A stretch of DNA of 64,000 nucleotides. Origin: Natronorubrum daqingense. Lineage in GTDB: Archaea; Halobacteriota; Halobacteria; Halobacteriales; Natrialbaceae. The notes beneath the pieces were generated by a model that saw nothing but the letters and a program-made list of their open reading frames with translations, was not told the origin of the DNA and searched no databases. How positions within the stretch are numbered: position 1 is the first letter of the stretch; each line of letters starts with the position of its first letter. Below, one piece after another: positions 1 to 64,000 of the stretch. Location of the stretch: positions 992,001-1,056,000 of the forward strand of contig NZ_CP019327.1 in assembly GCF_001971705.1 (NCBI RefSeq). Direction: 5' to 3'. The position numbers and the translations under genes are program-made.

Positions 1-93
1 GTCACGTTCCCCGTCTAGCCCGACGCTCGATTCGTCTCGTCCGACTGGTCTTCGTCACCGTGTGGCTCGCTCGTCGCTGTATTTTCGACAGCG

Positions 94-106
94 TGCAGTA
101 TATACG
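94..106 (+). promoter_or_regulatory. TATA-like promoter of dph2
   Basis: A TATATA core lies about 25-30 bases before the ATG at 129. This spacing is the usual one for haloarchaeal leaderless transcripts and supports that start over the upstream in-frame GTG at 60. Confidence 0.55.
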
Positions 107-128
107 TCCGTGCACGCTACACCGGACA

Positions 129-1178
129 ATGAGTCACGAGTCGGAGTACACCGAGGGTGACCTCCGAAACACTGGGATGCGTCTCAAACACGACCGGGAG
201 TGGGATTACGAACTCGAGCAAATCGTCGACGCCATCGACGAGCGAGATGCGAAGAAAGTTGGCCTGCAGTTTCCGGAAGGGCTGAAACGTCGCGGCCCAG
301 CCGTCGCGGACGACCTCCGTCAGTTGGCCGACGACGACGTGACGTTCATGCTCTCCGGGCAGCCGTGTTACGGCGCCTGCGACCTCGATACGTTTCTGAT
401 GAAACGAACGGACGTGTTCGTTCACTTCGGGCACTCGCCGATGAAGAACACGGACAAAGTAATCTACGTCCCGCTGTTCTCGAACGTCGAGGTCCAGCCG
501 ATCATGGAGGAGGCTCTCGAGACGCTTGAGGACCCCGCAGAGACCGAAGACGTCGGACTCGTCACGACGGCCCAACACATGAATCGCTACGAGGAGATGA
601 CCGACTTCCTCGAGGAGCGAGGCTACGAGGTTCACAGCCGTCGCGGCGACGACCGACTGACCCACGAAGGGCAGGTACTCGGCTGCAACTACGCGAGTGC
701 AGACGTTCCTGCGGATCAGGTGCTCTACGTCGGCGGCGGGAAGTTCCATCCGCTCGGACTCGCGATGGAACACCCCGAGAAACACGTCGTCATCGCTGAC
801 CCGGTGAACAACGTCGTCACCGTCGCGGACACGGAGAAGTTCTTGAAACAGCGCTACGCGTCGGTCCACAAGGCGATGGACGCGAAGAAGTGGGGCGTCA
901 TCTTCTGTACCAAGATCGGCCAAGGGCGGTGGGAACAGGCCCAGCAGATTCTCGACGACAACGACGACGCCTACCTCATCACGATGGACGAGGTGACCCC
1001 TGACCGCCTCCGAAACTTCGACATGGACGCCTTCGTCAACACCGGTTGCCCGCGAATCACGACCGACGACGGTCCGCAGTTCCACAAGCCGATGCTCACC
1101 CCCGGCGAGTACGAGATTGCCGTCGGCAACAAGCCACTCGACGAACTCTCCTTCGACACGTTCCACGGAACCTGGTAA
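129..1178 (+). CDS. dph2: Diphthamide synthase subunit Dph2 (3-amino-3-carboxypropyl transferase)
   Basis: This enzyme makes the first step of diphthamide synthesis: it transfers a 3-amino-3-carboxypropyl group from SAM to a histidine of elongation factor 2, using a non-classical radical [4Fe-4S] cluster. The 349-residue length fits archaeal Dph2. The three family cysteine regions are visible: PCYGACD (C80/C84), GCNYAS (C186) and NTGCPRI (C307), one in each of the three similar domains and spaced as in known archaeal homologues. The reading frame extends upstream to a GTG at 60, but the ATG at 129 sits correctly behind the TATA-like box and begins the conserved acidic N-terminus. The gene stands alone. 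Assignment is confident. Confidence 0.95.
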   Translation: MSHESEYTEGDLRNTGMRLKHDREWDYELEQIVDAIDERDAKKVGLQFPEGLKRRGPAVADDLRQLADDDVTFMLSGQPCYGACDLDTFLMKRTDVFVHFGHSPMKNTDKVIYVPLFSNVEVQPIMEEALETLEDPAETEDVGLVTTAQHMNRYEEMTDFLEERGYEVHSRRGDDRLTHEGQVLGCNYASADVPADQVLYVGGGKFHPLGLAMEHPEKHVVIADPVNNVVTVADTEKFLKQRYASVHKAMDAKKWGVIFCTKIGQGRWEQAQQILDDNDDAYLITMDEVTPDRLRNFDMDAFVNTGCPRITTDDGPQFHKPMLTPGEYEIAVGNKPLDELSFDTFHGTW

Positions 1179-1348
1179 GCAGACGATATCGCGGATCTTT
1201 CTCGGGACGTTGCAATCGATTATCCCCATCCACCTCGGAGCATACGTTTGCCGAATGTGAGTGTGTCCGTCACTACTCTTTCGTGGATCGCCAGAATGTT
1301 GACGAATAGTGAACGAACGTACCAGTGAACGTCGTAACCGTAGGTTGA

Positions 1349-1366
1349 CTCCAAATAAATTTGGAG
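1349..1366. promoter_or_regulatory. Perfect 8-2-8 palindrome, candidate operator/TATA
   Basis: CTCCAAAT-AA-ATTTGGAG is a perfect inverted repeat with an AT-rich centre, 37-54 bases before the ATG at 1403. It overlaps the position expected for TATA/BRE, so a dimer bound here would block transcription. The downstream gene encodes a winged-helix protein, so autoregulation is a natural reading, but this is inference. Confidence 0.5.
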
Positions 1367-1402
1367 CAGTCCTTTTGCACGTATGGTGCCCACGAGTAAT
1401 CG

Positions 1403-2089
1403 ATGAGTAATTCAGACGTCGCTGGACGATCGACGCGGTCTCGAGACGTGGTCTTCGGGGTACTCACGAACGGGACGCGCCGTCGTCTCCTTCAAATTAT
1501 CCGGGATCGGTCACCGACTGGGATCTCGAAACGTGCGCTTGCGCGTGAACTCGCCACCGTACCCACCGATGCCGAACCAGCAACGGTAACAGATGCCGAA
1601 CTCGAGCGAACGCTCACCGAGTGTCACCACTCTCACCTCCCGTACTTGCTAGATTCTGGGCTCGTTGTCGAAACTGATGCGGATACGGTTGCCGCGGGCG
1701 ACCACTGGGCGTTCGACGACCCCGTGGTCCGGACACTCCTCGACAGCCAAATGGACTCGAACGTCGTCGAGACGCTCGCCAACATCCTTACGGACCCACA
1801 ACGACGAACCGTGCTGAGCGTGCTCGCGAACTACCAGAAGCCAGTTTCGACCGACACGCTCGCTCGAGACGTCACGGCGCGAGAGATGAGAGATACAGAA
1901 GCCATCGATTTCCAAGAGCGCCTCGACTACGTCCTGACTGCACTCGTCCACGATCACCTGCCACGATTGCAACAGGCGGGGCTCGTTGGAACGGGCGATC
2001 GGCGAGATGTAATCTCCTACGAAGGCGGATCACGGCTACGCGATACGCTAGTCACCACAACTTCCCCCTCCGAACCCGTCGTGTCGTGA
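1403..2089 (+). CDS. Double winged-helix DNA-binding protein (DUF7344-like repeats)
   Basis: The 228-residue protein carries two copies of a haloarchaeal winged-helix unit of the DUF7344 kind. The first starts near residue 17 with FGVLTNGTRRRLLQII; the second starts near residue 123 with LANILTDPQRRTVLSVLANY. Each is followed by an acidic stretch and a helix ending in a conserved His-Leu-Pro (HLPYL, HLPRL) and a short GLV strand. It is probably a sequence-specific regulator that folds as an intramolecular dimer. A perfect palindrome precedes it. No target is visible among the neighbours. The domain call rests on recognition of the repeat pattern; the function is inferred. Confidence 0.75.
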   Translation: MSNSDVAGRSTRSRDVVFGVLTNGTRRRLLQIIRDRSPTGISKRALARELATVPTDAEPATVTDAELERTLTECHHSHLPYLLDSGLVVETDADTVAAGDHWAFDDPVVRTLLDSQMDSNVVETLANILTDPQRRTVLSVLANYQKPVSTDTLARDVTAREMRDTEAIDFQERLDYVLTALVHDHLPRLQQAGLVGTGDRRDVISYEGGSRLRDTLVTTTSPSEPVVS

Positions 2090-2228
2090 ATACCGATCGC
2101 CGAAATAACGCACAACCGCCAGTGACTGTCACAGGCGCCTCTCGAGTTCTACTTACTGTCGTGTGGGAGAGCTAGGACACGCTCCGGAGACAACAACACT
2201 TACCCACTCACTCCTCGCATCGGTAGGT

Positions 2229-3062
2229 ATGATCCACAGCGACTGGGGAGACTGGCTCCTCGACGACGTTGCGGACGCATCGCCCGACAGCGTGGCAATC
2301 TGGTACCTCGGTTGCAACGGATTCGTCCTCAAAGGTCACGATGGGACCACGATCTATATCGACCCGTATCTCGGACTCGGCGATCCACCCCGGACCGTTC
2401 GGATGATTCCCGTCCCGTTCGATCCCGCCGACGTCACGTCGGCTGACGCCGTGTTCGCCACCCACGAACACTCCGATCACGTCCACGGCGAGAGTCAGGC
2501 ACCGATTCTCGAGCAGACGGGTGCAACCTTCTACGCACCGGATGATAGCCTCGAGGCCGCTCGAGACGACCAGGAGTGGGCCACTCGCTGGGACCTCGAC
2601 GACGACCAGTTCGCCGAAGTGGCCGAAGGAGACACGCTCGAGGTCGGCGAGTTTACCGTTCACGTCGAAGTGGCGAACGACCCCGATGCAACCCATCCGG
2701 TTAGTTACGTCTTCGAACACGACTCGGGAACCTTCTTCCACGGCGGCGACACGAAGCCCTCCGACGAATTCGACCGAATCGGGAGCGAGTACGACATCGA
2801 CCTCGGCGTTCTCGCGTTCGGTACCGTCGGTCAGATACCTGATAAACAAACCCGCGAACCGTCCCGAACTCGCTGGTACAACGACGAGAACCAACTCGTC
2901 GACGCCGCATCGACGCTCCGACTCGAGCGCGTCCTTCCAAGTCACTGGGATATGTGGCGTGGTCTCACCGCTGACCCGAAATCACTTCATCACCACACGG
3001 CGAGTTTTGAGTACCCTCGACGGGTCGAACTCGCCGAAATCGGCGACCGGGTCGATCTCTAG
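2229..3062 (+). CDS. Metallo-beta-lactamase-fold hydrolase (UlaG-like)
   Basis: A 277-residue metal-dependent hydrolase of the beta-lactamase fold, closest in layout to the UlaG/L-ascorbate-6-phosphate lactonase group. Visible landmarks are an N-terminal strand that presents the substrate pocket (WYLGCNGFVLKGHDG), an acidic turn IDPYLG, the zinc-binding motif THEHSDHVHG near residue 82, the FHGGDTKPS motif near residue 180 and a late histidine in PSHWDMW near residue 244. The ATG at 2229 is preferred over the in-frame GTG at 2163 because homology to the fold starts right after it. The substrate is unknown. It has no operon partner. Confidence 0.85.
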   Translation: MIHSDWGDWLLDDVADASPDSVAIWYLGCNGFVLKGHDGTTIYIDPYLGLGDPPRTVRMIPVPFDPADVTSADAVFATHEHSDHVHGESQAPILEQTGATFYAPDDSLEAARDDQEWATRWDLDDDQFAEVAEGDTLEVGEFTVHVEVANDPDATHPVSYVFEHDSGTFFHGGDTKPSDEFDRIGSEYDIDLGVLAFGTVGQIPDKQTREPSRTRWYNDENQLVDAASTLRLERVLPSHWDMWRGLTADPKSLHHHTASFEYPRRVELAEIGDRVDL

Positions 3063-3096
3063 GGCCGCGACGTACACCAAATCTGATACTGTCCGT

Positions 3097-3106
3097 ATCA
3101 TTTATA
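3097..3106 (+). promoter_or_regulatory. TATA-like box of the acidic coiled-coil gene
   Basis: TTTATA lies about 30 bases before the ATG at 3132, in an AT-rich stretch between two GC-rich genes. The position fits a leaderless promoter. Confidence 0.5.
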
Positions 3107-3131
3107 GTAATGGTGTGGTAACGTTGGCGTC

Positions 3132-4823
3132 ATGAGTAGCACCGCCGACACGGACGACGTGATCGAGGTCTCTGCCGACGGGTTATCCGTCCGAAAATCG
3201 TTCACGGCGGACGAATTTCCGGTTCCTGCGATTAAATTCGAAATCGAATCAGAACGGGAGGAACCCGTTACATTCCGTCTCTCTGAATCGATTCCGGAAT
3301 CGTTCCCGATGGACAGGGTCGGATTTCATCCAGACTACGACAGCGACAACTGGACTGCCTTCCAAGACAACCACGTCGAATTTACCGGAGCCGTCGACGC
3401 AGCCGACGACTTGCTCACGGTATACGGAATTCGGATCGATGACGACACCGACATCGGTGCGTTTCTGACGGACCCAACGATCGTCGAAGTGAGTTCTGAA
3501 ACGACCGATTCCACAGGTTCAGGAGCCGACGTCGTGGAAGACGATGTTATCGGAAACATCGTCTCACCGGACCGAAATCAGGCGGTCAAAGACATGATCG
3601 CCGGGGAGACTGACTCGGTACCTGGCCTCGAAGACGAGGATACCGATTCTGAACGTCCCATCGACGAAGACGATCACAGCGAGGCCGATCCAGACGAAGA
3701 ACTCGATCTATCACTGGGGACAACGGACGGAGCCGACGAGGAAGACGACATGGACGAACGTGACTCTGACGAGGACGCCCCCGATATCGACCTCGACTTC
3801 GAAGAAGACGATATCCCGGCTGCTGAGGAAGACGATGACGAGTCGGAACTCGAACTCGATCTCGACCACGAAACCGACACGGACCACGCAGACGAGGAAG
3901 ACGACGCCGACGGCGACGAAGGAGTGACAGCCGAACCAGCCGAAGAGCCCGAAATCGACCTCGGCCCCGAGGAAGACGAAATCGACGAAACCGATATCGA
4001 AGACGACGACACAGCCGAAGACGCTGGTGAGAACACAGTCGAAGACACTGACGACGACACAGCCGATACTGAGACCGACATGGCCGATTCTACTGACACA
4101 ACAGCGCCCGTCGAAGCGACCCAGACCGACACTGCACCTTCAAGTGATACCACCGAAAATGCAGACGCAGTTGCACTCGAGGGCACCGTTGGAGCCACAC
4201 TCGCGGCGGAACTTCGCGACGGAGAAATCGACGACGACGACCTCGACGTACTCCAAGACGCGCTGGACCTCGAGCCAGCGGGGGCAGACGTTGCGAAATT
4301 CGACCATCTTCAATCTCGCGTCGAAGAAGTCACCGCCTATACTAGCGCACTCGAGGAGTTCCTCGACGAGAACGGGACCGGTGCGCAGATCCTCGAGGAC
4401 GTCCAAGCAGACCTCGAGTCGATGAAATCGGACCTCGAGAGCGTGGACGATCAGGTCGCAGAGAACGGTCGTCGCCTCACGGATACCGAATCGGAACTCG
4501 ACGACGTCTCGGGTGACGTCGACACAGTCTCGTCCGAACTCGAATCGCTCGAATCCGACGTCTCGACGGTGGAAACAGAACTCGAGGAGACGACAGCCGA
4601 TCTCACGGCTATCGATGACGACCTCGAGACGGTTTCGACCGAGGTTTCGGGTCTCGAGAGCGACGTGGACAGCCTCGACGACGATGTCTCGACGGTGGCC
4701 GACGGTCTCGAAACGGTGACAGACGATGTCGAGGAACTAGAAGCAGACCTCGAAGACGTTCGTGGTGACGTCACCGATATTCAGGAGTGGCGTGACCAAC
4801 TCGGCTCGATGTTTTCTGACTGA
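3132..4823 (+). CDS. Large acidic coiled-coil protein of unknown function
   Basis: The 563-residue protein has three parts. Residues 1-125 form a compact beta-rich domain (starting VIEVSADGLSVRKSF) that is not low complexity. Residues about 150-330 are an extremely Asp/Glu-rich linker. Residues about 345-560 are a long coiled coil made of near-heptad units such as SELESLESDVSTVETELEE, ending IQEWRDQLGSMFSD. No membrane segment or signal peptide is visible, so it is cytoplasmic. The architecture suggests a scaffold or chromosome- or cytoskeleton-associated protein, but nothing shows this directly. The head-linker-coil layout is what can be stated safely; no function is assigned. Confidence 0.8.
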   Translation: MSSTADTDDVIEVSADGLSVRKSFTADEFPVPAIKFEIESEREEPVTFRLSESIPESFPMDRVGFHPDYDSDNWTAFQDNHVEFTGAVDAADDLLTVYGIRIDDDTDIGAFLTDPTIVEVSSETTDSTGSGADVVEDDVIGNIVSPDRNQAVKDMIAGETDSVPGLEDEDTDSERPIDEDDHSEADPDEELDLSLGTTDGADEEDDMDERDSDEDAPDIDLDFEEDDIPAAEEDDDESELELDLDHETDTDHADEEDDADGDEGVTAEPAEEPEIDLGPEEDEIDETDIEDDDTAEDAGENTVEDTDDDTADTETDMADSTDTTAPVEATQTDTAPSSDTTENADAVALEGTVGATLAAELRDGEIDDDDLDVLQDALDLEPAGADVAKFDHLQSRVEEVTAYTSALEEFLDENGTGAQILEDVQADLESMKSDLESVDDQVAENGRRLTDTESELDDVSGDVDTVSSELESLESDVSTVETELEETTADLTAIDDDLETVSTEVSGLESDVDSLDDDVSTVADGLETVTDDVEELEADLEDVRGDVTDIQEWRDQLGSMFSD

Positions 4824-4885
4824 TTTTCCACGCTCTGGCTTTCGAAACGCAACGCGTTTATCCCTCGGTACGTGAGAACTCGTCG

Positions 4886-5818
4886 ATGGGCGAGACGATC
4901 CCGATTGCGGTTCCACGAAAGGGACGACCACTCGAGTCGGTCCTCGATCGATTAGCACACCGACTCGACGTCACCGACCTCGCGGACACGATTTCGTCGA
5001 CGCTTCGTCACGAAAAGGCGCTGACGAAGGGGACGATCGAGCCAGCAAACGGACCCGACGAACACGTCTACCATCGTCTCGCAACCTACAGTTCCGTCGA
5101 GGACCCGACCGAACCCGAGTACACGCTCCTGAGAGACGACCGTGACGGCAAACCACGGCGTATCGTCTTCGACAGCGTCACGATTCCACTCGCCGGCGTC
5201 GACGGTATCCCCGGCGACGTCTCGATTCAACTCGTCGGACGGGAGGAACCGTTCCGTGCGCTTCGGACCCACGAGTTTGCACTCGGGTTCGACAGCGCCG
5301 ACCTCGTCCTCGAGGAAGTCGTCGAACTCCGCCCGGATCCACTCGAGAGTTTAGCGGATATCAACACGCGAATCGATCCGTCGGACACGCACGTCCAGGT
5401 GGTTACCGGACTCGGTGATACCGTGTACCATACGCTGATGGCTACCCCCGACGTGTCCTCGACCGGATCGATCGATCGCGCGTTCCTCGAGCGCTACGAG
5501 GGTCCGTTATGTATCGAACCGCGCTACGAGCGACTCGTACAGGCCGTCCTCGGAACGCGCGTGCTCGAGGGGGTTTACTTCGAATACCCCCAATCCGGTC
5601 GCGAAGAGGAAGCGGCTATCGCCGACACCGGAATCGGCGTCTACCTCACGGTAACGGGATCGACCGCTCGAGAACACGGCCTCTTGCTCGGCGAGCAGCT
5701 CTTCCCGAGCGAAACCGTCCTCCTCGAGAGTTCCCCGGAAGTGACGGACACCGTCGAACGGGTTCGGTCGCTGTTCGCCGGTCCCGACCTCGAGACCGAA
5801 CTGACGCTCGAGCCGTAG
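4886..5818 (+). CDS. HisG-like (ATP phosphoribosyltransferase-related) protein, probably non-catalytic
   Basis: The 310-residue protein follows the HisG pattern in order. It has an N-terminal IPIAVPRKGR (HisG: short strand then K-G-R/K), a middle block FALGFDSADLVLEE (HisG: D-L-G-I-x-G-x-D-x-x-x-E), a block IEPRYERL (HisG: ATKYPN), and near residues 249-266 IGVYLTVTGSTAREHGLL (HisG: VDxVxTGxTLRENGL). The aspartate that normally precedes the phosphate-binding loop is replaced by Tyr, and about 70 extra residues sit after the first strand. It is longer than short-form HisG and has diverged at the PRPP site. A TTTATC promoter element lies near 4857. It is likely a paralogue with a binding or regulatory role. 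Confidence 0.55.
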   Translation: MGETIPIAVPRKGRPLESVLDRLAHRLDVTDLADTISSTLRHEKALTKGTIEPANGPDEHVYHRLATYSSVEDPTEPEYTLLRDDRDGKPRRIVFDSVTIPLAGVDGIPGDVSIQLVGREEPFRALRTHEFALGFDSADLVLEEVVELRPDPLESLADINTRIDPSDTHVQVVTGLGDTVYHTLMATPDVSSTGSIDRAFLERYEGPLCIEPRYERLVQAVLGTRVLEGVYFEYPQSGREEEAAIADTGIGVYLTVTGSTAREHGLLLGEQLFPSETVLLESSPEVTDTVERVRSLFAGPDLETELTLEP

Positions 5819-6096
5819 CAGCACAATTTTCGCCGCAGTTTCGAGCGGCGACTCACAAACCCCAGCTATCTCGCCGGAGACTCACCAATTGAATATAGCA
5901 TTATACAATTTATCAGTCGTACTTCGGACGCGATATACTACAACAATCATAGTAATTATATTGGGCAGATTGAGTCAAACCCCGGGAATCGTGCCGATGA
6001 GACAAGAATCCATCTCCGCGTCTACGATAGCGCTCCTCGCGTCTCAGAGCAGTATTCAGCCGCGAACACAGGGAAAAGATGATCGACCGCGTGCCA

Positions 6097-7134
6097 CTAC
6101 CGACGAAGCGTATAGATGTGCTCGAGATACGTTTCTCGAACGCGATCACCCCAGTTGTGAGTGTACGTATCGATCACGTCGCTTGCGACGTCTCCGCGAA
6201 GGTACTGGACGATACCTCGATCACCCGTTCGGTCGCGAAGATGTGTCGTGAAGAAGTGTCGAAAGTAGTGTGGCGTGACGTTCTCTGCGGCTCCACCGCC
6301 CGTTCGATACCATCCGTAGGCTCTCGCGTACTGCTCGACCACGTGGTGGACGATGTTCGGCGTCAATCGCTCTCCCCAGCTGCTGGCTGTCCCGACGAAA
6401 AGGGGCTCCGATGCAGCCGGTGTGGCCGAGTTCGAAGCGACGTCCGGCCGAACGGCGAGCCACCGAACGAGGACGTCTTTGAGCTCCGAATCGATCGGAA
6501 TCACCGTCTCCCGTTTTCGCTTATTCGACGCGTTTCGGCGTTCCCCGCCCGATTCCTGACCGTACGTGTGCTCCGTCGCGATGAAAAGCGAGTCGGAGCG
6601 ACCGGAGATGTGGGCTCGAGGCTGCCAAGTCCGGGCCTCGTGCTCGAGATTGACGTCGATCAGATCGAGGTTGCAGAGTTCCCCCGCTCTGATACCCGTT
6701 TTCAAAAGGGTGAGCACGATTGCTTCGTGTAAGGGATGGTGAATCTCGCCGACGAATGACCGCATTTCGGGTAGCGTGACGTCGCGACGCGTCGGATTCG
6801 ACTCAATCGACTCGTTCATCTCCTCCAAGACGACGGTCATAGGGTTCTCGTCGGTGTGTCCCACTCGCTCGAGATAGCTATAAAATCGGTTCAGATACGA
6901 CGCGTACGTCGCGATAGTGCTGTCGGAGTGCGTGGAGCGGAGTTCGTGTACCCACGCCATACAATCCCGATAGCTGGCCGCTGGCGGCGTCTTATCGAAG
7001 CGTTCCGCGAGGAACTGTTCGTAGTCTGTGAGCACGCGTTCGTAGGCCGCTGCCGTTCGTTCGTTTCGTCCGTGGTGTTCGATGTCCTGGAGGAAGTACT
7101 CGACCGTATTCGGCCGTTGCTGGCCCTCACTCAT
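6097..7134 (-). CDS. Tyrosine recombinase/integrase, XerC-like
   Basis: A 345-residue site-specific recombinase. The N-terminal SAM-like core-binding domain covers about residues 8-110, and the catalytic domain follows. Catalytic residues visible are Arg149 (KTGIRAGEL), a lysine near 205-207, the HxxR pair His289/Arg292 (HYFRHFFTTHL) and the nucleophile Tyr324 (TYTHNW). The third histidine, normally in an L-G-H motif, is replaced by Asp315 (YLRGD). Its start codon overlaps the stop of the upstream 129-residue gene, so the two are translated together. Neighbours are ordinary chromosomal genes without phage functions, so this looks like a resident recombinase rather than a fresh provirus. Confidence 0.9.
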   Translation of the reverse strand: MSEGQQRPNTVEYFLQDIEHHGRNERTAAAYERVLTDYEQFLAERFDKTPPAASYRDCMAWVHELRSTHSDSTIATYASYLNRFYSYLERVGHTDENPMTVVLEEMNESIESNPTRRDVTLPEMRSFVGEIHHPLHEAIVLTLLKTGIRAGELCNLDLIDVNLEHEARTWQPRAHISGRSDSLFIATEHTYGQESGGERRNASNKRKRETVIPIDSELKDVLVRWLAVRPDVASNSATPAASEPLFVGTASSWGERLTPNIVHHVVEQYARAYGWYRTGGGAAENVTPHYFRHFFTTHLRDRTGDRGIVQYLRGDVASDVIDTYTHNWGDRVRETYLEHIYTLRR

Positions 7135-7516
7135 CGCTCGTCACCACGTAGCCGCCCTCTCGGCCGCTGTATCGAACCAGATTATCGTCCTGTAGGCGCT
7201 GTATCTCTGCGTCGAGTTCGGCCTCCACGTCGTCGACCAATGCTTCGACGAGGTCGTCCCAATCCAGCGCGCCACTTCGCTGTAACACCTCGAGAATGCG
7301 GTCTGCAAAGTCCTCGTCAGCAGGTGCGTCAGAACCTGGTTCAGTACCCCCCGAGTCACCTGCCGAAGGGATCTCGAATTCACTCCGCCCAGCCTGGACC
7401 ATCGTCCTGACGAACTCGCTTTGACTCATCTCGAGATCGTCCGCCTGGGCGCTCCAAATTTCCTTTTGTTGTCGAGGAACGTATGTTTTCACAGCGACGC
7501 GGTCGTCTTCAGCCAT
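7127..7516 (-). CDS. DUF5805-like small protein paired with the recombinase
   Basis: The 129-residue protein starts with a short basic beta strand and helix (VAVKTYVPRQQKEIWSAQAD, then MSQSEFVRTMVQ) that resembles a ribbon-helix-helix DNA-binding fold. A short acidic linker follows, and a C-terminal winged-helix-like segment (RILEVLQRSGALDWDDLV through NLVRYSGREGGYVV). It overlaps the recombinase gene by 8 bases. This arrangement resembles haloarchaeal DUF5805 plus integrase pairs. The pairing suggests a DNA-binding accessory or a repressor of the recombinase. An inverted repeat lies about 46 bases before its start. The family name is recalled by pattern and not checked. Confidence 0.75.
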   Translation of the reverse strand: MAEDDRVAVKTYVPRQQKEIWSAQADDLEMSQSEFVRTMVQAGRSEFEIPSAGDSGGTEPGSDAPADEDFADRILEVLQRSGALDWDDLVEALVDDVEAELDAEIQRLQDDNLVRYSGREGGYVVTSDE

Positions 7517-7561
7517 AGTCGGCGCAACTCAGCGGGCACACTTCAATCTACCCCACTATCA

Positions 7562-7581
7562 CAAATAAGGGCATTTATTTG
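7562..7581. promoter_or_regulatory. Inverted repeat before the DUF5805-like gene
   Basis: CAAATAA, six bases, TTATTTG. The repeat is centred about 55 bases before the minus-strand start at 7516, in an otherwise AT-rich stretch, and may include the promoter and a binding site for the encoded RHH-like protein. No experimental support can be read from the sequence. Confidence 0.4.
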
Positions 7582-8894
7582 GGTATCTAATCCCCTAGGT
7601 ACCGGCGATTGAATTGGTTATATTCCTTAACAGGACCACTAATCGTCTCCTTTTAGTCCTATGTGGGAGAATAAAGAAACAAGATTCGAGTTGGTCTGAA
7701 TATGGGGTGCGACGAATTGGCAGATAGGTTATGCTACTGTGGGGCGGCCCAGTATTCTCACTCGACTGCTGAAAACCAATTGCAATTCGTAATCGGAGAA
7801 CTGCTGAAACCGGCAATATTTGATTGCCATCTTCCGGGGGTAAACCCTCGGGGTAACGCCCCGAGAACACCCATCCAATACCAGATAATTTCGAGGCGAC
7901 TTTCCAAGAATAGATCCTCGGCGAAGTGCGTTAATACTCACCCTCACTCATGCCTCAGAATCTCGCTTCAGTTGTACCTCCAAAGTAGTTCGAATCGATT
8001 TCCTCGAGCGAGTCAGAAACGTAATCCACGCCTCGCACGAGAGGGCCGAACGGTCGAAAAAGGGCCCGCCAGTGCGGGATCTTAAAACCCAGATGGGCGA
8101 GGGGCCCTACGTGGTACGCGTCAGGAAAAACAACCGACTCGAGACCCGCCGGACCAGAGTCAGGCCAATACTCGAGGAGTGTTCCTGTGAACGCGTGAGT
8201 CTTTTTCACTACACCGCCAAAGTCACCAGCCGACGCTGCTAGCGACTGTTCTGCTTATCGCGGGAACGACGATGGAAAGACGCCGGTCGGTCGATTCGTA
8301 CACTCGAGTACGGTGTGCGTCGCTGGTCGCAAGCCACTCGAGAGAGTCGGTTTTGACCCGTACACTGTGTAGGTCCAGTTCCATCGGAAAATGGATTCGA
8401 CGGCCGCTCATCGGCCTCGAGCGGAGTGCTGTCCGTGAGTAGCGCGGTTGATCGAACCACAGGTTTACCGCCGGAGAGACGCTTCGTCCGATCGAATCGG
8501 ACTGAGTGACCGATCCATCAAAGCGGTGGTCCCCACCGTTGAATTAGGGGTAGACGGTCGACTCAGGTGTTCGTCGATTTGGGCCGCGATCTCGACGGCC
8601 TGTGAGCGGTGGATGTGGACAAGGAGTGGTGTCTCAACCGGTACTCGTTGTATCGATTGCAAAATGGGATCATCCGCCGAAGCGATCTGGCTTCCATTCG
8701 GTTGACGCCTCGAGCGAGTGCCCCGGTACCAACACTAAATCAAATTAGTTAGTACACTCGTAGTGAATATATCTCTCAACCGGGGTTGAAGACAGACACA
8801 TATATCGTATTTCGCTATACCGAAAGATCGGTGAGATTGTTCACGAGTACGGAAGTCACCCACTATTATCACGACCACGGTGATGCGAACACGT
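7582..8894. other. Gene-poor 1.3 kb stretch
   Basis: No convincing gene is visible. Only short overlapping frames occur, with composition unlike neighbouring genes; the first 400 bases are clearly more AT-rich. The least poor candidate is a minus-strand frame at 7955-8209 (84 residues, starting MKKTHAFTGTLLEYWPDSG), which I do not recognise. A second minus-strand fragment, 8465-8662, contains LLVHIHRSQAVEIAAQIDEH and may be a remnant. A strong hairpin (7-bp stem CTCGGGG/CCCCGAG, 5-base loop) occurs at 7847-7865. The stretch lies next to a recombinase gene and could be a decayed insertion, but no inverted termini or target duplication were found. Confidence 0.4.
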
Positions 8895-9551
8895 ATGGCT
8901 TCGCCAACACTTGTCGATTCGGACGTCACCGACGGAATTGCGACGATTACGCTGGCGCGTCCGGACAAACTCAACGCGGTGAATCTCGAGTTACTTTCCG
9001 CTCTCAGAGACGCCCTCGTCGACTTGCCCGAGGATGCGGTCGACGGTCTCGTCCTGACTGGGGCCGGTGACGTCACCTGTGCCGGCATGGACAGGGACAT
9101 CGTCGCTGACCCAGCGTACGGCGAAACGTACGCCGACGAAATCGGCGAGTTGACCGGTGAAATATACGAGTTTCTCACCTCGAGACCGTATCCGACCGCC
9201 GTCGGTGCGCGCGGTGCACTCATCGGTATCGGCTTCATTCTCTCGTTGCGGTGTGACTTCCTCGTCGCCGGCGAGGAGACGACACTCGCGATGCCGGAGG
9301 TTCAATTCGGTATCGCGGCCTCGCATTCGATTCCCTACCTCGAGGCAATTGTGGGCTCTCGAGTCGCGAAAGAGATCGTGCTCACCGGCGAAGCCGTTTC
9401 ACCAGAGCGCGCACGGGCGCTTGGACTCCTCAATCGAGTCGTTCCGAGCGAAGACGTCGAAGCCGAAACTCGAGAACTCGTCGGTGATATTGCGGACCAC
9501 GATTCGGCCGTCGTACAGGAACTCAAAGGGGAGTTGACCGATCCAGCGTAA
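8895..9551 (+). CDS. Enoyl-CoA hydratase/isomerase family protein
   Basis: A crotonase-fold enzyme of 218 residues, shorter than the usual 255-260. The two oxyanion-hole segments are visible: LTGAGDVTCAGMD near residues 55-67 and ARGALIGIGF near residues 105-114. The C-terminal helical region is LGLLNRVVPSEDVEAE. The family hydrates enoyl-CoA or isomerises double bonds in fatty-acid and amino-acid breakdown. The glutamate pair of classical hydratases is not obvious, so the exact reaction is uncertain. In-frame starts exist at 8880 (GTG) and 8883 (ATG). The ATG at 8895 is chosen because a TATTAT box near 8864 predicts a transcript start close to it. Confidence 0.85.
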   Translation: MASPTLVDSDVTDGIATITLARPDKLNAVNLELLSALRDALVDLPEDAVDGLVLTGAGDVTCAGMDRDIVADPAYGETYADEIGELTGEIYEFLTSRPYPTAVGARGALIGIGFILSLRCDFLVAGEETTLAMPEVQFGIAASHSIPYLEAIVGSRVAKEIVLTGEAVSPERARALGLLNRVVPSEDVEAETRELVGDIADHDSAVVQELKGELTDPA

Positions 9552-9657
9552 TCGATACGTCGGCTGAAATGGAGTTGGTTCGGGTTCGGGGTGCGCTCGA
9601 GAGCGAATCTGTCGCCTGAGAACGCCCGCGAGACGGACTGTCGCGTGGAACACCCAC

Positions 9658-9891
9658 TCAGTGTGTAGCGGTTCGAATGTCTTCAACTCGAAAGAGGTCC
9701 TCTTGGAGACCACCGCCGTCGCACTCGACGTCCGGACAGTCATAATGCCAGCCATCTTGTGTCGCCTCGGCCTCTCGGAACCGATCGCCACAGACCTGAC
9801 AAAAGAGTTGGCCCTTCGTGCACGTATCACGGTGCAATTCGAGTGCGAGTTCCGTCTGAAACGACTGTTTACAGTCGCGACAGGTGTGCAT
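9658..9891 (-). CDS. Haloarchaeal two-zinc-finger microprotein
   Basis: A 77-residue protein with two zinc-binding modules. The first is CRDCKQSFQTELALELHRDTC, split as C-x2-C followed by His and Cys, close to a C2H2/C2HC finger. The second is FCQVCGDRF followed by WHYDCP. A short acidic tail (EDLFRVEDIRTA) follows. It resembles the haloarchaeal microproteins named after Haloferax HVO_2901, from memory only. Such proteins probably bind nucleic acid or protein partners. The start is placed at the Met directly before the first finger; a GTG at 9918 would add nine residues. It stands alone between two unrelated genes. Confidence 0.8.
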   Translation of the reverse strand: MHTCRDCKQSFQTELALELHRDTCTKGQLFCQVCGDRFREAEATQDGWHYDCPDVECDGGGLQEDLFRVEDIRTATH

Positions 9892-10130
9892 ATTTTGTCT
9901 GACGCGAGCCCCCGCCAAAACTGCTTGGATTTTTTATTCCGCCGGAGATTACCGTGATCTGGACCCACTATGTCGTTTTATTGGCTATTACTCGTGAAGA
10001 AAGAACGTCAGAATATCCCGAGTATTCGGTAACGAGTGGGGCGGTAACTGTCACGTTGGTCGGGGGAACTGTTTTCGCTCGAGAAAAATGTAGGATGACG
10101 CAACGAGTAAGTGTTGGTTCCGCTCAGGAC

Positions 10131-11546
10131 TCAGTCGTCCTGGCCGAGGATCCCGCGTTGGGACATTTTGCGGGGGTCGAGCACTTCGTCGGCTTCTGCT
10201 TCGTCGAGATAGCCCTTCTCGAGGACGACCTCACGGACCGTTTTGTCCTCTTTGAGCGCCGTCTTCGCGACCTCGCTGGCTTTGTCGTATCCGATGTGGA
10301 CGTTGAGCGACGTTGCCATCGCCATCGACTGTTCGACCTGGTCCGCACAGAATTCGCGGTTCGCTTCGAGCGGGTCAACGAACCGGTCGGCGAATACCTG
10401 ACTCGAGTTTGAGATGAGTTCGGCGGACTCGAGGAAGTTGTGTGCGAGGACGGGTTTGTAGAGGTTGAGGTCGAGTTGGCCGTCTGCAGCGCCGGCGGAG
10501 ACGGCGGCGTCGTTGCCGATGACCTGTTTGTGGACCTGATTGACGGCCTCGGCGACGACGGGGTTGATCTTGCCCGGCATGATCGACGAGCCGGGTTGAT
10601 TTTCGGGCTGTTCGATCTCGCCGAGACCGTTTCGCGGTCCGGAAGCCAGCAGTCGAAGGTCGTTGGCAATCTTGTTCAACGAACCGGCGATGACGCGAAG
10701 CGCACCGTGGGCCTCGCTCATCGCGTCGTGTGCCGCCTGGGCCTCGAAGTGGTTATCGGCCTCGCGGAACTGGACGCCGGTCTCTTTCGTGATGTACTCG
10801 GCGACGCGACCGGGGAACTCCTCGTGCGTGTTGAGGCCGGTCCCGGTTGCCGTGCCACCGAGTGCGAGTTCGGCGAGGTGGTCGCGAACCTTGTCGACGC
10901 GGGCGAGTCCCTTCTCGACTTGTGTACGATAACCGCCAAACTCCTGACCGAGGGTCACGGGAGTCGCGTCTTGGAGGTGCGTACGGCCGGTTTTGACTAC
11001 GTCGTCGAACTCGTCTTCCTTTCGCTCGAGCGCCTCGCGGAGTTGATCGAGTGCCGGGATGACGTCCTTTTCGACGGCCTCGAGTGAGGCGACGTGCATC
11101 GCGGTCGGAATGACGTCGTTGCTCGATTGGCCGTAGTTGACGTGATCGTTCGGGTGGACGACGCGGTCGCCGATCTCGGCTCCTTTGAGTTCGGCGGCAC
11201 GATTGGCGATGACCTCGTTGGCGTTCATGTTCGAGGACGTGCCAGAGCCGGTCTGGAACACGTCAACCGGGAACTGCTCGTCGTGTTTGCCGGCGATGAC
11301 CTCGTCTGCGGCCTCGACGATCGCATCAGCGACATCGTCTTCGATGAGACCGAGGTCGCGGTTCGCCTGTGCGGCGGATTTTTTGACGACACCCAACGCG
11401 CGAACGAAGCGTCGGCCGAACGAGATGCCCGAGATTGGGAAGTTCTGGATCGCCCGCTGGGTCTGTGCGCCCCAGTAGGCGTCCTTGGGTACCTCCATCT
11501 CCCCGAGACTGTCCTCCTCGACGCGGAACTCGTCATTGTCTGCCAT
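10131..11546 (-). CDS. fumC: Fumarate hydratase, class II
   Basis: The TCA-cycle enzyme that interconverts fumarate and (S)-malate; a cytoplasmic homotetramer. The length of 471 residues is standard. Visible motifs: the N-terminal DAYWGAQTQRA, the substrate region GSGTSSNMNANE near 100-111, GRTHLQDATPVTLGQEF near 168-184 with the catalytic His, and the superfamily signature GSSIMPGKINP near 317-327 carrying the mobile-loop serine. TGTGLNTH near 219 also fits. A TTTTACC element near 11571-11579 lies about 26 bases before the ATG, indicating its own leaderless promoter. The gene stands alone. Confidence 0.97.
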   Translation of the reverse strand: MADNDEFRVEEDSLGEMEVPKDAYWGAQTQRAIQNFPISGISFGRRFVRALGVVKKSAAQANRDLGLIEDDVADAIVEAADEVIAGKHDEQFPVDVFQTGSGTSSNMNANEVIANRAAELKGAEIGDRVVHPNDHVNYGQSSNDVIPTAMHVASLEAVEKDVIPALDQLREALERKEDEFDDVVKTGRTHLQDATPVTLGQEFGGYRTQVEKGLARVDKVRDHLAELALGGTATGTGLNTHEEFPGRVAEYITKETGVQFREADNHFEAQAAHDAMSEAHGALRVIAGSLNKIANDLRLLASGPRNGLGEIEQPENQPGSSIMPGKINPVVAEAVNQVHKQVIGNDAAVSAGAADGQLDLNLYKPVLAHNFLESAELISNSSQVFADRFVDPLEANREFCADQVEQSMAMATSLNVHIGYDKASEVAKTALKEDKTVREVVLEKGYLDEAEADEVLDPRKMSQRGILGQDD

Positions 11547-11635
11547 ACGCGACCCGTCTCGGTGAGTCAGGTAAAACCCACCGAAACGAGCCTCGGCCTC
11601 GAGAAGGGCGTCCCAAACTGATCGTCCGAAACGGA

Positions 11636-13234
11636 TCAGAACTCGTCGGTCGGCGAGGTCTCCACGCCGTCTCGAGTTCGCTCGTGGAGACTACGCTCGA
11701 GTCGAGCGCGACTCTCGTCGTGAACATCGCGAGCGTCCTCGAGGTCGATGTCGACAATCTGTGGCGTCGACCGAGAGAACGTCCGCGAACTGGCCGTATC
11801 GACGACGACCGTCGCCAGATCGAGTCTGCGCTGGAGAACCGTCCTGTTGGTCGTCAGCGTTTGGATTCGGTAGTAGGGGATGACGGTCGTGGTCCGGTTC
11901 CAGAAGCCTCGGCGGACGACCAAGTGGTCCTCACCGAGGTAGTAGGACATGTGTTTCCACTTGAGGTGGGCCGCTGGTGGAACTGCGAGAAAGGCGAGTC
12001 CCGCGAAGTACCACTGCTCGAGTGCGGTCACCTGGGCTGTGACGAACGCGGCACCGACGAGGAGCGTCGCGAGAATCGTGTACCGCGCGAGGTATCGGCG
12101 GCGAGCGATCGGCGGGTGGTCCGAAAACGCCGGTCGCTCGATTCCGGTGACTCGTTCGGCGAATCGGTAGACTCGGTCCTCGGTCGCGAACGGAACGGTC
12201 GGTTGGCTGCCGCCGCTGCTTTCGGGGCCGTAGCCGGCCGTCTCGACCCAGAGCCCGGCGTAGCCGAACGCCCGCTGGATCGGATTGTCCGTGATCGACA
12301 CCGATTGGACCTTGTCGATCGGAATCGAGCCGCTGTAGTGTTGGATGAGTCCATGTTCGTAGACGTAGTCGTCGCCGGCGCGCTCTAGCTGGAAATCGTA
12401 GTAGCGTGCGATGGTAAACAGCCCGCTAAAGAGGTACGCGGCCAGCGCCCAGGGGACGACGACGAGAACGGCTTGGAGGAGTATCGAGAGTTCGAAGAAC
12501 CCGCTCGTGAACACCCCGGATCCGCCGTCGGTGAAGAAGACGAAGAGGATCACCGGCAACATGACGCCGCTCAGGCTGAACGCCGTGGTTCCGTAGAGCA
12601 ACAGTTCGCGGGTCTCGAGTTCGAACAGTCGCGTTCGTTCGACTCGGTGGTCGTCAGTTGCTTCGGTCTCGATCCCGGAATCCGTATCAGAGCCGGTGAC
12701 GGGTTGGGTCTCCGTGCCGACATCTGCGTCGACCGCTGGTGTTTCAGTGGCCGATTCTGTACTCGAGGCCCGTTCGTCCGACGTTGCCCGCTCGGATCCG
12801 GATTCGGCCGTCAGTCGGCGGACCTCGGTGCGGATTCGCTCGGCTTCGTCCTTGGTGACGAAGCTCAGGGTCGCCTCGGAGGCCCCGCCACCAGCCGTCT
12901 CGAGGGAGACGACGGCGACGCCGAGTATTCGATGGAGCAGATCCTGTCTGAGGTCGACGTTCTGGATTCGGCCGTAGGGAATTTCTCGAGACTGGCGCGC
13001 GAAAACGCCCGAGGAGACGTCGAACGTGTCCGGGGAGAGTTCGTACTCGAACCGGTAGTAGGTCGCAATTCCGTGTGAGACTCCCAGAACGAGCCCTATC
13101 GGAACCAGTGCGTACACCGCGTTCGTGCCGAGCGGGTCCGCGAGGAACGAGACGGTGAGAAACGGAAGGAAAAAGCCGATGATCGCGCCGCTGACGGCGT
13201 TCGAGACGGCGCTGAGTGGGTGGAGTCGGTTCAT
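11636..13234 (-). CDS. Membrane protein with three bacterial PH (bPH2) domains, YdbT-like, copy B
   Basis: A 532-residue membrane protein. Three bPH2 units are recognisable by the same signature: VFARQSREIPYGRIQNVD near 92-109, LIQHYSGSIPIDKVQSVS near 297-314 and FWNRTTTVIPYYRIQTL near 447-463. Each is preceded by membrane helices, and an acidic Ser/Thr-rich insert lies between the first two units. This is the YdbT layout, found in bacteria next to a small YdbS partner; the role is unclear, probably in the cell envelope. It is the last gene of a four-gene operon and begins 6 bases after the small PH gene. Its paralogue at 13724 shares the start MNRLHPLSA. Confidence 0.85.
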   Translation of the reverse strand: MNRLHPLSAVSNAVSGAIIGFFLPFLTVSFLADPLGTNAVYALVPIGLVLGVSHGIATYYRFEYELSPDTFDVSSGVFARQSREIPYGRIQNVDLRQDLLHRILGVAVVSLETAGGGASEATLSFVTKDEAERIRTEVRRLTAESGSERATSDERASSTESATETPAVDADVGTETQPVTGSDTDSGIETEATDDHRVERTRLFELETRELLLYGTTAFSLSGVMLPVILFVFFTDGGSGVFTSGFFELSILLQAVLVVVPWALAAYLFSGLFTIARYYDFQLERAGDDYVYEHGLIQHYSGSIPIDKVQSVSITDNPIQRAFGYAGLWVETAGYGPESSGGSQPTVPFATEDRVYRFAERVTGIERPAFSDHPPIARRRYLARYTILATLLVGAAFVTAQVTALEQWYFAGLAFLAVPPAAHLKWKHMSYYLGEDHLVVRRGFWNRTTTVIPYYRIQTLTTNRTVLQRRLDLATVVVDTASSRTFSRSTPQIVDIDLEDARDVHDESRARLERSLHERTRDGVETSPTDEF

Positions 13235-13240
13235 CGTGAG

Positions 13241-13702
13241 TTAGACCGCGTCGTCGGCCTCGCTCTCGACTGCCAGTTCGCGCAGCGCATCCTGAAGGTC
13301 TCGAGCACGGTCGGGCGTCAAGCCCGGAATTCGAACGTCCGCGTTGCGCGAGCCCGCCGTGTAGACGACGACGCTCGAGAGTCCGAGCACGCGTTCGACG
13401 GGGCCAAACTGCGTGTCGACGTGCTGGACGCGAACGAAGGGCACCGAGGTTTCGACGAAGGTAACGACGCCGCGCTCGAGGTAGAGCGCGTCGTCCTGAA
13501 GTTCGTACTGCCAGATCTGATACAGCCGAATCGCGTAGACGCTCGTGAGGACGAGGCCGATTGCGATGACGACGGCGATGATCGACGCGGGAACGTCTGT
13601 GATAAATTGATCGAGGGCGACCAGGAGGAGCCCAACGACGAGCGCCTGAAGAGCACCTTTTGCTATCCAGAGGAGCCTAATTCGCGAATGGAGGGATTCC
13701 AT
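13241..13702 (-). CDS. Small bPH2 membrane protein, YdbS-like, copy B
   Basis: A 153-residue protein with two N-terminal membrane helices (about residues 15-55) and one bPH2 domain. The domain signature is VVTFVETSVPFVRVQHVD near residues 84-101, followed by LGLSSVVVYTAGSRNADV. The C-terminal half is nearly identical to the 155-residue protein at 15461. It lies 21 bases downstream of the first large PH gene and 6 bases upstream of the second, so it is the small partner of the second pair. YdbS and YdbT type proteins are usually encoded together. Biochemical role unknown. Confidence 0.85.
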   Translation of the reverse strand: MESLHSRIRLLWIAKGALQALVVGLLLVALDQFITDVPASIIAVVIAIGLVLTSVYAIRLYQIWQYELQDDALYLERGVVTFVETSVPFVRVQHVDTQFGPVERVLGLSSVVVYTAGSRNADVRIPGLTPDRARDLQDALRELAVESEADDAV

Positions 13703-13723
13703 ACCGCGGCGTTATTGTGGAAA

Positions 13724-15454
13724 TTAGATAAAATCATCGGAGCGTTTACTCGAGGCGGTGAAGTCGACGTCGAGGCCGAGGTCGTCGTCTCGAGCGCGCT
13801 GGCGAAGCGCCGATTGGAGCCGTTTTCGGCCGGTCCCGTGCGCGTCGCGCGCGTCCTCGAGATCGACGTCGTAGATGGTCGGCGTCGTCCAAAAGAGCGT
13901 TCGCGAACTGGCCGTGTCGATGACGAGCGACGCCAGCCCGAGTCGACGCTGGAAGATCGACCGACGAGTCGAGACGGTCTGGATTCGGTAGTAGGGGATC
14001 ACGGTCGTTCGGCGCTGCCAGAAGCCCCGTCGCACGACCAGGTGGTCCTCGCCGACGTAGTAGCCGAGGTTGACGTACTTCAGGTGGGCTGCGGGTGGAA
14101 CCCCGGCGAAGACGACGGCAGCGAGGTACCAGCGCTCGAGGCCGGTTACCTGCGTGATTCCGAAGCTGATCGCGACGACGACGGTGGCGACGAGCGAGTA
14201 GCGAACGAGGTATCGGCGGCGTGCGATGGGTGGCGGGCGCTGGAACTTCGGCGTTTCGACGCCCGTCAGGTTTTCCGTGAAGCGATGAACGCGTCCCAGT
14301 TTCGCCAACGGGACGGCAGACTGGCTGCCGCCGTTGCTGTCGGGGCCGTAGCCGGCCGTTTCGACCCAGAGTCCAGCGTACTCGATCGCCCGTTGGATCG
14401 GGTTGGCGGTGACCGTCACCGATTGAACCTTTTCGACGGGGATCGAGCCGCTGTAACGCTGTAAGAGCCCGCGTTCGTAGACGAAGTCGTCGTCGGCCCG
14501 TCCGAGCTGAAAGTCGTAGTACGTTGCGAACGTGTACGCGACGCTCAACACGTACGCGATGACGACCCCGTTGGCTATCGAGACGAGCGTCAGGATGCCG
14601 TAGTCTGTCGTCGTCCCTTCGCCCAGCGATTCGGGGCCACCGACCGGTTGGGCGACGACTACGAGCAACTCGAGGAAGGTATCCGTCGCGATGAAAAAGA
14701 GTCCCAAGACGGCAGCGGCGGCCGCGGGCCGAAACGACGTGAACGAGTAGAGGAGGAGTTCTTTGGCCTCGAGGTCGAACAGTCGATGTTGTCGGCGTCG
14801 GCCGACTCCTGATGCGAGCGGAGACTCGGGGTCGAGCTCTCGAGAGCGGTTCGACGTCGGTTCAGGGACACCAGGATCGCCGGTCCCGTCGATCGTCTGG
14901 TCGCTGCTCGTGCGCTCGGCGTCGTTGGGGTGTTCGGATCGATCGGCAACTGACTCGGATTGATCGTCCGGCGACGATTCCTGTTCGCGTCGTCGACCTC
15001 GACGGTTCTTTACCTCGGCAGTTCGCCGCCTGATCTGCGTTTGGAGTCTCGTGGCTTCGGATTCGCTGACGAAGTTGAGCGTCGCTTCCGTTGCCCCGCC
15101 ACCTGCGGTCTCGATCGACAGCGTCGCGAGACCGAAAAGTCGTTGAAACACCCCTTGTCGAACGTCGACGTTCTGGATCCGGCCGTAGGGAATTTCGCGG
15201 GATCGGCGCGCGAAAACGCCCGAGGAGACATCGAACGTGTCCGGCGTAATCGCGTACTCGAATCGGTAGTAGTACGCGACGCCGTAGGCGACGCCGATTA
15301 CGAACCCAAGTGGCGCAGCGAGCGGAGACCAGGCCGGGCTGATCGAATCGACGAGGGCACCAAGCAGTAGAACCAACGCCATCGGTATCCAGAGCCAGAT
15401 GAGGCCGTATTGAAGCCCGTACGTGGCTGCGCTGAGTGGATGGAGTCGGTTCAT
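13724..15454 (-). CDS. Membrane protein with three bPH2 domains, YdbT-like, copy A
   Basis: A 576-residue paralogue of the protein at 11636. The three PH signatures are VFARRSREIPYGRIQNVD near 90-107, LLQRYSGSIPVEKVQSVT near 347-364 and FWQRRTTVIPYYRIQTV near 494-510. Membrane helices lie at residues about 12-60, 240-320 and 420-465. The hydrophilic insert after domain 1 is longer than in copy B (about 90 residues, rich in Arg, Ser, Asp). It follows the 155-residue small PH gene with a 6-base gap. Together with its partner it forms the first half of a duplicated two-gene module. Confidence 0.85.
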   Translation of the reverse strand: MNRLHPLSAATYGLQYGLIWLWIPMALVLLLGALVDSISPAWSPLAAPLGFVIGVAYGVAYYYRFEYAITPDTFDVSSGVFARRSREIPYGRIQNVDVRQGVFQRLFGLATLSIETAGGGATEATLNFVSESEATRLQTQIRRRTAEVKNRRGRRREQESSPDDQSESVADRSEHPNDAERTSSDQTIDGTGDPGVPEPTSNRSRELDPESPLASGVGRRRQHRLFDLEAKELLLYSFTSFRPAAAAAVLGLFFIATDTFLELLVVVAQPVGGPESLGEGTTTDYGILTLVSIANGVVIAYVLSVAYTFATYYDFQLGRADDDFVYERGLLQRYSGSIPVEKVQSVTVTANPIQRAIEYAGLWVETAGYGPDSNGGSQSAVPLAKLGRVHRFTENLTGVETPKFQRPPPIARRRYLVRYSLVATVVVAISFGITQVTGLERWYLAAVVFAGVPPAAHLKYVNLGYYVGEDHLVVRRGFWQRRTTVIPYYRIQTVSTRRSIFQRRLGLASLVIDTASSRTLFWTTPTIYDVDLEDARDAHGTGRKRLQSALRQRARDDDLGLDVDFTASSKRSDDFI

Positions 15455-15460
15455 CGTGAG

Positions 15461-15922
15461 TTAGACCGCGTCGTCGGCCTCGCTCTCGACGGCGAGATCA
15501 CGGAGGGTATCCTGGAGCGCCTCTGCACGGTCGGGCGTCAACCCCGGAATTCGGACGTCCGCGTTGCGCGAGCCCGCCGTGTAGACGACGACGCTCGAGA
15601 GCCCGAGCACGCGTTCGACGGGGCCAAACTGGGTGTCGACGTGTTGGACGCGAACGAACGGGACGGCCGTCTCGACGAACGTGACGACGCCGCGCTCGAG
15701 GTAGAGCGCGTCGTCTTGTAGTTCGAAGCGCCAGACCTGATAGAGTCGAATCGCGTAGACGACTCCCAGCCCGATTCCGACCGCGATGACAGCCCCGACC
15801 GCTTCGATGGGGATATCGATCACCCATTGACCGGCGAGCGTCCCGACGACGCCGAGGACGATCGCGACGATCGCCACGTTCGCGATCCAGAGAAGTCTGA
15901 TTCGCGGGTGAAGGGATTCCAT
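15461..15922 (-). CDS. Small bPH2 membrane protein, YdbS-like, copy A
   Basis: The first gene of the PH operon, 153 residues from the chosen start. It has two membrane helices and one bPH2 domain with VVTFVETAVPFVRVQHVD. An ATG at 15928 is also in frame, but the start at 15922 gives MESLHPRIRLL, matching the paralogue at 13702. A rightward search on the minus strand shows TTTATCC near 15946-15952, about 26 bases before the start, which is the likely promoter of all four genes. The rest of the operon follows with gaps of 6, 21 and 6 bases. Confidence 0.85.
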   Translation of the reverse strand: MESLHPRIRLLWIANVAIVAIVLGVVGTLAGQWVIDIPIEAVGAVIAVGIGLGVVYAIRLYQVWRFELQDDALYLERGVVTFVETAVPFVRVQHVDTQFGPVERVLGLSSVVVYTAGSRNADVRIPGLTPDRAEALQDTLRDLAVESEADDAV

Positions 15923-16002
15923 ACGCATAGCCTCTCAGGAACGTGGATAAAGTTGCGGTTGTCTCCTCACGTGACGTGATTGTCTCGCGGCGGTGTCTCG
16001 AG

Positions 16003-16257
16003 TCAGTCCGCTTGCTCGTCGTACTCCTCGGGCGTGTACGTCGACAACTCGAGGGCGTGGATATCGGTCGTCATGTGCTCTCCGAGGGCGTCGTAAACGG
16101 CCTGGTGTTGTTGAACCAGCGGGAGGTCGTCGAACGTCGGCGAGACGACCGTCGCTGCGAGGTGGTCGTCGTCGTGTTTGTCTCGCGCGTGCGTGACGTT
16201 CGCCTCGGCGTCCTCGACGTTCGACTCGATGAGTTCCTCGATGTCGGATAGATTCAT
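16003..16257 (-). CDS. bolA: BolA family protein
   Basis: An 84-residue BolA/IbaG-type protein with the class II KH-like fold. It shows an N-terminal helix NLSDIEELIESNVEDAE, a strand HLAATVVSPTFDDLPLVQQHQAVYDA in which the FxxxxxxxxHQxVY pattern is diagnostic, and a C-terminal segment HALELSTYTPEEY. BolA proteins pair with monothiol glutaredoxins in iron-sulfur handling. The start at 16257 is preferred to the upstream ATG at 16284, because the added residues (PRASECPC) are not part of the family. No partner gene is adjacent. Confidence 0.9.
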   Translation of the reverse strand: MNLSDIEELIESNVEDAEANVTHARDKHDDDHLAATVVSPTFDDLPLVQQHQAVYDALGEHMTTDIHALELSTYTPEEYDEQAD

Positions 16258-16390
16258 ACACGGACATTCGGACGCTCGAGGCAAAAGCGCCGCGGTCTCG
16301 CTCGCAGCGGGTCGGCGTCTCCGTCTCGGTTGTCCCTTCTCGAGTCGCTTCGGCGTCGATACGCCGGTGCCTGCCGGACGGTGACGGCGA

Positions 16391-16399
16391 GTTTATACC
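16391..16399 (+). promoter_or_regulatory. TATA-like box of the 16422 gene
   Basis: TTTATACC lies about 26-30 bases before the ATG at 16422, the standard leaderless spacing. It is the likely promoter for the HTH gene and possibly for cysS. Confidence 0.55.
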
Positions 16400-16421
16400 G
16401 GTTCAGGGTCCTTGCTGGGAT

Positions 16422-16940
16422 ATGTCACTGGCAGCCGACGCGCGGCGGGCCGCCGACTCGCACCCGTTTCTCATCACGGCGTTGCGGGCGGGGATCGTGA
16501 ACTACACCGCCGCCGCTCGATTCCTCGAAGTCGACGGCGAGACGGACGCGGTCGCGACGGCGTTGAGACGCTACGCCGAGGAGTTACCGACACACGAGAC
16601 GAGGGCTCGAGACGCTCGGGTCACGATGGAGAGCGGGATCGGTCCGGTCGAACCGGGGTCGGACCACGCCGTTTTGGAGGAGGCACTGGTCACGGTCGCC
16701 GGGAGTGCATTCGGTCCGACTGGGGGCGACAGCACGGCCGTGATCGCGACCGGTGAAGTCGGCGCGACGGCACTCGCGGAAGTCCTCCAGCAGCTGTCGC
16801 GTTCGGGTGTCGAGCCCCAGTCGGCGGGCGTCGGCGACGAGTCGCTGATCGTCGTGGTCGATCGACTCGAGGGGGCGAACGCGCTCCGGGCGGTCGAGGA
16901 CGCGCTCGAGTCGTGTCTCGACGCTCATCACACGCTTTAA
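16422..16940 (+). CDS. HTH plus ACT-like protein upstream of cysS (DUF7523-like)
   Basis: A 172-residue protein. Residues 1-60 read as a helix-turn-helix region (HPFLITALRAGIVNYTAAARFL, then VATALRRYAEEL). The C-terminal 80 residues (TAVIATGEVGATALAEVLQQL through ESLIVVVDRLEGANALRAVEDAL) have the beta-alpha-beta spacing of an ACT-like ligand-binding domain. It lies 25 bases upstream of cysS, and the same neighbourhood is common in haloarchaea as DUF7523. A regulator that senses an amino acid, perhaps cysteine, is a reasonable guess, but the domain call is from pattern reading only. Confidence 0.7.
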   Translation: MSLAADARRAADSHPFLITALRAGIVNYTAAARFLEVDGETDAVATALRRYAEELPTHETRARDARVTMESGIGPVEPGSDHAVLEEALVTVAGSAFGPTGGDSTAVIATGEVGATALAEVLQQLSRSGVEPQSAGVGDESLIVVVDRLEGANALRAVEDALESCLDAHHTL

Positions 16941-16965
16941 CTTTCGGCCGGGGGAAGTGAGCCTA

Positions 16966-18462
16966 ATGACCCTGCACGTGACGAACACGTTGACGGGCGA
17001 GAGAGAGCCCTTCGAGCCACAGGACCCCGAGAACGTCTTGCTCTACTACTGTGGCCTGACGGTCTCCGATCCGCCCCACCTGGGCCACGCGCGCTCGTGG
17101 GTCCACGTCGACGTCATGCACCGCTGGCTCGAGTACCTGGGCTACGACGTGCGTCACGTCGAGAACTTCACCGACGTCAACGAGAAGATCGTCGCCCGGG
17201 TGGGCGAGGACGACCTCGGCTCGGACGAAAACGACGTCGCGGAGACGTACATCGAACGGACGCTCGCGGACATGCGCGCGCTCAATCTCCGCCGCGCGGA
17301 AGTCTATCCGCGCGTCTCAGAACACGTCCCCGAGATCGTCGACCTCGTCGAAACCCTGATCGAAAAGGACTACGCGTACGAGTCGAACGGCTCGGTCTAC
17401 TTCGACGTGACGAGTTTCGAGGAGTACGGCAAGCTCTCGAATCAGGAACTCGAGGAGATCGAATCCCAGGGGGAAGCCGACGAGCGCTCCGAGAAGCGCC
17501 ACCCTGCAGATTTCGCACTTTGGAAAGCCGGCGGCGTCGACGAGTCGTCCGTTCACGAACACCGCCACGACGATGTAGCGTTCGAGTGCGAGGACGAACC
17601 GAGCGGCCAGACCTGGGAGTCGCCGTGGGGCGAGGGCCGTCCCGGCTGGCACATCGAGTGCTCGGCGATGAGCATGACGCACCTCGAGGAAACGCTCGAC
17701 GTTCACGTCGGCGGGAGGGATCTGGTCTTTCCCCACCACGAAAACGAAATCGCCCAATCCGAAGCCGCGACCGGCCAACAGTTCGCGAACTACTGGCTCC
17801 ACTGCGAGTTGTTCCAGATGGACGACGAGAAGATGTCCTCGAGTCTGGGCAACTTCGTCACGGTCGACGACGCCGTCGAGCAGTGGGGGACGAACGCGAT
17901 TCGGACCTTCCTCACCGCGGGATCCTACAACAGCAAACAGCTCTACTCCGACGAGACCATCGCAGAGGCACAGGAGCGATGGGATCGACTCGAGCGCGCC
18001 TACGAGTCGGCCGTCGAGGCGCTCGACTCGCCGGCCGCACGGACGAAAGCGTCGGACGAATCGCTTCGAGACACCGTCCGGAGCGCGCGTTCGAACTTCG
18101 TCGCCGCGATGAACGACGACTTCAACACGCGTGAGGCGCAGGCCGCGTTGCTCGAGCTCGCATCGGCGCTGAACGCACACCTCGAGAGCCACAACGAGTA
18201 CGACTACCGCGGGCTCAGGGAGGCCGTCGAGACGCTCGAAGAACTCGGGGATGTCCTCGGTCTCTCCTTCGTCGGCGAGACGACGGGAACGGCCGACCTC
18301 GCGGGCGACGTCGTCGATCTGGTCCTCGATGTCCGCGAGCAAGAACGAACGGCGGGGAACTACGAGCGAGCGGACGAGTTGCGCGACGAACTCGAGGGAC
18401 TCGGCATCGAAATACAGGATACCGACGACGGCGCGAGCTACCGGTTACCGAGCGACGAGTAG
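16966..18462 (+). CDS. cysS: Cysteinyl-tRNA synthetase
   Basis: A class I aminoacyl-tRNA synthetase that charges tRNA-Cys. The 498 residues include the HIGH equivalent HLGHARSW near residue 38 and the KMSKS equivalent KMSSSLGNF near residue 289. Zinc ligands are visible: YYCGLTVSD near residues 20-30, WHIECSAMS near 228 and HHENEIAQSEA near 253. The C-terminal DALR-type helical domain follows (NDDFNTREAQAALLEL near 386). The ATG at 16966 is taken instead of an in-frame GTG at 16957, because it gives the typical start MTLHVTNTL. It follows the HTH/ACT gene closely. Confidence 0.96.
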   Translation: MTLHVTNTLTGEREPFEPQDPENVLLYYCGLTVSDPPHLGHARSWVHVDVMHRWLEYLGYDVRHVENFTDVNEKIVARVGEDDLGSDENDVAETYIERTLADMRALNLRRAEVYPRVSEHVPEIVDLVETLIEKDYAYESNGSVYFDVTSFEEYGKLSNQELEEIESQGEADERSEKRHPADFALWKAGGVDESSVHEHRHDDVAFECEDEPSGQTWESPWGEGRPGWHIECSAMSMTHLEETLDVHVGGRDLVFPHHENEIAQSEAATGQQFANYWLHCELFQMDDEKMSSSLGNFVTVDDAVEQWGTNAIRTFLTAGSYNSKQLYSDETIAEAQERWDRLERAYESAVEALDSPAARTKASDESLRDTVRSARSNFVAAMNDDFNTREAQAALLELASALNAHLESHNEYDYRGLREAVETLEELGDVLGLSFVGETTGTADLAGDVVDLVLDVREQERTAGNYERADELRDELEGLGIEIQDTDDGASYRLPSDE

Positions 18463-18523
18463 TCCGCTGGTTTTTCGCTACCACTTCTGCGAGGGCTCGT
18501 TTCAGCGAGTGACAACGGGCACG

Positions 18524-18533
18524 AGCTATATAC
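18524..18533 (+). promoter_or_regulatory. TATA box of the lipoprotein gene at 18559
   Basis: CTATATAC lies about 27-34 bases before the ATG at 18559, fitting a leaderless promoter. Confidence 0.6.
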
Positions 18534-18558
18534 GCACGAGTGGGGACGACCCGAGTAG

Positions 18559-19281
18559 ATGAATCGACGGGTGTTTCTCGGGGCGAGCGTCTCCGGCATA
18601 GTCGGCGTCACTGCAGGCTGTCTGAGCGGTATTATCGACGACGAAACGACGTTCGAGGCGTCGCCGGTTCGCGTCTCTCCGGCCGCCGTCGACGAGACCG
18701 ACTACGAGCATATCCGAACCGAAGAACGGGTCGAACAGCGGGAGTACGAGGGCGAATCGTACGAGGAAACGAGTTACGTGAGCGAGTACGCCCGGGAGGT
18801 CGAACACTCACTCGAGGACCTCGAGTCGTCGTCCGTTCCGGCCGTCGTCTCCGTCGTGTCCACGCCGACAGTCGTGGTCGCGGGCGAGGAACTCGAGACG
18901 CTCGCAGACCGCGATCCCGAGGTCATCGCCGAATCGGTTCAGGACGGGTACGAAGAGTTCGACCTCGAGAACAACGTCGGCGGCCGTGCCGTCGAGGTCG
19001 ACGATCTAGAGATCCGGGTCTCCTTCGATACGTACGCCGCGACGGCGACGGTGGCTGACGACGCTGACGCGGAGATCGACTGCGTGGTCGACGTCGTTCG
19101 ATTCGATGCCGGCGAGGATTCGCTCGTCACGATCGGCATCTATCCTGACGACGAGGCTCTCGAGTTGAGCGACGAACAGGGCGAGGTCGATACACTCCTC
19201 GCCGGTCTCGAACACGGCGAGGATGTAGACGTAGATATCGACGAGGAAACGGAGATCGATCACACGGACGATGACGAATAG
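18559..19281 (+). CDS. Secreted haloarchaeal lipoprotein (DUF6517-like)
   Basis: A 240-residue exported lipoprotein. The N-terminus MNRRVFLGASVSGIVGVTAG ends in a lipobox with Cys at residue 21; the twin arginine suggests Tat export. The mature part is acidic. It has a SYVSEYARE segment, a hydrophobic strand pair VPAVVSVVSTPTVVVAGEE near 92-110 and a C-terminal domain in which DCVVDVVRFDAGEDSLVTIG is prominent. This pattern resembles the haloarchaeal DUF6517 family of unknown function. It is convergent with the presenilin-type protease gene that follows. Confidence 0.75.
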   Translation: MNRRVFLGASVSGIVGVTAGCLSGIIDDETTFEASPVRVSPAAVDETDYEHIRTEERVEQREYEGESYEETSYVSEYAREVEHSLEDLESSSVPAVVSVVSTPTVVVAGEELETLADRDPEVIAESVQDGYEEFDLENNVGGRAVEVDDLEIRVSFDTYAATATVADDADAEIDCVVDVVRFDAGEDSLVTIGIYPDDEALELSDEQGEVDTLLAGLEHGEDVDVDIDEETEIDHTDDDE

Positions 19282-19294
19282 AATCGGTGGCCAC

Positions 19295-20488
19295 TCAGAA
19301 TCCGAGCGCGGTCGAAATCGACAGGCCGCTCGCGATCGCCCCGAGCAGGTAGCCCCCGATTGCGCCCCCGTTGAGCAACGGTAAGCCAGCGTGGGGTCGG
19401 CCCTTGAGCACCATGTACATGAGCACCAGGAGGCCGGCGATCGTTCCGACGAGCGCGCCGAGTGCAGGCACGTTCAGTGCGAGTCCGGGTACGTCGATCG
19501 TCCCGGCCTCGAGGAAGTACGCGGCGCTCGCGACGAGAATCGTCGGAATCACGGCGTCACCGAGGCCGATGAACAGCGCGTCGCGCTCGCGTTCTTCGGC
19601 GGAGAGTTCCTCTGTGTTAGCTTCGCCCTCGGAGCCACTTCCGGCCTCGAGTTCGGCGTCTGAATCAATCTCGAGATCCGCGTCTGTCTCGGCCTCGAGT
19701 TCGGCGTCTGAATCAATCTCGAGATCCGCGTCTGTCTCGGCCTCGAGATCGGCGTCCGCTTTGGTCTCGGTGGCGGGGTTTGGTTCGGTCTCGGCCGCAG
19801 TACTCGAGTCCACCTCGTCGGTCGATTGGTGGCTGTCCGATGGATTCTCGTCTTCGACGTCGGTGACCCCCTCGGTGCTTCCCGCCTCGAGGTACGAGTA
19901 GGAAAGCGTCGTGGGGACGACGAGGACGACGGGGATTTTGAGGTCCATCACGCCCTCTGCGAGGTCGAGCATATGCTCGGTTCGGTAGACGCTGATTGCG
20001 TCGTAGATTGCGAGGATCGAGAGCAACAGGATGGCGGGTAGGAGACCGAAGCTGATCCCGAAGAGGGCGGCCGCGCCAGCACCTAATACGATACCCGTGG
20101 CGTCTATGACGTACCACTCGGGATATATTAACAGGGCTGCCCCGACGCCAAGCGCGCCGAGTACGGCGAGGACGTTGGTCGAGGCGACGGTAACCACCGG
20201 CGGGACGAGTTCGGCGAAGACGAACCACCCGAGCATCACGCTGACGCCGACGATCAGGGCCCTGATGAGCCAGTCGGCGTTGTACTTGAACGTGAGGAGC
20301 ATGAACGCCGTCGCGACGAGGATAATTCCGAAGTAGAACGCGCTGTTGGCCGGATCGTCGGGATCGTCGACGGCCTGGTGGCCCGCCTCCTGGAACGGTT
20401 CGACCAGCGCGAGCGTCCCGAGCTGGATCGCGAGGAAGAGCGCCACCGTGAATCCGACGGCGGCGGAGACTCGAGTCCGATGGTTCAT
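19295..20488 (-). CDS. Presenilin-family intramembrane aspartyl protease (PSH)
   Basis: A 397-residue multi-pass membrane protease. The first catalytic aspartate lies in AIYDAISVYRTEHM near residue 168, the second in GLGDAVIP near residue 305, and the PAL-type motif appears as AGLPLLNGGAIGG near the C-terminus. All three are signatures of presenilin/signal-peptide-peptidase enzymes, which cleave within transmembrane helices. Between the two catalytic helices sits a hydrophilic loop of about 100 acidic residues that includes two perfect 16-residue repeats. The start is at 20488. Its substrates are unknown and it stands alone. Confidence 0.88.
   Translation of the reverse strand: MNHRTRVSAAVGFTVALFLAIQLGTLALVEPFQEAGHQAVDDPDDPANSAFYFGIILVATAFMLLTFKYNADWLIRALIVGVSVMLGWFVFAELVPPVVTVASTNVLAVLGALGVGAALLIYPEWYVIDATGIVLGAGAAALFGISFGLLPAILLLSILAIYDAISVYRTEHMLDLAEGVMDLKIPVVLVVPTTLSYSYLEAGSTEGVTDVEDENPSDSHQSTDEVDSSTAAETEPNPATETKADADLEAETDADLEIDSDAELEAETDADLEIDSDAELEAGSGSEGEANTEELSAEERERDALFIGLGDAVIPTILVASAAYFLEAGTIDVPGLALNVPALGALVGTIAGLLVLMYMVLKGRPHAGLPLLNGGAIGGYLLGAIASGLSISTALGF
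19643..19738. repeat. Perfect 48-bp tandem duplication inside the presenilin-type gene
   Basis: Two identical 48-base copies, 19643-19690 and 19691-19738, and a partial third copy starting at 19739. The unit encodes 16 residues (EAETDADLEIDSDAEL), so the frame is kept and only the length of the acidic loop changes. Identity at every base indicates recent duplication. Confidence 0.9.
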
Positions 20489-20563
20489 AGCCCGGCGTTC
20501 GTATCCTGCTGGTATGGGTGTTTTCGTCTCCGCTCGAGGAGGCGTACGCCGAACTCAACCCAC

Positions 20564-20827
20564 TTAGCGTGTGTAGAGCTTCGAGCCGACGAGCGACGGC
20601 AGGTGGACGCCGTCCTCCGGTGTCACCGCAACGTAGGGTTGCTCGACGGGTCCGAACACGTCGACGACGCGACCGACGGTCTCGAGGTCGTCGTCGATGA
20701 CCATCGTCCCGATTTCGTCGCGAAACGCGTTGCCGCCTGCGTCCGCTGCATTCTCGTCACTCCGTTCGGTCGCGCGGAGGACGGCGAGTCCCTGTGCCGT
20801 TCTGACGACGGAGCCAACCCGTCGCAT
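20564..20827 (-). CDS. gar1: H/ACA RNA-protein complex protein Gar1
   Basis: An 87-residue beta-barrel protein of the H/ACA guide RNP, which directs pseudouridine formation in rRNA. The start MRRVGSVVRTAQGLAVLR, the central strand IGTMVIDDDLETVGRVVDVFGPVEQPYV split by a short loop, and the end VGSKLYTR match archaeal Gar1. The ATG at 20827 begins one base after the stop codon of the SRP19 gene (20829-20831), so the two genes are cotranscribed. This SRP19-Gar1 pairing is common in archaea. Confidence 0.92.
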   Translation of the reverse strand: MRRVGSVVRTAQGLAVLRATERSDENAADAGGNAFRDEIGTMVIDDDLETVGRVVDVFGPVEQPYVAVTPEDGVHLPSLVGSKLYTR

Positions 20828-20828
20828 C

Positions 20829-21110
20829 TTACTCACGCATCGCGACGACGTACGCCGCGACGGCCTGAACGAGGTCGTTCTTCGACGAATCGTCGGCACC
20901 GCGAACGACGACCCGACCCCGGTCGGCCCAGTGCTCTCGAGAGTAGGCTTTGTCCCGTTCGATCGAGGCGTCGTAGCCGATCTGTTGGACTGCCTTGGCG
21001 ATTTCGTCGACCGTCGGTTCCTCGACGGCGAGCTCCTGTGAAACGCGCCGCCCGTCGGCCCGCGAAAGGGCCGCATCGAGATAGGCGGGCCAGATGACGT
21101 TCTCGACCAT
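20829..21110 (-). CDS. srp19: Signal recognition particle 19 kDa protein
   Basis: A 93-residue protein that binds SRP RNA helices 6 and 8 and promotes SRP54 binding. The family landmarks are [19 protein letters not shown] at residues 5-23 (the I-W-P-x-Y-x-D signature and the G-R-R-V turn), [12 protein letters not shown], and [13 protein letters not shown] near residues 59-71. The ATG at 21110 is chosen over an in-frame start at 21149 because the homology starts at MVENVIWP. It is the first gene of the pair with gar1. Confidence 0.95.
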
Positions 21111-21169
21111 ACACTCATCTCGGCAGTCCGACCGGTAAACCCTTTTCAAAATCAGTGGGGAGAGATTCC

Positions 21170-22273
21170 CTATCGGAACCGAACGAGGAACCCGACGGCG
21201 AGCAAGGCTGCGGCAACCGCGGCGGGAACGCCGAAGCCGGGGATCGGTTCGCTTTCGTCGCCGTCGTCAGCGTCGTCAGCGTCGTCGGCACCCTCAGCGT
21301 CCGATTCGTGCGCCTCGGCTTCGTCTGCGAGATCCTCGACAGTTTCGACGATCATCGGCCCTGGCTGGTTCATCAGGTTGTCGTTGACCGGAACGAAGTT
21401 CTCTTCTTCAGCCGCCGTCGTCGCCTCGACGGCATCCGGTATCGGTGGCTCGTCCTGATAGTCGGGATAGATGATGACGTCAGGATCCGCTTCGACCACC
21501 ATCTCCGGGTCGATCTCGCCCCACTCCTCGACGCCAGCATCCTCGGCGATGTTCTCGAATCCGGCCGCCTCGAGCACGTCGTGGTTGAACGAGCCGGGAC
21601 CGGCCGTGTAGCCTTCTTCGTCCATCGCGAAGTACGCCGTCGGCGACTCGTCGATGTCCGGTTCGGCGTCCTCGAGTCGGTCGTCCATCTCCTCGACCGT
21701 GTCGGTTGCACCCTCACACTCGCCGACGAGTTGCCCGGTGAGTGCGACGTTCTCGGTGACGTCGTCGATACTGTTGGCGTCCTCGACGACGAAAACGGTC
21801 AGGTCGGCCTCGTCACGGAGTTGGTCGATCAATCCCTCCTGGCTGAGTGCCGTTTCGTCGGCGACGACCACGTCAGGATCGAGATCGATGACCTGTTCGG
21901 CGTCGGTCGTCACGCCGTCGTCTTCGGTGATGTCGGTCGCGTGATCTTCGACGTCGAGGTAGTCGGTGAATTCGCCGATCGGCATGCCGACGACCTGCTC
22001 TTGGGCACCGATTTCGTAGGTCGTTTGTGCGTCACTCGGCTGTAAGGCGACGACTTCCTCCGGTTCTTCGTCGATCGTGACGGTCTCACCGGTCGCGTCG
22101 GTCATCTCGAGGGGATACTCACAGACGGTATCGTCCTGAATCGACGGTGTGACGTCACCCGCCGAGGTGCTCGTTTCGGGTGTGGCGTGTGTAGTAGCGC
22201 CGGCCGCGGCGGCCGGGGCGAACGCTGCGGTGGCAACGAACACTGCCACGACGAGTGCTGCGATAGGTCGCAT
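21170..22273 (-). CDS. btuF: Cobalamin-type ABC substrate-binding protein, PGF-CTERM anchored
   Basis: A 367-residue cell-surface binding protein. It has a Sec-type signal peptide ([22 protein letters not shown]), then an Asp/Glu-rich N-terminus and a BtuF/FecB fold starting with [41 protein letters not shown] marks the middle helix. The end is an acidic spacer followed by [20 protein letters not shown] and basic residues, which is the haloarchaeal PGF-CTERM sorting signal processed by archaeosortase. It is divergent from btuC with 60 bases between starts. The ligand is probably cobalamin; haem or siderophore is also possible. Confidence 0.88.
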
Positions 22274-22298
22274 ACCTCCGACTCTGGAGCCACTTCAA

Positions 22299-22327
22299 CA
22301 AATATTTGGCTAATCCAACCGTGGTTG
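22299..22327. promoter_or_regulatory. Divergent btuF/btuC control region with two palindromes
   Basis: The 60-base divergent region holds a perfect 10-base palindrome, CAAATATTTG (22299-22308), and an imperfect one with arms CAACC and GGTTG separated by GT (22316-22327), which ends 6 bases before btuC. The first probably holds TATA elements for one or both directions. The second is a candidate repressor site. Confidence 0.4.
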
Positions 22328-22333
22328 TGACGT

Positions 22334-23464
22334 ATGTACCGACCGGGCCGGCTCCTCGTGTGGTCGATGGGGTTGTTCGCCCTCCTCGTGGCCACGATCG
22401 TCGCCAGCGCGGCGCTCGGCTCGGTCCGGATCGACCCGCTCACGGTTTCGATGGCCGTCCTCAACGCGCTCGCCGTTCCCGTCGGGGCCAGCCTCGAGTC
22501 GTCCGGGCTTCCGGTCACCGGGTGGTCGATTCCGTTCCCGTCGTTCGAGTACCGTCCGCTGTTCGGCTTCGACGTGCCCGACAGCCATCAGATCATCGTC
22601 ACCGACGTCCGCCTGCCGCGGATCGCCCTCGCAGCCACCGTCGGATTCTCGCTCGCCGCGGCCGGGACGGTGATGCAAGGATTCTTCCGCAATCCGCTCG
22701 CCGACCCCTCGATAATCGGCGTCTCGTCGGGTGCTGCCGCCGGTGCCGTCGCAGCCATCGCCTTCCCAGCACTGATTCCGTTCGGTGGCCTCCACCTCGC
22801 GGCGTTCGTCGGCGCGCTGGGAACGGCCTTTTTCGTCTACGCGATCGCGACCGAAGGCGGGCGAACGCCGGTTGCAACGTTGCTCCTCGCGGGCGTCGCG
22901 ATTCAGGCCTTCCTCGGCGCGATGATCTCCTACATGCTCGTCCACAGCGGTGACGACCTTCGACAGGCCGTCGTCTGGATGATGGGCCATCTGAGCAACA
23001 GTACGTGGAGCGACGTCGCCTTCGCCCTCCCGGTGACGCTCGTCGGCGTGGCCATCTTGCTCACCTACACTCGAGAGATGAACGTCTTGCTCCTCGGGGA
23101 GGAAGACGCCCACCACCTCGGCGTCGACGTCGAACGGACCAAACTCCTCTTGCTCGCACTGGCGAGCATCGTCACCGCTGCGGGCGTGGCCGTCGCTGGC
23201 GTCATCGGATTCGTCGGCCTCGTCGTCCCCCACATCATGCGACTCCTCGTCGGCCCGGATCACCGAATCCTCCTGCCGACCAGTGCGCTCGCGGGGGCGT
23301 CGTTTCTGGTCGTAACGGATACGATCGCCCGCCTCGGGACGCTCTCGTTCCCACTGGGTATCCAGATCGAGACGCCGGTGGTTCCCGTGGGGATCATCAC
23401 GGCCGCACTCGGTGCGCCCTTCTTCCTGTTCTTGCTCACGCGACGGGAGGTGCACTCGGTATGA
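22334..23464 (+). CDS. btuC: ABC transporter permease, BtuC/FecCD family
   Basis: A 376-residue permease with about ten membrane helices. Family landmarks are VRLPRIALAATVGFSLAAAG near residues 94-113, NPLADPSIIGVSSGAA near 121-136, WMMGHLSNSTW near 216-226, and GVIGFVGLVVPHIMRLLVG near 287-305, the loop that contacts the ATPase. It imports cobalamin or a related cofactor with BtuF and BtuD. Its stop overlaps the btuD start by 4 bases (ATGA), so translation is coupled. Confidence 0.93.
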   Translation: MYRPGRLLVWSMGLFALLVATIVASAALGSVRIDPLTVSMAVLNALAVPVGASLESSGLPVTGWSIPFPSFEYRPLFGFDVPDSHQIIVTDVRLPRIALAATVGFSLAAAGTVMQGFFRNPLADPSIIGVSSGAAAGAVAAIAFPALIPFGGLHLAAFVGALGTAFFVYAIATEGGRTPVATLLLAGVAIQAFLGAMISYMLVHSGDDLRQAVVWMMGHLSNSTWSDVAFALPVTLVGVAILLTYTREMNVLLLGEEDAHHLGVDVERTKLLLLALASIVTAAGVAVAGVIGFVGLVVPHIMRLLVGPDHRILLPTSALAGASFLVVTDTIARLGTLSFPLGIQIETPVVPVGIITAALGAPFFLFLLTRREVHSV

Positions 23465-25107
23465 ATCCGTTTACTTCCGGCGCGAACTCGGATAGTACCG
23501 ACACCCACGGGGAACCCCTCGAGACCGAGGAACGCGACTCGCTTCCATTCGCGAGTACCGGACGGACACCAGCATCCGCGTCGATCGAAATCGAGAACTG
23601 TTCGCTCTCGTTCGGTGACCTCTCCGTTCTCGAGGACATCTCGCTTACCGTCGACGCTGGTGAGTTCGTCGGCTTCATCGGCCCCAACGGAGCCGGGAAG
23701 ACGACGCTCCTTCGATCGATCAGTAGCGCACTCGAGCCGGATTCGGGGACGATTACGGTCGACGGGACCGACGTCCACGACGCCTCCTCGAGGGCCTCGA
23801 GTCGGTTGCTCTCGGTCGTCCCCCAGGATACGTCGCTCTCGTTTTCCTTCCCCGTCCGCGCCGTCGTGGCCATGGGCCGTCACCCCCATCGTTCTCGCTT
23901 TAGCGCGCCCACGGACGAGGACCGGCTTGCGGTCGAACGAGCGCTCGAGCGAACGCGAACGACCGAGTTGGCTGATCGACCGATCGACGAGATTAGCGGC
24001 GGCCAGCGCCAACGTGTCGTCCTCGCGCGAGCGATCGCACAGGAGACGCCCGTTATGTTGCTCGACGAACCGACCGCGAGCCTCGACGTGAACCATCAGG
24101 TCGAGACGCTCGAGTTGGTTCGCGACCTCGTCGACGACGGCCAGACCGTCTGTGCGGCGATTCACGACCTCGATCTGGCCGCCCGCTACTGTGATCGTCT
24201 CGTCTTGCTCGCCGATGGCTCGGTCTACCGGAGTGGGCCGCCGGAAGACGTACTAACGGGTGAGACGCTCTCCGCGGTCTTCGAGGCGAGCGCAACGGTG
24301 ACGCAGAATCCCGTTACGGGGACCGAACAGGTGACGGCACTACCGACTACCGACGGAACTGCGGACCGACTCGAAGCGACAAATTCGAGCGGAATGGACA
24401 ACGATGAGAGAGCCAACGACAACGGCAGAGTCGACAACGACGGCAGAGTCGACAACGACGGTGGTGCCACGAACGTCACCGTCCACGTCCTCGGGACTGG
24501 ACAGGTCAGTGCGGGCGTCGTCTCGCGACTCGAGACAGCGAATCGCGACTTCTCGGTAACCGTCGGTCCCGTGACCCGCGGGAGCACAGTCGCCGATATC
24601 GCGCGCCGACACGACCTCGCGTGTCTCGAGATCGGCCCCTACGAGTCGCCATCGCCGGCCGTACACCCGACGTTCGAGGTGCGAGTCGGAACTGCCGACG
24701 TCACGGTCGTCACCGAACGCGTCGTCGAATCGGTTGGGCCCGGGTCGCGCGCACTCCTCGAGACGGTCGATGCAGTCGCCGACTCGGTCGTGATCGTGAC
24801 GGACTCGAGCGGAGACGACGGACGGGACAACAACCCTCGGGAAGCCGACAGTCGAGTCAGTGCCACCCGTGAAGACGACGTATCTGGTAGCGACTATCCA
24901 GCGTCGCAAACGGCCCCCGAAACGTTCTCGAGTCACCAGCGAGTGATTGCTGGAACCCGAGAGACCGTTCTCGAGTCCATCGACGCCGCACTCGAGGAAC
25001 ACACGAACGCGGTCGACTCGCGTCGGACCGCCGGGTCCGCGAGTAGCGGATCGACTTCCGAAGACGATTCGAGTCCGGGCGCCTCGGCGGAGTCCTCGAG
25101 CGATTAG
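23461..25107 (+). CDS. btuD: ABC transporter ATPase BtuD with long C-terminal extension
   Basis: A 548-residue ATPase. An extra 40-residue N-terminus precedes the ABC domain (about residues 41-280). That domain has Walker A GPNGAGKTT near 74-82, signature SGGQRQRV near 179-186, Walker B VMLLDEPTASLD near 199-210 and the switch histidine in AIHDLDLA. A 150-residue C-terminal part starts with VTVHVLGTGQVSAGVVSRL, a Rossmann-like strand and glycine loop, and runs through FEVRVGTADVTVVTERVV. Before it lies a low-complexity Asn/Asp linker containing an 18-base duplication. The last 60 residues are Ser-rich. Extensions of this type are known on archaeal ATPases of this family. Confidence 0.9.
   Translation: MNPFTSGANSDSTDTHGEPLETEERDSLPFASTGRTPASASIEIENCSLSFGDLSVLEDISLTVDAGEFVGFIGPNGAGKTTLLRSISSALEPDSGTITVDGTDVHDASSRASSRLLSVVPQDTSLSFSFPVRAVVAMGRHPHRSRFSAPTDEDRLAVERALERTRTTELADRPIDEISGGQRQRVVLARAIAQETPVMLLDEPTASLDVNHQVETLELVRDLVDDGQTVCAAIHDLDLAARYCDRLVLLADGSVYRSGPPEDVLTGETLSAVFEASATVTQNPVTGTEQVTALPTTDGTADRLEATNSSGMDNDERANDNGRVDNDGRVDNDGGATNVTVHVLGTGQVSAGVVSRLETANRDFSVTVGPVTRGSTVADIARRHDLACLEIGPYESPSPAVHPTFEVRVGTADVTVVTERVVESVGPGSRALLETVDAVADSVVIVTDSSGDDGRDNNPREADSRVSATREDDVSGSDYPASQTAPETFSSHQRVIAGTRETVLESIDAALEEHTNAVDSRRTAGSASSGSTSEDDSSPGASAESSSD
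24424..24459. repeat. 18-bp tandem duplication in btuD linker
   Basis: Two identical 18-base units, 24424-24441 and 24442-24459, encode a repeated six-residue stretch (GRVDND type) in the linker between the ATPase and the C-terminal domain. The frame is preserved. Confidence 0.8.
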
Positions 25108-25174
25108 AGAGTTGCAGAGCGCGGTATCAATCTGGGTTCTCGGTTTGCACCCCTCGAGACGCTCGAGAGGGGCT

Positions 25175-25321
25175 TTACCAGCCGATCAGTCGAAGGATGA
25201 TCCCGAGAATGATTCCCGAGATGCCGACGAGAAGTCCAACTCCGGGGATGACGGGGATCGGAATGAGACCGATTGCGAGCACGATCGCGAGGATGATGAC
25301 GATCGTCGAGAGTCTAACCAT
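25175..25321 (-). CDS. Tiny membrane protein, two-helix hairpin
   Basis: A 48-residue hydrophobic protein: MVRLSTIVIILAIVLAIGLI, then PIPVIPGVG, then a second helix LLVGISGIILGIILRLIGW. The Pro-Gly-rich turn between helices is typical of small archaeal membrane proteins. The start at 25321 is preferred over an upstream start at 25366 because the earlier residues are hydrophilic and poorly placed. Function unknown; it is divergent from the next small membrane gene. Confidence 0.6.
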   Translation of the reverse strand: MVRLSTIVIILAIVLAIGLIPIPVIPGVGLLVGISGIILGIILRLIGW

Positions 25322-25420
25322 ACTAAATTCTGTCACGACATCGACCGGTAACGATAGTGCTTGCATGTGCGAGACGCGAAGTGTATTTACGACTGTCTGT
25401 CACGCTTTCCGAGAGAGAAC

Positions 25421-25564
25421 ATGCTCGAGACATTTGCAATCGTCTTGCTCTTCGTGAGCGTCGGCGTTCTATTGTTCCTGCCGACTATCGCAATTAGCTG
25501 GTGGCAATCGCGCGAGCGAGATGAACGAGACGACCGTGATTCGAGCGAGCGTACACGTGAGTAA
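25421..25564 (+). CDS. Tiny single-helix membrane protein
   Basis: A 47-residue protein with one membrane helix (FAIVLLFVSVGVLLFLPTIA near residues 4-23) followed by SWWQSR and a charged Arg/Asp/Glu tail. The start is placed at the Met before the helix, after an in-frame ATG at 25361 with unlikely leader residues. Unknown function. It precedes gatE by 65 bases, but gatE seems to have its own promoter. Confidence 0.5.
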   Translation: MLETFAIVLLFVSVGVLLFLPTIAISWWQSRERDERDDRDSSERTRE

Positions 25565-25629
25565 GGCGGCCGACGACGACTGAACGCAACTGGACGGTTT
25601 TTTACCCTTCCGCCACCGAGTGGCCGCTA

Positions 25630-27498
25630 ATGAGCGAGTACGATTACGACGAGCTCGGACTCGTCGCCGGGCTGGAGATCCACCAGCAACTCGAGACGGC
25701 GACGAAGCTGTTCTGTCAGTGTCCGACCGAGCTTCGCGAGCCCGAGGAGTCGTCGCGGACCTTCACGCGCTATCTCCACCCGACGCGCAGCGAACTGGGC
25801 GAGATCGACGAAGCCGCCTTAGAAGAGAGCAAGGTCGACCGCGAGTTCGAGTACCTCGCGTACGACTCGACGTGTCTGGTCGAAGAGGACGACGAGCCAC
25901 CACACGAACTCGACGAGGAAGCGCTCGAGACGGTCCTCGAGATCGCCCAGCTAATGGACATGCACCCGGTCGATCAGGCGAACGTCATGCGAAAGCTCGT
26001 CGTCGACGGCTCGAACACGTCGGGCTTCCAGCGCTCGACGCTGATCGCGACCGGCGGCGGGATCGAGACCAGCGAGGGGAGCGTCGGTATCGAAGACCTC
26101 CTCCTCGAGGAAGAGAGCGCCCAGCGCGTCGAGGAGACAGACGACGGCGTCCGCTACAGCCTGGATCGGCTGGGGATTCCGCTCGTCGAAATCGGCACGA
26201 AGCCCGACATCGCCTCTCCCGAACAGGCGCTCGAGGCCGCCGAACGAATCGGCATGCTGCTTCGTTCGACGGGCAAGGTAAAACGCGGGCTCGGAACCAT
26301 CCGTCAGGACGTGAACGTCTCCATCGCGGAGGGGGCTCGCGTCGAGATCAAGGGCGTCCAGAGTCTGGACGACATCGACGACATCGTCCGCAACGAAGTG
26401 GGTCGACAGGCCGAACTCGTCGACATTCGTGAGGAACTCGAGAAACGCGAGGCTGCCGTCGGCGAGGGACAGGACGTCAGCGAGGTATTCGAGGGAACCG
26501 ACAGCGGCGTCATCGCCGGCGCGCTCGACAGTGGTGGTTCGGTAACGGCCGTTCCACTCTACGGCTTCGACGGCATCGTCGGGCGCGAGATTGCACCCGA
26601 TCGTCGGCTCGGCACCGAACTCTCAGACCACGCAAAGCGCCACGGTGCCGGCGGGATCTTCCACACGGACGAACTCCCGGCATACGGCGTGACCGAGGGC
26701 GAAGTCGACGCGCTTCGCGACGCGGTCGGGGCCGGTCCCGAAGACGCCGTCGCGATCGTCGCCGCTGACACCGACGTCGCCGAAGCCGCGATCGAGGCCG
26801 CCGCCGAACGCGCTGCGACTGCCCTCGAGGGCGTCCCCGAGGAGACCCGCGGCGCGAACGACGACGGGACGACCCGCTATCTGCGTCCACTGCCCGGTGC
26901 TGCGCGGATGTACCCCGAGACGGACGTGCCGCCCGTCGAACCGGATCCGAGCGGGGTTCCGGAGCCGGAACTCCTGACCGAGAAGGTCGAACGGTATCAA
27001 GACGAGCACGACCTCGGTGCCGGACTGGCCGAACAGGTCGCCTACGGCAGACGGATGCCACTCTTCGAGGACGTGGTCGCCGACGGCATCGATCCGACGC
27101 TCGCCGCGACCACCCTCGAGTCGACGCTCACCGAACTCAGACGAGACGACGTGCCGGTCGAGAACCTCGAACGCGGGCATCTCGAGACCGTGCTCTCGAT
27201 GGCCGAAGAGGGCGACCTCCCTAACGAAGGAGTGCCGGATCTCCTCTCCACGCTGGCTCGAGAACCGGACCGAACCGCCGAAGCGGCGGCGGAAGCGGCG
27301 GGACTCGGCGGCGTCGACGAAACGGAGGTTCGGGACGCCGTCGTCGAGGTCGTCGAACGAAACGAGTCACAGGTCGCAGACGAAGGTATGCAGGCGTTCT
27401 CCGGACTCATGGGCGAGTGTATGGGCGCGCTCCGAGGGAAGGCCGACGGCGACCTCGTGAGCGAGTTGCTGCGTGAAGAGATTCAAAAACGGACGTAG
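25630..27498 (+). CDS. gatE: Glutamyl-tRNA(Gln) amidotransferase subunit E
   Basis: The archaeal-specific subunit that, with GatD, converts Glu-tRNA(Gln) to Gln-tRNA(Gln). The 622-residue length is normal. Landmarks: the start LVAGLEIHQQLETATKLFC (GatB/E family GLEIHxQL), zinc-site region CQCPTELRE, YSLDRLGIPLVEIGTKPD near 178-195, VKRGLGTIRQDVNVSI near 217-232, the inserted GAD domain around 300-410, and the C-terminal YqeY-like tail near 550-622. A TTTTTTA element near 25598-25604 is a leaderless promoter. GatD is not in this window. The stop codon lies within a 28-base tandem repeat. Confidence 0.96.
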   Translation: MSEYDYDELGLVAGLEIHQQLETATKLFCQCPTELREPEESSRTFTRYLHPTRSELGEIDEAALEESKVDREFEYLAYDSTCLVEEDDEPPHELDEEALETVLEIAQLMDMHPVDQANVMRKLVVDGSNTSGFQRSTLIATGGGIETSEGSVGIEDLLLEEESAQRVEETDDGVRYSLDRLGIPLVEIGTKPDIASPEQALEAAERIGMLLRSTGKVKRGLGTIRQDVNVSIAEGARVEIKGVQSLDDIDDIVRNEVGRQAELVDIREELEKREAAVGEGQDVSEVFEGTDSGVIAGALDSGGSVTAVPLYGFDGIVGREIAPDRRLGTELSDHAKRHGAGGIFHTDELPAYGVTEGEVDALRDAVGAGPEDAVAIVAADTDVAEAAIEAAAERAATALEGVPEETRGANDDGTTRYLRPLPGAARMYPETDVPPVEPDPSGVPEPELLTEKVERYQDEHDLGAGLAEQVAYGRRMPLFEDVVADGIDPTLAATTLESTLTELRRDDVPVENLERGHLETVLSMAEEGDLPNEGVPDLLSTLAREPDRTAEAAAEAAGLGGVDETEVRDAVVEVVERNESQVADEGMQAFSGLMGECMGALRGKADGDLVSELLREEIQKRT

Positions 27499-27538
27499 AC
27501 CGTCTGCGAATCAAAAACGGACGTAGACCGTCTGCGAA
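27483..27538. repeat. Perfect 28-bp tandem duplication spanning the gatE stop
   Basis: Copies 27483-27510 and 27511-27538 are identical. The first carries the last codons and the TAG stop of gatE (27496-27498); the second is untranslated. The 3' end of the gene has therefore been copied once in place. Confidence 0.9.
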
Positions 27539-27594
27539 AACGCTCGAGACGCATTTCGTCGCCATCTTCGTAATTACGACTTCGAATAGCGTGC

Positions 27595-28077
27595 TCACTC
27601 ACTGGCGAGTTCCTCGAGCAACGTCTCTAGCTCGTAACTCTGGAGCGCGTCCCGCTCTTCGATGGCCGAAATCACGAACGTCGAATCGGTCCGGTCGACG
27701 CCTTCGATCTGTTCGAACTCCGCGATCAGTCGTTCGACCATCTCGCTGGCGCTCAGTCGAGCGAGGACGATGAAGTCGGTTTTCCCCATCGTAAAGTAGA
27801 CGTTCGTGACGCCCTCGACGGTCAGCAGTCGGTCGGCGAACTCCTCGTAGGAGCCCTGATAATCGGCGTGAACCTCGACGAGGACCGTCACGCCGAGGCC
27901 GAGTTCCTCGAGGTCGATCTCGTAGCGATCGTTCGTGATGATTCCCTCCTCTCGGAGGTTGCTCAACCGATAGTGGATCGTAGAGACCGGTATCCCAGTG
28001 GCTTCGTGGAGTCGTTCCGGGCTCCCGGTCTCGAGTTCCGAAATTGCCTTCAGCAGTCGCACGTCGCGCTCGTCCAT
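27595..28077 (-). CDS. Lrp/AsnC family transcriptional regulator
   Basis: A 160-residue regulator. The N-terminal AsnC-type winged helix runs from MDERDVRLLKAISELE through GIPVSTIHYRLSNLREEGI (residues 1-50), and the C-terminal RAM domain from VTVLVEVHADYQGSYEEFADRL to FTMGKTDFIVLARLSASE (about 68-130), with the effector-binding glycine region GKTDF. The start at 28077 excludes 35 poorly supported upstream residues. It is divergent from the EamA transporter gene with about 180 bases between them, which suggests that it controls that transporter. Confidence 0.9.
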   Translation of the reverse strand: MDERDVRLLKAISELETGSPERLHEATGIPVSTIHYRLSNLREEGIITNDRYEIDLEELGLGVTVLVEVHADYQGSYEEFADRLLTVEGVTNVYFTMGKTDFIVLARLSASEMVERLIAEFEQIEGVDRTDSTFVISAIEERDALQSYELETLLEELASE

Positions 28078-28227
28078 GGAGTAACACTCAGCGTTCGGTT
28101 CGAATATATCCTTCGTCTGACGTACTTGGACATATCTATAACACAGTCCATCAGTGTGGCAGTACATTCGGATGTGATCCATATGTGTGGTTCTTGATTC
28201 GCCTCAGAGAGTGAGCTTGTAGAAGGA

Positions 28228-28240
28228 TCTAAATATACCC
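28228..28240 (+). promoter_or_regulatory. TATA-like box of the EamA transporter gene
   Basis: CTAAATATACC lies about 25-30 bases before the ATG at 28259, fitting a leaderless promoter. Confidence 0.55.
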
Positions 28241-28258
28241 CTCCATTCTGAATCGGAT

Positions 28259-29335
28259 ATGACTCATCTACTCTCCCGCCGATCTGAGTACCGAGAACTG
28301 GTGCTCTTTTCGATACTCGCACTCTGCTGGGGAAGTTCGTTCGTCGCAATCGAAGTCGGCCTCGAGTACGTCCCACCGTTGTTGTTCGCCGCCTTTCGCT
28401 ACCTCGTCGCGGGCGCAATCGTCTTCGCATATGCGGTGATCGCAACCGACCGAATACGGCCACGGACTCGCGGCGAGTGGCTCGCCGTCTCCATCGCGGG
28501 CGTCTTCGTGATCGGTCTCTACCACGGGCTCTTGTACCTCGGTGAGCTCTACGTCTCGGGAGCAGTCGCCGCAACGGTCGTCAGTACGGCCCCGATTCTG
28601 ACGGTCGTCTTCGCCAGTCTCCTGTTGCCGAATCAGCGAATCAACGGACTCAGCGTTATCGGGTTCGTCCTCGGACTGGTAGGTGTAATCCTCGTCGTTC
28701 GACCGTCTCCAGCATCGCTCCACGGCGACATGACGTACGGGGCGATACTCGTCCTTGGTGCTGCGATTACCTTCGCGCTCGGGAGCGTCCTCGTCCGACC
28801 GATCGAGTCCGCACTGCCGATCGAAACGCTCCAGGCGTGGGCGATGCTCATCGGTGCCGGCGTCCTGTTCGCCTGGGCGGGCGTTCGCGGTGAGTCGATG
28901 GCTGGCGTCGAATTGACGACGACAGCGTTGCTCTCGTACGCGTACCTGACGATTATCTCCGGTGTCTTCGCGTTCTTGCTCTACTTCGAGTTGCTCGAGC
29001 AAAGCGGACCGACGCAGGTCAACCTCGTGGGCTACGCCGAACCTGCCGTCGCGATCGTCGTCAGTTGGCTTGTGCTCGGCTCGGTCGTCGACTCGATTAC
29101 GATCGTCGGATTGCTCACGATCCTCGTGGGCTTTCTCGTCATCAAGCGAAACGCGATCCGCTCCGCTCTGGTATCGACGCGTTCGGGCAAGCCAGATCGG
29201 GGACTTCCTGAGACGTACGTCGAAGCCAGCACTGAACCCCACCTCGAAGCCACCACCGAAACCCACGCTAAAGCCAGAACAGATGGCGGGGTCGTCCCCG
29301 AGTCCGACTCGAGTGAGTTACCCAACGAGCGCTAA
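28259..29335 (+). CDS. EamA-family (DMT) transporter
   Basis: A 358-residue membrane protein with two EamA repeats and ten predicted helices. The first repeat starts LVLFSILALCWGSSFVAIEV (W-G-S-x-F signature); the second starts after VRPSPASLHGDMTYGAILVL and shows SYAYLTIISGVFAFLLYFEL and YAEPAVAIVVSWLVLGS. The family exports or imports small metabolites such as amino acids. A 55-residue hydrophilic Glu/Thr-rich tail follows the last helix. The divergent Lrp-type regulator suggests an amino-acid related substrate, but this is inference. Confidence 0.88.
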   Translation: MTHLLSRRSEYRELVLFSILALCWGSSFVAIEVGLEYVPPLLFAAFRYLVAGAIVFAYAVIATDRIRPRTRGEWLAVSIAGVFVIGLYHGLLYLGELYVSGAVAATVVSTAPILTVVFASLLLPNQRINGLSVIGFVLGLVGVILVVRPSPASLHGDMTYGAILVLGAAITFALGSVLVRPIESALPIETLQAWAMLIGAGVLFAWAGVRGESMAGVELTTTALLSYAYLTIISGVFAFLLYFELLEQSGPTQVNLVGYAEPAVAIVVSWLVLGSVVDSITIVGLLTILVGFLVIKRNAIRSALVSTRSGKPDRGLPETYVEASTEPHLEATTETHAKARTDGGVVPESDSSELPNER

Positions 29336-29419
29336 CCCCTAGAGTTCGAAGCGGTAGTCCCTCGGGTCTGACGGCCTCGTTCGTATCGTGCTCAACGGAC
29401 TATCCGTTTCGTACTCGAC

Positions 29420-29521
29420 GACTCCGCTCCTACTGTACCTCCGCTCTTACTGTACCTCTGCTCGTACTGCACCTCCGCTCCTACTGTACCTCCGCTCGTA
29501 CTGCACCTCCGCTCTTACTGT
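29420..29521. repeat. Six-copy 17-bp intergenic tandem repeat
   Basis: Six units of 17 bases, consensus ACCTCCGCTCNTACTGT, at 29420, 29437, 29454, 29471, 29488 and 29505. Variation is limited to the base before TACTG, the last base (T or C) and single changes in copies 1 and 3. The unit is not a multiple of three and lies between the EamA gene and a lipoprotein gene transcribed towards it, so it is not coding. Confidence 0.9.
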
Positions 29522-29572
29522 CCTCGAAGACCCGAACGTAACGTAAATCGCTAGTAAGAGCTCTTCTGGCAC

Positions 29573-30586
29573 TCAATCGGTCAGCTCTCCCGTGTACTCA
29601 CCGTCGACCCGCACTGCAGTGTCGTCGGTCGTCGTCTCGGTCGAGTCTGCGTCGGTTCCGAGTGCCGACTCGAGTCCTTCACTGTCCAGTGAATCTTCCC
29701 CGGCGTACGTCACGAGCGTACTGGCGTGTGCGCCGTCGGATTCGACCGCGAGGTGTTGGTGAACGGCCGACGCATCCTCGAAGGCCCCGAATTCGAACTC
29801 GAGGCTCTCCTCGTCTTCCGCCGGTTGCTCGCCGTCGATCGTCTCGGCGGGAAGGGCCTCGTCGTCGGTGTACACACCGAGCGTGATCCCTCCCGATTCG
29901 CCCGTCCGGAGCAGCCACTCGAAGTCGTCGTCGGTTTCGTGTTTGGGCTCTCGGTCGCCAGTTGCTGTCTCGACGATTCTGTCGACTCCCTCGAGTGCGT
30001 CGTACTCGTCGTCGTTCGGATTCGGGTACGAAAAGGCGTACACGCCGTCGGTGATCCCGACGATTTCGTCGGTTTCGGCGTCACTGAAGAGTGCTGACGA
30101 ATCAGATTCGGACTCGAGGTCGTATCCCGCCTGCTCGAGGTCGGTGTAGAGACCGTCGTAGTCGTACTCGCCGACGACTGCGAAGGCACCGTTCGCGTAC
30201 ACGAGCGTTCCCTCGTCCGTCGGTGTCTCGTCGTTGTCGCTGTAGGCGGTCGCTCCTGGGGAGTTTGCCAGGTGAGAAAACCCACTCGAGTTGAGGACGG
30301 CGACGACGATCGGGTTCCCGATGAGCGGATCGTCCGGTTCGTCACCAGCCGCCGCGTCTTCCTCGTCGATGATGGTCGCCATCGTCTCGAAATCGATCGC
30401 ACCATAGACGTACGGCGAGTGGTCTCCGGTGGGAAGAATCGACGCGTACGACGGCAGTTCATCGTCGGCCTCGATCCCGCCGTCAGATTCCTCATCGTCG
30501 GAGCTAGGTAACTCCGAGCATCCAGCGAGGGCCAGCATTCCACCCGCGGCGAGAGACAGTGCGTGTCGTCGGTTGACCTCGATCAT
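29573..30586 (-). CDS. Haloarchaeal lipoprotein of unknown function
   Basis: A 337-residue secreted lipoprotein. It has a twin-arginine-like start (EVNRRHALSLAAGGMLALAG) with the lipobox cysteine at residue 23. A short Asp/Glu-rich linker follows, then an acidic globular domain with segments such as YVYGAIDFETMATIIDE, TLVYANGAFAVVGEYDYD and VAVLNSSGFSHL. It ends with a Thr/Asp-rich tail (SALGTDADSTETTTDDTAV). No family can be named. It is convergent with the EamA gene across the 17-bp repeats. Confidence 0.75.
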   Translation of the reverse strand: MIEVNRRHALSLAAGGMLALAGCSELPSSDDEESDGGIEADDELPSYASILPTGDHSPYVYGAIDFETMATIIDEEDAAAGDEPDDPLIGNPIVVAVLNSSGFSHLANSPGATAYSDNDETPTDEGTLVYANGAFAVVGEYDYDGLYTDLEQAGYDLESESDSSALFSDAETDEIVGITDGVYAFSYPNPNDDEYDALEGVDRIVETATGDREPKHETDDDFEWLLRTGESGGITLGVYTDDEALPAETIDGEQPAEDEESLEFEFGAFEDASAVHQHLAVESDGAHASTLVTYAGEDSLDSEGLESALGTDADSTETTTDDTAVRVDGEYTGELTD

Positions 30587-30707
30587 CCAGTCGTAGTAAT
30601 TACCACTGATATATCATTGTAGTGGTATTCGTTCCGTTCGTCTCGCAGTGGCAACGAGGTGCGAGAATGCGAGGAAAGGACGGTCGGTGAAGCAGCTGTC
30701 GGCTTTG

Positions 30708-31475
30708 TTACTTCTTTTCGGGGCGGTCAGTTGCTCGGCGAAGGACACCGAGGAGCGTGTGTGCTTCTCGCGCTGTCAGATCCGCCCGACCGTGGATCCG
30801 ACGAAGCATCCGCATCGTTTTGTCGTGTTTTTCGGACGGATGATTGAGTTCCGCGAGAAGCGCGTCCCATTGGTCGTACACTCGATCGACCGTCTCCTGT
30901 GGCGCTCGGACCTGCTCGCGGTCGGGAAGCTGTGTGTCTCCCTTCGCGAGTGTGAGTGAGCTGAGTTCGTAGAGCGTGATCGTCGCCGCCTGACCGAGAT
31001 TGAGAACGGGGTACTCTTCGGCAGCCGGAATGGAACAAATTTCGTCGATTTGGGCGAGTTCCTCGTTCGTAAGTCCGACACGCTCACGGCCAAAGACGAG
31101 TGCCGTCGGTCCCTCGACGGTCTCGAGGCGATCTGCGAGTTCGCCAGGAGTCGAGAACGGAAAACGGACGTGACTGTTGTCGTCTTCGTTCGTCACTGCC
31201 GTACAGCCGATGGTGTGATAGTTTTCGACGAGCTGGTCGAACGTAACTTCACTCGCGTTCGGAAGAATGTCGTCTCGAGCGTGTCCTGCGAATCCGTACG
31301 CTGGGCCGTCACGGTCGAGTGCTGGCGGGTCGACGAGGAGGAGGTCTTCGAATCCGAAGTTCTTCATGCCTCGTGCAATCGTCCCGACGTTCCCCGGCGT
31401 CTGGGCATCGACGACGGCGACTGCTGGCGGTGTTCGACGAGTGACCGTGGTCTGGTCGTCTAACTCCTCGCTCAT
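30708..31475 (-). CDS. trmJ: TrmJ-like tRNA 2'-O-methyltransferase (SPOUT)
   Basis: A 255-residue SpoU-class SPOUT methyltransferase. The first motif is VAVVDAQTPGNVGTIARGMK near residues 19-38 (N-x-G-x-x-x-R, with Arg in the active site). The SAM-binding trefoil knot is formed by TALVFGRERVGLTNEELAQ near 143-161 and IPAAEEYPVLNLGQAATITLYEL near 168-190, split here by normal loops. TrmJ modifies position 32 in tRNA. The C-terminal helices carry QTVDRVYDQWDALLAELNHPSEK, common to TrmJ proteins. The start at 31475 lies next to the origin, transcribed away from it. Confidence 0.88.
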   Translation of the reverse strand: MSEELDDQTTVTRRTPPAVAVVDAQTPGNVGTIARGMKNFGFEDLLLVDPPALDRDGPAYGFAGHARDDILPNASEVTFDQLVENYHTIGCTAVTNEDDNSHVRFPFSTPGELADRLETVEGPTALVFGRERVGLTNEELAQIDEICSIPAAEEYPVLNLGQAATITLYELSSLTLAKGDTQLPDREQVRAPQETVDRVYDQWDALLAELNHPSEKHDKTMRMLRRIHGRADLTAREAHTLLGVLRRATDRPEKK

Positions 31476-31697
31476 ACGCGTTCAGCGAAGATCGGGTCGT
31501 GAAACGGGTTACCCTTTCGATTCATCACTCGGTGGCTCGAGGACGGAAGCAACGAATGAGAGAGGAGCGGGATTGACCGGAAGAGAACGAGAGTCTTGTT
31601 CAGGATACTCGACCAAATCTGGACATCGTCTCGGTCTCTTCATCTGTCTCGGTCACTTCTTCTCTTTCAGTCACTCTTTCTCTCTTCTTCTGTCTTC

Positions 31698-31736
31698 TAG
31701 TCTAGACTAGCTAATCTAGACTAGTTCCTAGACTAG
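31698..31736. repeat. CTAG cluster with perfect 14-bp palindrome
   Basis: Seven CTAG words occur in about 40 bases. The first three form the perfect palindrome CTAGTCTAGACTAG, and CTAGACTAG occurs three times. CTAG is normally rare in haloarchaeal genomes and is a target of haloarchaeal methylation, so the density is unexpected. Confidence 0.85.
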
Positions 31737-31889
31737 TCAGTTGATACTAATTGTACTAATATGGTCTTGAGACTGTGATACTTTGGAATTGTGTGAGTAC
31801 GGTCGTGGTTGGGTCGGTATAGTCTCGATTCACGAAGGTGTTTGGTAGCTCTCCGTATCTCGAGACACAACACATATAATGGGGGGAGG

Positions 31890-31913
31890 GACACACCCCC
31901 ATCGCGTTTGTAA
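31890..31913 (-). promoter_or_regulatory. Origin recognition box ORB-1
   Basis: The 24-base element reads TTACAAACGCGATGGGGGTG followed by TGTC on the minus strand. It is an exact inverted copy of the box at 32038-32061. The GGGGGTG end matches the haloarchaeal G-string. Orc1/Cdc6 binding is inferred. Confidence 0.85.
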
Positions 31914-31955
31914 GGCTGTATGTGTGTGGGGGTTCTGTATCGGTACACACCAGTG

Positions 31956-31969
31956 CCGCGGATGTAAAA
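31956..31969 (-). promoter_or_regulatory. Partial origin box (mini-ORB)
   Basis: Minus-strand TTTTACATCCGCGG shares the TTACATCCGCG core with the third full box but has no G-string. Confidence 0.55.
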
Positions 31970-32037
31970 TCAGCTCGACTGACCCTAAATGCGGACAAAT
32001 CAGCCGATACTCTCAGACCCCACCCACCCATTTGCCG

Positions 32038-32061
32038 TTACAAACGCGATGGGGGTGTGTC
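32038..32061 (+). promoter_or_regulatory. Origin recognition box ORB-2
   Basis: An exact inverted counterpart of ORB-1, 124 bases away from it. The plus-strand sequence starts TTACAAACGCGATGGGGGTG. The pair brackets a candidate unwinding region. Confidence 0.85.
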
Positions 32062-32291
32062 TCCCTCGAGCGATGGAATTAACAGGTTCGAACGTCGCGA
32101 ATGGCGTTTTGAAACACGAGAGACGAGTGGGAGCGAGTGGAACGATTTGTGCGAGAGCAAGTGGATCAATTTGAGCGAGAGCAAGCGAGACTTGCACTGT
32201 CCGCTCCTAGAAATCGAGTGAACTTCGGAGGAGCGCTCGTTTTAACCACCGTCAGCGTTCATCTCCCCTCGACCCCCTCCCTGTCGGCACA

Positions 32292-32315
32292 GTTACATCC
32301 GCGACGGGGGTGGGG
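32292..32315 (+). promoter_or_regulatory. Origin recognition box ORB-3
   Basis: GTTACATCCGCGACGGGGGT followed by GGGG. It aligns with ORB-2 at most positions (GTTACA, CGCGA, GGGGGTG) and lies in the same orientation, nearer orc1. Confidence 0.8.
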
Positions 32316-32430
32316 GCGTTTCGCATACCGGTCGTCCATCGAACCACAGTGTTAGAAGCGCGATACTGGCAATCTACTGATTCACCGTCACTCCCGCGCG
32401 TACAGTCTTTTTAGAGGGGTTCCCACCATA

Positions 32431-32444
32431 TTTACATCCGCGAG
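32431..32444 (+). promoter_or_regulatory. Partial origin box before orc1
   Basis: TTTACATCCGCGAG matches the core of ORB-3 without the G-string. It lies about 50 bases before the orc1 start, so it could also control that gene. Confidence 0.55.
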
Positions 32445-32455
32445 CGAAGTCCATA

Positions 32456-32478
32456 GGTTTATTTCAATCCAGTTGAAA
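32456..32478 (+). promoter_or_regulatory. orc1 promoter with TTTCAA-N5-TTGAAA palindrome
   Basis: A TTTATTTC element, about 30 bases before the ATG at 32495, overlaps a palindrome with arms TTTCAA and TTGAAA (32462-32478). The overlap with the promoter suggests autoregulation of orc1. Confidence 0.5.
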
Positions 32479-32494
32479 GCCACGAGGTACTGCA

Positions 32495-33730
32495 ATGTCC
32501 GCCAACGACGATCGTGATCCGCTCTTTCAATACGACGATCCGGTCTTTGCTGACGAGCGATTGCTCGAGATTACGCACCTCCCCGGCCCCGACCGCATCG
32601 TCGGCCGGGACGAACAGATGCAACGCGTCGCAGACGCCCTGAACCCTGCAATCTTCGGCAGCGAACCCAACCATCTATTCATCTTCGGGAAGACTGGAAC
32701 CGGAAAGTCACTCATTTCTCGATCGGTGACCCAACGTGTTATCTCGGAAGCCGGTCGTGACGACATCGTCGTCAAGTACGCCTTTATCGACTGCGGCGAA
32801 CAGAATACGGAGGCTTCGGTCATCAAGACCATCGCGCAACTCGTCAACGAACCCGAAGCGAGTGGCATCTCCGTTCCCGACCGCGGACTCGGCACCGGTG
32901 ACTACTACAAACGCCTCTGGGAGGCCATCGACCACTGCACGGACGTCACGATCGTCATTCTAGACGAGATCGACATGCTCGAGAACGACGAGGTCCTTCG
33001 AAAGCTCTCTCGAGCGGGCGAAAATCGGCGTATCTCGGACTCGAGTATCGGTATTATTGGCATTTCGAACAAGATCGACTTTCCCGATCATCTCTCCGAG
33101 CGCGTCAAATCGAGTCTTTCACGTGACGAACTCGTCTTTTCACCCTACGACGCCAACCAACTCGTCGAAATCCTCGAGAAACGCCGCGACGCGTTTCACG
33201 ATGGTGTCCTTTCCGACGACGTGATTCCGTTGACCGCCGCGCTGGCGGCCCAGGAACACGGCGACGCGCGGAAGGCGATCGATATCCTTCGCAATGCGGG
33301 TCGGATCGCAAAGAAACAAAACGCGACGCGCGTTACCGCGGATCACGTCCGGGATGCAAAGGAGAAAACCGAAGCCGACAGGTTCAACGAATTGATCGAG
33401 GGCTCTCCACAACAGGCGAAGGCGATCTTGTACTCGCTGACGCTGCTCACCGAGAACAGTTCGGAAAAGGAGTTCCCGACGAAGATTATCTACAACCAGT
33501 ACAAGTCGATCGCTCGTCAACTCAACTTCGACGTCCTCTCCGAACGGCGAGTCCAGGAGATCCTACAGGAACAAAACTTTCTCAACGTGATTCAATCCGA
33601 ACGTGAGGGACGTGGGCGCGGTCGAGGCGCGCACGCGAAACACCGGCTCCTCGAGAACCCGTCTATCGTCAAAAAGGTGCTCCTGCGAGATTCGCGACTG
33701 GCCGTCCTCGAGGACGACGGCGACGAGTAA
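32495..33730 (+). CDS. orc1: Orc1/Cdc6 replication initiator
   Basis: A 411-residue AAA+ ATPase that binds origin boxes and loads the MCM helicase. Walker A is GKTGTGKS near residues 66-73, Walker B is VILDEIDML near 153-161, sensor 1 is IGIIGISNKIDFP near 186-198, and sensor 2 is GDARKAIDILRNAG near 254-267. The C-terminal winged helix runs about 320-400 (TKIIYNQYKSIARQLNFDVL, then SERRVQEILQEQNFLNV) and ends in an Arg/Gly stretch GRGRGRGAHAKH. The gene directly borders the origin boxes on its 5' side. It is most likely the initiator for this origin. Confidence 0.97.
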   Translation: MSANDDRDPLFQYDDPVFADERLLEITHLPGPDRIVGRDEQMQRVADALNPAIFGSEPNHLFIFGKTGTGKSLISRSVTQRVISEAGRDDIVVKYAFIDCGEQNTEASVIKTIAQLVNEPEASGISVPDRGLGTGDYYKRLWEAIDHCTDVTIVILDEIDMLENDEVLRKLSRAGENRRISDSSIGIIGISNKIDFPDHLSERVKSSLSRDELVFSPYDANQLVEILEKRRDAFHDGVLSDDVIPLTAALAAQEHGDARKAIDILRNAGRIAKKQNATRVTADHVRDAKEKTEADRFNELIEGSPQQAKAILYSLTLLTENSSEKEFPTKIIYNQYKSIARQLNFDVLSERRVQEILQEQNFLNVIQSEREGRGRGRGAHAKHRLLENPSIVKKVLLRDSRLAVLEDDGDE

Positions 33731-34016
33731 GTCCCTCCGAGAAGCCGTGGACACGGTTCTCTCAAACTGACGTCTATTCTTCGCGATCTGACCCCAGTGC
33801 AGCGGATTTGCGGATTCACTAGTTACGCTCGCTATGTGCCCTTGCTGTGTGTCCCGTGTGAGTCTCTTTCATGGGGAAGACTGCGGTGTCTCAAATCACC
33901 AACCGTCGCACGACCGAATGCCTTCCTTAAGGATCCATTCACAAGGTAGACTATATGTTAATATCTTATACAGTACTGTGGAAACACTATTCAATTGTTG
34001 CGATATTTCCTACTCT

Positions 34017-35234
34017 ATGTCGAATATCACGAAGCGGTTACGAGAAACAGCGATGGGTCATCAAAACGAACCAGCAATCGCCGGTGAGGATGGGGTCGAG
34101 CCACTAACGTTTTCGACGCTCTGGTCACAAACGGACGCGTTCGCTGGCGGGTTACAGGAACGTGACATCGCCAGCGGTGATACTGTCGTGATCTGTCTGT
34201 CGAACCCTCAAGCGTTTCTCGTCGCGTTCTATGGGGCGCTCAGAAACGGATCGGTTCCGGTGACGATGCCGTCTTCGTATACGAACGCCGAGCGGACGAC
34301 CGTACTGAACGAGACAAATGGAACGGCGTACGTCACCGACGAAACGCCGTTTCTCGGCATTTTGAACAGAGTCACTTCGGTTCGTGTCGCGATCACCGTC
34401 GATATTGACTCTCGAATGGGGATCGATCTCTCCGCATTTCTCGACAACGACGGAATGAATAGCGCAGGATCTCGAACTGGCATCGACGTCGTTCGTCAAT
34501 CTGACACGGACCGTGGATTGATCGCGTACGTCGGATACGACGACGGGAGCCCGCTGGGAGTGGTTTATACGCACTCGGCGATTTCGGCTAGCGCTCGCCT
34601 CGGCGCGTCTATTCCTCACGAAACGACGCGCCCCCACCACCTTGGGGTTCTTCCACCGTCGAACCCGATCGAACTGCTCTACGGAGTGAATGCGACGATA
34701 CTGAGGGGCGGTCAGTATCATCCGCAGGCCCAGTGGTGTCCCGAGCGACTCCGGACTACCCTTGCCGCTGACGATATCGACCGGATATTAGTCACATCAT
34801 CCCAGTACGATGAACTTCGAGCATCCGAGACGGACGGAACTAACGAAGACGACAGTGACACGACGATCGCCGTCATCGAACAGATGACGTCACTACCCGA
34901 GAGGACTCGTGAGAACGCAACGAGTGGGTGCGCAACAAATGGGGACGCAACTCGGTACGTCGGGTCGCCAGAGACGGGACTGACGCACGCTCGAGTCCCG
35001 GGTGATGGGCCCAATTCGACGCACACTACGCTTCCCGACGTCGAAGTGAGGAATATCGAGGATGGAGACGGTGGACGGTCCGTCAGGAGTCCAGCGGCGA
35101 TGACTGCGTACGCGAACCGGCCAGAGTTGACCGATGAAACGATGATTACGACCGACGGTACGCGATGGATCCGAGCAGAGGCGATTGTGACGGGAGGGAC
35201 GACTGCGTCGGTCGTCGGATCGACTGCGCGGTAA
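34017..35234 (+). CDS. AMP-binding (acyl-CoA synthetase-like) protein, truncated and probably inactive
   Basis: A 405-residue protein that follows the N-terminal part of adenylate-forming enzymes: LTFSTLWSQTDAFAGGLQ, VVICLSNPQAFLVAFYGALRNGSVPV and LGVLPPSNPIELLYGVNATI match the usual core order. The phosphate-binding loop, normally T-S-G-T-T-G-x-P-K-G, reads YVGYDDGSPLG near residues 172-182 and has lost the threonine/serine-rich part and the lysine. The Y-G-x-T-E, T-G-D and C-terminal catalytic-lysine motifs are absent and the protein is about 100 residues short. An intact reading frame argues against recent inactivation. The ATG at 34017 is chosen because the upstream frame is unlike protein. 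Confidence 0.65.
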   Translation: MSNITKRLRETAMGHQNEPAIAGEDGVEPLTFSTLWSQTDAFAGGLQERDIASGDTVVICLSNPQAFLVAFYGALRNGSVPVTMPSSYTNAERTTVLNETNGTAYVTDETPFLGILNRVTSVRVAITVDIDSRMGIDLSAFLDNDGMNSAGSRTGIDVVRQSDTDRGLIAYVGYDDGSPLGVVYTHSAISASARLGASIPHETTRPHHLGVLPPSNPIELLYGVNATILRGGQYHPQAQWCPERLRTTLAADDIDRILVTSSQYDELRASETDGTNEDDSDTTIAVIEQMTSLPERTRENATSGCATNGDATRYVGSPETGLTHARVPGDGPNSTHTTLPDVEVRNIEDGDGGRSVRSPAAMTAYANRPELTDETMITTDGTRWIRAEAIVTGGTTASVVGSTAR

Positions 35235-35296
35235 ATCGAACTCGAGTTGTTCTCACAATCGGCGTACCTATCAGGCTCTGTTCCCCAGTGTGTGGT

Positions 35297-36172
35297 ATGA
35301 ACGCTGTCGACGCAGCAGGTCTCGGGATCGGTGACGATTACCCGCCCCGGATTATGGGTGTGTTGAACGTCAGCGAGGAGTCACCGTACGATCCGAGCGT
35401 GTTCGACGATCCCGGTGACGCCGCTCAATATGTCGACGAATCGTTGATCGACGAGGGTGCCGATATCGTCGACATCGGACTCGAGTCTGCGAACAAACGC
35501 TTCGACGTGCTTTCGGCCGACGAAGAACTCGAGCGACTGGATATCGCCCTCGAGACGATTGAGAGCGTCAGTGGAGATGCGGTGTTCTCGATCGAAACTC
35601 GGTACGCAGCGGTTGCCGACGAGGCGATTTCACGTGGGTTCGACATGGTCAACGACATTGCCGGATTCGCCGATCCGGAGATGCCGGTCGTCTGTTCGGA
35701 GTACGACGTCGCCGTCGCCAAGATGGCAAGTCCGCCCGACCTCGAGCGACCCGGTGCCATCGAGGAGACCGATTGGGCGCAACGAAAGTCACGCGTGTGG
35801 GCCGATAACGCCGACTACGTCGACAAGGTCTACGAGGCGTTGAAACAAAACGGTCTGACCGAGAAGACGATCATCGATCCGGCGTTCGGCGGATGGAGCG
35901 AGGCACAAACGCTCGAGAACGACCGGGAGACGTTCCGACGCCTGCGAGAGTTTCGGTCGCTCGAGCGACCGATGCTCGTCTCGATCAACCGGAAGAACTT
36001 CCTCGGAGACATCGCCGATCGCGAGACCGAAGATCGACTGCCGGTGAGCCTCGCTGCGACCTCGATGGCCGTCGACCGTGGGGCACACATCGTCCGAACG
36101 CACGACGTTGCCGAAACGAGGGATGCAGCACTGATCGGTGATGCGTTCGCTGATTCGTGTGCTCGAGACTGA
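35297..36172 (+). CDS. folP: Dihydropteroate synthase-type protein
   Basis: A 291-residue TIM-barrel protein of the pterin-binding family, which joins a hydroxymethyl-dihydropterin to a p-aminobenzoate-type acceptor. Motifs: IMGVLNVSEESPYD near residues 19-32 (equivalent to NVTPDSF), DEGADIVDIGLESANK near 52-67 (normally G-A-D-I-I-D-I-G-G-E-S), GFDMVNDIAGF near 115-125, IIDPAFGGWSE near 193-203 and a basic loop LVSINRKNFLGD near 226-237. Several loops differ from bacterial FolP, so the acceptor may differ. The ATG at 35297 is preferred; the frame extends upstream. The C-terminus is formed by the first copy of a 19-bp repeat. MptE is encoded 600 bases downstream. Confidence 0.85.
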   Translation: MNAVDAAGLGIGDDYPPRIMGVLNVSEESPYDPSVFDDPGDAAQYVDESLIDEGADIVDIGLESANKRFDVLSADEELERLDIALETIESVSGDAVFSIETRYAAVADEAISRGFDMVNDIAGFADPEMPVVCSEYDVAVAKMASPPDLERPGAIEETDWAQRKSRVWADNADYVDKVYEALKQNGLTEKTIIDPAFGGWSEAQTLENDRETFRRLREFRSLERPMLVSINRKNFLGDIADRETEDRLPVSLAATSMAVDRGAHIVRTHDVAETRDAALIGDAFADSCARD

Positions 36173-36245
36173 TTCGTGTGCTCGAGACTGATTCGTGTGC
36201 TCGAGACTGATTCGTGTGCTCGAGACTGATTCGTGTGCTCGAGAC
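36151..36245. repeat. Five-copy perfect 19-bp tandem repeat at the folP 3' end
   Basis: Five identical copies of TGATTCGTGTGCTCGAGAC, end to end. The first copy encodes the last residues of FolP. The TGA at the start of the second copy is the stop codon (36170-36172), so the repeat array itself terminates the gene. Confidence 0.95.
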
Positions 36246-36454
36246 GAGTGTCGATCGATTTCTGTCTTCTTCTCTTTACGGCCGATCTACGCAGTCCCGA
36301 TGAGAGGAGCCAGCCACTCGTGGTACCAATAACCATGGTACAGTAACGTCGGACCGATTCGACTGAATTCACGCCGCTCGAGTATTCTCTCCAGATATTC
36401 GTCACGCTCGACAGTATCAGATTCCAACTACTGACAGTGCTCAGGTAAGAGAAA

Positions 36455-36461
36455 GCTTATG
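36455..36461 (+). promoter_or_regulatory. TATA-like box of the candidate small RNA
   Basis: GCTTATG lies about 26 bases before the predicted 5' end of the structured element near 36482. Confidence 0.4.
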
Positions 36462-36481
36462 CCTGATGCTTCAAAAGGATG

Positions 36482-36586
36482 GAGTGGACGCCGGGTGGCC
36501 TCCCGGGTAGGGGTACTTCGGAGGCGACCTCCCGGCCCACAACACGGAATTATTGTGGCCCCAACCGGCGAGTGACATCTTCACTC
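36482..36586 (+). ncRNA. Candidate structured RNA (three-way junction plus end hairpin)
   Basis: Three stems can be drawn by hand. P1 pairs 36489-36498 with 36561-36570 (nine pairs, one G-A mismatch). P2 pairs 36503-36511 with 36528-36535 (eight pairs, one bulged T). P3 pairs 36537-36542 with 36553-36558 (six pairs, 10-base loop). A perfect 6-bp hairpin, GAGTGA/TCACTC with a 5-base loop, follows at 36570-36586 and may mark the end. A TATA-like box sits at the right distance upstream. I do not recognise it as RNase P, SRP RNA, tRNA or a known riboswitch. It could be a stand-alone small RNA or a leader of mptE. Confidence 0.5.
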
Positions 36587-36769
36587 GAGCACGTTATGTA
36601 CTCCGCCGTGACTGTTCTTCTTTGAAATAGAATCGACTGATGAACGCTGGCTGTTGTGAACACAACGTCGGACTATCGTTCGTTGGACTATCTCGCTATT
36701 GTTCGTCCCACTATCGTTTGTGGGGCCGCGTGCGCAATACAGATACGACTCCACTTCACAAGAGGAAGT

Positions 36770-37483
36770 ATGGAGTTCGACGAGTGGGAACCCGTGTACG
36801 AAGCGATTCTCGAGGATTTCGGGTACGGTCGTGAAGGTGATGAGCGAGCGCGGGATCTTCTCGGATCGATGACCAACGCGTTCGATTTCGACGTACTCTC
36901 GAGCGTCGAAGACGCAACTGTCGCCATCGTTGGGGCGGGACCATCGCTCGAAGACGATGCTGCGCTCGAGCGAATCCGGGGAGCCGACGTCGTCTTTGGG
37001 GCCTCGACAGCGACCGATCGGCTCGCAGCCCACGGCATCGCCGTCGACTGTATGGTGACGGATCTCGATAAGAATCCGGGTACCGTTCGACGTCTCACGG
37101 AAGATGGCGTTCCCGTCGCAGTCCACGCTCACGGAGACAATATCCCGCTGATTCGCGAGGTCATTCCGACGTGCACAGACGAATACGTGCTTCCAACGAC
37201 GCAGGCTGCACCGCGGGGTCCGGTCGTCAACGTCGGCGGGTTCACCGACGGTGACCGTGGGGCCTTCCTCGCCGACCATCTCGGTGCCACGACCCTCGAG
37301 TTCGTCGGCTGGGATTTCGACGATCCGACGGTCGATGGGCAGAAAGCCCGGAAACTCGAGTGGGCCGAACGACTACTCGCCTGGCTCGAGCGACGCCGCG
37401 GCGAGGCGTTCGAACTGTTAGACGGCCGTCGAGCGACTATCGATACGAACGACTTACCAGTGGAACCCACCCGAGACCAGTGA
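36770..37483 (+). CDS. mptE: 6-hydroxymethyl-7,8-dihydropterin pyrophosphokinase MptE (DUF115)
   Basis: A 237-residue archaeal enzyme that transfers pyrophosphate from ATP to 6-hydroxymethyl-dihydropterin, the step before FolP; it replaces bacterial FolK. Family landmarks: ATVAIVGAGPSLEDD near residues 49-63, DVVFGASTATDRL near 72-84, CMVTDLDKNP near 94-103, VHAHGDNIPLI near 120-130 and FVGWDFDDP near 182-190. The ATG at 36770 gives the expected start MEFDEWEPVYE; the upstream frame does not look like protein. It lies on the same strand as folP, and the two give a pterin/folate pathway pair. Confidence 0.92.
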   Translation: MEFDEWEPVYEAILEDFGYGREGDERARDLLGSMTNAFDFDVLSSVEDATVAIVGAGPSLEDDAALERIRGADVVFGASTATDRLAAHGIAVDCMVTDLDKNPGTVRRLTEDGVPVAVHAHGDNIPLIREVIPTCTDEYVLPTTQAAPRGPVVNVGGFTDGDRGAFLADHLGATTLEFVGWDFDDPTVDGQKARKLEWAERLLAWLERRRGEAFELLDGRRATIDTNDLPVEPTRDQ

Positions 37484-37556
37484 CGGCTCACTCTCGTGTG
37501 CGCGTCGCCGAGGGGCTGAGGGGCTCGAGGTGGGTACACTACTCGAGATGACCCGA

Positions 37557-37793
37557 TCACTCGAGGTGGTAGGTGGCGATCTCCTCGCGACCGCAAGTCG
37601 GACACGAGGGTGCCGACGTTTGCAACGTCGTTCCGCACTGACGACACTCTTCGATGGTCGTTCGATCCGAATCTCGAGAGAGGACGGCTCGAAGTGATCG
37701 GCGGATGCGTGAGTCGCGACCGCCCCGATTCGGCTGACTCTTCCGTGCCATAGTCGCCAGATCGATCGTATCGGGTTTCGTTATACTCTCCAT
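37557..37793 (-). CDS. Small C-terminal zinc-ribbon protein
   Basis: A 78-residue basic protein. The N-terminal half is Arg/Ser-rich, and the C-terminus holds two knuckles, ECRQCGTTL and SCPTCGREE, that form one zinc ribbon. The start at 37793 (MESITKPDT) is chosen over an in-frame start at 37850. Similar small zinc-ribbon proteins are widespread in haloarchaea; no role is known. It is convergent with mptE. Confidence 0.65.
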   Translation of the reverse strand: MESITKPDTIDLATMARKSQPNRGGRDSRIRRSLRAVLSRDSDRTTIEECRQCGTTLQTSAPSCPTCGREEIATYHLE

Positions 37794-38022
37794 ACCCTGA
37801 ATAACACAATATTTGATGCGGGCGACATCTCGATTGCGTCGGGTGGTCACACCAACTGTTCATCAGGCGGGGTTCGCGAGAGGGTTGAGTGAACGAATCA
37901 TGGCTGGGTGTATTGAACGATTCCGGCATCACGGGCTACCTGTGACTGAACAAGGCAACACTGACGCCTCGAGTTACTAGTGTGGTCTCGAGCAATTCAG
38001 GCTCGAATTCGCTTCTCGAGCG

Positions 38023-39189
38023 TTAGAAGAGTGCGTCGAGTTCGCCGCCCGTATCGACCAGTGTCGCGAACTCGTCTTCGGCGTTCGCGTGCACGGTTGC
38101 CGTGGTCTCTTTCGCTTCGACAGCAACCTGTTGGAGTCGTTTGACACGTGGAACGTCCGTCACTCCCGAGAGGAGAACCACTGCTCCAACGTCCGAGTCG
38201 TCCGCCCGCGGATAATCGCCGCCGCGAATTTCCATGCTTCCCGTTTCCTCCTCGAGCCACTGTCGACCGCGTTCGACGCCCTTTCGATTGAGGTGATCCG
38301 CCGGCCCCGTGGCGACGACCAATCCGCGGTCTGCACTCCCGACGTCACACGGGAGCGTCAGTCGACCCAGCGTCGCCTTCCGGACGAGACTCGTCATCCG
38401 ATTGGTGGCGCTTCCCTCGTCGAACTCGTCGTTGCTCCCGGTGAACGACGAAAGCAGTCCGTCGCTGTTCGTTCCGACGGATTCGCTCGCGTAACCGATC
38501 GTCGAGACGCCGCCACTCGAGAGCGTGTTGATGATCTCTGAGGAATCGACGACGCTCTCTGCGACCACGTCGCCGTGTGAGACCTCGCCGGAAGCGAACA
38601 GGAGGCCGAAGCGTTCGACGATTTCGCGATTGATCCGATCGTAGCCGTCTCCGACGGATTCGCCGGTACTCCGCCAGACGTCGTTGTCGAAGACGAGGAG
38701 GTTGTCGACTTCCCGGACGAACGTCTGGAACGAGCGTGCCGCGTTGAGCGTGTAGATCCCGCCCTCGTCCATCGCGGGGAGGAGACCTAGCCCGTAGACG
38801 GGTTGGGTGTAGATGGTTCGGAGGTGTTTCGCGAGGACGGGTGCGCCACCCGACCCGGTGCCTCCGCCCAGACCGGCGACGACGAGGAACGCGTCGAGTT
38901 CGTGCGTCGGCACCTGATCGATCGCGTGTTGTATCTCGTCGATGTCCGTTTCGGTGACCGCTGCACCGAGTTCGTTGTCCGCGCCGACCCCGTGACCGTT
39001 CACTCGCGCCTGTCCGACGAGCACGCGACGATCCTCCGGGACGTTCTCGAGTCCGTGGAGATCCGCCGTCGCCGTATTGACCGCGATGGCGTCCTCGACG
39101 AACCCGCCGCCGATCTCGGAATCGTACGCCAGAAATTGATCGACGACCTTTCCACCTGCCTGTCCAAAGCCGATGAGTGCGAGTTTCAT
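38023..39189 (-). CDS. cetZ: CetZ tubulin-superfamily GTPase
   Basis: A 388-residue cytoskeletal GTPase of the archaeal CetZ group, which controls cell shape and motility in Haloferax. The GTP-binding tubulin signature GGGTGSG is at residues 108-114. The N-terminal ALIGFGQAGGKVVDQF is the first nucleotide loop and VNTATADLHGL the second. DGYDRINREIVERFG near 181-195 lies at the GTP-binding helix with the N and R/D residues. The C-terminal activation domain ends with TLVDTGGELDALF. The start at 39189 follows an AT-rich 300-base region. Whether it is CetZ1-type or another paralogue cannot be decided from the sequence alone. Confidence 0.92.
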   Translation of the reverse strand: MKLALIGFGQAGGKVVDQFLAYDSEIGGGFVEDAIAVNTATADLHGLENVPEDRRVLVGQARVNGHGVGADNELGAAVTETDIDEIQHAIDQVPTHELDAFLVVAGLGGGTGSGGAPVLAKHLRTIYTQPVYGLGLLPAMDEGGIYTLNAARSFQTFVREVDNLLVFDNDVWRSTGESVGDGYDRINREIVERFGLLFASGEVSHGDVVAESVVDSSEIINTLSSGGVSTIGYASESVGTNSDGLLSSFTGSNDEFDEGSATNRMTSLVRKATLGRLTLPCDVGSADRGLVVATGPADHLNRKGVERGRQWLEEETGSMEIRGGDYPRADDSDVGAVVLLSGVTDVPRVKRLQQVAVEAKETTATVHANAEDEFATLVDTGGELDALF

Positions 39190-39501
39190 GGGTGTATTCG
39201 TGGCCGCTACTGAGTCGGGGTCGTTCGACTACTCTGCCGAACGACCGTTTCAGTAGCCGTCTCACAGTTGATCGATCGACAGCCGTTCCTATTGTTATGG
39301 ATAGAGTATACTCGAATAAACAAAAATAAATACCTCATTACATTCTTTATTTTCTAGATATTGGTCAGTTCGGACTCTCGAGATCAAACTGCGAGATGGA
39401 GCAATCCTCTCGAGTGTTCCGCGACACGTCAGCTAATCGTCTCGGCGAAATGTCGATTCGAGAGTAAGTCCTATACGCAACGGTAGCGTACCCTCGCTCG
39501 T
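39190..39501. other. Divergent region between cetZ and the peptide-binding protein
   Basis: About 310 bases, with an unusually AT-rich core at 39290-39362 (runs such as AAACAAAAATAAATA). It probably holds the cetZ promoter at its left part. The plus-strand gene starts at 39502, preceded by TATACG near 39470. No repeats were found. Confidence 0.5.
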
Positions 39502-41256
39502 ATGGAAGGGGGCGCGCTGCCGACGACGCGACGAGGGTTCATTGCTGGCGGGAGTGTGGCCGCTGTGAGTTCTCTTGCAGGCTGTTTCGATCGACTCTGG
39601 TCCCAAGCGGAAACGACCGGTCCGGATCAGGTGACAATGTCGATCAAAACGGTCCCGGCAGACGACGATCCACTCGCCGCGACCGTTGCGAACCGGCTCC
39701 GTGAAAACTTCACCGAGGCCGGGATCGACGCGTCCCATCACCCAATCGCGAAGGCAGAACTCCACCGTGAGGTCCTCCTCGAGCACGATTACGACGTTTT
39801 CGTCGTCCGACATCGCGGGTTCGACGAGTACGACTCGCTGTCTGGGTTGTTACATTCGCAGTTCGTCAGCGAGCGGGGGTGGCAGAACCCGTTCCAATTC
39901 GCTGACCTCACTGTCGACGACCTCCTCGAACGACAACGCGAGGCGTCGAACGACGACCGCCCGACAGAACTCGTCGATCTCGTCGAGTTCCTGTTGGAAG
40001 CAGTGCCCTACACGGTGGTCGCACATCCGTACCGAATCAGCGGCGTCCAGTCCAGTCTCGAGGCTGCGACGCCGCCACGAGACACCCCGAGTTACGTCGA
40101 CCTCCTCTCAGACGAGAACAACGGATCACTGGATGGTCGGGTAGAGTTGGGCGTTTTTGGAGAAAATTTGACCCAGCGACTGAACCCACTCACCGTCGAT
40201 CGGAACCGAATCGACGGGGTGTTGGATTTGCTGTACGATCCGTTAGTTCGCCAGTTCGAAGACGACTACGTGCTGTGGCTGGCTGAGGACGTCGAATGGG
40301 ACGACGATAACGGACTTCGTGCCGACGTCACGCTCCGTGAGGGTCTCGAGTGGCACGACGGTGAACCGATCGACGCGGACGACGTGGCGTTCACGCTCGA
40401 ACTCATCGAGGATACGTCGCTCGGCGACGCTGAGAGTCCGATTCCTGCTCCAGTCTATCGAGATCAACAACTGCTCGTCGAATCGACTGACGTGTACGCG
40501 ACAGACTCAATTTCGATATCGTTCGGATCGGTGTCGCGGGACGTCGCCAGACGCGTGTTCACGATACCACTCCTTCCAGAGCACATCTGGGCCGACCGAT
40601 CGGAAATCATCGCTAATCGCCAGACTGAGGTGCTCGCAAGCGACAACGAGGAACCGATCGGCTCAGGATTGTTCGCGTTCGAAGCGGCGACGGAGGACAA
40701 CGAAGTCCTTCTCGAACCGTTCGAAGCGCACGTCTTCTCCGAGAGTGGGGACCGACCATCGGTGCTCGAGAACTTCTCACATTTCGGTGGGCTGCGATAC
40801 AGTATCGTGGCGAACTCGGGAACGATGGTCGACACATTGTTTGACATGGACATCGATATTACGGCGAGCGAACTGCCGCCGGAGTACGTTAGTGACGTTC
40901 AGGGAACGAGCGGCGTGACGACGACCAAGGATCCTTCTGACTCGTTTTATATGATTGGATACAACAACCAACACGACGAACTCGCGAATCCGAACTTCCG
41001 GCGTATCTGTTCGCGCTTGATCGATCGCGAGACGACCGTCGAAGACGTCTTCAATGACTTTGGGGATCCAGCGACGACACCAGCCGAACTCGTCGGCATG
41101 CACAACGCCGACTTCGACGACGATGACGAACTCGACTCGCTCACCCCAGAGGTGTTGAACTTTCCGGGGTCTGCAGGATCGATCGATACCGCTCAGACTC
41201 GGTCGCTGTTCGAAGATATCGGGTACAGCTACGACGACGGTGTATTGCTCAAGTAG
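39502..41256 (+). CDS. Peptide/nickel-type ABC substrate-binding lipoprotein (orphan)
   Basis: A 584-residue binding protein of SBP family 5. The Tat-type leader TTRRGFIAGGSVAAVSSLAG ends at the lipobox cysteine. The fold is marked by LDLLYDPLVRQFEDDYVLWL, VTLREGLEWHDGEPIDADDVAF near 276-297 (split here across a typical family block) and IPLLPEHIW. A late segment YMIGYNNQHDELANPNFRRI matches the family. No permease or ATPase genes lie next to it: the neighbours are cetZ and a PAP2 gene. It may work with a transporter encoded elsewhere or have a sensing role. Confidence 0.88.
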   Translation: MEGGALPTTRRGFIAGGSVAAVSSLAGCFDRLWSQAETTGPDQVTMSIKTVPADDDPLAATVANRLRENFTEAGIDASHHPIAKAELHREVLLEHDYDVFVVRHRGFDEYDSLSGLLHSQFVSERGWQNPFQFADLTVDDLLERQREASNDDRPTELVDLVEFLLEAVPYTVVAHPYRISGVQSSLEAATPPRDTPSYVDLLSDENNGSLDGRVELGVFGENLTQRLNPLTVDRNRIDGVLDLLYDPLVRQFEDDYVLWLAEDVEWDDDNGLRADVTLREGLEWHDGEPIDADDVAFTLELIEDTSLGDAESPIPAPVYRDQQLLVESTDVYATDSISISFGSVSRDVARRVFTIPLLPEHIWADRSEIIANRQTEVLASDNEEPIGSGLFAFEAATEDNEVLLEPFEAHVFSESGDRPSVLENFSHFGGLRYSIVANSGTMVDTLFDMDIDITASELPPEYVSDVQGTSGVTTTKDPSDSFYMIGYNNQHDELANPNFRRICSRLIDRETTVEDVFNDFGDPATTPAELVGMHNADFDDDDELDSLTPEVLNFPGSAGSIDTAQTRSLFEDIGYSYDDGVLLK

Positions 41257-41482
41257 TTCCGGTCGGTCGCGTGTGGGTGACTGCGTCGTTCTCACTTGCG
41301 TTCTCCCGCTCACTGTTGCGTTCTCTTGTTGACTGTCGACAACTCCGCTGGTTGGGGCTACGTCGGTCACTATCCGTCTGTCGACGACGAGCAACTGTTC
41401 TACAGTGGAACGTATCGGCCACCCACACCGATACCCATGAAAGAGTTAATGATGCGCAGTCTCTATCTCTACGTAGACCCGA

Positions 41483-42355
41483 ATGGCGCTCCTCTCAGTA
41501 CTGTTCGAACTCTCGCTCGTCGTGGCGGCGATGCTCGTCACCGGGATACTCGTTATTATCGGTCCCCGAAACCTGATCGATGCGATACGAGACTTCCGAT
41601 GGCGTCTCGAGGCCTGCCTCTTGCCGGTTATCGCGTTGGCCGCCGTCTTGCTCTTGCGCTGGTCGACACAGGATATCGTGCAGTTACTCGAGCGTCGCGT
41701 CCTCCAGAACAATATCACGCCCTACCTCTTCGAGTTCGATCAGACGGTGTTCGGAACGGACCCCGTCGTTATGGTCCAGTCGGTCCAGACGGATCTGGTG
41801 ACGGCGTTTTTCGTCTTCATCTACATCTACGGCTACGCGTTCTTGTTGTTGTTCCCGTTTCTCGCGTATTTTGCACTCGAGGAGATGGACGACCTCTCGA
41901 CGCTCATCCTCGCGTTTACCGCGAACTACGCGATCGGGTTGCTCTTCTATACGCTCTTCGTGGCGTATGGACCACGCAACATCGATCCAACCACGTTCGA
42001 GCCGTTGTTATACGACGTCTTCCCGCAGTCGGGGGCGCTCACGACCGAAGTGAATCAGAGCACGAACGTTTTCCCGTCGTTGCACACCTCGCTTTCGATG
42101 ACCGTCTTCTTCCTCGCGTGGGTAACGCGCCGGAAGTATCCGCTGTGGGTTCCGGTCTCCGGTTTCCTCGCGGTCAGCGTCGCGCTTTCGACGATGTACC
42201 TGGGAATACACTGGTTCGCTGACGTCGTCGCCGGCACCATCCTCGCACTCGTGAGCGTTTACATCGGCGTCAACTACACTGTCGAGGGCATCGTCGACTC
42301 GGTTCGTCGATTCTTCGAGACCCGGTTGGACTCGGTTAGCGGGACTAACGAATAA
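41483..42355 (+). CDS. PAP2-superfamily membrane phosphatase/transferase
   Basis: A 290-residue polytopic membrane protein with about six helices. The two downstream PAP2 motifs are clear: FPSLHTSLSMTVF near residues 200-212 (motif 2, with catalytic His) and STMYLGIHWFADVVAG near 237-252 (motif 3, with Arg-less His-Asp). The first K-x6-R-P motif is not visible, as in the inositol-phosphorylceramide-synthase-like subgroup. It therefore may act on lipid phosphates or in head-group transfer. An intergenic spacer of about 230 bases separates it from the binding-protein gene. Confidence 0.85.
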   Translation: MALLSVLFELSLVVAAMLVTGILVIIGPRNLIDAIRDFRWRLEACLLPVIALAAVLLLRWSTQDIVQLLERRVLQNNITPYLFEFDQTVFGTDPVVMVQSVQTDLVTAFFVFIYIYGYAFLLLFPFLAYFALEEMDDLSTLILAFTANYAIGLLFYTLFVAYGPRNIDPTTFEPLLYDVFPQSGALTTEVNQSTNVFPSLHTSLSMTVFFLAWVTRRKYPLWVPVSGFLAVSVALSTMYLGIHWFADVVAGTILALVSVYIGVNYTVEGIVDSVRRFFETRLDSVSGTNE

Positions 42356-42390
42356 TTCGCGGAATCCGCGCGATCGTCATCAGCAGTGAC

Positions 42391-43359
42391 TCACTCGGCC
42401 CAGTGGGCCTCACCGGGTTCCGTCTCGAATATCGCACGCTCGAGGAGGTCGACCGCCTTCTCGAGGCCCTCTCGCGAACTCGTCAGCGAGTCTTCGTGCT
42501 CGATGCTGAGCGTGCCGTCGTAGTCGACCATGCGAAGCGTCGAGACGATATCCTTCCAGTGAGATTCGCCGTGTCCGTAGCCGACCGATCGAAAGAGCCA
42601 CGACCGATTGCGTTCGTCGTCGTAGGCCGTGGTATCGAGCACACCCTTTTCTCGGGCCTGGGCTTGGTAGATTTTCGTGTCCTTCGCGTGGACGTGGTGA
42701 ATCGCATCCCGTTCGGCGAGGTATCGAATAGCGTCCGTAATCGTGATTCCCTGCCAGTAGAGGTGCGACGGGTCGAAGTTCGCGCCGATTCGCTCGTTCG
42801 TCTCGTCGCGGAGTTTCGCCATCCCGTGGGGTTCATAAACCAGCATGTTCGGGTGCATCTCGATCGCGACGTCGACGCCGTGGTCATCCGCGTGTGCAGC
42901 GAGGTCTTGCCAGTACGCAGTCGCCTGTTCCCACTGATACTCGAGTGCGCGCTCGTGCTCTGGCGGCCAGGGAGCCGTAATCCAGTTTGGCACCTCGTCG
43001 TCGGGACTGCCAGCGGGGAGGCCGGAAAAACAGGTGACGACGTCGACCTCGAGTTGATCGGCGAGGGCGATCGCTTCGCGGAGTTCGGTATCGGCGGCGT
43101 CGGCGCGTTCGTCGTCGGGGTGTAACGGATTGTTGTGGGTGGCGAGTGCGCTGATCTCCATTCCGTACTCCTCGAGTTTGGTTCGAACGACCTGTTGTGC
43201 GTCCTCGTTATCGAGGTGTTCCGTCCGAGAGAGGTGATCTTCCCCGGGATGGCCGCCGACTCCCGGTTCGATCGCGTCGACGCCGATATCTGAGAGGTAC
43301 CCGAGTGCCCCCTCGAGCGATTCGTCGGCCAGCGGCGGGGTGTGGACGCCGATATTCAT
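42391..43359 (-). CDS. Sugar phosphate isomerase/epimerase-type TIM barrel
   Basis: A 322-residue xylose-isomerase-like TIM barrel. Metal-binding acidic and histidine residues are visible in IEMHPNMLVY near 160-169, ANFDPSHLYWQG near 194-205, HVHAKDTKIYQ near 225-235 and LSIEHEDSLTS near 293-303. The family isomerises or epimerises sugars or inositol derivatives. It lies last in the minus-strand sugar locus, downstream of the Gfo/Idh/MocA gene. Such pairs often act together on keto-sugars or inositols. The substrate cannot be assigned. Confidence 0.9.
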   Translation of the reverse strand: MNIGVHTPPLADESLEGALGYLSDIGVDAIEPGVGGHPGEDHLSRTEHLDNEDAQQVVRTKLEEYGMEISALATHNNPLHPDDERADAADTELREAIALADQLEVDVVTCFSGLPAGSPDDEVPNWITAPWPPEHERALEYQWEQATAYWQDLAAHADDHGVDVAIEMHPNMLVYEPHGMAKLRDETNERIGANFDPSHLYWQGITITDAIRYLAERDAIHHVHAKDTKIYQAQAREKGVLDTTAYDDERNRSWLFRSVGYGHGESHWKDIVSTLRMVDYDGTLSIEHEDSLTSSREGLEKAVDLLERAIFETEPGEAHWAE

Positions 43360-43425
43360 ACGAGACGACGGTCGACGGCCGGTAAAATAAAACGATGGCC
43401 GGCGATCGAGACGGTCCGTCTCGAG

Positions 43426-43740
43426 TTACAGTCGAAGCGGGTCGGTTGGTCGTGCTTTTCGCCTCGTCGAGGTGCGTGGCAAGGTTCGCACGAGGGTCGA
43501 GACGGGTTTGTACGCGGTGGTATCCGTCGGCGATTTGGCCGCGATAATTTTCCAGAATCCGGGCGAGTGAAACGTCACTTCACACCACCCACCGGCGTCG
43601 GTTCTGACCCGCTTCGAACCGGCCTCGACGATCGCACCCTCGACCGGACGGTTGCTCGACGTGACGCGAACGACGACGGGTTCTCCGACGGGGACTTCGT
43701 ACCTGTTCACCTCGAGAACGAGCGATCGGTTCACGTTCAT
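43426..43740 (-). CDS. Small beta-sandwich protein in the sugar locus
   Basis: A 104-residue protein with an Ig-like or transthyretin-like repeat: LVLEVNRYEVPVGEPVVVRV, then PVEGAIVEAGSKRVRTDAGG and WCEVTFHSPGFWKI, the layout of a carboxypeptidase-regulatory-like domain. The Arg/Thr-rich tail (RTLPRTSTRRKARP) has no structure. No signal peptide is visible. The start at 43740 is preferred to an in-frame ATG at 43791. The role is unknown; it lies between two sugar-enzyme genes. Confidence 0.6.
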   Translation of the reverse strand: MNVNRSLVLEVNRYEVPVGEPVVVRVTSSNRPVEGAIVEAGSKRVRTDAGGWCEVTFHSPGFWKIIAAKSPTDTTAYKPVSTLVRTLPRTSTRRKARPTDPLRL

Positions 43741-43943
43741 ACTGACGTCTACCACCGTTTGCCCCCAAAAGCGCACACTTGCATGTGACACACGAAAAAT
43801 CGGAAACCGCTACCGGCACGAACCGACGCTCTCAGTGAGACACCAGTTAGCTGGCACTGAAAGGCAGTGCGCACCCGATCCGACGATGAGTGTGCGATCG
43901 GTGCGAAATTTACTCCGCTCGTCACTCCGTCTCTGGCCACGAA

Positions 43944-45011
43944 TCACTCTTCGACGGCGATCGTTTTCCCCGCTTCACTCGAGCGATAGATCGCCTCGAT
44001 GACCTCCTGGACGGCCAGCGCCTGTTCGATACTGTGTTCAGGCGGGTCGTCACGACGAATACCCTCGAAAAACGCGCGTTGCTCCGCCGAATGGGTGTCG
44101 TTCTGGCGCGTTTCGATCGTCGTATTCTCGAGGTGATCCGGGCCTGTCGTACTCGCCGAGTGGATCGACAGATCGCCCTCGAGCAAGTCGAAGCGGGCGG
44201 CCGACTCGGTGCCTCGAACCACGAACTCGTGGTTTGCCGGGCGATTCGTCGCCCACGCGACCTCGAGCGAAATCGTTCGATTCCCTGTACACCGAACGAA
44301 CGCGCTCGCAGAGTCGTCGACGTCGAATCCGGCGGGACCGGCGTCTTCGCCCCACATCTCGAGGTAGGCGTACTCGTCGCTCGCGCCGAACTCACCGCGG
44401 GCAACGCCGGTGACCTCCGTGAGATCCGGATAGTCGAGTAAGAACAGCGCGAGGTCGACGGCGTGGACGCCGAGATCGATGAGCGCCCCGCCACCTGCAA
44501 TCTTGCGTCTGGTGAACCACGATCCTCTCCCCGGGATTCCTCGCCGACGGACGTAGTTCGCCTCGATGTGCGTAATTTCCCCGAGTTCACCGCGATCGAT
44601 TCGATTGTGGACGATCTGGACCGTGTTCGCGAATCGGTTGTTGAATCCCACCATACAGTGGCCGGCCGACTCATCTGCTGCCGCTGCGATTCGCTCCGCA
44701 CTCTCGAGAGAGTGAGCGAGTGGTTTCTCCATGAGGACGTGGAGGTCGCGGTCGAAGGCGTCGATGGCGTACGCTTCGTGGTACTTGTTCGGTGTCGTGA
44801 TGATGACCGCGTCGATTGTATCGTAGAGTTCCTGATGGTCTTCGTAGACGTCCACATCGTATCGGCGTGCGAATCGCGACCGTGCTTCCGGAGCGACGTC
44901 CATGCCGCCGACCAGCGGAATACCGAGGTCGACGAGTCGCTCTGCGTGGTACTGGCCGATGTTTCCCAGTCCGATGATTCCTGTTCGTACGTCGTTTCGA
45001 TCCGGTGTCAT
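43944..45011 (-). CDS. Gfo/Idh/MocA family oxidoreductase
   Basis: A 355-residue NAD(P)-dependent sugar or inositol dehydrogenase-type protein. The Rossmann fold starts with VRTGIIGLGNIGQYHAERL near residues 8-26. The E-K-P motif is in HVLMEKPLAHSLESA near 92-106, with its catalytic lysine. The C-terminal sheet contains GGGALIDLGVHAVDLALFLL near 173-192, with the conserved G-x-x-x-D-x-x-x-H pattern. It likely acts on the product imported by the ABC system encoded upstream on the same strand, 121 bases away. A palindromic AT-rich stretch (45040-45070) lies before the start. Confidence 0.92.
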   Translation of the reverse strand: MTPDRNDVRTGIIGLGNIGQYHAERLVDLGIPLVGGMDVAPEARSRFARRYDVDVYEDHQELYDTIDAVIITTPNKYHEAYAIDAFDRDLHVLMEKPLAHSLESAERIAAAADESAGHCMVGFNNRFANTVQIVHNRIDRGELGEITHIEANYVRRRGIPGRGSWFTRRKIAGGGALIDLGVHAVDLALFLLDYPDLTEVTGVARGEFGASDEYAYLEMWGEDAGPAGFDVDDSASAFVRCTGNRTISLEVAWATNRPANHEFVVRGTESAARFDLLEGDLSIHSASTTGPDHLENTTIETRQNDTHSAEQRAFFEGIRRDDPPEHSIEQALAVQEVIEAIYRSSEAGKTIAVEE

Positions 45012-45132
45012 TGTCCTAGCCTCGGTGTGGCCGAATCCCTCGATATATTCGATATCGCTATATCAAATTAGGGGCTCGACCCTCTTTGCTCCGTTGGCGA
45101 CTGTTCATTGGCCCCGTTCGTCGCTCGCCGGT

Positions 45133-46320
45133 TCAACTATCTGCCTCTCGAGTCGTGGTCCCCGGCTCCCGTTCGGAGTGGTCGACGAGGCCGTGGACGA
45201 GTGCGTCACCAGTTTCCGTCTCGAAGAGGTGAATCTTCGATCGATCGAGCACGATGTCTACGTCCTGTTCGACGGACACCTCCGTATCCGGCGTCACGCT
45301 CATCAACAGTTGGTCGGACGAGGACGTCGGGTCCTCCGCCATCGACTGCGACGACGTTTCCGCGAGCAACAGATAGACGAACACCTCATCACCCATCGGC
45401 TCGAGGACGTCGGTCCGAGCGTCGATTGGTGCCGTCGAGTGGTGGATCGTGTCCGCAAACTCACTGAGGTGGATGTCCTCCGGCCGAACGCCGAGTGTCA
45501 CTGCGTCGCCAACCGTTACGCCCGAGAGCGTCTCGGAATCGAGACTGATGTGGAAGTTTGGTGTTTGCAGGCCGCTTTCGTCGAGTTCGCCGTCGACGAA
45601 GTTCATCGACGGCGAGCCGATGAAGCCCGCCACGAACCGGTTTGCGGGTTCGTTGTAACACTCTAGTGGCGGGGCGATTTGCTGGAGTTTCCCCGCGTTC
45701 AAGACGGCGATCCGATCGGACATCGTCATCGCCTCGGCTTGATCGTGCGTGACGTAGATGATCGTCGTCCCCAGTTGTCGGTGAAGCCGTTGGAGCTCCG
45801 TCCGCATGTGTACCCGGAGTTTGGCGTCGAGATTCGCCAGCGGTTCGTCCATCAAGAAAACGTCCGGATTGCGAACGATCGCGCGGGCGATCGCCACCCG
45901 CTGGCGTTGGCCGCCGGACATCTCGTCGGGCATTCGCTCGAGCATGCCCTCGAGTTGGACGATATCGGCTGCTTGCTCGACGCGGCGGTCGATCTCCTCG
46001 TCGTCGTACTTGCGCAGGCGAAGCCCGAAGGAGATGTTCTCGAAGACGTCCATGTGGGGAAAGAGCGCGATGTTCTGGAAGACCATCGCGACGCCGCGAT
46101 CCTTGGGTGCGAGCGTGGTAACGTCGTCGTCACCGATGTACACCTTCCCGTCCGTGGGTTTCGTCAGGCCGGCGACCGTCTCCATCGTCGTCGACTTTCC
46201 ACAGCCGGAGGGGCCGACGAATGTGACGAACTCGCCGTCTTCGATGTCGAGACTGACGTCGTCGACTGCCGTGACGTCTTCGTAGCGTTTCGTGACGTTC
46301 TCGAGTCGTACTCGTGCCAT
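45133..46320 (-). CDS. Carbohydrate ABC transporter ATPase (MalK/UgpC type)
   Basis: A 395-residue ATPase. Walker A is GPSGCGKST near residues 36-44, the Q-loop QNIALFPHM near 82-90, signature MSGGQRQRVA near 134-143, Walker B VFLMDEPLANLD near 153-164 and switch His in YVTHDQAEAMT near 189-199. The C-terminal TOBE-type regulatory domain starts with FIGSPSMNFVDGEL near 233 and VTLGVRPEDIHLS near 270-282. The family drives uptake of sugars and polyols. The tail is extended by about 20 residues (HSEREPGTTTREAD). It follows the permease gene by 13 bases in the same operon. Confidence 0.95.
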   Translation of the reverse strand: MARVRLENVTKRYEDVTAVDDVSLDIEDGEFVTFVGPSGCGKSTTMETVAGLTKPTDGKVYIGDDDVTTLAPKDRGVAMVFQNIALFPHMDVFENISFGLRLRKYDDEEIDRRVEQAADIVQLEGMLERMPDEMSGGQRQRVAIARAIVRNPDVFLMDEPLANLDAKLRVHMRTELQRLHRQLGTTIIYVTHDQAEAMTMSDRIAVLNAGKLQQIAPPLECYNEPANRFVAGFIGSPSMNFVDGELDESGLQTPNFHISLDSETLSGVTVGDAVTLGVRPEDIHLSEFADTIHHSTAPIDARTDVLEPMGDEVFVYLLLAETSSQSMAEDPTSSSDQLLMSVTPDTEVSVEQDVDIVLDRSKIHLFETETGDALVHGLVDHSEREPGTTTREADS

Positions 46321-46333
46321 GGTTGTATCTTGG

Positions 46334-47416
46334 TTACTCCTTGAGCGCGCCGGCGGTCAGTCCGCTCACGATCTTCTCCTGGGCGATGATCACGAGGATC
46401 GCGACCGGAATGACGCCGATGATGCTCGAGGCGGCCATCAGGTGGTACATCACCTCGTACTGGCCCTGATAGCCGAGGATACCCTCGAGAATCGGAGCCC
46501 AGTTCTCCGGTTGGCCGTCGGTCATCAGGAACGAGAAGAAGAACTCGTTGTAGACGGCGATGAACGTGAGGACACCCGCGGTCGCGACGCCGGGTGCCGA
46601 CAGCGGGATGATGACGCGAAACAGCGCGCCGAGGCGAGTCGTCCCTTCGACGCGGGCGGCGTCCTCGAGTCCGTCGGGAATCTGGCTGTAGAACGTCGTC
46701 AGGATGAAAATTGCCAGCGGCATGAAGATCGCCGAGAGTGGCAACACCATCGCTCCGGGCGTGTTGTACAGCGAGCCGTCGCCGGTGATCGGCTCGAGGG
46801 CGACGAACTGCGTGTTGAACAACTCGTTGAGCGGGATGAAAAACGCGGCTGGCGGGAAGAAGGAAATGACCAGCACGAGCAACATGAGCGGTACTTTCCC
46901 CGGGAACTCGAGACGGCCGAAGGCGTAGCCCGCGAGGCTGGCGACGATCAGGACGAAGATGGTCGAGGCCGTCGCGATCACGAAGCTGTTGAAGATGTAC
47001 CAGTGAAACGGCAATACCTGGAAGACCTCGACGAACGCGCCGGGATTGAATCCGTTGGGCGTGAGGATGATATCTTGTTGTTGCCCTTCCGGCGTGAGCG
47101 CGACCATGAGCAACCAGTAGAACGGAAAGAGCGTCGTGAACAGGAAGAAAATCGTCGCGGTGTAGAACATCGCCCGGTACGCCCGCGTCGGGTTCGAAAT
47201 CGAACTCGCGACCCATCGCTCGAGTGGTCCGCGGTCGAGTTCCGCGTCGTCTTCACCCATCAGCGCGTCGGGCCCCTGAGATTCGGGACGCCCCCCATCG
47301 GCTATCCGTTGTGGTGGCGTCTGAGCCGGTTCCGTCCCACGTGCCTCTTCTGACACGGTGTCGGAGGACTGCTCGAGCGGGTCGTCTCCGCCGGTCGGTG
47401 AGGTATCGTTCGTCAT
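46334..47416 (-). CDS. Carbohydrate ABC permease, MalG type
   Basis: A 360-residue inner permease with six core helices. The EAA motif with the interacting helix is seen in DGLEDAARVEGTTRLGALFR followed by IIPLSAPGV, near residues 253-280. An 80-residue hydrophilic N-terminus (MTNDTSPTGGDDPLEQSS and on) precedes the first helix. The ATG at 47416 overlaps the stop of the upstream permease gene by one base (TGATG), so translation is coupled. The frame extends further but that part is inside the upstream gene. Confidence 0.93.
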   Translation of the reverse strand: MTNDTSPTGGDDPLEQSSDTVSEEARGTEPAQTPPQRIADGGRPESQGPDALMGEDDAELDRGPLERWVASSISNPTRAYRAMFYTATIFFLFTTLFPFYWLLMVALTPEGQQQDIILTPNGFNPGAFVEVFQVLPFHWYIFNSFVIATASTIFVLIVASLAGYAFGRLEFPGKVPLMLLVLVISFFPPAAFFIPLNELFNTQFVALEPITGDGSLYNTPGAMVLPLSAIFMPLAIFILTTFYSQIPDGLEDAARVEGTTRLGALFRVIIPLSAPGVATAGVLTFIAVYNEFFFSFLMTDGQPENWAPILEGILGYQGQYEVMYHLMAASSIIGVIPVAILVIIAQEKIVSGLTAGALKE

Positions 47417-48459
47417 CAGTAGAGCCCTCCTTGCGTATCCCGGAAGAAGAACACGTACACCGAGATGATCAGGCCGATCACCAGCGCCGTCGCGAACGCG
47501 ATAGCGGCAGCCGTCGCGAAGATCCGCGTCCCGCCGAACATCGCTTCGACGACGAGACAGGTCAGCGAGGGGACGGTCGTACAGCCGGCCGTCGATTCGA
47601 TGAGGCCGTAGACGCGCATCGCGTCCATCGTTCGGAACAACATCGCGACTAGCAGTGCCGGCATGACGAGGGGCAGCGTGATTCGCTTGAACCGTTGCCA
47701 CGGCGACGCGCCGGCGACGCGTGCGACGTCGTAGAGGCTCCGATCGACGCTCTGGAGTCCCGCGAGGATGAGCAGGGCCATGAACGCCGAGGACTTCCAG
47801 ATGTCGGCGATGAGGATGATGATGAACGAATCCTGACTATCGGCCAGCGGATCTGCCCCGAAGAGACCGAGCCACTGCATCAGGTCGCTGCCGAAGCCGA
47901 CTTCGGGTTGGAACAATAAGAAGAAGATCATCCCCTGGATCACGATCGGTACCGCCCACGGGAGGATGATCGCGACGCGAACCCACCGCCGGCCTCGGAA
48001 CTCCTGATCGAGAACGTACGCCTGTCCGAAGCCGATGAGGGTCTCGGCGATGACGCTGATGACGGCGAACGCGAGCGTCACGAACAACGCTTGCTGCAGG
48101 AACGGCACGCCGAGTTCGACGAACGGAAACGACGTCGAGACCGTGACGTCGAGGAACTGCCGGGCGAGACGAGCGTTTCCGGTGAGTATGTCGACGTAGT
48201 TCTCGACGCCGACGAACTCACCGAGTGGCTCTACACCCCGCGTCTCATCGGAGCGCAACGACATGACGAACGTCTGAATGAGCGGGTAGAACGCGATCAG
48301 GGTGAGTAACGCGAACGCCGGGATCAACAGCAAGTAGGCGTACGCGGCCTCGCTCAGATTCTCCATCCAGTTGACGACGGCGTTTCCGCTTCGGTCTCGG
48401 TCTCGTTCCCGCCCTTCTTCTCCGCCAATCAACGGGTTCTCGTCGGTATCAGTCGCCAT
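47416..48459 (-). CDS. Carbohydrate ABC permease, MalF type
   Basis: A 347-residue sugar permease. Six membrane helices follow a charged N-terminus. The EAA loop is DVARVAGASPWQRFKRITLP near residues 248-267. IILPWAVPIVIQGMIFFLLF near 172-191 marks a core helix. It is the partner of the MalG-type permease and together they form the membrane channel. Its start overlaps the 3' end of the binding-protein gene by 11 bases, consistent with a single transcript. Confidence 0.94.
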   Translation of the reverse strand: MATDTDENPLIGGEEGRERDRDRSGNAVVNWMENLSEAAYAYLLLIPAFALLTLIAFYPLIQTFVMSLRSDETRGVEPLGEFVGVENYVDILTGNARLARQFLDVTVSTSFPFVELGVPFLQQALFVTLAFAVISVIAETLIGFGQAYVLDQEFRGRRWVRVAIILPWAVPIVIQGMIFFLLFQPEVGFGSDLMQWLGLFGADPLADSQDSFIIILIADIWKSSAFMALLILAGLQSVDRSLYDVARVAGASPWQRFKRITLPLVMPALLVAMLFRTMDAMRVYGLIESTAGCTTVPSLTCLVVEAMFGGTRIFATAAAIAFATALVIGLIISVYVFFFRDTQGGLY

Positions 48460-49924
48460 GTTGCTCGGCCACCTCCGATTCGCTTCGCTCGAGTCGCTCG
48501 TCCAGATCGTTCATCGCTTCCTCGGGCGATTTTGCGCCTCGATAGGCCGCGTTGATCTCCTGGAAGATGAGCGCCGATTGCTCCGGCCAGACGTCGGTGA
48601 CCGGCCGTGAAATCGCATTCTCCCCGGCGAGTTGGAGTTGGTCGGTGTACCGTGCGATCGGGCCGATTTCGTCCGGGTCCGCCTCCTCGATGAGGTCGAT
48701 GTTCGGCGGCAGGAAGCCCTGCAGTTCGAAAATCGTGAGCATGACCTCCTCGTGGGTGAAGGCCTCGAGCACCTCGAGCGCGAGGTCCTCGCGATCGGTG
48801 TAGGGACTGAGCGTGAGGTGCCACCCGCCGAGTGCGGCGGCCGTTCCACCGACGCCCTCGTACTCGGCGTCGTCCTCGGAGACCGCGTACGGTTGGGCCA
48901 TCACGCCGAGATCCTCGCCGAACACCTCATCGTCGCCGGTTTCGGCGATCGAAAACGGCCAGTTTCGATGGGCGACGGCGTCGCCTCCCGCGAACGGCCC
49001 GAGTGACTCCTCTTCGGACCACTGAACGATGGCCGAGGGGCTGATCTGGGGGTAGCCCTCGAGTGCGTGTTCGTCGTCCTCGCCGTGGATGAACGCTCGC
49101 ATCATCCGAATTGCATCCAGAACGCCGTCGTCGGTGACGGTGATCGGTCGCTCGCCGGCGACGAAGAGGTTCTCCGTGCCGCCGAAGTAGCCACCGCCCC
49201 AGGTCGTCATCACCTCGTTGAACGAACAACACGCCAGTCCCTCGAACGCGGCCGCCTGCGTGGTGTAGCCGAAGTCGACATTGTGTTCGGACTGCGTCTC
49301 GGCGACCGCCTCGGCGAACAACTCCCACGACGGCGGCTCCGTGTCCCACTCCTCCGTGTCGTATCCGGCGTCCTCGACGAGATCCTGTCGGTACAACATC
49401 ATTCCGAAATCGGGAAACAGCGGAAGTCCGTGGAGGTCCCCCGTCTCCGGGTGCTGGGTCGTCTCGAGTGCTTCCTCGAGATACTCGGATTCGATCTGTT
49501 CGACGACGTCGTCCGGAAACGCGTCGGTCAGGTTTCGCGTCTGCCCGCGAAGGATAAACGGAATCGTCCATCCGCTGTCCATCATGTGAATGTCGGGGGG
49601 TGCTCGGCCGGCTTGGAGCGTCGATTGCGCTTCTTGCATCCGCTGGACCGAGTCGCTAACGACCGTCTGGAGTTCGACCGTGATATTTTCGTCGAGCCCG
49701 GCGTCCCACAGTGCCTGCTGGACCGAGGGTTCCCCCTCTTCCGTGTGGAGAATCTCCTCGAAATCAGTCGCACCGGTCATGACGACGGTTGTTTCGTCTC
49801 GTCCACGCCCGAGACAACCGGCCAACGCCGTCGCGGTGAGCGCCGTCGATACTGACGCGGTTCGTACGAACGTCCGGCGTGACACGCCAGCCCGCTGGAA
49901 TCGTCCGCCAGTCTCGTCTCCCAT
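48449..49924 (-). CDS. Sugar-binding lipoprotein of the ABC importer
   Basis: A 491-residue extracellular solute-binding protein, family 1. The Tat signal is VSRRTFVRTASVSTALTATA with lipobox AGC near residue 36-38. The fold is seen in LTDAFPDDVVEQIESEYLEEA, DLHGLPLFPDFGMMLYRQDL near 162-181 (the hinge strand of maltose-type proteins) and AAALGGWHLTLSPYTDRED. The mature part is acidic. It feeds the two permeases that follow. A TAATTAAG element lies near 49955, about 30 bases before the start. Confidence 0.94.
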   Translation of the reverse strand: MGDETGGRFQRAGVSRRTFVRTASVSTALTATALAGCLGRGRDETTVVMTGATDFEEILHTEEGEPSVQQALWDAGLDENITVELQTVVSDSVQRMQEAQSTLQAGRAPPDIHMMDSGWTIPFILRGQTRNLTDAFPDDVVEQIESEYLEEALETTQHPETGDLHGLPLFPDFGMMLYRQDLVEDAGYDTEEWDTEPPSWELFAEAVAETQSEHNVDFGYTTQAAAFEGLACCSFNEVMTTWGGGYFGGTENLFVAGERPITVTDDGVLDAIRMMRAFIHGEDDEHALEGYPQISPSAIVQWSEEESLGPFAGGDAVAHRNWPFSIAETGDDEVFGEDLGVMAQPYAVSEDDAEYEGVGGTAAALGGWHLTLSPYTDREDLALEVLEAFTHEEVMLTIFELQGFLPPNIDLIEEADPDEIGPIARYTDQLQLAGENAISRPVTDVWPEQSALIFQEINAAYRGAKSPEEAMNDLDERLERSESEVAEQHGD

Positions 49925-50266
49925 CCGAACTCAATACACGGCGCTTCAGTGCTTAATTAGTCTGCTTGCATGATTATGCCTACCACAACTAGCGAAACCG
50001 ATCACCGGAGTAATCCGTCGTTACGCCCCTCGAGAAGTGACGAGAGATCCGAGCGAGGCGCACACGGCCGTTCTGGAGCGATCGTCGGCGAAATTGAGTA
50101 CTCACGAAGTCCTATCCAGGAATTCGGAGCGAGAAACGGTACGAACGTGAGCCACGAGGCGACGGAAACCCGTCAAGTGACTATCGAGACGCGTTCGAAT
50201 TCGGGGCCGAGTTCGAACGTCGTCTCACGTTCTGGTTTCGGTTCGGATTCTGGGTCGTGTTCGGTG
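49925..50266. other. Intergenic region between binding-protein gene and trmB
   Basis: About 340 bases. The right part holds the minus-strand promoter region of the binding-protein gene near 49950-49980, and the rest is GC-rich with no recognisable gene. A weak plus-strand frame at 49970-50332 is Ser/Arg-rich and not credible. No clear TrmB-type operator was identified here by eye. Confidence 0.5.
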
Positions 50267-51331
50267 TTAGTCCTCGAGCGTCGGTGGCTCGTGGCGGCCG
50301 ATGTGAATCTCGTGAGCTTCGACGTCCTCTAACGCGGCGACGCGACCACCGACGGAGACTTCTTCGCCGTCTTCGGTCTCGAGCGTAAGCGACGCGACTT
50401 CTTCGCTCACCTCGAAGGAAACGTCGAGAATGCGACCGCGAACGACACGCGGGCCGCCGACTTCGACGTCTCGACCGTCGATGGTCGCGTAGAACTCCCC
50501 GCCCTCGTCGAGGACGTCCTTGACGCACCGACGAATCGAGGCGTACTTGCGCGGGTAGGTGCCGGCAACGCCGTTCTCGGCGAGCGTCTCTTCGGCGGTC
50601 GTCCAGAGAACGGTACCGAAGAATCCCGAGACCAGGAAGCCAAGCGCCGACCGATTGAAGATAACGCCGTAACGGTCTTGATCGTCACGTAAGGCGTCCT
50701 GTGTCGCATACATCGAGTAGTTCCCGTCTGCAACGGCGACGACCGGCGTCGTAATTCCGCGCCGCGCTCGAACAGTCGTCGCGACCTCGAGGTAGTCGAA
50801 CTCGTCCGGATCGGGCGCTTCGTTCGCCGGCGTGACGATCAGATCGACGCTCACGCCGTCGTCGATGGCCTCCTTGAGGTCCGCTTCGAACCGCGTGAGG
50901 AGCTCCGGCGTCAGCGACACCGAGAGTTCGAACTCTGCGTCGGCGATGACCTCCTCGAGATACCGAAGGATCGTCGAGCGCGATTTGACGAGGGAGACCG
51001 CCTCCGTATCGCGTGCGGGTGCCGTGTAGCGTGCTTCGAGTTCGGAGATCATCTCCTCGAGGGAGTCCTGGACGTTCTCGAAGGCGTCTTCCGGGTCGAT
51101 CGCGACGACCTTCATCGGTCGAGACTCGCGCAGTTCGACCAGTCCGCGGTCGCTCAAACTGCGGACCGTATCGTAGACGCGGGGCTGGGGAATGTCAGTT
51201 TGGTCTGCGATTTCGCTTGCCGTCAGTTGTCCCTGCTCTAACACGGTGAGATAGGCATCGATCTCGTATTCTCCGAGGTTGAACCGATCGCCGACCTGCT
51301 CGACGGTCGAACGAAGTTCGTCTGAAGCCAT
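50267..51331 (-). CDS. trmB: TrmB family sugar-sensing transcriptional regulator
   Basis: A 354-residue regulator. The N-terminal winged helix spans about residues 15-80 ([20 protein letters not shown], then [20 protein letters not shown]). The helical linker [17 protein letters not shown] leads to the PLD-like C-terminal effector domain with [13 protein letters not shown] near 175-187, [15 protein letters not shown] near 211-225 and [19 protein letters not shown]. TrmB proteins bind sugars and repress or activate transport genes. The start at 51331 is chosen by the palindrome and TATA position upstream; the frame extends to 51481 without support. It precedes the sugar locus on the same strand. 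Confidence 0.93.
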
Positions 51332-51362
51332 ATCGATTCGTACGGTCCCGACGGCTAAATGA

Positions 51363-51380
51363 TTTATTATACTCTGAGTA
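51363..51380 (-). promoter_or_regulatory. trmB promoter with TACTC-N-GAGTA inverted repeat
   Basis: An AT-rich box (51363-51370, reading ATAATAAAT on the minus strand) lies about 32-39 bases before the trmB start. It abuts the inverted repeat TACTCTGAGTA (51370-51380). Half-sites TACT and GAGTA resemble those described for halobacterial TrmB, but the spacing is shorter, so autoregulation is only a hypothesis. Confidence 0.45.
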
Positions 51381-51518
51381 GCACCTCTTTTCGAAATCGG
51401 GTAGTCTCGAGAACGATTCGGAATCGTTCTGCCAACATCTCTCAGGACATCGGGACTGTGATAGTCAGAACCCTTAACCACTGCGACCCTGATTTGCTGT
51501 CATGCGCGAGGGGTTGTC

Positions 51519-52514
51519 ATGACCGAGAGTGAACTCACCGAGTACGTGCACCAAATCCTTCCGTTCGGTCCGCCGGAGTGGGTCGTTCAGCTCGTACTTG
51601 CGATCAGTATCGTCGTCCTCGGCTGGTATCTCTCGAAACTCGTCGTCCAACTCGCCGGTCGAACGATCGCCAGACGAATCGACCGACCGAGCGTTACTCG
51701 AACCGTCCTTCGCGGCGTTCGAATCTCGGTTCTGGCCGTCGCGACCATCGTTGCGGCCTGGATTCTCGGCGTTGGCGATACGGAGATCCTCCTCTCGGTG
51801 ACCGTCATTTCGGCGGTTATCGCCGTCGTCCTCGCACCGCTGGTTGGCAGTCTGATCAACGGCTTCTTCATCCTCGCCGATCAGCCCTACGAAATCGGAG
51901 ATATGATCGAAATCACCGACGAGGAACACAAAGGCTTCGTCGAAGATATCACGATTCGCTACACCAAAATATTCACCCTCGAGAATACGTTCATCGTTAT
52001 CCCGAACGCGGAAATCCACGAACGGGACGTCATCAACTACTCCGCTGAAGACGAACGAACTCGCATCTCCATCTCGTTCGAAATTACGTACGAGAGCGAC
52101 CTCGAGGAAGCACGGCGTCAGGCAGAACGGGCTGCTCGGACCGTCGATACCGTTATCTCTGGCGGGCCGGATATCCGAATTGGAAGCGCCAGATACGCCG
52201 CTGCACCGATGTGTACGATCGACGAATACGTCGAAGATGGGATCGCGCTACAACTTCGCTTCTGGATCAAACATCCCTACAAGCAAGCCGTTTCCCGCTC
52301 GGACGTCCAAACGGCTGTCTACGACCGATTCGAAGCGTTGGACGTCGAGTTCGCCTACCCACACCGTCACCACGTCTTCGACGACACCAGCGGCGTCGCT
52401 CGGACGACAGTCGAGGACGCCCAACAGACACGGTCGAAACCCGATGTCCCGGTTGACGCCCACGACCACGATTCGACCGGTTCTCGTCGAGAACCGGACG
52501 ACGACAGCGAATGA
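51519..52514 (+). CDS. Mechanosensitive ion channel, MscS family
   Basis: A 331-residue small-conductance channel that opens under membrane tension, which fits life in variable salinity. Three N-terminal helices are visible (VVQLVLAISIVVLGWYLSKL, then RGVRISVLAVATIVAAWILG, then ILLSVTVISAVIAVVLAPLVGS). The pore-lining TM3 is followed by the family loop INGFFILADQPYEIGDMIEI and beta domain GFVEDITIRYTKIFTLENTF. The C-terminus is acidic. It is followed closely by a UspA gene on the same strand, so the two may form a stress pair. Confidence 0.92.
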   Translation: MTESELTEYVHQILPFGPPEWVVQLVLAISIVVLGWYLSKLVVQLAGRTIARRIDRPSVTRTVLRGVRISVLAVATIVAAWILGVGDTEILLSVTVISAVIAVVLAPLVGSLINGFFILADQPYEIGDMIEITDEEHKGFVEDITIRYTKIFTLENTFIVIPNAEIHERDVINYSAEDERTRISISFEITYESDLEEARRQAERAARTVDTVISGGPDIRIGSARYAAAPMCTIDEYVEDGIALQLRFWIKHPYKQAVSRSDVQTAVYDRFEALDVEFAYPHRHHVFDDTSGVARTTVEDAQQTRSKPDVPVDAHDHDSTGSRREPDDDSE

Positions 52515-52599
52515 TCTTAGGCCGCCCGCGCTTTCCGCCCACTGGAATCGTGGTAGTCTTTTATCCCATCTTGTCACGAAGTCACGTACTAGCACAGCG

Positions 52600-53043
52600 A
52601 TGTACGACGATATTCTCATTCCGACGGACGGGAGCGAAACGACCGACGAAACGCTCGAGCACGGACTTGCTATCGCCGAAGACAACGATGCAACGGTCCA
52701 CGCGCTGTACGTCGTCGACAGCCGTATCACCGCAGCGGCGACCGAGGAAACTGGGACCGACCTCGAGCACTCACTCGAGGACGAAGGTCGTGAAGCCGTC
52801 ACTGCCGTCACGGACGCTGCCACAGAACGCGGTCTCGAGACGGCACGCGACGTCCACAAAGGAACGCCGTCGAAAACGATCCTCGAGTACGCAGACGATC
52901 ACGATATCGACCTGATCGTGATCGGAACGCGCGGCAAGAGTGCGCGAGAAAAAGTGACGTCTCTCGGAAGCGTGTCCGAACGCGTCGTCGACAACGCAGA
53001 AATACCGGTTTTCGTCGTCCGAAATGCGGGAACTACTGCGTGA
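52600..53043 (+). CDS. Universal stress protein (UspA)
   Basis: A 147-residue UspA domain protein. The N-terminal strand MYDDILIPTDGSETTDETLE and the strand LIVIGTRGKSA belong to the ATP-binding subgroup, with a G-x2-G-x-G-S-like loop (GTRGKSAREKVTSLGS), one residue longer than the standard spacing. TTTTATC near 52558-52563 is a likely promoter. It follows the MscS gene by 85 bases. It is convergent with a second UspA gene. Confidence 0.93.
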   Translation: MYDDILIPTDGSETTDETLEHGLAIAEDNDATVHALYVVDSRITAAATEETGTDLEHSLEDEGREAVTAVTDAATERGLETARDVHKGTPSKTILEYADDHDIDLIVIGTRGKSAREKVTSLGSVSERVVDNAEIPVFVVRNAGTTA

Positions 53044-53073
53044 GTCGACGGGTTTCTACTCGCGCGTTACTCT

Positions 53074-53484
53074 TCAGGCGCGCGCACTCTCGACGGTGAT
53101 AATCTCGCACTCGAGGTGTGTACGAAGGTATTGGTCGATATTCGGATTGTCGGTGAACCGGCGGAAAATCCGGCGAAGGCGACTCGCCTGTCGACTGCCG
53201 ATGACGACCGCGTCGGCTTCCTCTGCTGCCACCTCGTCGAGAATGCTCTCCTCGACCAAAAACCCGGTCCGCACGACGTAGCGTACGTTCTCGAGACGTC
53301 CGAATTCGCGCTCGACAGCGTTCTTGAGATCAATTCTCGTGACTTTCTTCCCGTTCTGATAGAGATCGACGTGGAGAACCGTCAACGCCGCGTCGCGCTC
53401 GCGCGCAACTGAAATTGCGCTCTCGAGCGTTCGACGCGAGTGCTTCGACAGTGGATACCGAACGGGAACCACGACCAGCGACAT
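53074..53484 (-). CDS. UspA-like protein without ATP loop
   Basis: A 136-residue UspA-fold protein. It starts MSLVVVPVRYPLSKHSRRTL and has the strand ALTVLHVDLYQ and AVVIGSRQASRLRRIFRRF. The nucleotide-binding G-x2-G-x9-G-S loop is absent, replaced by a basic helix. This places it in the non-ATP-binding group, perhaps with a regulatory role. It converges with the ATP-type UspA gene 30 bases away. Confidence 0.85.
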   Translation of the reverse strand: MSLVVVPVRYPLSKHSRRTLESAISVARERDAALTVLHVDLYQNGKKVTRIDLKNAVEREFGRLENVRYVVRTGFLVEESILDEVAAEEADAVVIGSRQASRLRRIFRRFTDNPNIDQYLRTHLECEIITVESARA

Positions 53485-53637
53485 TATTCACCCGAACGGT
53501 TCGCCACCGGGTAAACCTTTCAGTGCGGACAGTCACGGGTGTGCACAATTGTCACGGACTGGCGGACGGTCCGTTTCGGAAACGAGTTTCGAACCTGGAC
53601 AGACAGTCATTTACCCCGAGCGACGGTAGGGAAGCGC

Positions 53638-53877
53638 ATGCAGTCACTGTCCACCGACGACGGAACGACCGTCTACGTGTCACAGACGGATGGCGACCGC
53701 GGTTCGAAGGGACCGTTTCTCGTGGCTTACGAGTCTCGAGCGGCTGACAGTCGATACGGCTGGTACTGTTCGAACTGCGAGAGCTTCGACAACGCGATGG
53801 ATTCGATGGGCCGAATCAAGTGCAATCAGTGTGGGAACTTCCGCAAACCGACCGAGTGGGACGCCGCCCACGAGTAA
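53638..53877 (+). CDS. DUF5816-like small zinc-ribbon protein
   Basis: A 79-residue protein. It starts MQSLSTDDGTTVYVSQTDGD, then has SKGPFLVAYESRA, and two metal-binding knuckles WYCSNCESFD and IKCNQCGNFR, followed by KPTEWDAAHE. The layout matches the haloarchaeal DUF5816 family. The start at 53638 excludes 33 upstream residues. Function unknown. Confidence 0.85.
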   Translation: MQSLSTDDGTTVYVSQTDGDRGSKGPFLVAYESRAADSRYGWYCSNCESFDNAMDSMGRIKCNQCGNFRKPTEWDAAHE

Positions 53878-54107
53878 CCGCGTTCGACTCACGAGACTCG
53901 TCTCCAGTTACCGATTCTCGTGCTCAGTTTTCCGTCGCGAAAACCGCCCTCCATCGACGACGTAGAGGTGACGTCCACCCACTAAATTGACCGATTCCGT
54001 CGTGGTTTATCCACCGCTACTCGGAGATTCTGTCGACAACCCGAACTTACCTCGAATTCTCGTGTCGGACCAACACTTATGGTGTATGCCAACAACTGTC
54101 TATACGA

Positions 54108-54428
54108 ATGGGTCCTGTTAACATGCGACTCGTCGAGCAGGCCAGGTCGATATTCGCTGAACTCGGATACAGCGTCGAAGGAAACGGCCCGACGTTCCGC
54201 GCCGAACGCGAATGGAAGGTCGTCCACGTCAACACCGTCCTCGAGACAGCAGAACTGTCGGACGAATCCGGACAGTTCCACTGTTATGTTGCACAACCTG
54301 AGGACGTAGACGAACTCGAGACCGAACTTCGGCGTCGCAGCCCTGAATACGAGTGGGCCATCATCGTCGTCGACGGTGACGACTATCAGGTCGAACGTGC
54401 CCCGCCGGGCCCGCACGCGACTGCCTAA
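54108..54428 (+). CDS. Small haloarchaeal protein (DUF7116-like)
   Basis: A 106-residue protein with two alpha-beta segments: VEQARSIFAELGYSVEGNG, then REWKVVHVNTVLE and a C-terminal half starting FHCYVAQPEDVDELETELRR and WAIIVVDGDDYQVERAPPG. The pattern resembles the haloarchaeal DUF7116 family. An in-frame ATG at 54123 is a possible start, but a TTAT element near 54076-54081 fits the ATG at 54108 best. Function unknown. Confidence 0.75.
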   Translation: MGPVNMRLVEQARSIFAELGYSVEGNGPTFRAEREWKVVHVNTVLETAELSDESGQFHCYVAQPEDVDELETELRRRSPEYEWAIIVVDGDDYQVERAPPGPHATA

Positions 54429-54483
54429 CGATCACGGCCTTATTTTATTGAACCCACCTTCCGGAAGCGCAGCGACTGCGTCG

Positions 54484-55686
54484 TTACTTGAGTGCGTTTC
54501 GCGTCGCAGAGACACCTGCACCGGGGTCGACGTCCGCACCCATCGACTCGAGGACGTCACCCAGCGCCGTCACGACGTAAATGACGTTTTCCGGGCGTGC
54601 GGAGTGTCCCATACAACCGATGCGGAATATTTCGCCGGCGAGGTCTCCCAACCCACCCGCGACCTCGAGGTCGTAGCGCTCGATGAGTTCCGAACAGACC
54701 GCTCCGTCGTCGATTCCGTCCGGAACGCGGACGGCGTTGAGACTCGGAAGCCAGTACTCCTCCGGCGCGTTCATCTCGAGACCCATTCCTTCTGCGCCCG
54801 CTTTCAACGCGCCGGCGAGTCGCTCATGGCGCGCCCAACGCTGCTCGATTCCCTCTTCGGCGACGAGTCGCAGCGCCTCGCGGATCGCGTAGACGTTCGT
54901 GATCGGTGCCGTGTGGTGGTACGCGCGTTCGTTCCCCCAGTATCCCTCGAGCAAGGAGAGATCGAGGTACCACGAGCGCGGATCTTCCTCGCGCGAGAGG
55001 ACTTTGTCCATCGCCTCCTCAGAGAGCGTGAGCGGACTCGCGCCCGGTGGACAGGAGAGACACTTCTGTGGCCCCGCGTAGGCGACGTCGATGTCCCACT
55101 CGTCGACGCGGAGTTCGACGCCACCGATCGAGGTGACCGTGTCGGCGATCACGAGCGCGTCGTGGTCGTGGGCCGCCCCGGTAAGTTCGGGAACGTCGGG
55201 CTGGAGGACGCCCGTACTCGTCTCCGCGTGAACGAAGCCAAAGACATCGGGGTCGTGTTCTGCCAGCGCGTCGGAAACGTCTGCGGGCTCGAGGGGTTCG
55301 CCCCACGGCGCGTCGACCTCGACGACCTCGCCGCCGGCGCGACGCGCCATCGACGCCATTCGCCCGCCGAAGTAGCCGTTCGTCGGTACGAGCATGGTAT
55401 CTCCTGGCTCGACGACGTTCCCGATGGCAGCTTCCATGGCCGCGGAGCCGGTTCCCGACACCGGGATCGTCCACTGATTGTCGGTTCTGAACGTGTAGCG
55501 AAGGAGTTCCTGCACCTCGTTCATGATCTCGACGAACGAGGGGTCAAGGTGGCCCACGAGCGGCGTGCTCATCGCTCGCAGCACGCGTGGATGGACATCG
55601 CTCGGCCCTGGGCCCATCAGCGTCCGATCCGGTGGCGTCAACTCGTCTATCTCCGCGACGTCTATCGCCTCGTCAGCATCTGACAT
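54484..55686 (-). CDS. Class V aminotransferase (alanine-glyoxylate / serine-pyruvate type)
   Basis: A 400-residue PLP enzyme. The start of the fold is [20 protein letters not shown] near 24-43 (G-P-G-P signature); the middle has [20 protein letters not shown] near 75-94. The PLP-binding lysine lies in [13 protein letters not shown] near residues 202-214, and [20 protein letters not shown] near 181-200 carries the PLP-contact aspartate. The C-terminal [21 protein letters not shown] follows. The family moves amino groups between alanine, serine or aspartate and glyoxylate or pyruvate. The ATG at 55686 replaces an earlier ATG at 55713. Confidence 0.93.
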
Positions 55687-55846
55687 GGTACCCTGTGGGA
55701 GCGGAACCCTCAAAAACGTTCACGCATCGCCACGGCACCCACACGCGAGTCCACACTGCATTTGGCGATTACAGTGCTGGAGCAGCGTGACTCTTGCTCA
55801 CACGAGCCACATATTGAAGGCCGAGGACGGTGTACTCCAACAGGCG

Positions 55847-56047
55847 ATGGTCTTTAAGAAAATTACCCTGATCGGAACCAGCACCGAAAGCTTCGACGAC
55901 GCAGCCGACGACGCGATCACCCGCGCCGAAGAGACGCTCGAGAACGTCCACTGGGTCGAAGTCGACGAACTCGGCGTCGAAGTCGCGAGTGCGGACGACC
56001 GCGAGTATCAAGCGGAAGTGACCGTCGCGTTCAGACTCGAGGAGTGA
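55847..56047 (+). CDS. Dodecin, flavin-binding protein
   Basis: A 66-residue protein of the dodecin family, which forms hollow dodecamers binding riboflavin or FAD in haloarchaea. Landmarks are [33 protein letters not shown], with the flavin-stacking Trp at position 36, and [14 protein letters not shown] at the end. The start at 55847 follows a TATTGA element near 55811-55817. A longer in-frame upstream frame overlaps the aminotransferase and is not used. Confidence 0.95.
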
Positions 56048-56162
56048 GCACTCACTCCGTTTCCTTCCGTTTCGAGAGCGCAGTTTTGCGCGGCCACTCG
56101 TCGTCTCGAGAATCGGTGCCGAAAATGTATCCAGAAGAACGGACGGGAGGTGGCCGTCGTCG

Positions 56163-56537
56163 TTACGTTCGGAACGACTCTCCACAGCCACACTCGCTGA
56201 CGACGTTCGGGTTCTCGACGTGGAACCCTTCTGCCTGGAGGCCACTTTCGTAGTCGAGGATACTTCCCTCGATGTATTTCAGGCTAGCCGGGTCGACGAA
56301 GACCCGAAGGTCGTGATGGTTGTAGATCGTATCGTCGTCGTCCGGTGAGTCGTCGAAACGCATCCCGTAGGAGAGGCCAGCACACCCACCCTGCTGGACG
56401 AAGAGGCGGAGTCCGGCTTCGGTCGCGTCGAGACCCTCACTGTCGAGTAGCGACAGCGCCTGTTCGGCTGCAATCTCCGTAACTTCGATCTCCGGGTGTG
56501 TCTTCGCATTGGCACCTTCCATGCTGTCCGTGCTCAT
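56163..56537 (-). CDS. IscA/HesB-type iron-sulfur carrier
   Basis: A 124-residue A-type carrier protein for Fe-S cluster assembly. The first cysteine is in VQQGGCAGLSYGM near residues 47-59 and the C-terminal pair in ECGCGESF near residues 114-121, the family spacing. The N-terminal leader of about 15 residues is longer than typical. Unusually, residues 60-70 are strongly acidic (DDSPDDDDT). It stands next to a small uncharacterised gene on the same strand. Confidence 0.93.
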   Translation of the reverse strand: MSTDSMEGANAKTHPEIEVTEIAAEQALSLLDSEGLDATEAGLRLFVQQGGCAGLSYGMRFDDSPDDDDTIYNHHDLRVFVDPASLKYIEGSILDYESGLQAEGFHVENPNVVSECGCGESFRT

Positions 56538-56621
56538 GCGTATCCCTTCTGTCGCAACGATGTTAACTGTGACGCCATTCTCGGCCCGACACGCTCAGCA
56601 ATCGATTCGAGGTACTCGACG

Positions 56622-56864
56622 TTACTCGCCGTACGTGTTCGCCCATTGCTGTACCGATTGGTAGTACGGACCGAACTGACGTTTGTCGTTTCGGGACAGC
56701 TCAATGTCGTACTCTGCTAGCAACTCGAGCATTCGTTTTGGCTCACACTCGTACCACATCGAGAGGAGTCGCACGTTCTTCTGTGCGTAATCGTAATTTC
56801 GCTCGAGCACCCGTCTATCGGTTGGATCGACCACTGGCTCGTTTTCACACTTCTGCCGTGGCAT
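56622..56864 (-). CDS. Small haloarchaeal protein of unknown function
   Basis: An 80-residue soluble protein. It starts MPRQKCENEPVVDPTDRRVL and contains NVRLLSMWYECEPKRMLELL and NDKRQFGPYYQSVQQWANTY. The composition is normal for a folded helical protein. Two cysteines (positions 6 and 40) are not in a metal motif. No family could be named. Confidence 0.65.
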   Translation of the reverse strand: MPRQKCENEPVVDPTDRRVLERNYDYAQKNVRLLSMWYECEPKRMLELLAEYDIELSRNDKRQFGPYYQSVQQWANTYGE

Positions 56865-56939
56865 TATGCAGTTACCTACTACCTCGACGACCCTAAAACT
56901 AGGTTACAATCACACCCCGTTTCACTCGAGGCGATTTGC

Positions 56940-58220
56940 TTACTCCTCGAGTCGCTTTCGGACGCTCTCCGCGTGAGCCTCGAGCCCTTCTGCCGCTGCG
57001 AGGGTCGTAACCGTCTCGCTGATATCCGTAAGTCCCTCTCGAGAGAGTCGTTGGACCGTCGTCGACCGGAGGAAGGTCTCGGTCGAAAGCCCGCCCGTCA
57101 CGCGCGCGCCGCCGTTCGTCGGGAGGACGTGGTTCGTCCCGCTCGCGTAATCTCCTGCAGCGACCGGTGTGTTCGGTCCGAGAAAGACGCTCCCCGCGCT
57201 GTCGATTCGCTCGAGGACTGCCTCGTCGTCGTCAGCCATAATCGAGAGGTGTTCGGGGGCGTACTCCTCGGTAAAGAGAATCGCCTCGCTCATCGATCTG
57301 GCCACGAGGATACCACTGGCGTCGTTCTCGAGGGCGTCTCGAATTACATCCTCGCGCTCGCGCGCGCTAGCCTGCTCGTCGACTGCAGTCTGAATTGCAG
57401 TAGCGAGGTCTTCGTCGGCTGTGACTGCGACGACGGAGGCGTTCGGGTCGTGTTCGGCCTGTGCGACTAGTTCCGCGGCGACGAGTTCGGGATCTGCCGT
57501 CTCGTCTGCGACGACGACGATCTCGCTCGGTCCAGCGAGGAAGTCGATTTCGACGTCACCGCGTACCACGGCTTTCGCCGCCGTGACCCACTTGTTCCCC
57601 GGGCCAACGATTTTCTGTACGCGCGTGATGGATTCCGTCCCGTAAGCGAGACCGGCGATTGCCTGCGCGCCACCGACGCTGTACACTGCATCTGCGCCTG
57701 CGACGTGGATCGCTGCCAGCGTCACGGGGTTGAGTTCATCGGCTGGGGGCGTGACGACAGCAACGTGTTCGACACCGGCGACGACCGCCGGAACCACGCC
57801 CATGATCGCACTCGAGGGATACGCAGCGGATCCACCGGGCACGTAGACACCGACGCGATCGATCGGTCGGAACCGACGCCCAAGCTCTCGACCAGGACTC
57901 GCTTCTTCTCGCCAGTCCGCTGGTAACTGGGTTTCGTGGAACGCTCTCACGTTACTCGCGGCCGTTTCGATTGCCTCTCGAAGATCTGGCTCGAGTCCAT
58001 CGTACGCGCGCTCGCACGCGTCAGTTATTTCGATGTTTCCGAGTTCGACGTCGTCGAACTCGCTCGTGAACTCCCGGACGGCAACGTCGCCTTCCTCGCG
58101 CACGCGAGAGACGATCGCTTCCACGTCACCGCTGATCGCCTCGATTCCGGCGTCCCGCTCGAAAAACGCATTACGGTCTGCCGGACCGAGGTCGGCAAGT
58201 GACCGCACAAGTGCTGTCAT
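56940..58220 (-). CDS. hisD: Histidinol dehydrogenase
   Basis: Catalyses the last two steps of histidine synthesis, histidinol to histidine, with NAD and zinc. The length of 426 residues is typical. Motifs: VPGGSAAYPSSAIMG near 126-140, GPGNKWVTAAKAVVRG near 205-220, ADPELVAAELVAQAEHDPNAS near 241-262 with a zinc-ligand His, and EEYAPEHLSIMADDDEA near 323-339 with the catalytic Glu-His pair. HisD is not part of an operon here. Note the HisG-like protein at the other side of the window. The ATG at 58220 is chosen; a GTG at 58226 is also in frame. Confidence 0.96.
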   Translation of the reverse strand: MTALVRSLADLGPADRNAFFERDAGIEAISGDVEAIVSRVREEGDVAVREFTSEFDDVELGNIEITDACERAYDGLEPDLREAIETAASNVRAFHETQLPADWREEASPGRELGRRFRPIDRVGVYVPGGSAAYPSSAIMGVVPAVVAGVEHVAVVTPPADELNPVTLAAIHVAGADAVYSVGGAQAIAGLAYGTESITRVQKIVGPGNKWVTAAKAVVRGDVEIDFLAGPSEIVVVADETADPELVAAELVAQAEHDPNASVVAVTADEDLATAIQTAVDEQASAREREDVIRDALENDASGILVARSMSEAILFTEEYAPEHLSIMADDDEAVLERIDSAGSVFLGPNTPVAAGDYASGTNHVLPTNGGARVTGGLSTETFLRSTTVQRLSREGLTDISETVTTLAAAEGLEAHAESVRKRLEE

Positions 58221-58310
58221 ACCCACGCATTCGGTCGGTGTGCGAAAAACGGTTTCCTTCCGGTGACGTCTCGCTCGAGGCGAGTTACACAGAATCCACT
58301 TCGGGAACGA

Positions 58311-58532
58311 TTACGCGTCCGGATTTTCGACTTCCCAGATCCCGACGGCGTCAAGCGTCGCCCTGATGAATAAATAGACGACGATGCAAAACCCAACGAG
58401 CGCGAACGGTGCTTGTAGCATCTCAGCGATACCCCGACCGAGCGCGAGCTGGCTGAACCCACGAACGAAAAAGCTCAAGATGACGAGTCCGATCCCGATT
58501 ACGGCGAGCTTGACGAATCCCTCTCGGTCCAT
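58311..58532 (-). CDS. Small membrane protein
   Basis: A 73-residue protein with two hydrophobic stretches: LAVIGIGLVILSFFVRGFSQ near residues 8-27 and PFALVGFCIVVYLFIRATLD near 42-61. The hydrophilic end is AVGIWEVENPDA. It is unknown but conserved-looking, lies 90 bases from hisD and is transcribed in the same direction. Confidence 0.65.
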   Translation of the reverse strand: MDREGFVKLAVIGIGLVILSFFVRGFSQLALGRGIAEMLQAPFALVGFCIVVYLFIRATLDAVGIWEVENPDA

Positions 58533-58786
58533 GTCTCACTTATCGCTCGCTCGCCGCTAAATCGTATCGGTCGCCGACTCTCGCACGCTGGCACCTTACG
58601 CTTCCACCTCCATCTTCCGTACTTTCTATTCGACCCGTACGATTCACCGGGCTCTCGCACCGTCACTGTCGAGCGCCAACATCTCCGTCCTGGGCTCGGT
58701 GCGAACTCCACAACGAACGCGAATTCCCGACCGAAAGTGAATACAGGTGCTCCATAACTATCCATCGTCCACCGTACGCCCAACGT

Positions 58787-59413
58787 ATGTGGCCATGGGA
58801 ACACGCTATCGTTGGATATCTCGCCTACTCGCTGTTCTGTCACACGGTCTATCGCGATTCTCCCGGCGGACTCGAGGCGTTCGCCGTCGTCTTCGCTTCT
58901 GTCCTCCCGGATCTCATCGATAAACCACTCGCCTGGGAGTACGGCATCTTCGACAGTGGGTACGCGCTCGGCCACTCGATCTTTTTCGCGGTGGCCCTGT
59001 CTCTCTTCGTCGGAATCGTTGCGCACTCGCTCGGCCGCCCGCGGACTGGCCTCGCGTTTGGCCTCGGGTATCTCCTTCACCTCCCGTCCGATGTCGTCGA
59101 CGCGTACGTCCGCGAAGGGGTCTATCAACCCGAACTGATGTTTTGGCCCGTCGAGACAACTGGCTCACACGGCCACAGCCGGAACTTCCTCGAGCAGTTC
59201 TTCCAACTGTTCTCCCAGTATCAGGCGGAATTGCTCGCGGGCGACCTCTCGACATACATGTGGATCCAGATTGGGATGGCTTCTAGTGCCGCATTACTCT
59301 GGCTCTACGATGGTGCACCGGTCCTTCGGGAGGTTCTCGTCGGAAGTTTTCGATTCGTTCGTACTCTCGTTTCACCCGAAACCCCGACCGAGACTCCATC
59401 TGAACGGAAGTAA
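58787..59413 (+). CDS. Membrane-bound metal-dependent hydrolase-like protein (DUF457)
   Basis: A 208-residue membrane protein of the DUF457/YdjM type. Histidine/aspartate residues sit in WEHAIVGYLAYSLF, VVFASVLPDLIDKPLAWEYG near 38-57, LGHSIFFAVALSLFVG near 66-81 and LLHLPSDVVDAYVREG near 99-114. The family is annotated as membrane-bound metal-dependent hydrolase, but the activity is unclear. The C-terminus is a hydrophilic tail PETPTETPSERK. It precedes the rRNA leader. Confidence 0.85.
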   Translation: MWPWEHAIVGYLAYSLFCHTVYRDSPGGLEAFAVVFASVLPDLIDKPLAWEYGIFDSGYALGHSIFFAVALSLFVGIVAHSLGRPRTGLAFGLGYLLHLPSDVVDAYVREGVYQPELMFWPVETTGSHGHSRNFLEQFFQLFSQYQAELLAGDLSTYMWIQIGMASSAALLWLYDGAPVLREVLVGSFRFVRTLVSPETPTETPSERK

Positions 59414-60091
59414 CGATACCGTACGGATACACTGATTCGGATTACCTAACGGCACTGCCTAACGTGGGCCAGACGCGACTCGAGACGACGGCCTTATGTG
59501 TACACCCGACTTTCGAAAGTAATGCGAACGACGTGGCGTACTTCGTCGCGTCCCCTCCGGCCGTTTCCCGGCACGGAGGTAGGTATAGTATCCCGCCCTC
59601 GTCTTGACGATACGGATCGCTCCGAAGCGTCGGATGGGAGTTCGGATTCTCCGTGATACACTTCGACGATCGACGTCGGAGACGACGCCCTTATATGTGG
59701 TCGTCGTCTATTATTGTATACGCGGAATCCTCCGTTGGATGTGGTTTCCGACGGTGGATTTGATCCGACGCCCTTATATGTACGAGGTCGTTTGGATACT
59801 AACGTGATCGGCGAGGCGCTTGACGTCTCGTCGGATCGGATCGCTCCGGTTCGAAGGGGTTATGTACCTCGGATGGCTTAGGAGTAGATCCGAAGGAAAT
59901 GAGAATCCTACCCCTGCGGTCCGCCGTATAGATGGGATTTGATGTTAGCCTTGGTAGTTCGGTGTCGCTTGATCGGTCGACGATCTGGGGGACATCGAAC
60001 GTGGACCCATGTGTGAGTGTGTATCTTGGATACGACATTCACCGCCAAATTTAGCCCTCCCAGCCCATTGGGGCTGGGAGTTAGATATAGC
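59414..60091 (+). promoter_or_regulatory. rRNA operon leader with four promoter-like elements
   Basis: The 680-base leader carries repeated haloarchaeal rRNA promoter cores: CCTTATGTG at 59492, CCCTTATATGTGG near 59688-59700, CCCTTATATGTAC near 59771-59783, and GGGTTATGTAC near 59857-59867. The second and third share GACGCCCTTATATGT. Multiple tandem promoters are typical for haloarchaeal rrn operons. Downstream, at 59944-60003, lies the 5' half of the 16S processing stem. Confidence 0.75.
59944..60003 (+). other. 16S pre-rRNA processing stem, 5' half
   Basis: Bases 59944-59960 pair perfectly with 61667-61683 (17 bp) and 59994-60003 with 61627-61636 (10 bp), with less regular pairing between. 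Such stems contain the bulge-helix-bulge cut by the archaeal splicing endonuclease to release pre-16S. Confidence 0.8.
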
Positions 60092-61564
<1,473 letters not shown>

Positions 61565-61626
61565 ACAGACCGGGACTGGGGCGTTGCCCCAGCCCAGAAG
61601 TCGTGACGGTTATCCGTCACGCAGTT

Positions 61627-61683
61627 CACGTTCGATCGCCCACCGTTAGGCCGATCGAGCACCTCAGAACTACCAAGGCTAAC
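61627..61683 (+). other. 16S pre-rRNA processing stem, 3' half
   Basis: Complementary to 59944-60003 as described for the 5' half, with an interior mismatch region where a bulge-helix-bulge may form. Confidence 0.75.
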
Positions 61684-61717
61684 AGTCATCTCGTGTCCAC
61701 CATCGAGTGGTGGACGT

Positions 61718-61789
61718 GGGCCCATAGCTCAGTGGTAGAGTGCCTCCTTTGCAAGGAGGATGCCCAGGGTTCGAATCCCTGTGGGTCCA
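61718..61789 (+). tRNA. tRNA-Ala (TGC anticodon)
   Basis: A 72-base cloverleaf in the 16S-23S spacer. Acceptor GGGCCCA pairs with TGGGTCC, D-arm GCTCAGTGGTAGAGT, anticodon arm CCTCC-TTTGCAA-GGAGG with anticodon TGC at 61750-61752, and T-arm CAGGG-TTCGAAT-CCCTG. The CCA end is not encoded. The spacer tRNA-Ala is standard for haloarchaeal rrn operons. Confidence 0.97.
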
Positions 61790-62023
61790 TGACTCGGAGT
61801 CAATCACGGATCGTGTCTCTTAAGTGGGAGACGGCCCGAGGATTGAATCCGAAGCAGAACCGATGCACCAGCCCGCGCAAGTGTGGCTGGGAAGGGTCAA
61901 TGCAGGCCGGCCGTCTACCGGCGTGCAGATGAGACCGTGTGTACGTGTAGTCCAGGCGTCCACTGGACCCGTTCCCGGGTCACTTAACGATTACATCTTT
62001 GATGTAATCCCGATCCGATGAAC

Positions 62024-64000
<1,977 letters not shown>

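Follow-up and report, generated by a model that had tools for sequence, protein, structure and literature searches.

The window analysed here is a stretch of 64,000 nt from Natronorubrum daqingense (Natrialbaceae), in which a conserved structured non-coding element lies at ~36482-36580, with a folP-like gene on one side and an mptE-like gene on the other. A sequence-only reading had placed a candidate RNA between two genes of pterin/folate synthesis, and the Pfam matches confirm the identity of both neighbours. The features of the locus are:

35300..36172, + strand: folP-like gene, dihydropteroate synthase family (Pfam Pterin_bind, E = 3.7e-42)
36446..36461, + strand: predicted promoter of the RNA gene, a BRE plus TATA-like box (TAAGAGAAAGCTTATG), near-invariant in relatives and constant in its distance to the RNA
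36462..36481, + strand: putative TATA-to-start spacer, consensus tgCCGGAgGCTTCGAAA, conserved in the alignment and with a -10-like A/T peak
36482..36580, + strand: small RNA of ~100 nt, with ends predicted from promoter spacing (5') and from AGYGRC and the loss of conservation beyond it (3')
36484..36487, + strand: P0 5' strand GUGG, followed by an AC bulge; partner strand 36537-36540 (paired in 90% of cells, with changes from GC to GU/AU)
36490..36495, + strand: P1 5' strand GCCGGG; pairs with 36531-36536 (covariation)
36498..36503, + strand: P2 5' strand GCCUCC; pairs with 36520-36525 (covariation)
36504..36516, + strand: hallmark tip CGGGUA-GGGG-UAC, a GUA/UAC stem with a GGGG tetraloop at 36510-36513; GGGUAGGGGUA invariant in 31 members
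36520..36525, + strand: P2 3' strand GGAGGC (covariation)
36531..36536, + strand: P1 3' strand CCCGGC (covariation)
36537..36540, + strand: P0 3' strand CCAC (pairing in the structural alignment)
36548..36555, + strand: A/U-rich linker AAUUAUUG; U-runs stand at the same place in many stand-alone paralogues
36571..36576, + strand: 3' element AGYGRC, here AGUGAC; also found beyond many paralogues
36732..36748, + strand: GCGCAATACAGATACGA, probably a leaderless promoter that serves mptE separately, predicted from a rise in A+T
36770..37483, + strand: mptE-like gene, 6-hydroxymethylpterin diphosphokinase family (Pfam MptE-like, E = 3.1e-17)

The neighbours of the folP-RNA-mptE block are an Orc1/Cdc6 gene (32495-33730) on one side and a CetZ gene (38023-39189) on the other, in the window as at other Natrialbaceae loci. 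Between 36150 and 36245, the 19-mer CTGATTCGTGTGCTCGAGA forms a perfect tandem array of 5.1 copies that starts within the last part of folP and includes the stop codon of this gene. A haloarchaeal rRNA operon occupies 60-64 kb of the window.

A BLAST search with 201 nt of the region against 100 related genomes returned matches at the folP-mptE position, on the same strand, in almost every genome of the same family, and weaker matches at the same place and on the same strand in other families. Strong matches showed ~77-95% identity (mostly 82-95% across genera of the same family), and identity to relatives dropped past ~36560. A model of the element, R1, found matches in 245 of 293 genomes of the order (236 of the 274 good ones), including Haloferax, Halorubrum, Halobacterium, Halobellus, Natrialba, Natronorubrum and Halorussus; outside the order, no match was obtained in a sample of the phylum. 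The hairpin tip is almost letter-for-letter identical in about four fifths of the haloarchaea sampled. In most haloarchaea, across families, the RNA lies upstream of mptE on the same strand, and it still adjoins mptE at two loci from which folP has been displaced (L223 and L240). Conversely, it is missing, with mptE retained, from loci at which folP and mptE are directly adjacent, as in Natronocalculus and in some Haladaptatus. Decayed forms, in which promoter or stem remnants persist and the tip is altered, occur in Salinibaculum, Halonotius pteroides and Halopenitus. Three loci with decayed copies before mptE, from which the tip has been lost (L195, L213 and L239), constitute a natural loss-of-function series. 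Weak matches at L150, L155, L159, L162, L287-L290, L293 and L371 were judged to be due to chance.

The core of the element is one long hairpin, spanning 36484-36540 and ending in the tip GGGUA-GGGG-UAC. This fold, of 22 pairs, was tested on a structural alignment of 72 relatives, in which 90.9% of the cells were paired and 114 cells displayed double changes, versus at most 25 when the 3' strands were slid; none of 500 shuffles scored as high. As the alignment was fitted to a model of the P0-P1-P2 structure, the pair counts lean towards that fold, and the excess over the slid controls is therefore the safer argument. RNAalifold, run on the identical alignment, predicted the same helices. Folding of the single sequence was modest, with z = -2.06 for the interval of the sequence-only reading and -1.41 for a wider one, so that the case for structure is a comparative one.

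That reading had drawn three helices around a junction, followed by a perfect hairpin. The part that stands is the presence of a structured, conserved element between folP and mptE; the three-way junction is not conserved, covariation pointing to the single long hairpin instead. The P1 originally proposed (CGCCGG with CCGGCG near 36565-36570) is practically confined to the window genome and its sister, the CCGGC of its 3' strand being present in 6 of 99 relatives, while the P3 hairpin scored 6.29, hardly higher than the 5.66 of shuffled sequence. Compensatory changes, which had been suggested as a check of the three helices, were found for the redrawn P1 and for P2; the true P1 is GCCGGG (36490-36495) with CCCGGC (36531-36536). 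The sister species already lacks an intact version of the "perfect hairpin" GAGTGACATCTTCACTC, of which only the AGTGAC half is conserved.

The TATA-like box that had been noted fared better. A BRE/TATA-type box, nearly invariant in relatives, is found ~26 nt upstream of the proposed first RNA base, and an A+T peak coincides with this predicted promoter at 36446-36461. Aligned relatives have in common a conserved promoter box, TAAGAGAAAGCTTA, then the core of the hairpin, and finally AGYGRC preceded by a stretch rich in A/T. The two 3' elements were examined in a long-gap set of 47 genomes, defined by an mptE start at least 95 nt away: the linker octamer contained at least 7 A/T out of 8 in 45 of the 47, versus 1 of 47 in a control window, and AGYGRC occurred 25-50 nt past the core in 34 of 47, versus 2-4 of 47 in more distal control windows. 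Together with the promoter spacing, the octamer and AGYGRC suggest an RNA length of ~100 nt, from 36482 to ~36580.

The relation of the RNA to mptE differs between lineages. In the Natrialbaceae, the family of the window, mptE mostly lies ~100-300 nt downstream of the RNA, the gap reaching 302 nt. Across the 47 long-gap genomes, the A+T fraction climbs to 0.55-0.56 at positions -28..-24 relative to the start of mptE, versus ~0.38 nearby, and the mptE gene of the window genome seems, from its sequence, to possess its own leaderless promoter. Given this long gap and the TATA-like A/T rise before mptE, this family appears to transcribe the RNA and mptE as separate units. In many genomes of other lineages, 8-60 nt separate the RNA from the start codon of mptE, and in these short-gap lineages it is probably also part of the mptE mRNA.

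The earlier statement that the element resembles no known RNA class is upheld by a search of the whole window and of 13 diverse relatives with Rfam 15, which gave no match at the RNA locus; a permissive search of 36240-36780 (541 nt) returned only a chance mir-185 match on the opposite strand. Stand-alone sRNAs are a known kind of molecule, and this family is in no RNA library searched. A small protein gene was also considered and rejected, since core lengths of 52-58 nt span all three classes modulo 3 and no frame is free of stop codons in all sequences.

Weak second R1 matches in Haloferacaceae led to the discovery of the tip, as CGGGUAGGGGUAC, on unrelated hairpins with other promoters. Among 26 genomes, the 15-mer CGGGTAGGGGTACNC occurred 22 times versus 0 for the reversed control, the 22 occurrences taking in mptE-type copies and a few chance coding matches. 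The sequence common to all is the 11-mer GGGUAGGGGUA, invariant in 31 members, paralogues and orthologues of all types taken together; the stems and flanks vary among copies while these 11 nt remain constant. The paralogue stems covary as well (30 double-change cells versus at most 16 when slid). Using the model R3, family members were found in 194 of 243 genomes, often in 2-5 copies each, and none were found in lineages f6/g34, f9, f10/g38 and f11. A conserved BRE/TATA box, recognised by sequence only, precedes mptE-type and unlinked copies alike, and U-runs follow many of the stand-alone hairpins. Many unlinked copies are convergent with the next gene, beside unrelated genes and far from folate genes. 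Four R3 matches outside Halobacteriales, in f27, fall within reading frames or low-complexity sequence and are devoid of a promoter; they were judged to be due to chance. So were 28 contigs examined for viral carriage on the basis of a 16-nt pattern, 27 of which showed only 1-4 of 6 flanking pairs.

Several types of unlinked copies can be distinguished. Haladaptatus-like genomes harbor three orthologous ones, mostly convergent with the next gene and only ~45-50 nt long from predicted start to U-run; G089, G141 and G187 have at least 3 copies each, G089 and G141 being devoid of an R1 match. At the Haladaptatus-like loci L276-L284, the three orthologous copies are minimal, consisting of the hairpin plus a U-run, and their neighbours, named by eye, are a dCTP-deaminase-like/HTH pair, a GNAT/response-regulator pair, and a hydroxyacyl-CoA dehydrogenase or aldo-keto reductase gene. 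A second type in Natrialbaceae displays the outer stem GGUGGACA/UGUCCACC and the promoter ACCACAAAGCATATTCC, with 1-3 copies per genome where found. The window genome has its own copy of this type (G000:C1:3169727-3169760), and another is carried by a plasmid of Haloterrigena alkaliphila, the annotated gene after it being convergent. The second copy of the window genome (L294, ~1990-2090, - strand) is flanked by RNase J-like and HD-domain-like genes and carries the tip variant GGGUAGGGGUAU. In Haloferacaceae (L134-L141), several unlinked copies adjoin a small membrane protein that resembles, by eye, the DUF457/YdjM kind.

Three other explanations were weighed against a stand-alone RNA. The element could be mainly a cis-acting leader of mptE, either a pterin/folate riboswitch or a protein-binding leader, of which the unlinked copies would be offshoots. 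That the RNA precedes mptE on the same strand in different families, even with folP elsewhere, speaks for this, as does the gap of 8-60 nt to the start codon in many genomes, and tetrahydrofolate riboswitches offer a parallel as structured RNAs ahead of a folate-pathway gene. We nevertheless hold it to be unlikely, because the unlinked copies have their own promoters and unrelated neighbours, and many are convergent with the next gene; because the gap reaches 302 nt, with a separate mptE promoter predicted, in the window's family; and because mptE is kept where the RNA has been lost and folP abuts mptE. Nor does the window RNA match any Rfam riboswitch, and, unlike what is expected of tetrahydrofolate riboswitches, its unlinked paralogues are not beside folate genes and several cannot be leaders. 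The mptE-type copies lie upstream of the genes of one pathway in cis, as riboswitches do, whereas unlinked copies do not; convergent unlinked copies are not the leader of a downstream gene, and short-gap mptE-type copies are ambiguous in this respect. The sequence-only reading had left a choice between a leader sensing a pterin and an independent small RNA. The unlinked paralogues, with their own promoters and often convergent orientation, support the latter, as does the apparent promoter of mptE itself in the window genome; the data do not support pterin sensing by a leader as the general function, although the RNA may play a leader role in short-gap lineages.

The invariant, accessible, G-rich hairpin loop would also be a plausible seed for a trans-acting antisense RNA, whose GGGG loop would pair with C-rich mRNAs, and the multi-copy nature of the family fits such a role. 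Exact 10-nt complements of the tip in four genomes were however only mildly more numerous than those of the reversed control (42, the RNA genes themselves included, versus 25), and none recurred near orthologous start codons to designate a common mRNA; we regard antisense pairing as rather improbable. Complementarity of the RNA to rRNA was no better than to shuffled 16S. A GUAGGGG heptamer in common with the helix-45 region of 16S was also discarded, being expected by chance at that sequence length. A member of a known ncRNA family missed by Rfam, such as an H/ACA or C/D guide, is very hard to reconcile with the data and deserves little credence: the ACAACA that follows the hairpin in Natrialbaceae superficially resembles an ACA box, but the ACA trinucleotide is not conserved beyond this family, the internal loops are too small and form no pseudouridylation pocket, the invariant part is the tip, and no Rfam match was obtained.

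A copy transcribed head-on towards the next gene cannot serve as the leader of that gene, which makes a stand-alone RNA gene the best reading. We therefore favor, with moderate confidence, the interpretation of the element as the gene of a stand-alone sRNA of ~100 nt, belonging to a haloarchaeal family that acts in trans via its invariant tip. The RNA would be transcribed from its own BRE/TATA promoter, with the transcript and its ends as predicted above. The P0-P1-P2 hairpin would present the GGGUA-GGGG-UAC tip, with the A/U-rich linker and AGYGRC after it, and the stems may serve only to hold the tip. A frozen tip, free stems, dispersed copies and a dispensable position imply that something binds the tip, and the proposed mechanism is that the tip is shown in trans to one conserved partner. 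Since no mRNA recurred and rRNA complements were at chance level, a protein partner is somewhat favored, and the RNA may act as its binder or decoy rather than on an mRNA. As the family was not found in several lineages, its partner cannot be universally essential, and an essential function is disfavored. The place before mptE would be an inherited position, and the promoter of the RNA may also serve mptE in short-gap lineages. Counting against a purely trans-acting RNA is the very strong synteny with mptE, kept even where folP is displaced.

A more specific version of the stand-alone reading, which we advance only tentatively, is that these RNAs form a multi-copy family of decoys or scaffolds throughout the haloarchaea, whose invariant tip titrates a single conserved RNA-binding protein. 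Bacterial loop-presenting decoys, namely RNAs of the CsrB/RsmY kind and 6S RNA, have G-rich hairpin loops, occur in multiple copies and act in trans via protein binding; CsrA is a bacterial protein. The likeness is an analogy of function without homology, and the haloarchaeal RNA has one loop per molecule. If the decoy/scaffold reading is true, the family would be the archaeal counterpart, by convergence, of these bacterial regulatory RNAs. An RNA spread over most of the order, with a constant 11-nt tip amid changing surroundings points to a strongly constrained, unrecognised partner.

Haloarchaeal sRNAs are reportedly little conserved. In Haloferax volcanii, 22 of 27 sRNAs are confined to that species (PMC3956466), which makes a family spanning most of the order unusual, and a frozen tip is likewise unusual for such sRNAs. 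H225.2R and hts10 of H. volcanii, among the few reported in 18-19 other genomes (PMC3956466), are alike in breadth, the comparison being by description rather than by sequence or neighbours. In Haloferax mediterranei, RNA-seq detected a 58-nt sRNA, HM42_V (1769424-1769366), in the intergenic region between HFX_2905 and HFX_2904 (folP) (PMC5852579), i.e., at the same place as the window RNA and of approximately the length of its core hairpin. HM42_V is probably this RNA, on a match of location only, and as such gives the independent support for its transcription; in the accessible part of the source, it is one of many listed sRNAs, given without a family or structure description (PMC5852579). 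The family yields a covariance model for annotation, and the presence of this short, single-domain RNA in Haloferax, a genetically tractable model genus, makes the question of its function directly testable.
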